Positions 1-20,388 of a stretch of 20,388 nucleotides of DNA are shown piece by piece. The position numbers and the translations under genes were made by a program. Origin of the DNA: a virus; the IMG/VR virus record IMGVR_UViG_3300035670_001470, positions 1 to 20,388 of that record; one strand, 5' to 3'. Position 1 is the first letter of the stretch; every line of letters begins with the position of its first letter. A model generated the notes under the pieces. The model had not been told where the DNA came from, ran no database searches, and saw nothing but the letters and a program-made list of their open reading frames with translations.

Positions 1-2
1 AT

Positions 3-476
3 ATTGCTTTCGTTGTTCACACTTTGCGTCCGATTGTGTCTAAGTTGGAAGCCGCGTTCACTCCGTTGTTGGCTTCAGTTCCGGGCGGTCAGCAGGCTTT
101 CCTAAAGTTCAACCTTGATGGTTTGCTTCGCGCTGACATTCAGAACCGTATGAACGCTTACAGCGTTGGTTTGCAGGCTGGTTTCTTTACGATTAACGAT
201 GTTCGCCGCTTTGAGGACTTGACTCCGCAGGATAATGCGGCTGCTGAGCAGGTTCGTGTGCCTTTGGCTAATGTCAACATTAGTGATTCTTCGGTTAAGG
301 CTGAGGAGTCTAAGGTGATGATGGCTCAAAGGCTTGTACAGGTGGGTTATGACCCTGCAGAGGTACTTGCGGCTCTTGGTTTGCCTGCTATTGCTCACAC
401 TGGTGTTCCTTCTAACCAGTTGCAGGGTGTTGCAACGATTGACCCTGCTAATCCTGAAGGTGTTTACGGAGTCTAA
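3..476 (+). CDS. Portal protein, C-terminal part (5' end outside window)
   Basis: The frame is open from base 3 with no start, so only the last 157 residues are present. The segment 'FLKFNLDGLLRADIQNR' followed by 'GLQAGFFTINDVRRFEDL' matches the conserved C-terminal part of HK97-type portal proteins, where a hydrophobic helix is followed by 'G..T.NEVR...GL.P'. Portals form the dodecameric ring at one capsid vertex through which DNA is packaged and to which the tail joins. The remaining tail (residues about 85-157) is low in conserved motifs. Its position upstream of the protease and major capsid genes is the standard order in siphoviruses. A TTG at 24 is only an internal Leu codon and is not the start. 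The next gene begins immediately after the stop. Confidence 0.85.
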   Translation: MAFVVHTLRPIVSKLEAAFTPLLASVPGGQQAFLKFNLDGLLRADIQNRMNAYSVGLQAGFFTINDVRRFEDLTPQDNAAAEQVRVPLANVNISDSSVKAEESKVMMAQRLVQVGYDPAEVLAALGLPAIAHTGVPSNQLQGVATIDPANPEGVYGV

Positions 477-821
477 ATGATTAATCCCGGAACTTATAAC
501 ATTACTTGCCCACAGGGTGCTACTTTTGACCGGACCCTTACGGTAACTGTCGGAACTGCCGCCCTAGATTTGACTAACTATACTGCTGCCATGCAGGTTC
601 GTGAAGCAGCCGGAGCTGCAACCGCATTAATTAGTTTGACTAACACTTCCGGTATTACTCTTGGCGGAACAGCTGGCACTATTGGTATTACTATTGCTGC
701 AACCGCAACCGCAGCTGTTACTGCCGGTTCTTACTCATACGATTTAGAAATAAATTCCGGAGGCACTGTCACTAGATTGCTAGAAGGTGCTTTTAATGTG
801 ACGGGTAATGTGACTAGATGA
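477..821 (+). CDS. Small beta-rich virion structural protein
   Basis: This is a 114-aa protein with alternating Thr/Val/Ile-rich strands and no membrane segment, suggesting a beta-sandwich. The start 'MINPGTYNITCPQGATFDR' and end 'SYDLEI..GGTVTRLLEG..NVTGNVTR' match a widespread phage family known to me as an unnamed structural protein found beside fibre genes. GGAG at 468-471 lies five bases before the ATG. It directly follows the portal stop and overlaps the collagen-like gene by four bases (ATGA), so the pair is probably translationally coupled. The coupling suggests it is the capsid-anchoring or adaptor component of the fibre encoded next; this is inference. No enzymatic motif is visible. 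Confidence 0.6.
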   Translation: MINPGTYNITCPQGATFDRTLTVTVGTAALDLTNYTAAMQVREAAGAATALISLTNTSGITLGGTAGTIGITIAATATAAVTAGSYSYDLEINSGGTVTRLLEGAFNVTGNVTR

Positions 822-1951
822 CCGATGTTGTTGTTTCAGTTGTTGAGTCTGCTACTTCCGTAATAGTCAGTGACACAGATATATCTATTTCTGTAACTGA
901 ATCACCTGTTATTGTTACGACTGCAACTGCTGGACCGCAGGGTATTCAGGGTATTCAGGGCGAAATTGGGCCTGCTAACACTTTAACCGTTGGCACTGTT
1001 ACAGCAAGCGCCCCGGGCAGTGACGCTCAAGTTACTATTACAGGTACTTCACCTAATCAGGTTGTTAGTTTTGTTTTACCTCGCGGAGAACAAGGCACGC
1101 AAGGTATCCAAGGAATACAGGGAGTCCAAGGCGAGACGGGCCTTACTGGTCCACAGGGCGAAACTGGCCCACAGGGTGATGCGGCAACAATAACCGTAGG
1201 CACAATAACTACTGGGGATGCCGGTACTTCCGCAACGGTCACGAATGTTGGAACCTCCGGTGATGCAATATTTGATTTCACTATTCCTAGAGGAGCTACC
1301 GGAGCCACAGGACCGCAAGGCATCCAAGGAATCCAAGGTATCCAAGGCGTTAAAGGGGATAAGGGAGATACTGGTGCTACTGGAGCTACCGGACCTCAAG
1401 GACCTCAAGGCGAACAGGGTATCCAAGGGGAAACTGGTCCGATTGGCCCTACTGGTGCTACAGGTATCACTTGGCAGGGCACATGGTCAGATTCTACAGA
1501 TTATGTAAATAATGATGCTGTTTTCTATAACAACTCTTCATGGTTTGCATCTGGCAATCCTCCTGTAGGTGAAATACCTAGTCAAAGCTCAACTTATTGG
1601 TACCCTCTAGCTTTACAAGGGGCTACTGGAGCTACTGGTCCTCAAGGGCCACAAGGTATTCAAGGCATCCAAGGCGAGACTGGACCGCAAGGACCGCAAG
1701 GTATTCAAGGCGAGACTGGGCCACAGGGTGAACAGGGTATCCAAGGTATTCAGGGAGAAACTGGACCTACTGGGCCTACTGGTGCTACCGGGCCTACAGG
1801 CCCAACGGGTGTAGTAACCGCGACTTCTCCGATTACTTACAATGCTCAGACTCAAACTGTGGGCATAAACACTTCTGCTGCGGGTATCACAATTAATGGA
1901 ACACTGGTAGCTTTGGGTGGGACTGTTATTGTTGAAGCGAGGTTAGCTTAA
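818..1951 (+). CDS. Collagen-like fibre protein with internal sugar-binding-like insert
   Basis: This 377-aa protein has four Gly-X-Y tracts (about residues 39-52, 90-124, 158-217 and 268-331), rich in GPQ, GIQ, GET and GAT triplets, which would form trimeric collagen helices. Two copies of a roughly 40-residue beta domain, each starting '(L/I)TVGT(V/I)T' and ending 'F.(L/I)PRG', sit at about 54-92 and 123-161, between triple-helical tracts. A Trp/Tyr-rich insert at about 218-266 ('WQGTWSD', 'YVNNDAVFY', 'WYPLAL') looks like a CBM5/12-type carbohydrate-binding module. The C-terminus (332-377) is a small beta segment suitable for trimer registration. The gene lies in the head block between portal and protease, so a head fibre is more likely than a tail fibre. 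Function is inferred. Confidence 0.8.
   Translation: MTDVVVSVVESATSVIVSDTDISISVTESPVIVTTATAGPQGIQGIQGEIGPANTLTVGTVTASAPGSDAQVTITGTSPNQVVSFVLPRGEQGTQGIQGIQGVQGETGLTGPQGETGPQGDAATITVGTITTGDAGTSATVTNVGTSGDAIFDFTIPRGATGATGPQGIQGIQGIQGVKGDKGDTGATGATGPQGPQGEQGIQGETGPIGPTGATGITWQGTWSDSTDYVNNDAVFYNNSSWFASGNPPVGEIPSQSSTYWYPLALQGATGATGPQGPQGIQGIQGETGPQGPQGIQGETGPQGEQGIQGIQGETGPTGPTGATGPTGPTGVVTATSPITYNAQTQTVGINTSAAGITINGTLVALGGTVIVEARLA
932..1810 (+). repeat. DNA repeats encoding Gly-X-Y collagen tracts
   Basis: Short degenerate 9-mer-like units such as 'GGTATCCAAGG' and 'GGTATTCAGGG' recur in phase with the reading frame, densest at 1085-1190, 1289-1468 and 1619-1810. Codons vary between copies (CAA/CAG, GGT/GGC/GGA), so the protein repeat is conserved better than the DNA. 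Such tracts are prone to length change by recombination. Confidence 0.8.
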
Positions 1952-2655
1952 TGCTAAGTCAAGCAGTTTATTCGGTCGGTACGGCAGCTACTACTGTCGT
2001 TGCACCTACCGTTGATGCTGGACGGTATGTTTTAAAGAATCTTGAGCCTAAGACATCTGAGGAATCAGCTCGTGAGGGTGACATTTATCTTGTTGGACAA
2101 AAGTTCAACATTGTTAATGGAGCGACTACTGCTTTCTCGATTCTGACTGGGCCTACTGGTGCTCAGTTAGATTTTTACGAGATTATCTCCGATACATCTA
2201 ATGTTTATGCCGAACTCATTGAGGGCGCAACCATTGTCACAACTGGTGACCCTATCACCGCTCACAATCTAAACCGCAACTATTCAGATGCTCACAGTTC
2301 GATTTTAAAAGCCACTACAAGCGTCACTGGCGGCACAACTATCAGCGCCGAGTATGTCACCGCTACTAACCAAGCCGGTGGTGGTATTGATAGTGAGAAG
2401 ATTCACACTCTTGAGCCAAATACTGAGTATGCGATGCGTTTCAGTAATGTTGGTACTCAGGCCACAAATGTTTTCTTTCAGCTCGGCTTCTCTGAGAAGT
2501 ACAACGGCTATAACAGCATTTGGCTAGGCACTGTTAATGACTCTTATGTTCTACGCGCAGGTGAAGAAGTTTCTATGATTCTGCAACCTTACGAAACCAT
2601 CAATGCAACTGCGCTAATCGATAGTTGCAAATTAACAGTTATGAGGCAAGACTAA
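1951..2655 (+). CDS. Virion structural protein, probable head fibre or decoration component
   Basis: This 234-aa soluble protein starts with an ATG that shares one base with the preceding stop (TAATG). It is rich in Thr, Val and Gly. Recognisable landmarks are 'VDAGRYVLKNLEP' near the N-terminus, 'EGATIVTTGDPI.AHNLNRN' near residue 92-110 and 'LEPNTEYAMRF.N.G' near 155-172. I know this pattern from unnamed structural proteins of many environmental tailed phages, where it accompanies fibre genes. No catalytic motif or membrane helix is visible. Tight packing between the collagen-like gene and the prohead protease suggests that it belongs to the capsid-exterior assembly. The exact role is not known to me. 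Confidence 0.55.
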   Translation: MLSQAVYSVGTAATTVVAPTVDAGRYVLKNLEPKTSEESAREGDIYLVGQKFNIVNGATTAFSILTGPTGAQLDFYEIISDTSNVYAELIEGATIVTTGDPITAHNLNRNYSDAHSSILKATTSVTGGTTISAEYVTATNQAGGGIDSEKIHTLEPNTEYAMRFSNVGTQATNVFFQLGFSEKYNGYNSIWLGTVNDSYVLRAGEEVSMILQPYETINATALIDSCKLTVMRQD

Positions 2656-4181
2656 TGCCATATTTTATTACCAAAAACAACCCTGAATGTTCCGGTTGGG
2701 CTGTCGAAGATGACGGGGGCGAAGTTTTCGGATGCCACAACACTAAACAGTCTGCTATCGACCAAGCTGTTGCCATTAGCATCAACGATGACGAACCTTT
2801 TGAGGGTGAACGCGCTGCTTTAGGTGAACTAAATGTGGGTGATTATGTCACTTGGGATGAAGAGTACGACTATCTCGGTGAGGTAGAGGTTATTGCTGGT
2901 CCGGTTGCGGCTATCCGCATTTATGAGCAAGAAGATGGCGTGTATGAGGAAACCGACAAGGTTGTAATCGTCAACATTATAAAGTTGAAGCGCCGCCCTA
3001 GACCTGAGATGGTTGCTGAGAAGGAGCCAGAAGCGGAAGAAGCCGCTATGGATGTTTTAGCTGACCCTGAAGAAGAACCTATTGTTTTAGTTGAACAGCG
3101 TGAAGTCAATTTGACCCCGCCTGCGTTTATGCGGGCTGCTGCTCGCCGTGGATTGAAACTTTATGAAGAGGGTTTCGGTGGCGATGGTTTAGTAGACAGC
3201 ACTATTCGTGAAGCGCGTGCCATGGCAGCAGGTAATGTCACTGCCGATAAATGGGTGAGGATTGCGGCTTGGATTGCCCGTCATATGCCTGACCTTGATG
3301 CACCTAAGAACAGCAACTCGTCTGACCCTGACTATCCGGGTCCCGGATTGGTTGCACATTTGCTGTGGGGTTCCGGTCCTACTAAACGCCGCGCTCAACG
3401 GGCGATGGCGTATGCTCAACGAGTTGTTGATAGGCTAGAAGCTGAAGGCCAAAGAGGAAATGGTATGTCTAAAAAAGAAGTAAGAACTAACAACTCGAAC
3501 ATTGAGGTTCGTGAGTCCGGTACTGGAATGACCTTTACTGGTTATGCAGCGGTTTGGAACAGTCCGTCTGAGCCTCTACCTTTCATTGAGCGTATCAAGC
3601 CGGGTGCGTTTAAGCGTTCGCTTCAGTCTCGTAACGAAGTGAAACTGTTGTGGAACCACGACCACGGTGCTGTACTTGGTTCACTCCGTGCCGGTACTTT
3701 AAAGCTGACTGAGGATGCTTACGGTTTGAAGGTTGAAGCCGAACTACCTGACACACAGTTGGGCCGTGACACTGCAACCCTTTTGAAGCGTGGCGATGTT
3801 AACGCTATGAGCTTTGGTTTTTCTGTACCTTCCGGTGGTGACAGTTGGAACGAGGACGGCACTGAGCGTACACTGAAGTCTGTCCGTTTGTTCGAAATTT
3901 CAGTTGTGGCTTTTCCTGCCTACCCGTCAACTGCTGGTACTGCAACTGTTCGCTCGTTCGACAAACTGGCTGAGCGTTCACAGGTCGACGAGGACACTCT
4001 TAGCGATGTGATGCTGAAACTTGAAGAAGGCGCAGACCTAACTATTGAAGAAGCAAACATTATCAACAACGCTGTAACTGCTTTGACTGCTAAAGCTGAA
4101 ATGACTATCGAAGAAATCGAGGTTAATCTGCTAGAGTTGAAACGCAAGCAGCTTGAACTAATGAAGAAAAAGGTTTTGTAA
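2655..4181 (+). CDS. Prohead protease (S78 family) fused to long N-terminal extension
   Basis: This 508-aa protein starts at the ATG overlapping the previous stop (TAATG); an in-frame ATG 30 bases upstream lies inside that gene and is unlikely. Four parts are visible: residues 1-50 with 'CSGWAVEDDGGEVFGCH' and 'TKQSAIDQAVAIS'; about 55-112 a KOW/SH3-like beta segment ('VGDYVTWD'); about 150-266 a helical domain ('PPAFMRAAARRGL', 'GLVAHLLWG'); and 275-435 the HK97-type protease. The protease has the expected catalytic His335 in 'WNHD' and Ser386 in 'NAMSFGFSV'. A charged helical tail (440-508) resembles a scaffolding segment. The enzyme cleaves capsid delta domains and itself during prohead maturation. 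The capsid gene just downstream has a matching N-terminal delta domain. A well-placed internal start may also yield a separate protease. Confidence 0.9.
   Translation: MPYFITKNNPECSGWAVEDDGGEVFGCHNTKQSAIDQAVAISINDDEPFEGERAALGELNVGDYVTWDEEYDYLGEVEVIAGPVAAIRIYEQEDGVYEETDKVVIVNIIKLKRRPRPEMVAEKEPEAEEAAMDVLADPEEEPIVLVEQREVNLTPPAFMRAAARRGLKLYEEGFGGDGLVDSTIREARAMAAGNVTADKWVRIAAWIARHMPDLDAPKNSNSSDPDYPGPGLVAHLLWGSGPTKRRAQRAMAYAQRVVDRLEAEGQRGNGMSKKEVRTNNSNIEVRESGTGMTFTGYAAVWNSPSEPLPFIERIKPGAFKRSLQSRNEVKLLWNHDHGAVLGSLRAGTLKLTEDAYGLKVEAELPDTQLGRDTATLLKRGDVNAMSFGFSVPSGGDSWNEDGTERTLKSVRLFEISVVAFPAYPSTAGTATVRSFDKLAERSQVDEDTLSDVMLKLEEGADLTIEEANIINNAVTALTAKAEMTIEEIEVNLLELKRKQLELMKKKVL
3452..3467 (+). promoter_or_regulatory. 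Probable internal ribosome binding site and in-frame ATG in protease gene
   Basis: AAGAGGAAA (3452-3460) is a good Shine-Dalgarno sequence five to seven bases before an in-frame ATG at 3465 (Met271). Translation from here gives a 238-residue protein that starts just ahead of the S78 protease domain, close to the size of ordinary stand-alone prohead proteases. Confidence 0.5.
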
Positions 4182-4351
4182 TGGCTACTAAGGAACAGAT
4201 TAAAAAAGTTATTCTCGATGTTGCAGGTAACCCTGAGTCGGGTGTTGTAGCTGAGTTCGCAGACAAGTGGGCTGACGCTATTGTTGCTATTGACGCACCT
4301 GTTAAAGACACGCGAGAGATTAGAGTTGCGAAAGCGGATGAAGTCCGCTAG
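4181..4351 (+). CDS. Small conserved-type phage protein, 56 aa
   Basis: The ATG shares a base with the protease stop (TAATG) and the frame runs 56 codons to TAG. The protein is mostly helical: 'MATKEQIKKVILDVAGNPES' then 'VVAEFADKWADAIVAID', ending in a basic 'KDTREIRVAKADEVR'. Proteins of this size with an 'AGNP.SG' loop and a C-terminal 'ETR' motif are common beside capsid genes of actinobacteriophages; I know no assigned function. It is the last gene before the terminator that separates this operon from the capsid gene. Confidence 0.65.
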   Translation: MATKEQIKKVILDVAGNPESGVVAEFADKWADAIVAIDAPVKDTREIRVAKADEVR

Positions 4352-4391
4352 TATCGCATATAGATGAGGTATTCCCTTCCCTCATCCTTAA

Positions 4392-4433
4392 GGCCCCGTA
4401 GGTTTTTCCGTTTTCCTGCGGGGTCTTCCCTAT
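4392..4433 (+). terminator. Intrinsic terminator upstream of the capsid gene
   Basis: GGCCCCGTAGG (4392-4402) pairs with CCTGCGGGGTC (4415-4425): 11 base pairs including two G-U, with a T-rich 12-base loop. The following run TTCCCTATTC is only moderately T-rich, so termination may be partial. Confidence 0.65.
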
Positions 4434-4442
4434 TCCCGGGGT

Positions 4443-4471
4443 TTATTACGGCGTGTCTACTAAACTATTAT
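4443..4471 (+). promoter_or_regulatory. Possible promoter for the capsid gene
   Basis: TATTAT (4466-4471) and the overlapping TAAACT (4461-4466) are the best -10-like hexamers in the 200-base gap between terminator and capsid start. TTATTA at 4443-4448 is 17 bases before TATTAT but is a poor -35. The case for a promoter rests mainly on the terminator just upstream and the roughly 80-base leader. Confidence 0.3.
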
Positions 4472-4551
4472 GTAGCGATTGAGTGTTAGCACCGTCGTGT
4501 TTGTCTGCGTTAGCGCGGCAAGTATTTATCAACCCTTTATTTAGGAGAATC

Positions 4552-5715
4552 ATGTCTGAATTTCTAAAGATTCAGTCGGAAGCTCGCGCAAAGGCTTGGA
4601 ACGAGGCTCAGGCTCTACTTGACCGTGCCGCTACCGAGAACCGCGACCTTACCGCTGAAGAAAACGAGCAGTTTGCTCGCATCAACGCCGACATCGACCA
4701 ACGCGCCGCTCTAATTGAGCAGGTTAAGGCTGCTGAGGAGCGCGAAGCTCGCGCTGCTGAGGCTGCTCGTGGTTTCGAAGTTCGTGAAACTGCTTCGGCT
4801 CGCACCGATGCTGACATCCTTCGTTCAATCGCTACTGGCGAGGTTCGTTCACACTCTTTCGAGAAGCGCGCCCTTGTTCCTAGCGACAACACTGTACCTA
4901 AGAGCTTCTATGACGAAGTTTTCGCTGTAGCTCGCCTCGTAGGTCCTATGCTGGATGTTTCACAGGTTATTTCAACCGCTTCTGGTGAGAACCTAACCAT
5001 CCCAACTCTGACCGCTTACTCGACTGCAACCATTAAGGCTGCATCATCGGCTATCGCTGAGTCTGAGCCAACCTTCTCATCAATCACTCTCGGTGCTTTC
5101 AAGTACTCGTTCCTAGTCCCTGTGGCTAACGAACTTGTATCAGACGCAGGTTTCAACCTACAGTCTGTTCTAGCTGACGAGATTGGTAACGCTATCGGTT
5201 ACGCAGTTAACGCTGGTCTAACCACTGGTACTGGAACTGTTCAGCCTACTGGTGTTGTTACCGCAGCTGGTTCTGGTGTTACTGGTGGCACTGGTGTTGC
5301 TGGTGCGTTCACTGCTGACAACCTAATCGACCTACAGTACACCCTTGATGGTGCTGCTCGCCGTCTACCGGGTGTTGCTTACATGGCTACTGGTTCAGCT
5401 ATTGGTGCTATGCGTAAGCTGAAGGACACTGCTGGAAACTACCTATACCAAGTTAATGTTGGTCAGCCTGACTCGTTCGCTGGTTACAATGTGATTGAGA
5501 ACCCTGCTATGGCTGCTGTTGCTACTTCAGCTAAGTCGGTTCTTTTCGGTCACCTACCTTCGTACAAGGCTCGTGTTGCTGGCGGTCTAAACATCGCTCA
5601 GTCAACCGATTACGGTTTCGACACTGACACCACTTGGTACCGCGCGACCCTAAGAGTTGATGGAAACTTGACTCACGCTGGTCACATCAAGTACTTCGCT
5701 GGAGCTGCAAGCTAA
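4552..5715 (+). CDS. Major capsid protein, HK97 fold
   Basis: This 387-aa protein starts at the ATG preceded by AGGAG (4543-4547); a longer in-frame reading from 4483 lacks a ribosome site. Residues 1-80 are a charged coiled-coil delta domain ('AEENEQFARINADIDQRAAL'). The HK97-type shell domain follows: an N-arm and E-loop region near 105-200, a P-domain helix near 'VLADEIGNAIGYAVNAG', and the A-domain ending 'YRATLRVDGNLTHAGHIKYF', typical of the Phage_capsid family. Prohead protease is expected to remove the delta domain. Codon choice (AAC, CTA, TTC, ACC) differs clearly from neighbouring genes, as expected for the most abundant phage protein. The gene stands alone between two intrinsic terminators. 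Confidence 0.93.
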   Translation: MSEFLKIQSEARAKAWNEAQALLDRAATENRDLTAEENEQFARINADIDQRAALIEQVKAAEEREARAAEAARGFEVRETASARTDADILRSIATGEVRSHSFEKRALVPSDNTVPKSFYDEVFAVARLVGPMLDVSQVISTASGENLTIPTLTAYSTATIKAASSAIAESEPTFSSITLGAFKYSFLVPVANELVSDAGFNLQSVLADEIGNAIGYAVNAGLTTGTGTVQPTGVVTAAGSGVTGGTGVAGAFTADNLIDLQYTLDGAARRLPGVAYMATGSAIGAMRKLKDTAGNYLYQVNVGQPDSFAGYNVIENPAMAAVATSAKSVLFGHLPSYKARVAGGLNIAQSTDYGFDTDTTWYRATLRVDGNLTHAGHIKYFAGAAS

Positions 5716-5734
5716 TCTAGCGAGTTAAACTGAG

Positions 5735-5771
5735 GCCCCGGAGATTGCAGGTTGCTCCGGGGTTCTCTTTT
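5735..5771 (+). terminator. Intrinsic terminator after the capsid gene
   Basis: CCCCGGAG (5736-5743) pairs perfectly with CTCCGGGG (5755-5762) around an 11-base loop and is followed by TTCTCTTTT (5763-5771). The same nine-base tail follows the terminator at 10354. It starts 20 bases after the capsid stop. Confidence 0.88.
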
Positions 5772-5780
5772 ATGTATACT
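5752..5780 (+). promoter_or_regulatory. Putative promoter for the structured RNA region
   Basis: TATACT (5775-5780) is a good -10 hexamer, 17 bases after TTGCTC (5752-5757), a weak -35 that lies in the terminator stem. Initiation would fall near 5786-5788, exactly where the first predicted RNA helix begins. Confidence 0.45.
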
Positions 5781-5786
5781 GTTGTT

Positions 5787-6118
5787 GTGCCGTACTGCTC
5801 CGAAAGTGCAACAAGTTCAATGGCCCAAGGTACGGTGGGGCAAGTGCTAGAGGCAGACCTCCGGACGGTGGTCGTGCTTCTAGGGCTAAGGGACTGATGA
5901 CAGAACGCTGAGAGATGCCTTCGTGTGAGGCTAGTCAACTGGAGGCGGCGAGTGCAACTCTCGACAGTCCACGGATACCTCAGAACCGTCCCTGTAATAC
6001 GAAAGTGTCGGTCAAACGGCTGGGGTTAGGTTTAGGGCTGTGCTACTTGACCATCGTGAATAAAGTAGCGAGAGGTGCACCGTATGGTGTTGCCAAAGTG
6101 CGATTCTTAGCAGCCCAC
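5787..6118 (+). ncRNA. Candidate structured non-coding RNA, no known family recognised
   Basis: No convincing coding sequence fills the gap 5716-6236, but helices are dense. Seen by hand: 5788-5795 with 5830-5837 (8 bp); a near-perfect hairpin 5847-5859 with 5870-5883 (13 bp, one bulged G); GGACTG 5891-5896 with CAGTCC 5965-5970, enclosing smaller stems (5898-5901/5934-5937, 5917-5920/5928-5931, 5949-5952/5960-5963); ACGG 5971-5974 with CCGT 5986-5989; a GAAA-tetraloop hairpin 5997-6008; GGTCAA 6010-6015 with TTGACC 6047-6052, continued by 6016-6020/6037-6041; and GCACC 6077-6081 with GGTGT 6086-6090. GTGGG 5835-5839 could close the whole with CCCAC 6114-6118 but competes with the first helix. 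I tested it by eye against tmRNA, RNase P, T-box, cobalamin and group I/II intron signatures and found no match. It could instead be a long leader of the sugar cassette. The 3' end is not defined by a terminator. Confidence 0.45.
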
Positions 6119-6121
6119 TTT

Positions 6122-6199
6122 CCGCGTGAACGCGCGAATAGGGGATGATTTGCCAAGGTTTCAGGGGAAGATTTGCCAAAAACCGCGCGAACACGCGAA
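6122..6199 (+). repeat. Two interleaved pairs of direct repeats upstream of the sugar cassette
   Basis: Unit A, CCGCGTGAACGCGCGAA (6122-6138), recurs as CCGCGCGAACACGCGAA (6183-6199) with 15 of 17 bases equal; each copy is itself a near-palindrome of CGCG halves. Unit B, GGGGATGATTTGCCAA (6141-6156), recurs as GGGGAAGATTTGCCAA (6164-6179) with 15 of 16 equal. The order is A-B-B-A, ending 25 bases before the TATAAT box, which is a plausible place for regulator sites. Confidence 0.7.
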
Positions 6200-6224
6200 A
6201 AAACACGATTTAAGCCAATAACGC

Positions 6225-6237
6225 TATAATGCTGTTA
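6225..6237 (+). promoter_or_regulatory. TATAAT box giving a probable leaderless mRNA
   Basis: A perfect TATAAT (6225-6230) lies six bases before the ATG at 6237, so transcription would begin at or next to the start codon. No Shine-Dalgarno sequence precedes this ATG. No good -35 is present at the usual distance. Leaderless mRNAs with this spacing are well known in Actinobacteria. Confidence 0.65.
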
Positions 6238-7427
6238 TGACTAAACCTGCAAAGTTAGACGCTGTAATCACACTGTATTCGAACACCCCGGGACAACCGA
6301 CTGGGTACGGGCAACAAGCGGAGTATTTGGTTGAACGCCTCAAACGAGACGGTGCACAAGTCGCAGCCATCTCTAACTATGGGCTTGAAGGCAACAACAG
6401 CACCATTAACACTAAGTATGGTCAGATTCCGCATTATGCTCGCGGTTTAGAAGCCTACTCAAATGATGTGCTACCGCTGCATCATAAACATTTTGCGGCC
6501 AAGTTCAAAGACAAAAAAGATTTACTGATTACCTTGTATGACACTTGGGTGTTGAACGCTAAACTGTTGAAAGACATTAACATCGCGTCTTGGGTCCCGT
6601 TAGACCATACAACCATGCCTCCAAAGGTTGAAGCGTGGCTGAAGCAATCTAATGTGACACCGATTGCGATGGCCCCGTTCGGTGTACGCCAGATGCAAGA
6701 CAAAGGCATCGATTGTTTTTATGTGCCTCACGGTATTGATACTAAAACCTATAAGCCAACTAAAACCATTGAGGGTCAAATCACTCGTGACTTTATGGGT
6801 GTCACAGATTCTCAGTTCGTTGTGGGCATTGTTGGGGCGAATAAAGCTAACGGGTCTATTCACCGTAAAGCGTATGCGGAGAACTTTTTAGCTTTCAGTA
6901 TCTTTTTGAAGAAGCACCCGGATGCTGTGCTGTATGTGCACACTAACCCGTTGTTTCCGGCTGGTGGGTTTAACCTGCTGGATTTGGCTCATTCGGTTGG
7001 GATTCCGCAAGCTAACCTGTTGTTTCCTAATCAGGTTGATTTACAGTATGGGTTTGCTCAGCGTGACCTTGCTGCTTTGTATTCAGCTATGGATGTGATG
7101 TTGGTCACTTCGTATGGTGAGGGTTTCGGTATTCCTACTGTTGAAGCTCAAGCCTGTGGTACTCGTGTGATTGGGTCGAATTGGGCAGCTACACAGGATT
7201 TGGTTGCTGAGGATGGTTGGTTGGTTGATGGGCAGCCGTTCTGGGATGAGGCTCAAAAGTCTTGGTTCCAGATTCCGTTGGTGCCTTCGATTGTTGAAGC
7301 TCTTGAGCAGGCTTATAACGCTCCGCGTGAACGCTCTAAAGTGTCTATGGAGTTCGCTAAACAGTTTGATGTTGAGACAGTTTGGGAACAGCATTGGTTA
7401 CCAACTTTGCAGAAGATTCTGGGATGA
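6237..7427 (+). CDS. Glycosyltransferase, GT4-like (GT-B fold)
   Basis: This is a 396-aa cytoplasmic protein without signal or membrane segment, of normal length for the family. The N-terminal acceptor domain opens with 'PGQPTGYGQQAEYLVERL' (residues 18-35), the Gly-rich loop typical of GT-B enzymes. 'FYVPHGID' (161-168) marks the domain hinge. The donor-sugar motif E-x7-E is present as 'EGFGIPTVEA' (Glu295 and Glu303). GT4 enzymes transfer a sugar from a nucleotide donor with retention of configuration. Donor and acceptor cannot be read from sequence. It overlaps the next transferase by four bases (ATGA) and heads a three-gene cassette placed between capsid and connector genes, which suggests modification of virion proteins; host-surface modification is the alternative. 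Its start has no ribosome site but a TATAAT box six bases upstream. Confidence 0.88.
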   Translation: MTKPAKLDAVITLYSNTPGQPTGYGQQAEYLVERLKRDGAQVAAISNYGLEGNNSTINTKYGQIPHYARGLEAYSNDVLPLHHKHFAAKFKDKKDLLITLYDTWVLNAKLLKDINIASWVPLDHTTMPPKVEAWLKQSNVTPIAMAPFGVRQMQDKGIDCFYVPHGIDTKTYKPTKTIEGQITRDFMGVTDSQFVVGIVGANKANGSIHRKAYAENFLAFSIFLKKHPDAVLYVHTNPLFPAGGFNLLDLAHSVGIPQANLLFPNQVDLQYGFAQRDLAALYSAMDVMLVTSYGEGFGIPTVEAQACGTRVIGSNWAATQDLVAEDGWLVDGQPFWDEAQKSWFQIPLVPSIVEALEQAYNAPRERSKVSMEFAKQFDVETVWEQHWLPTLQKILG

Positions 7428-8071
7428 TTCCGGTCCTCGGCTTTTGCACAGTTAAGAGATTTGACCTTGCTGACCGTTTACTGCGCTCTATTGATTATCC
7501 TGTGGAGCATTTGGTGGTTGTGGACAACTCGGGTGAAGCGTCTTGGAATCCAGTTAAGCCTGACCTTGTTAAACATTTGTGGCTTATCCGTGTCCCTTAT
7601 GGCCTTGGGCTCACTGGGGCTTGGAATTTAATTATTAAGTCAACACCGTATGCACCGTTTTGGTTGTTGGTGAATGATGATGCTTGGTTTGAGCCGGGTG
7701 CGTTGCAGGTTATTGCTGAGGAAGCAGACCCGGAGGCTATGAACTTTTTGCACATCAACACTAAGTGGAGTGCTGTTGTGTTTGGTGAACGCGTTATCCG
7801 CGAGGTCGGATTATACGATGAGAGTTTCTACCCACTGTACTTTGACGATAATGACTTTGAACGCCGCATAGACTATGTAGGTATAGACAAAAAGTCTATA
7901 CAGGCGGTGGTTCATCATGAGAACAGTTCGACTTTGCAAAGCGGTTTTCAGGCAGCGAATAACCGGACTTATTTGGCGAATCTCGCTTATTGGGAGAAGA
8001 AGCAAGCCGAAAACGATTACACGCAAGGCCAGTGGAGTTTGCAAGTCCGGAGGGCTAACCGATGGGATTGA
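7424..8071 (+). CDS. Glycosyltransferase, GT2-like (GT-A fold)
   Basis: This 215-aa protein starts at the ATG overlapping the preceding stop (ATGA); the longer reading from 7382 would run into the upstream gene. 'VLGFCTVKRFDLADRLLRS' begins the nucleotide-binding fold, 'VVVDNSG' (residues 31-37) is the first donor-binding strand, and 'LVNDDAWF' (82-89) holds the metal-binding D-x-D equivalent (Asp85-Asp86). 'YPLYFDDNDFERR' (136-148) supplies the likely acidic catalytic base, and 'HHENSS' (164-169) the late His often seen in GT2 enzymes. The protein is short for GT2 enzymes and lacks membrane helices. The enzyme probably adds a second sugar to the chain started by the GT4 partner, or the reverse; this is inference from the operon. 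Confidence 0.85.
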   Translation: MIPVLGFCTVKRFDLADRLLRSIDYPVEHLVVVDNSGEASWNPVKPDLVKHLWLIRVPYGLGLTGAWNLIIKSTPYAPFWLLVNDDAWFEPGALQVIAEEADPEAMNFLHINTKWSAVVFGERVIREVGLYDESFYPLYFDDNDFERRIDYVGIDKKSIQAVVHHENSSTLQSGFQAANNRTYLANLAYWEKKQAENDYTQGQWSLQVRRANRWD

Positions 8072-8487
8072 AAGTGTACACGGGCGGGACATTCGACCTG
8101 CTACACAGGGGCCATGTAGCGTTCCTGAAACGATGTGCAGAACTTGGGTCTGTGACTGTATCGTTGAACACGGACGAGTTTATTGCCAAATACAAAGGGA
8201 AGGCTCCGGTGATGAGTTATGAAGAACGGTCCGAAGTCCTGCGCGGCTGTCGCTGGGTTGATGATGTTATTCCTAATTACGGCGGCACTGATTCTTGCAT
8301 CAGTATTGAGATAGTTAAACCTGACATTATTGTTGTTGGTTCTGATTGGGCTAGACGCGATTATTATGCTCAGATGGGTTTCACTCAGGACTGGTTGGAT
8401 GAGCGTGGTATAGCATTAATGTATGTGCCGTACACGGCAGGTATCAGCTCTACTGATATTAAGGGCAGATTGCGTTCGAGAGGCTAA
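8062..8487 (+). CDS. Cytidylyltransferase-like nucleotidyltransferase (TagD/RfaE-C type)
   Basis: This 141-aa protein has the full compact cytidylyltransferase fold: 'VYTGGTFDLLHRGHVAFLKR' (residues 5-24) contains the H-x-G-H motif (His15, His18), 'SLNTDEFIAKYKG' follows, 'PDIIVVGSDW' (87-96) is the conserved central strand, and 'GISSTDIKGRL' (127-137) stands for the C-terminal R/S-S-T nucleotide loop. Relatives transfer CMP to glycerol-3-phosphate (TagD) or AMP to a heptose or similar sugar phosphate (RfaE C-terminal domain). Substrate is not readable. It overlaps the GT2 gene by 10 bases. With the two transferases it could make an activated polyol or sugar as donor. Its TAA stop forms the first three bases of a TAAAAT box. 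Confidence 0.85.
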   Translation: MGLKVYTGGTFDLLHRGHVAFLKRCAELGSVTVSLNTDEFIAKYKGKAPVMSYEERSEVLRGCRWVDDVIPNYGGTDSCISIEIVKPDIIVVGSDWARRDYYAQMGFTQDWLDERGIALMYVPYTAGISSTDIKGRLRSRG

Positions 8488-8497
8488 AATAGACTTA
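8485..8497 (+). promoter_or_regulatory. TAAAAT box giving a probable leaderless mRNA
   Basis: TAAAAT (8485-8490) ends six bases before the ATG at 8497, the same spacing as the TATAAT box at 6225. Its first three bases are the stop codon of the preceding gene. There is no Shine-Dalgarno sequence before 8497 and no clear -35. Confidence 0.5.
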
Positions 8498-9093
8498 TGG
8501 CAATTACTAATGGCTATGCGACTCTCGCACAAGTGAAATCCGCACTTCGTATCTCGGATTCTGTTGATGACAGCCTCCTAGAGATGGCTGTAGAGTCAGC
8601 TTCTCGCCTTATTGACGGTTATGCGTCTCGTATTTTCTACAACGCTGGTACTGCTACTCGTGTGTTTGCTGCTACTGATTCTTTTGTAACTGAAATTGAT
8701 GATGCACAATCTATTACTACGATTGTGACCTCTGATGACGGTGATGTGTTTGACACCACTTGGACCAATACCGACTACCAGTTGGAGCCACTAAACGGCT
8801 ATGTAGACGGCCTGAGCACCCCATACACGCGTATTCGTGCTATTGGTGACTATTTGTTCCCAACTATCGGTGACGAGGCTTTAGTGCGCGTTACAGGCGT
8901 TTGGGGTTATGCTTCTACACCTATCGCTATCACACAGGCTTGTGTTATTCAAGCAAGCCGTATTTATAAGCGTCTTGATTCACCTTTGGGTATTGCTGGT
9001 TTCGGTGACTTGGGTGTTATGCGTGTCTCTTCACGACTCGACCCAGATGTAGCCCAGTTGGTTGACCCTTATAAGAGGGCTAGGTTTGCTTAA
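8497..9093 (+). CDS. Head-tail adaptor (gp6-like connector)
   Basis: This is a 198-aa protein. The N-terminus 'YATLAQVKSALRISDSVDDS' followed by 'LLEMAVESASRLIDGYASR' is the characteristic helical start of gp6-like/gp15-like connectors, which form a ring under the portal and help retain DNA. The middle is beta-rich ('VRVTGVWGYASTP', residues about 129-141) and is followed by the helix 'ITQACVIQASRIYKRL', also typical of the family. Length fits the longer actinobacteriophage versions. It begins without a ribosome site nine bases after the sugar cassette and overlaps the tail terminator gene by one base. It resumes the connector/tail order interrupted by the cassette. Confidence 0.82.
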   Translation: MAITNGYATLAQVKSALRISDSVDDSLLEMAVESASRLIDGYASRIFYNAGTATRVFAATDSFVTEIDDAQSITTIVTSDDGDVFDTTWTNTDYQLEPLNGYVDGLSTPYTRIRAIGDYLFPTIGDEALVRVTGVWGYASTPIAITQACVIQASRIYKRLDSPLGIAGFGDLGVMRVSSRLDPDVAQLVDPYKRARFA

Positions 9094-9500
9094 TGGCTGC
9101 TATCTCAGATTTGAGGGCTGGTATCGCTGCTAACTTGGCAACGATTAACGGTTTGAGGGTTTCGGATGTTATCCCGGACAACCCTAATCCTCCACAGGCT
9201 GTCGTATCCTTCAATGATGCAGAATACGACTTAGATTTTAACCGTGGTATGAGTCAATACAATTTCACGATTCAGGTTATTGTGGGTCGTGCAGCTGAAC
9301 GGTCAGCGCAAAGAAGTTTAGATGCCTACTGCTCATCTACTGGTACTTCAAGTATCAAATTAGCGGTAGAATCTAATAGGACACTCTCGGGCGTAGCCTA
9401 CGATACGAGGGTTTCTCAGTTGTCGAGTTATGGCTCAATAACTGTGGGTGACACAACATATTTAGCGGCGGAATTTGATGTCCAATGCTATGCAAGCTAG
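9093..9500 (+). CDS. Probable tail terminator / head-tail joining protein
   Basis: This 135-aa alpha/beta protein begins 'LRAGIAANLATINGLRVSD', continues through 'PQAVVSF' and 'YDLDFNRGMSQYNFTIQVIV', then 'ERSAQRSLDAYCS' and 'SIKLAVE'. This pattern is typical of the small protein encoded between connector and major tail protein in siphoviruses, usually called tail terminator or neck protein, which caps the finished tail tube for joining to the head. The start ATG shares a base with the previous stop (TAATG). Assignment rests on position plus the pattern; I cannot separate terminator from stopper with certainty. Confidence 0.68.
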   Translation: MAAISDLRAGIAANLATINGLRVSDVIPDNPNPPQAVVSFNDAEYDLDFNRGMSQYNFTIQVIVGRAAERSAQRSLDAYCSSTGTSSIKLAVESNRTLSGVAYDTRVSQLSSYGSITVGDTTYLAAEFDVQCYAS

Positions 9501-9512
9501 GAGAAAACTACT

Positions 9513-9923
9513 GTGGCAAAATTTGTAGCTACTGATGTAACAGTGACCTTGAATGGTACTGCTATTTCATCAAACCTTAACTCTGTTGAGCTTAACATCT
9601 CTTCAGACGAGGTTGAGACCACTTCGTTCGGCAGCTCAGGCTGGCGTACTGTTGTTGGTGGACTAAAGTCTGGTTCACTGCGTCTTGACTTTCACCAAGA
9701 CTTCGGTGCTGGTGGCATCGATGCTCTTCTTTACCCTCTGATTAACACTATTGGTACTGTTGTTATTAAGCCAACCTCAAGCACTGTTTCGGCAACTAAC
9801 CCGACTTACACTGCTTCGGTTCTTATCAACAACTATGTTCCGTTCAGTTCCAGTGTGGGTGACCTCGCAAGTTTTTCGGTGACTCTACCAACTACCGGGG
9901 AAATTACCCGCGCAACCGCATAA
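9513..9923 (+). CDS. Major tail protein (tail tube)
   Basis: This 136-aa protein is read from GTG 9513, preceded by AGGAG (9499-9503). It is beta-rich with the recognisable segments 'SSDEVETTSFGSSGWRT', 'GGLKSGSLRLDFHQDFGAGG' and 'PTYTASVLINNYVPF', ending in 'GDLASFSVTLPTTGEITRAT'. These are hallmarks of the small tail-tube subunits of actinobacteriophages, which stack as rings around the tape measure. It is short for major tail proteins, about the size of the bare tube domain without an Ig-like addition. Like the capsid gene it favours C- and A-ending codons (AAC, ACC, CTA), consistent with high expression. It precedes the tail assembly chaperone genes as expected. Confidence 0.85.
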   Translation: MAKFVATDVTVTLNGTAISSNLNSVELNISSDEVETTSFGSSGWRTVVGGLKSGSLRLDFHQDFGAGGIDALLYPLINTIGTVVIKPTSSTVSATNPTYTASVLINNYVPFSSSVGDLASFSVTLPTTGEITRATA

Positions 9924-9940
9924 CAAACTAAGGATAAACA

Positions 9941-10192
9941 ATGAGAATGAACCTGCGTGTTGGATATGTTTCCGGCACATTCGAAGAAGTTACCTGTTCG
10001 GCAATCGACATGGTGAAGTTGGAAGAGAAATTTAATATTTCTGTTGCTCGTCTCGATAAAGAGATGAAACTAACTCACCTACTGTTTCTTGCTCACTCTA
10101 GTTTGCTCCGTCAGGGCAAAACTAAGTCCGACTTTGATACTTGGGTTGAATCCGTTGACGAGCTTTCGCCTTCGGAGACCGACCCAAAATAG
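9941..10192 (+). CDS. Tail assembly chaperone, short form (G-like)
   Basis: This 83-aa, mostly helical acidic protein begins at ATG 9941, after AAGGAT (9930-9935). The N-terminal beta strand region 'LRVGYVSGTFEEVTCSAID' and 'MVKLEEKFNISVARLDKEMK' are followed by the helix 'LTHLLFLAHSSLLRQGK'. Position directly between major tail protein and tape measure, and the frameshift at its end, identify it with lambda gpG-type chaperones, which bind the tape measure before tube assembly and are absent from the mature virion. The stop TAG (10190-10192) lies directly after the slippery heptamer. Confidence 0.85.
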   Translation: MRMNLRVGYVSGTFEEVTCSAIDMVKLEEKFNISVARLDKEMKLTHLLFLAHSSLLRQGKTKSDFDTWVESVDELSPSETDPK

Positions 10193-10350
10193 TCGGGCTA
10201 GGGGACTCTTCAACACATTGGTACATCGCTTCCCTAGCTTGTGAAACGGGTATCGCTCCTAGTGTTCTGATGGCGGAATCTGACAGGATGCTGTGGACGA
10301 TGGGCCGGTACTTGGTGTCGAGAGCACAGAAACAGAACGAGCCTAGATAG
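9941..10350 (+). CDS. Tail assembly chaperone, -1 frameshift fusion (G-T-like)
   Basis: Reading shifts by -1 at C CCA AAA (10183-10189), so the coding path is 9941-10189 joined to 10189-10350, giving 83 + 53 = 136 residues. The extension runs from 'IVGLGDSSTHWYIASLACE' through 'GIAPSVLMAESDRM' to 'MGRYLVSRAQKQNEPR' and stops at TAG 10348-10350. The W..aSLA..tGi.p..L pattern is typical of the T-domain of such chaperones. The extension has no ATG near its start and no ribosome site, so frameshifting is the natural way to express it. The fused product is normally made at a few percent of the short form. Confidence 0.87.
10183..10238 (+). promoter_or_regulatory. Programmed -1 ribosomal frameshift signal
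   Basis: The heptamer C CCA AAA fits X XXY YYZ in the zero frame. Seven bases later GCTAGGGGA (10197-10205) pairs with TTCCCTAGC (10230-10238), nine base pairs including one G-U, loop 24 bases. The spacing is right for a stimulatory stem. A TAG stop immediately follows the slip site. Confidence 0.85.
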
Positions 10351-10384
10351 AGAGCACCGTCCTTCGGGGCGGTGTTTCTCTTTT
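10351..10384 (+). terminator. Intrinsic terminator after the tail chaperone genes
   Basis: GCACCGTCC (10354-10362) pairs with GGGCGGTGT (10367-10375) around a TTCG tetraloop, nine base pairs including two G-U, followed by TTCTCTTTT (10376-10384). It begins right after the chaperone fusion stop. Confidence 0.9.
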
Positions 10385-10386
10385 GG

Positions 10387-10392
10387 TAGACT
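10387..10392 (+). promoter_or_regulatory. Possible -10 box following terminator
   Basis: TAGACT lies two bases after the terminator T-tract, in the same arrangement as TATACT after the terminator at 5735. No real -35 is visible, since the proper distance falls inside the terminator stem. It would supply transcription of the tape measure unit. Confidence 0.28.
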
Positions 10393-10414
10393 TGATGCAG
10401 ATTGGTGGTGTGTT

Positions 10415-11107
10415 ATGCAGGTTAGGCGTGAGTACACTACGAGTTCTTCTCGTGACATGGTTGTGTCGTTGACGGATTATCGTTTGTTGATTCGTGAGTT
10501 GCGAAAGATTGATAGGGAGCTGCCTAAGCAGATTAAACGGGATTATAAAGAGATTGGTAAGCCTATGCAGAAGGCTATCCGGTCTGCGATTCCTAATACT
10601 GCTCCTTTAGGTCCGCGTAAGAATCCTAAATTGGGTGGTATGACTCCGGGTATGCAACATATGGGGCGTACTGCTTGGGGTTCTGGTGCTACTTTGGGTG
10701 GTGGCGGTAAGCGTAAACCGGCTAAGTCTGTTTCGGTGCAGACTCCGGCTCGTAAACGAGATTCGGCTCGTAAGTTCAGTATTTTGCGTTTGCGGGTTAA
10801 TTCGGCTGCTACTGGTATGGCTGATATGGCTGGTAGGTCTGGGACTTCGGTTAATAAGTATCCGCGTACCCGGTTGTATAGTATCCGCTTGTTTGGTAAA
10901 GACATTGTTACTCGTAGTCACCGTATTAATGGTCAGGGCAAGGCTTTGATTAGTAATCTTGCGACTGCTCGTGGCAAGGTGAAGGGTAATGCGTCTCGTT
11001 ATGCTTGGCCGACTGCGGAAAAGAAACTACCGGCAGCTAAAATAGAGGTTGGTAAGGTTTTGGACCGTTATACCCGTATCGTTAATTTGAAGATGAGAGC
11101 TAAGTAA
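10415..11107 (+). CDS. HK97 gp10-like / minor tail protein upstream of tape measure
   Basis: This is a 230-aa, strongly basic protein. An N-terminal helix ('DYRLLIRELRKIDRELPKQI', residues about 21-40) is followed by 'IPNTAPLGPR', 'MGRTAWGSG' (83-91), 'MADMAGRSGT' (135-144) and near the end 'NASRYAWPTAE' (192-202). This series is seen in a family of actinobacteriophage proteins related to HK97 gp10, generally annotated as minor tail or capsid-tail connector proteins. The start is uncertain: ATG 10415 has no ribosome site, and ATG 10457 ('MVVSLTDYR') is where family members often begin. It lies between the chaperone terminator and the tape measure, overlapping the latter by one base, rather than before the major tail protein where gp10 proteins usually occur. 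Confidence 0.65.
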   Translation: MQVRREYTTSSSRDMVVSLTDYRLLIRELRKIDRELPKQIKRDYKEIGKPMQKAIRSAIPNTAPLGPRKNPKLGGMTPGMQHMGRTAWGSGATLGGGGKRKPAKSVSVQTPARKRDSARKFSILRLRVNSAATGMADMAGRSGTSVNKYPRTRLYSIRLFGKDIVTRSHRINGQGKALISNLATARGKVKGNASRYAWPTAEKKLPAAKIEVGKVLDRYTRIVNLKMRAK

Positions 11108-13986
11108 TGAGTCAGCTTAATATTCCTATTTTTTCTAGCTTTAACGCTGGTGGAGTTAATTCGGCTATTAAGCAGCTTAGTGTGCTTGGTGGTGCGGTTT
11201 CTAAGCTAAAAGCTACTTTCGGTGTTGCTGCTGGGTCGGTTGTTGCGTTTCAGGCTGCTACGGCAGGTTTGAATTTTGCTAAAGAGGCTGTTATTCAGGC
11301 TCGTGACCTTGAGCGTAACTATGCGGCTTTGGATGTTGTTTTTGGTGACTTGTCTACGAAGATGCGTCAGTTCACGGTTGATGCACAGAATATTGGTTTG
11401 TCTCAAAGTGATGCCGCTCGTGCTTCTACCTTCTTGGGTTCGGTCCTTAAGCAGGCCGGGTTTGAGATGGGCGATGTTGCTGACCAAACCCAGAACCTTG
11501 TTGGCTTGGCTTCGGACTTGGCTATTACTTATGGTTATGATGTTTCTGAAGCTCTGACTGGTATGACGGCTTTGTTCCGTGGCGAGTATGACCCGATTGA
11601 AAAATTCGGTGTCGCTATGAAGCAGTCTGAAGTTAACGCGGTTTTGGCTGCTAATGGTCAGTCTAAGTTGCAGGGTGCTGCTCGCCGTAATGCGGAGCAG
11701 TTGGCTCGTTTGGCTTTGCTCCTTGACCGTACTCGTGACGCTCAGGGTCAGTTCACTGAGCAGGGTAATAGTTTGTTTGCAGCTCAGACTCGTTTGGCTG
11801 CTTCGTTTGAGAATTTGCAAGCCGCTGTTGGTCAGGCTTTGATTCCGGTTTTGTCTAAAGCTGTTATTGAACTTGAGCCAATGATTAAGTCTTTGTTGCC
11901 TCAGTTGGCGGCTATCTTTGCCCAAATCGGTGTTGGTATTGGAATTTTGGTTCCGTATTTGCCTGCTGTTTTTGAGGGCTTTAAGACCCTTGCTGAGATT
12001 GCGGTTAATCTGCTGAAGGCCTTTAATTTCTTGTTGCCGATTATTGCGGAGAATATTGCTGCTGCTGCGGTAATGATTGCAACTTATAAAGGTTTGAAGT
12101 TTGTTATTCCGCTGATTCAGGGTATGCGTGTTCAGTTGGCTTTGGCAGCTTTGGATTGGAAAGCTGGCGCGACTGCTGCTACTTTGTTTGGTACAGCGTC
12201 TAAAGCTGCTCTTGGTCCTGCCGGGTTGCTGTTTATGGCTGCTGGTGCGGTTGCTTTTGCTTTAACTAAGGTCGCTACTGAGGACCGCACTACTGAGACT
12301 TCTACTTTAAAGTTAAATAAGGCTTTGGCTGATACTGGGGGTTGGCAGGCTTACACTACCGCTGCGGGTCAGGCTGCTGCAGCTACGGCTGCGGCTGCTA
12401 GTGCTCAGAAGGCTTTTGGTACTAGCAATACTTTGACTGAGTTTGCGTATCAGAAGGGCTTGCCGAAGGCTGCTGAGAAGTCGGCGTTTGAGCTTGAGCT
12501 TGAGAAGTTGCTGGAGAACTTTAAGAACTTCACTGGTGCTGTTGGCGGCGAGAGCAAGAAGGCTGGTGCTGCGGCTAAGGACGCTATCAAGGAGTTTTAT
12601 ACTTCTGTAGCTGATGAGGCTTCTAAACAGCGTGCTCGCGGCATTTTGGGCCGCATGGGGCTATCTGAGGGCCTTGTTGAGTCTATTATTGGGTCTGGTG
12701 AGGGCTGGCGTAAGGTCTTTATTCAGGTTAAGAACTCTAGTGCCTCTGCGATTGCTCAGTTGCAGCGCGACTGGGCATATACTAAAGCCGGTATTGATGA
12801 GGCTGCTGCTGCTGCTAAAGCGTTTGAGGAAGAACAGCAGAAAATAGCTGATGCTATGAAGGAGATAGCTGACCGTGCTGATGATGCTCGGAAGTCTATC
12901 CTTGCTTCACTTGGTCCGGTGGGTGCTTTGGGCAAGGCTCGTCAAGAGATGGGCGAGTTTGAATCTGAAGCTGCCTCAGCTTTTAGTGGTGTCCGTGATG
13001 CTATCGCTGATGCGTTTGATACTGAAGCTATAACGGAATCTGCGTTTAATGACATTACAAAATTCATTAACGACAGTGAAAAACTACTACTTGACAACGC
13101 TCGTCAGCGTGACCTTTTGGCTGCTCGCCGTGGTGAAGTTGAAAGCCTTTACCGTAGCGTAGAAAATACTTTCTTGTCGTTTGCTCGTATCACTGACAAG
13201 ATTGATACGCAGACTGAAACTGTTACCGAATCGTCTATGCAAATTATTGATGGTTTGCAAGTCACTGTTTCTCGCACTTACGAGGTTACGAAACAGGCCA
13301 CTTCGGTTGCGGATAACTTTAAGACAATGGTTGATAAGGCTCGCAACTTTGTTTCTTTGTTGAAGCAGCTTAAATCACAGGGTTTGAACGCCGAGTTGTT
13401 TAACCAGATTGTTGAATCTGGTGTTGAGGCTGGTACTGCCACTGCTGAAGGCATTTTGGCTGGTGGCCCGGGCGCTATCACTGAAGTTAACTCTCTGTTT
13501 AACGAGCTACAGTCGATTAGTCGTGATGCTGCTGAGATGACTGCTGTTGTTATGTTTAACAATGGTCAGGATGTTGCTGGTGGGTTCTTGGCGGGGTTGA
13601 AGTCTCAAGAGCAAATGTTTGCGGATATGGCTACTACTTTGGCTACGGCTTTTGCGGATGCTTTGACTAATCAGGTTAATGCTGCTATCGCGGCTGCTAA
13701 ATCTGCTGCTGAGGCTGCTGTGTTGTCTGGTGGGCAAATTCCTAAAGTTCAAACCCCTGAAGTTGAAGGGTTTAAGTACTCTTATGGTGATTTGGCTACT
13801 ATGGTTCCAGATATTCCAACTTTTGATGCTGTGGTTGCAGCGTATGAGAGGGCTGGTGCTGCTGGCAATCAAGCTACCCTTCAAATTACGCCAACAACTG
13901 TTTATTTGCAGTTAGATGGTAAGACTATTGCTCAGTCGGTTATTAACTATGAACGCACTAACGGTGCAGTTTGGCAGCGTGCTTAA
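11107..13986 (+). CDS. Tape measure protein
   Basis: This is the longest gene of the window, 959 aa, starting at an ATG sharing a base with the previous stop (TAATG). The N-terminal third has the classic phage tape-measure pattern 'SVLGGAVSKLK...AAGSV', 'AVIQARDLERNYAALDVVFG' and 'ALTGMTALFRGEYDPIEKFG'. A hydrophobic stretch at about 265-395 ('GVGIGILVPYLPAVFEG', 'LLFMAAGAVAFAL') contains several potential membrane helices, common in these proteins and linked to DNA entry. Ala-rich coiled-coil segments follow to about residue 900. Using the usual scale of about 0.15 nm per residue, the tail would be near 140 nm. The protein sets tail length and is expelled on infection. Confidence 0.93.
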   Translation: MSQLNIPIFSSFNAGGVNSAIKQLSVLGGAVSKLKATFGVAAGSVVAFQAATAGLNFAKEAVIQARDLERNYAALDVVFGDLSTKMRQFTVDAQNIGLSQSDAARASTFLGSVLKQAGFEMGDVADQTQNLVGLASDLAITYGYDVSEALTGMTALFRGEYDPIEKFGVAMKQSEVNAVLAANGQSKLQGAARRNAEQLARLALLLDRTRDAQGQFTEQGNSLFAAQTRLAASFENLQAAVGQALIPVLSKAVIELEPMIKSLLPQLAAIFAQIGVGIGILVPYLPAVFEGFKTLAEIAVNLLKAFNFLLPIIAENIAAAAVMIATYKGLKFVIPLIQGMRVQLALAALDWKAGATAATLFGTASKAALGPAGLLFMAAGAVAFALTKVATEDRTTETSTLKLNKALADTGGWQAYTTAAGQAAAATAAAASAQKAFGTSNTLTEFAYQKGLPKAAEKSAFELELEKLLENFKNFTGAVGGESKKAGAAAKDAIKEFYTSVADEASKQRARGILGRMGLSEGLVESIIGSGEGWRKVFIQVKNSSASAIAQLQRDWAYTKAGIDEAAAAAKAFEEEQQKIADAMKEIADRADDARKSILASLGPVGALGKARQEMGEFESEAASAFSGVRDAIADAFDTEAITESAFNDITKFINDSEKLLLDNARQRDLLAARRGEVESLYRSVENTFLSFARITDKIDTQTETVTESSMQIIDGLQVTVSRTYEVTKQATSVADNFKTMVDKARNFVSLLKQLKSQGLNAELFNQIVESGVEAGTATAEGILAGGPGAITEVNSLFNELQSISRDAAEMTAVVMFNNGQDVAGGFLAGLKSQEQMFADMATTLATAFADALTNQVNAAIAAAKSAAEAAVLSGGQIPKVQTPEVEGFKYSYGDLATMVPDIPTFDAVVAAYERAGAAGNQATLQITPTTVYLQLDGKTIAQSVINYERTNGAVWQRA

Positions 13987-15212
13987 TGGTTACTAAAAAG
14001 GTTGAAGTTGGTTTTGACCTTACTTCTGCTGGTGGCCCGTTTCTTACTTTGGATGACCCTGTTTCCGGTCAGTTGGATAACACTGATTGGGTTTTGGGTG
14101 GTAGTTATCTTGTTGATGTGACCGACAGTGTTATGTCTTACAACATTAACAGGGGTAAAAGCCGTGAACTAGACAGATATCAGACTGGTACCGCATCTGT
14201 TGTATTTGATAACCGCAACCGTGATTTCGACCCTACATATGTTGATTCTCCTTATTACGGCAACATTATTCCGCGCCGAGATTTAAGAATTACCGTTGAT
14301 GATGTTGTTGTCTATCGCGGTGTTATTGATGACTGGAATTTGAACTATTCGGTATCAGGAGAGAGCACTACTCTAGGTGTTGCAACCGATGGTTTTTCTA
14401 TTTTGTCTAAACAGACTTTAACCGGGCATACTGCTACAGCACAAACTTCTGGTGCTCGTATTAACGCTATCTTGGATAGAGCCGAAGTTGCGTGGCCTTC
14501 ATCTGTAAGGAACATAGATACAGGTGATTCAACTATTGGGGCCGATGTCATTAGTGATGACGCTAATGTTTTGCAATATTTACAGTTGATTGAAACTTCT
14601 GAACAGGGCTTCTTGTTTATTGACCGTGAAGGTACCTTAACTTTTAAATCTCGTTCTTATTTACCTCCAACTTCTAGTGCAATTATTTTGGCCGATGACG
14701 GTTCAGGTATCCCATATCAGGGGATGAATGTTGTTTATGGTTCTGAGCTGCTTTATAACGAAGTTGTTATTTCTTCTTCTATCACAGGCGCTACGGCAGT
14801 TGCCGCAGATATTGATTCACAGAACGCTTACGGTATAGCGAACTATACTTTGACTGATTTGCCGTTGTCTACAACTGACCAAGTTATTGACATGGCTGTT
14901 TTCCTTGCTTCTAAATATTCGCAACCTGAGTACCGTTTTGAATCGGTAGAGATTCTTCTAGATGATTTAGACGCATTAGACAGGGCTGACATTCTATCTT
15001 TAGAGTTCGGTGATTTAGTCCGCATCCGCTTTACTCCCAATAACATTGGTGACCCTATTGATAAGATTGCTCAAGTTATTTCGGTTACACACAATGCCCG
15101 AATTGATAACTATTCGGTCAACCTTGGTTTCCAGACTATTGACTTTGCTCCGCTAGTATTAGATGACGGAGTGTTTGGTAAACTAGACGAGGGTAATGCC
15201 CTGAGTTTTTAA
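13986..15212 (+). CDS. Minor tail protein, probable baseplate hub / distal tail component
   Basis: This is a 408-aa protein with ATG overlapping the tape measure stop (TAATG); a reading from 13971 lies within that gene. 'SYNINRGKSRELDRYQTGTA' (about residues 53-72), then 'VVFDNRNRDFDP' and 'IIPRRDLRI' are typical of actinobacteriophage minor tail proteins downstream of the tape measure, whose fold resembles distal tail and hub proteins. 'ILDRAEVAWP', 'QLIETSEQGFLFIDREGTL' and 'FGDLVRIRF' continue the family pattern. The C-terminus 'LDDGVFGKLDEGNALSF' mirrors an N-terminal 'LDDPVSGQLDN', a self-similar motif in this family. It would form the tail tip to which the fibre proteins encoded next attach. 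Confidence 0.8.
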   Translation: MVTKKVEVGFDLTSAGGPFLTLDDPVSGQLDNTDWVLGGSYLVDVTDSVMSYNINRGKSRELDRYQTGTASVVFDNRNRDFDPTYVDSPYYGNIIPRRDLRITVDDVVVYRGVIDDWNLNYSVSGESTTLGVATDGFSILSKQTLTGHTATAQTSGARINAILDRAEVAWPSSVRNIDTGDSTIGADVISDDANVLQYLQLIETSEQGFLFIDREGTLTFKSRSYLPPTSSAIILADDGSGIPYQGMNVVYGSELLYNEVVISSSITGATAVAADIDSQNAYGIANYTLTDLPLSTTDQVIDMAVFLASKYSQPEYRFESVEILLDDLDALDRADILSLEFGDLVRIRFTPNNIGDPIDKIAQVISVTHNARIDNYSVNLGFQTIDFAPLVLDDGVFGKLDEGNALSF

Positions 15213-15221
15213 GGAGTAACG

Positions 15222-15752
15222 ATGGCCGGATTGGGTCGTAAAACATGGACTGCCGGTGAGGTTGTCACTGCTGCAAATGTTCAAAGCTATTTACAGGACC
15301 AAGTTGTTCAGGTTTATGCTGGTACGGCTGCCCGGTCATCGGCTTTAGGAACTGCTGTTTCTGAGGGTATGATTTCCTATCTTACTGACACTAATGCTTT
15401 AGAGTTTTACAACGGTAGCGCATGGGCGGGTGTTTCAACTACTTCATTAGCTTCAAGTGCGATTACTACTGCTTACACTGATAAATCATCAAGCTACACA
15501 TTAGTCGCTGGAGATAAAAACACTTATATTCGTTCTACTGGTAGCGCTATCACTATTACTGTGCCTGATGTTTTGGCTAACGGTGAATCGGTTAACTTTA
15601 TTCAGGCTGGTGCAGGTCAAATTACTTTTGCTGGTTCTGGTGTCACTATTTACTCTGTCGAATCCAAATTAAAAACCAATAAACAATACTCTGGCGCTAC
15701 AATTACCAAAATTGGTGGAGCGTATTACCTTGTTGGAGATTTGGCGGCTTAA
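15222..15752 (+). CDS. Minor tail / fibre protein
   Basis: This 176-aa protein is read from an ATG five bases after AAGGAG (15211-15216), one of the best ribosome sites in the window. The N-terminus 'GLGRKTWTAGEVVTAANVQS' and 'YLQDQVVQVYAGTAARSSAL' followed by 'EGMISYLTDTNALEFYNGSA' is a recurrent attachment domain of actinobacteriophage tail fibres. The C-terminal part ('KNTYIRSTGSAITITVPDV', 'GESVNFIQAGAGQITFAGSG') is beta-rich and resembles receptor-binding or trimerisation domains of fibres. It sits between the baseplate hub and the glycine-rich adhesin, so tail-tip location is likely. Confidence 0.75.
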   Translation: MAGLGRKTWTAGEVVTAANVQSYLQDQVVQVYAGTAARSSALGTAVSEGMISYLTDTNALEFYNGSAWAGVSTTSLASSAITTAYTDKSSSYTLVAGDKNTYIRSTGSAITITVPDVLANGESVNFIQAGAGQITFAGSGVTIYSVESKLKTNKQYSGATITKIGGAYYLVGDLAA

Positions 15753-15754
15753 TA

Positions 15755-16588
15755 ATGCTTATTCCTCTGGGTATTCTTGCCAGTTCTGGAGCAGCTTTAC
15801 CTATTGTTACAGGTGGCACTCTTTATTCTGATGCAACCTATTACTACCGCAAATTTACATCTAGCAGCACTCTATCTGTTTCTGGCGCTCCACTAACTGC
15901 TGACTTTTTGATTATTGCTGGTGGTGCCGCTGGTGGCGGCTGGAACGGTGGTGGTGGTGGTGCCGGTGGTGTTGTAGGCGCTTCAAACCAAACACTATCT
16001 GGAAACTATACCGTAACTGTTGGTGGTGGTGGTGCAGCCGCATCTAACGCTAATGGTGGTAATGGTAGCAACAGTTCTGTAACTGGTCAAACTACTGCTG
16101 TTGGTGGTGGTGGCGGTAGAGGTGCTTCTGATGGAGTCGGCCTAAACGGTGGTTCTGGTGGTGGTGGCCTAGGTTCTGGATTCGGTGGTGGAACTGGTAC
16201 TGCTGGGCAAGGTAACGCCGGTGGTGGCGGTGCTGGTAACAACGCTGGTGGTGGTGGTGGTGCCGGAGCTGCTGGTCAAACCGCCTTTGGCTTCAGCACA
16301 GACCAAGGTGGTGTTGGTGGAGCCGGAACTAACTCTTATTCTTCTTGGGCAACTGCAACCTCATCTGGAGTAAGTGGATACTTTGCTGGCGGTGGTTCAG
16401 GTAGTTCTCAAAACGATACGGCTAGTGGCGGTGCTGGTGCAACTCCTTTAAGTACAGGAAATGGTATTTCTGCGACTGCTAATACGGGTTCCGGTGGTGG
16501 TGGTGGTGTTGGTCAGCCAACTTCTGGTGGTGCTGGTGGTTCCGGTATTGTCATCGTTCGTTACACTAGAGCACAGGTTGGTGGATAA
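15755..16588 (+). CDS. Glycine-rich tail adhesin-like protein
   Basis: This is a 277-aa protein starting two bases after the previous stop. Residues 1-50 are beta-rich ('YYYRKFTSSSTLSVSGAP'), 'LTADFLIIAGGAAGGG' begins the repeat region, and runs of three to six Gly alternate with Ala, Asn and Ser up to 'GGSGIVIVRYTRAQ' at the end. This overall design is common in phage adhesins; known structures of such proteins (for example the gp38 adhesin of T-even-like phage S16) form bundles of polyglycine-II helices with variable loops that contact receptors. It is probably a host-recognition component of the tail tip. Receptor is unknown. The repeat DNA makes it a likely site of rapid variation. Confidence 0.75.
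   Translation: MLIPLGILASSGAALPIVTGGTLYSDATYYYRKFTSSSTLSVSGAPLTADFLIIAGGAAGGGWNGGGGGAGGVVGASNQTLSGNYTVTVGGGGAAASNANGGNGSNSSVTGQTTAVGGGGGRGASDGVGLNGGSGGGGLGSGFGGGTGTAGQGNAGGGGAGNNAGGGGGAGAAGQTAFGFSTDQGGVGGAGTNSYSSWATATSSGVSGYFAGGGSGSSQNDTASGGAGATPLSTGNGISATANTGSGGGGGVGQPTSGGAGGSGIVIVRYTRAQVGG
15928..16558 (+). repeat. GGT-rich low-complexity DNA encoding polyglycine runs
   Basis: GGTGGTGGT-type triplet runs recur about a dozen times (for example 15949-15963, 16021-16034, 16105-16118, 16249-16263, 16493-16507), in frame and separated by unique segments. The runs are unstable-looking triplet tracts within the adhesin gene. Confidence 0.75.
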
Positions 16589-16926
16589 TGGCTCACTTTG
16601 CTGAAATTGACGAAAATAATGTTGTCCTAAGAGTTTTGGTTACTGACAATGATGACCCTAATGGTGACGAAGGTTACCAATGGCTTGTAGACAATCTTGG
16701 TGGCCGTTGGATTAAAACTTCGTACAATGGCAATATTCGTGCTCGTTTTGCCGGTATTGGGTTTACTTATGATGAAGCTAAAGATGCCTTTATCGCACCT
16801 CAGCCTTTTGCTTCTTGGATTTTAAATCCTGACACTACTGAGTGGGAAGCTCCGGTTGCAAAACCTGAAGATGGCAAATTTTATCGCTGGGATGAAGATG
16901 CTCTTGCTTGGGTTGAAGTTGAGTGA
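16588..16926 (+). CDS. Small tail-associated protein, 112 aa
   Basis: The ATG overlaps the adhesin stop (TAATG). The acidic, aromatic protein opens 'MAHFAEIDENNVVLRVLV' and continues 'GGRWIKTSYNGN', 'RFAGIGFTYDEAKDAFI', 'PQPFASWILN' and 'FYRWDEDALAWVEVE'. This family is very widespread in tailed phages, including cyanophages and actinobacteriophages, next to fibre genes. I know it only as an unnamed tail or fibre-associated protein. The many Trp and Tyr residues would suit sugar contacts or packing on a fibre. Position after the adhesin suggests an accessory at the tail tip or an assembly helper. Confidence 0.65.
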   Translation: MAHFAEIDENNVVLRVLVTDNDDPNGDEGYQWLVDNLGGRWIKTSYNGNIRARFAGIGFTYDEAKDAFIAPQPFASWILNPDTTEWEAPVAKPEDGKFYRWDEDALAWVEVE

Positions 16927-16928
16927 GA

Positions 16929-17147
16929 ATGTCTGACGAACAAGTACCCGTATGGGCGCAAGAATTAATCCGTGAAGTAACCATCCTTAACGAGCGGCTA
17001 CCTAACCACATCACTTGGACTGAGCGTAATGTTCTTGACCATGAGAAGCGCATCAGAACTTTGGAGCAGTTTCGCTGGATGATGGTGGGTATTGCTTCGG
17101 TTTCGGGCCTTGTTGGTGCTTTGTTGTCGAAAGTGTTTGGTGTGTAA
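16929..17147 (+). CDS. Small coiled-coil plus C-terminal membrane helix protein (holin-like / XhlA-like)
   Basis: This 72-aa protein is read here from ATG 16929; a GTG at 16923, overlapping the previous stop, is an alternative start. The N-terminal part is a charged amphipathic helix ('AQELIREVTILNERLP', 'VLDHEKRIRTLEQF') followed by one hydrophobic helix ('WMMVGIASVSGLVGALLS') and a short end. This arrangement matches the XhlA-type small lysis proteins encoded beside endolysins. It stands directly before the M23 peptidase, supporting a lysis role, but a tail-membrane role cannot be excluded. Confidence 0.55.
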   Translation: MSDEQVPVWAQELIREVTILNERLPNHITWTERNVLDHEKRIRTLEQFRWMMVGIASVSGLVGALLSKVFGV

Positions 17148-17606
17148 ATGGCTAATTGGGTGCTTCCTTTTCCTGACAAATGTTTGACTGATAAGTTCGG
17201 TGTTTGGACTGAGCAGCGTAAAGCTATGGGTCTTGGGCCGCACCGTGGCACTGACTGGGGCAAGGGTGTTAAGGGTAAGTCAATTCCTGCTGTGACTTCT
17301 GGCAAGATTGAGAAGATTATTGAGGAAAAGGGTTTGGGTTGGGTGTTGGTGCAATCTAACGCTAACCGCACCCTGTTCATCGGTTACTGTCACCTGCGTG
17401 AAAAGCCTGCTGTCAAAGTTGGCCAGACTATTAAAATGGGTCAGCGTATCGGCTTTGTAGGCAATACTGGCACTTATTCTTCTGGTGACCATTTGCACGC
17501 TACTCTTGGCCCTACTGTGGACTCCTATAAGGCTGGGACTGTGTATGACCTACACGGTTATATTGTGAAAGTTATTAAAAGATTTGAGGCTAAAAAGAAT
17601 GGATAA
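17148..17606 (+). CDS. M23-family metallopeptidase, probable endolysin
   Basis: This 152-aa protein is essentially a single LytM/M23 domain. Zinc ligands and catalytic residues are visible: His32 and Asp36 in 'PHRGTDWG', His82 in 'YCHL', and the H-x-H pair His115/His117 in 'SSGDHLHATLG'. The beta core 'GKIEKIIEEKGLGWVLVQS' and 'VGQTIKMGQRIGFVGNTG' matches the family. M23 enzymes cut peptide cross-links in peptidoglycan. There is no signal peptide and no separate cell-wall binding domain, so export should depend on the neighbouring holin. Location after tail genes and between two small membrane proteins suggests the lysis enzyme, though a tail-borne lysin is possible. Confidence 0.87.
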   Translation: MANWVLPFPDKCLTDKFGVWTEQRKAMGLGPHRGTDWGKGVKGKSIPAVTSGKIEKIIEEKGLGWVLVQSNANRTLFIGYCHLREKPAVKVGQTIKMGQRIGFVGNTGTYSSGDHLHATLGPTVDSYKAGTVYDLHGYIVKVIKRFEAKKNG

Positions 17607-17946
17607 AGTCAAACAAATTCTCATCCGTTCAGTCGGGCTTTTGCTTGCAACCTTTTTCGGTGGTACAGCTATCGGTGCTGTTGCTGGTGACTGGGTTATG
17701 GGTTCGCTTATTGGTGTCGGTTCAGCTTTCGCAGTTGTTTTGACAATGATTGGTGTGAGCTTGGCTTGGTCTGGTGAGCTAACTATTGAGGCTATCACTA
17801 ACAGTTTCCGTGCTGCTGTTTCTAAAGCTGCGGAAGATAATGAGAACATTCAGGATGCTATCAAGGTTGAGCAAGATGATGTTTTCGACTTTGATGATTT
17901 AGAGTTCTTGGATGAGATTGATTCTCTTGACACGGATGAGGATTAG
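17599..17946 (+). CDS. Holin-like two-TM membrane protein
   Basis: This 115-aa protein starts at ATG 17599, overlapping the M23 gene by eight bases; a longer reading from 17584 lies deeper in that gene. Two hydrophobic helices are visible at about 9-30 ('IRSVGLLLATFFGGTAIGAV') and 34-56 ('MGSLIGVGSAFAVVLTMIG'), with basic residues before the first. The C-terminal 45 residues are very acidic ('DDVFDFDDLEFLDEIDSLD'). Class II holins have two helices and a charged tail, although the usual tail is basic, so the strongly acidic end is unusual. It converges with whiB and overlaps its 3' end by four bases. Confidence 0.72.
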   Translation: MDKVKQILIRSVGLLLATFFGGTAIGAVAGDWVMGSLIGVGSAFAVVLTMIGVSLAWSGELTIEAITNSFRAAVSKAAEDNENIQDAIKVEQDDVFDFDDLEFLDEIDSLDTDED

Positions 17947-18215
17947 AAGCGGCCTTTAATTCTGGCTCGTTCTACCGGGGTTAACCCGCCCCAAATACCG
18001 TACCGTTCATCGTCTGTGATTGCGGCTAGGGCACATTCGTATTTGACTGGGCATGGTGCACATAGTTCTTTAGCTGCTGCTTCGTCATAGCGTTGCACAT
18101 GGTCTGGGCCTGACGGATAGAACAGGTCTCGCACATTTTCATCTTCACAAGCTACAGGCCCGTGTTCAATGATTTTGTATTGCAAGTTCAAATAGGCTTT
18201 GCTTGGTTTTTTCAT
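17943..18215 (-). CDS. WhiB-family iron-sulfur transcription factor
   Basis: This 90-aa protein on the reverse strand has the four cluster-binding cysteines Cys23, Cys52, Cys55 and Cys61 (C..28..C-x2-C-x5-C) in 'HGPVACEDENVRD' and 'AKELCAPCPVKYECALAA'. The turn 'YGIWGGLTPVERARI' (residues 72-86) is the family's conserved G-(V/I)-W-G-G loop followed by the basic DNA-contacting end. WhiB proteins hold a 4Fe-4S cluster and act with the host sigma factor region 4. Phage copies (for example WhiBTM4 of mycobacteriophage TM4) can block host WhiB function. AAAGGG about ten bases before the ATG serves as ribosome site. It is the only - strand gene and diverges from the exonuclease gene across a palindromic control region. 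Confidence 0.93.
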   Translation of the reverse strand: MKKPSKAYLNLQYKIIEHGPVACEDENVRDLFYPSGPDHVQRYDEAAAKELCAPCPVKYECALAAITDDERYGIWGGLTPVERARIKGRF

Positions 18216-18228
18216 CGTGTCATTTCCC

Positions 18229-18262
18229 TTTTGTCAGTGGTATCTGTCATACTATGACAAAA
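18229..18262. promoter_or_regulatory. Palindromic operator between whiB and the exonuclease gene
   Basis: TGTCATA-C-TATGACA (18245-18259) is a perfect inverted repeat of seven bases around one central base. An outer pair, TTTTGTCA (18229-18236) and TGACAAAA (18255-18262), shares its right half, giving three TGTCA/TGACA half-sites in 34 bases. TTGTCA (18231-18236) and TATGAC (18253-18258) could be a rightward promoter with 16-base spacing, overlapping the palindrome. A dimeric repressor here could control both divergent genes. Confidence 0.6.
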
Positions 18263-18291
18263 CCCTCCGGATAAACAAATCAACGGAGGGT
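18262..18291 (+). other. Stem-loop in the exonuclease leader
   Basis: ACCCTCCG (18262-18269) pairs perfectly with CGGAGGGT (18284-18291) around a 14-base A-rich loop. There is no T-tract, so it is probably a leader structure or protein-binding site rather than a terminator. It ends 25 bases before the ATG and ten before the ribosome site. Confidence 0.6.
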
Positions 18292-18316
18292 GTGTCAACC
18301 AAAGGAAAGGGAAACA

Positions 18317-19234
18317 ATGGATATGTTCAATATAGCATCTACGCCGGGAGAGGTGTTTGGGGATGCTGTTTTTTTGGGTCGTTTTGAGGATGATAGTGCT
18401 GAGTGGCATGAGATTCGGTCTAAGGGTATTGGTGGGTCGGATGTTGCACCTATTTGTGGTGTGAGTAAGTGGAGTTCCGCTTATTCGTTGTGGGCTAAAA
18501 AGACGGGTTTGGTGGCTGATGACCGTACGGGGTCGGAGGCTATGCGGTGGGGTAAAGTTTTGGAACCGTTGATTGCGGACCGTTTTGTGGAGGCGCATCC
18601 GGATTATTTGTTGTATCGGGATGTTGGGTCTTGGTGTCATGTTGACCGGGATTGGCAGATTGTTAACCCTGATGGTGTGTATCAGAAACCTGACGGGTCT
18701 TACGGCATTTTGGAGATTAAGACTGCTGCGTATGAGGATGATTGGGCTTTGGGGGTTCCGGCTTATTATCGGACACAGGTTCAGTGGTATTTGCAAGCGT
18801 TTGCGTTGAAGGAAGCTATTGTTGCGGTTTTGTTCCGTGGTAATAAATATGAAGAGTTTTATGTTTATGCGGACGAGTTTGAACAATCTGTGAATTTGGA
18901 CCGTGTTACTGAGTTTATGGAGTGTTGGAGAACGAATACGCCTCCGGTTTGGGATGGTTCGGCTTCTACTTTTGAGACGGTGCGTAGTTTGCATCCGGAT
19001 ATTAAGGATGTTGAGGTTGAGGTTGGTGAGGCTGGTGTTGAGCTTTTGGTGGCTTCTGCTGAGTACGAGTATGCGTCTGAGAAGTTTACGGCTGCTAAGA
19101 GTGCTGTGATGTCTTTGATGGGTGATGCTAAGACGGCGGTGGTTGTTGATAATGAGGGTAACCGGGTGAAGGTTGCGTCTCGTCAGTCTCGTAAGGGTGG
19201 GCAGCCTTATTTGGTGGTGAGTAAGAGTGTATGA
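18317..19234 (+). CDS. YqaJ-type recombination exonuclease (PD-(D/E)XK, lambda-Exo-like)
   Basis: This 305-aa protein is read from ATG 18317, after the ribosome site AAAGGAAAGGG (18301-18311); a longer GTG reading from 18290 runs into the leader stem. Family landmarks appear in order: 'WHEIRSKGIGGSDVAPICG' (30-48), 'RWGKVLEPLIADRF' with Glu83, 'NPDGVY' with Asp119, 'ILEIKTA' with Glu133 and Lys135, and 'YYRTQVQWYLQAF' (150-162). These are the active-site positions of the YqaJ/lambda exonuclease fold. Residues 230-305 are an extra helical and beta tail found in many phage members. Such enzymes resect one DNA strand so that an annealing partner can act; a candidate partner begins at 19994. Confidence 0.9.
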   Translation: MDMFNIASTPGEVFGDAVFLGRFEDDSAEWHEIRSKGIGGSDVAPICGVSKWSSAYSLWAKKTGLVADDRTGSEAMRWGKVLEPLIADRFVEAHPDYLLYRDVGSWCHVDRDWQIVNPDGVYQKPDGSYGILEIKTAAYEDDWALGVPAYYRTQVQWYLQAFALKEAIVAVLFRGNKYEEFYVYADEFEQSVNLDRVTEFMECWRTNTPPVWDGSASTFETVRSLHPDIKDVEVEVGEAGVELLVASAEYEYASEKFTAAKSAVMSLMGDAKTAVVVDNEGNRVKVASRQSRKGGQPYLVVSKSV

Positions 19235-19622
19235 GCCACGGTTTGATATTGATTACAGGCGTGGGCTTGTTGGGGAGACACTTGTTGAATCGTTTCTTGC
19301 AGAACTCGCTGGGAGCCGTATAGAGGTCAAAACAGACCATAGGGTGTTGGAGACTGGGAATGTGTTTGTTGAAACCCATCAGCAGCCTTTAGGGGGCGTT
19401 TGGAAGCCGTCTGGGATTAATGTGTCGGAGTCAGAGTTTTATTGTTTCGCTGGTCCGTCTGGTAACGGGTTTATAACGATTAAGAAACACGCGTTGTTGG
19501 GGTTGGCTAAAGATGCTCGACGCGCTAATGTGAATACACAGTCGGAATATAGTTCGGCTGCTCGGGGTCGTTTGGTTCCGGTGATTGATATTGTTGAATC
19601 TATTTTTGAAGGGACGAGATGA
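19227..19622 (+). CDS. Small PD-(D/E)XK nuclease-like protein
   Basis: This 131-aa protein is read from GTG 19227, which overlaps the exonuclease end by eight bases; the nearby ATG 19231 is in another frame. The sequence 'GLVGETLVESFLAEL' (Glu17), 'IEVKTDHRV' (Glu33, Lys35), 'ETGNVFVET' (Glu49) and 'WKPSGI' (Lys60) fits a compact PD-(D/E)XK core: helix with Glu, E-x-K strand, and a following strand with charged residues. Similar proteins are common in actinobacteriophage replication modules and are sometimes compared with Holliday-junction resolvases. The fold call is by motif only, and the first acidic residue of the PD motif is not unambiguous. Confidence 0.62.
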   Translation: MYEPRFDIDYRRGLVGETLVESFLAELAGSRIEVKTDHRVLETGNVFVETHQQPLGGVWKPSGINVSESEFYCFAGPSGNGFITIKKHALLGLAKDARRANVNTQSEYSSAARGRLVPVIDIVESIFEGTR

Positions 19623-19837
19623 AAATTCTGGTTATTAGTAAAAAGCAGTTGAAGAAGAAGCTGCGTAAATCGTTTACTCACGGTTATGACCACGGTTATG
19701 ATGCTGGTTATTTGCAAGCTGAGATTGATGCAGAGCAGCAGATTATTGGCAAGTTTCAGGAACGGGTTCGGTTGTTGAATCCTGATTTTCCGGTGACTGT
19801 TGCTGAGTTGCGTAAGTGGGTTGGTTTGGATGACTGA
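19619..19837 (+). CDS. Unknown 72-aa protein with GYD repeats
   Basis: I do not recognise this protein. ATG overlaps the previous stop (ATGA). It begins with a basic segment ('ISKKQLKKKLRKSF'), followed by a repeated 'HGYDHGYDAGYLQAE' and a helical end 'TVAELRKWVGLDD'. The GYD-type tandem resembles short glycine-aromatic helices in other small phage proteins. The highly basic N-terminus could contact nucleic acid. Overlap on both sides with neighbours shows that it is a real member of this operon. Confidence 0.55.
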   Translation: MKILVISKKQLKKKLRKSFTHGYDHGYDAGYLQAEIDAEQQIIGKFQERVRLLNPDFPVTVAELRKWVGLDD

Positions 19838-19994
19838 GTATGTGATTATTGCAGCGATTTTGTTTGCTGTAGCTTTTATAGCGTTGGGTTTGCAGATTCG
19901 TAAACTTGAGAGAGATATTGAGCAACTTCATGCTGTGCAGGTTGCTTTGATTAAAGAGATTGTTACTGTTCGTGTGAAGGTGGAGAAGAAATAA
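19830..19994 (+). CDS. Small single-TM coiled-coil protein, 54 aa
   Basis: I do not recognise this protein. It is read from ATG 19830, overlapping the previous gene by eight bases (ATGACTGA). One N-terminal membrane helix ('VIIAAILFAVAFIALGLQI', about residues 5-23) is followed by a charged heptad-like helix ('RKLERDIEQLHAVQVALIKE') and a basic end. A membrane-anchored coiled coil beside recombination genes is unexpected; superinfection or spanin-like roles can be imagined but nothing in the sequence supports one. Confidence 0.5.
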   Translation: MTEYVIIAAILFAVAFIALGLQIRKLERDIEQLHAVQVALIKEIVTVRVKVEKK

Positions 19995-20388
19995 TGGCCC
20001 GGTTTAATTTGGAAGATTACGCTACTGTTGCTGAGCGTTTGAATTTACTGTATGAGAAGCATCCTGATGCTCGTATTATCACAGAAAATATGTCTACAGC
20101 TGCGGACCGTGAAAAGGGTATTTGGATTGTAAAATCCACACTTTATTTAACGGATGCAGACCAAGAGCGCGGTTTGCCTAAAGCTACAGGTCACGCTTTT
20201 GAAATTGATGGTACTTCTGGGGCTAATGCTACTTCGGCTCTCGAAAATGCGGAGACCTCTTCGATTGGGCGTTGCCTGAGTGTCGCTAACTGGAATGGTA
20301 ACCGCAAACAGGATAGTCTAGCATCCCGAGAAGAGATGGCTAAGGTTGAACGAGTTATGTCACAGCGTGAGGCAGAATATCGTCAACG
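19994..20388 (+). CDS. Probable single-strand-annealing-like recombination protein (N-terminal part)
   Basis: The frame opens with ATG 19994, overlapping the previous stop (TAATG), and is still open at the window end; 131 residues are visible. 'FNLEDYATVAERL' then 'HPDARIIT' and 'ATGHAFEIDG' lead to the key segment 'ALENAETSSIGRCLSVANW' (residues 82-100). This resembles the 'ENAETSAIGRALA' motif of an actinobacteriophage protein family that I associate with Erf/annealing-type recombinases. 'SREEMAKVERVM' follows. Placement after the YqaJ-type exonuclease fits an exonuclease/annealing protein pair. The family assignment is from motif memory, and the DNA-binding function is inferred. Confidence 0.55.
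   Translation, partial: MARFNLEDYATVAERLNLLYEKHPDARIITENMSTAADREKGIWIVKSTLYLTDADQERGLPKATGHAFEIDGTSGANATSALENAETSSIGRCLSVANWNGNRKQDSLASREEMAKVERVMSQREAEYRQ

Follow-up and report, generated by a model that had tools for sequence, protein, structure and literature searches.

Candidate non-decoding tRNA-like units and a conserved hairpin in a modular RNA between the capsid and glycosyltransferase genes of a virus

In the window, as we call the whole stretch of 20,388 bases of viral DNA that was analyzed, the region 5787-6118 is flanked by the major capsid gene (phrog_10) and a glycosyltransferase gene (phrog_2170), and it appears to encode an RNA of 332 nt in which two tRNA-like units are arranged around a conserved hairpin, after a 5' domain. 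The order in the window is the 5' domain (5787-5883), tRNA-like unit 1 (5891-5972), the hairpin, named motif H (5973-6027), and tRNA-like unit 2, named module B (6035-6118). An earlier examination of the letters alone (hereafter, the sequence-only reading) had proposed one large structured RNA at this place; the structure was borne out, and the single unit gave way to a string of mobile modules, two of which are tRNA-like. The interpretation that we favor, with a confidence of about one half, is that the region is an autonomous, horizontally moving gene for a non-decoding tRNA-mimic RNA, which would be processed like a tRNA and would bind, or act as a decoy for, a tRNA-handling factor of the host, and that this gene came as a cassette into the gap between the capsid and glycosyltransferase genes.

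The nearest capsid of an isolated phage is that of Pontimonas phage phiPsal1, with 58.5% identity to the capsid of the window. This closeness, together with the presence of a WhiB gene, suggests an actinobacterial host; the hosts are probably freshwater actinobacteria, and perhaps Microbacteriaceae. The comparison drew on 80 loci that encode a related capsid, including one (L001) that represents the window's own virus. Gap lengths were scored only in those capsid relatives whose flank was long enough, and in nearly all of these (70-odd with a readable flank) the distance from the capsid stop codon to the next long frame is approximately 40-110 nt; the corresponding gap in phiPsal1 is 69 nt. 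The same distance in the window is 524 nt, i.e., about 450 nt more than in the relatives. In many relatives without the insertion, a terminator is followed by a -10 box and by a glycosyltransferase gene that starts without a leader, and the window shows this same layout plus the approximately 450 nt and a second -10 box. The insertion is also present in a 12.9-kb contig (L001/L106) that is 99.9% identical to the window. An assembly chimera is unlikely, given about seven differences between the window and L001 in 10.3 kb, and it is also disfavored by the recurrence, in another sample (L152), of flanks of the type seen in L083, a different phage that carries the RNA.

The same slot is occupied in one relative (L010, 5164-5370) by a different structured insert of about 130 nt, with a -10 box and a terminator of its own, which ends with ..GAGCCAC ahead of that terminator. 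Small RNA genes seem to be accommodated by the capsid-glycosyltransferase slot. On the other side of the capsid gene, a candidate structured leader is found ahead of the capsid start of the window (4480-4530; GAGTGTTAGCACCG..TGCGTTAGCGC), and a conserved pre-capsid leader of five relatives (L006, L008, L031, L061 and L073; GTGAGTCAGCTCTGCCGT..GCGTCAGCGC) looks like a further structured element.

As the sequence-only reading had pointed out, a terminator and a TATACT box are located directly upstream of the region. The Rho-independent terminator of the capsid gene (5736-5771, + strand), which is the left neighbor of the cassette and is found at the same place in the capsid relatives, is composed of an 8-bp stem (5736-5743/5755-5762), an 11-nt loop and a U-run. 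The predicted -10 box TATACT of the RNA gene (5775-5780, + strand) is placed 6 nt ahead of 5787, the first structured base. A TANNNT sequence 6-9 nt ahead of the first module can be observed in 12 loci, which represent about eight types; no -10 box at this distance was found in four loci with H (L142, L114, L135 and L095). Downstream, a trailer of 84 nt (6119-6202) travels with the RNA: it is 98% identical in L083, is also present in L152, and is found as a divergent copy in L123. The trailer contains two 16-bp direct repeats (GGGGAWGATTTGCCAA; 6141-6156 and 6164-6179) with a spacing of 23 bp, flanked by CGCGNGAACNCGCG elements, and both the repeats and these elements move with the RNA cassette (window, L083, L152 and L123). 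The repeats look like an operator. The right neighbor of the insertion is the glycosyltransferase -10 box TATAAT with its leaderless ATG (6225-6239, + strand), which in the relatives without the insertion directly follows the capsid terminator.

A separate observation concerns the loop of the capsid terminator (5745-5753 in the window), which is the reverse complement, over 7-11 nt, of the first glycosyltransferase codons (6244-6252). This complementarity is found in about 52 of the 78 loci compared (relatives L002-L080), and the loop and the codons covary (GCAGGTT/AACCTGC, CTAGGTT/AACCTAG, GTAGGTT/AACCTAC and others). The complementary segments could silence the glycosyltransferase start, by an antisense or read-through mechanism, or they could form a DNA operator. 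In the window, the insertion parts the terminator loop from its complementary codons.

In folding stability, the + strand of the region has z = -2.3, and 2 of 100 shuffled sequences fold as stably; the - strand has z = -0.14. Since the z-score is only modest, thermodynamics alone would not decide the reality of the RNA. The unconstrained minimum-energy fold (-125.6 kcal/mol) differs from the comparative fold (-115.6 kcal/mol). For the 3' half (H and B), we consider that the reality of the predicted RNA is settled by comparative evidence. The individual features listed in the sequence-only reading were all found in the sequence or its fold; among them, the 13-bp hairpin of the 5' domain (5847-5883) folds as claimed, with -21.6 kcal/mol. 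The rest of this domain (5787-5883, + strand) contains a possible pseudoknot, formed by the pairs CCGUAC 5790-5795/GUACGG 5830-5835 and GCCC 5823-5826/GGGC 5838-5841. The 5' domain is carried only by the window and L083, two near-identical sequences (98% identity), and its putative helices are those of the predicted fold. An open reading frame of 77 aa (5915-6148) was dismissed, as the supported constraint is at the RNA level; it is also disfavored by the insertions of 205 nt and 74 nt that relatives hold. No reading frame is needed to account for the region.

Covarying helices had been named by the sequence-only reading as the test of a structured RNA, and covariation was found in both H and B. 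Module B (6035-6118, + strand; covariance model R2) is a cloverleaf with covariation in all four arms, namely an acceptor-like stem, a D-like arm with the conserved loop UGACCAUCGUGAAUA, a middle arm, and a T-arm-like hairpin with the T-loop UGCGAUU. Its 3' end, ..CCAC, is at 6118, exactly the right end proposed earlier for the region. The middle arm has a loop of 4 nt (GUAU, GUAA, GUAG or GGAU) in nearly all copies, and because this loop stands at the place of the anticodon loop, B cannot decode. Unprompted, RNAalifold produced the four-helix cloverleaf from six B sequences, with nine doubly changed pairs. Over 18 named pairs of these six sequences, 99.1% of the cells pair, and the covariation score is 0.519 compared with 0.242 for the shuffles, none of 500 reaching the observed value; the six sequences represent two main lineages, and the independent events are fewer than the counts. 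A later scan with part of the acceptor stem and the T-loop fixed yielded eight more phages, and a last one with the D-like loop yielded a ninth. In an alignment of 14 sequences, 17 of 22 pairs show double-sided changes, spread over all four arms; this alignment was fitted to R2 and leans towards the acceptor, D-like and middle arms of the model, the T-stem pairs being outside R2. In the second group of B sequences, part of the acceptor had been set by the scan, and there the evidence from the D-like, middle and T arms is less biased. The most divergent copy (L167) has most of its stems changed, and the copy of the window has an A-A mismatch in the T stem. Neither a kept G3:U70 pair nor another known identity element was found in the B acceptor. 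One strong copy of B is present in each of the 14 records that carry it, and two of these (L175 and L177) have an additional, weaker R2 match that resembles unit 1. We propose B as an RNA family supported by covariation and absent from Rfam.

The helix 5891-5896/5965-5970, previously described as the closing helix of a domain, indeed forms six Watson-Crick pairs, and it is the acceptor-like stem of unit 1 (5891-5972, + strand), which was recognized by its match to the R2 model of module B. Unit 1 also has a T-arm-like hairpin (5949-5963) with the loop UGCAACU, and it ends, like B, with ..CCAC. A search of 519 kb of collected sequence with R2 gave 5891-5972 as the sole match besides the B copies, at full length and with E = 1; in 541 nt, the corresponding value is E = 0.0011. 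It seems unlikely that a chance match would fall within this RNA and be in register at both ends. Units related to unit 1 in L083, L149, L165, L175 and L177 show compensatory changes in the acceptor and T stems, and a pattern scan with the T arm of unit 1 alone found nothing beyond the known loci. As the model matches are weaker, unit 1 appears less well supported than H and B.

Motif H (5973-6027, + strand; covariance model R1, E 7e-17 in the window) is composed of a 7-bp outer stem, an AA bulge, a CNGU/ACNG helix, an internal loop and a variable tip; the tip in the window is the GAAA hairpin (5997-6008) already noticed from the sequence. Copies were gathered by exact scans and then with R1, and H was found in more than 25 contigs, with about 17 sequence types. 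The internal loop CCCUGUA/(C,A)G(A,G)UCAA is nearly invariant, in part because the search pattern demanded it; the pattern put no constraint on the outer stem or on the pair of columns 15-48, and both covary. Among 13 distinct aligned sequences, 98.6% of the structure cells pair and five pairs are doubly changed. The covariation score is 0.306; none of 500 shuffles (mean 0.139) reached this value, and the slid controls went no higher than 0.096. H is present as a single copy in all 15 records that hold it, which are up to 95 kb long. It lies within a few bases 3' of the end of a tRNA or tRNA-like unit in the window, L083, L092, L174, L101 (tRNA-Gln) and L102/L108 (tRNA-Arg). It is followed by a U-run in L092, L098, L123 and L174, and by none in the window, L083 and L102. 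Since H is also found without a tRNA-like unit (L098, L123 and L155, each with H alone and a -10 box), it may have a role of its own. Candidate bacterial copies (Pseudomonas and Limnobacter; 15-21 bits) are without the outer stem and were taken as chance matches. Like B, H is put forward as a family supported by covariation that Rfam does not contain.

The comparison of loci, most of them from fragmentary records, points to modules that move separately. L083, found by using a read-through translation of the region as a search probe, is a phage with a capsid 55% identical to that of the window, and its RNA is placed before the capsid gene. The promoter and the 5' 214 nt are 98% identical to those of the window, the identity beginning in the alignment within the 3' arm of the capsid terminator; about 205 extra nt follow, then a 3' part with 87% identity, 73 extra nt, and the trailer. 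In L152, which comes from another sample, most of the RNA is deleted and the promoter, a short hairpin and B are kept. The L092/L147 group has B followed by H, the reverse of the order in the window, and the smallest forms consist of H alone, with about 60 nt, or of B and H, with about 150 nt. The modules, to judge from these sequences, are mobile alone, together, swapped or enlarged, and the predicted RNA is not monolithic; the same comparisons indicate horizontal transfer of the RNA cassette between phages.

In some relatives, the modules are close to tRNA and tmRNA genes. A phage tmRNA is located upstream of B, on the same strand, in five contigs, at 50-140 nt in L165, L168 and L179, and at about 460 nt in L175 and L177; a tRNA-Leu is near B in L165 and L167. 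The tmRNA (..CATCTCCAC), the tRNA-Leu (..GGTCAC) and the tRNA-like units have a common 3' end ..CAC, which is consistent with CCA completion by a host enzyme. The tags of the tmRNAs in this group of five contigs are ANTSAYALAA and AESRSAFALAA, and further conserved hairpins (e.g., GTAGACAAAGGAGCGTAAAGCGGTCTAC) follow these tmRNAs, before or after B depending on the phage. Two phage tRNAs (L170 14466-14543, - strand; L172 4404-4475, + strand) have a T-loop UGCRAYY, with G replacing the near-universal U55; this T-loop is of the same kind as in the tRNA-like units.

The sequence-only reading recognized no known family in the region, and our searches agree: Rfam gave no match at the gathering score and, at E <= 10, one chance snoRNA only. 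ARAGORN predicted no tRNA or tmRNA in the window, the tRNA model RF00005 had no match at E <= 10 in the window and none for the L149 array, the tmRNA model RF00023 had no match in the window record, and the GOLLD and ROOL models of Rfam had no match. Introns, RNase P, 6S, tmRNA and HEARO were ruled out by the lack of an Rfam match. A hammerhead core (CUGAUGA at 5894) was ruled out by eye, as L083 has AUUGAUGA and no other part of the core is present. By blastn, the window region, B and H had no match among 50,697 isolated phage records, and B had none among plasmids; a literature text search with conserved strings of the RNA returned unrelated titles only. A search of 13 records, the majority of which are fragments, gave no gene of the Ro60 type (TROVE, PF05731).

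According to the interpretation that we favor, the RNA would be transcribed from the predicted promoter of the cassette, its units would fold as tRNA elbows, and host tRNA enzymes would trim them (RNase P, 3' trimming and CCA addition). The trimmed units would then bind or decoy a host factor, which may belong to a tRNA-cutting defence or be a translation or processing factor. Without a usable anticodon arm, the units cannot decode, and an RNA that is tRNA-shaped and non-decoding most plausibly occupies something that recognizes the tRNA elbow or acceptor. Moreover, because the promoter is kept while the place and neighbors change, and because the copy number is low, the RNA behaves more like one that acts in trans than like a leader. 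A more far-reaching proposal, which we make only tentatively, is that of a new RNA class of non-decoding tRNA mimics with exchangeable modules, mostly present as a single strong copy in a genome, which would intercept translation factors or the defences of the host that target tRNA, H being a separate, widely shared element whose near-invariant loop binds one target.

Several alternatives were weighed against the tRNA-mimic interpretation. The position of the RNA, directly before the glycosyltransferase gene in the window and directly before the capsid gene in most phages of its group, would suit a leader or an intergenic regulator that acts in cis on the adjacent structural or glycosyltransferase gene (an attenuator, riboswitch or processing site), and H with a U-run could act as a regulated terminator. 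The neighbors, however, vary by phage (capsid, glycosyltransferase, exonuclease and tRNAs), the glycosyltransferase gene downstream is provided with a -10 box and a leaderless start of its own, and the tmRNA-bearing arrays are located elsewhere in the genome, so that a role in cis appears rather unlikely. We also find it unlikely, and to a similar degree, that the units are the remnant of a phage tRNA/tmRNA array that lost decoding and persists by drift: their tRNA-like form, their presence in tRNA/tmRNA arrays of relatives, the mismatch in the T stem of the window copy of B and the loss of most of the RNA in L152 would fit such decay, but compensatory changes in every B arm and in H, the conserved loops, the recurrent predicted promoters and a 5' domain that is still 98% conserved after its transfer speak against it.

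A structural RNA, self-assembling or contained in the particle like the GOLLD/ROOL cages or the phi29 pRNA, with the T-loops and conserved hairpin loops as contacts, would by its position be expressed with the head genes; several conserved loops could make tertiary contacts, and the setting is that of GOLLD and ROOL (PMC12286853). The minimal forms are nevertheless small, and no GOLLD or ROOL Rfam match was obtained, which leaves this explanation doubtful. Chance foldability of a GC-rich gap without a functional RNA would agree with the modest single-sequence z-score, but the covariation of H and B is far above the shuffled and slid controls, and the same modules are found in unrelated contexts; this explanation is very improbable for the region, and for 5973-6118 specifically we consider it refuted by the sequence comparisons.

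With B and H, two covariation-supported families are added that are absent from Rfam and from the isolated phage records searched, and their covariance models can be used to find copies elsewhere. Phage tmRNA/tRNA arrays are now linked to candidate non-decoding tRNA mimics and, if the decoy idea is true, the handling of host tRNA biology by phages would extend beyond the supply of decoding tRNAs.

By the tests run, the RNA is outside GOLLD, ROOL, tmRNA, tRNA and YrlA, and it shares features with each of several known systems. The likeness to tRNA consists of the acceptor-like stem, T-arm, T-loop U54..A58 and compensated stems of B and unit 1; the ..CAC ends of the units and the tmRNA adjoining B in five contigs extend it to tmRNA, and the tRNA-Gln (L101) and tRNA-Arg (L102) adjoining H extend it to the setting. 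Unlike tRNA, B has no anticodon arm with a 7-nt loop, and its D-like arm is longer and has its own conserved loop; unlike tmRNA, the RNA of the window has neither a tag reading frame nor a model match. The tRNA cluster of phage T4 holds stable non-tRNA RNAs of unknown role, which resemble the present RNA in their place in a phage tRNA cluster, the comparison being by description. GOLLD and ROOL, modular structured phage RNAs of unknown role found near tRNA islands (PMC12286853), had been named as analogues in the sequence-only reading; the analogy stands for the setting near tRNA islands and for the modular parts, but not for the family, as the RNA of the window is much shorter, contains tRNA-like cloverleaves and has no sequence or model match to them. 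Like YrlA, it is a non-coding, non-decoding RNA that mimics tRNA (PMC7790460), whereas YrlA has one such domain and a Ro-binding stem instead of two units and motif H, and there is no Rfam match. The tRNA-like domain of a Y RNA has been suggested to inhibit an anticodon nuclease competitively (PMC7790460), and phage tRNAs have been proposed to counter host defences that cut tRNA (PMC10264068).
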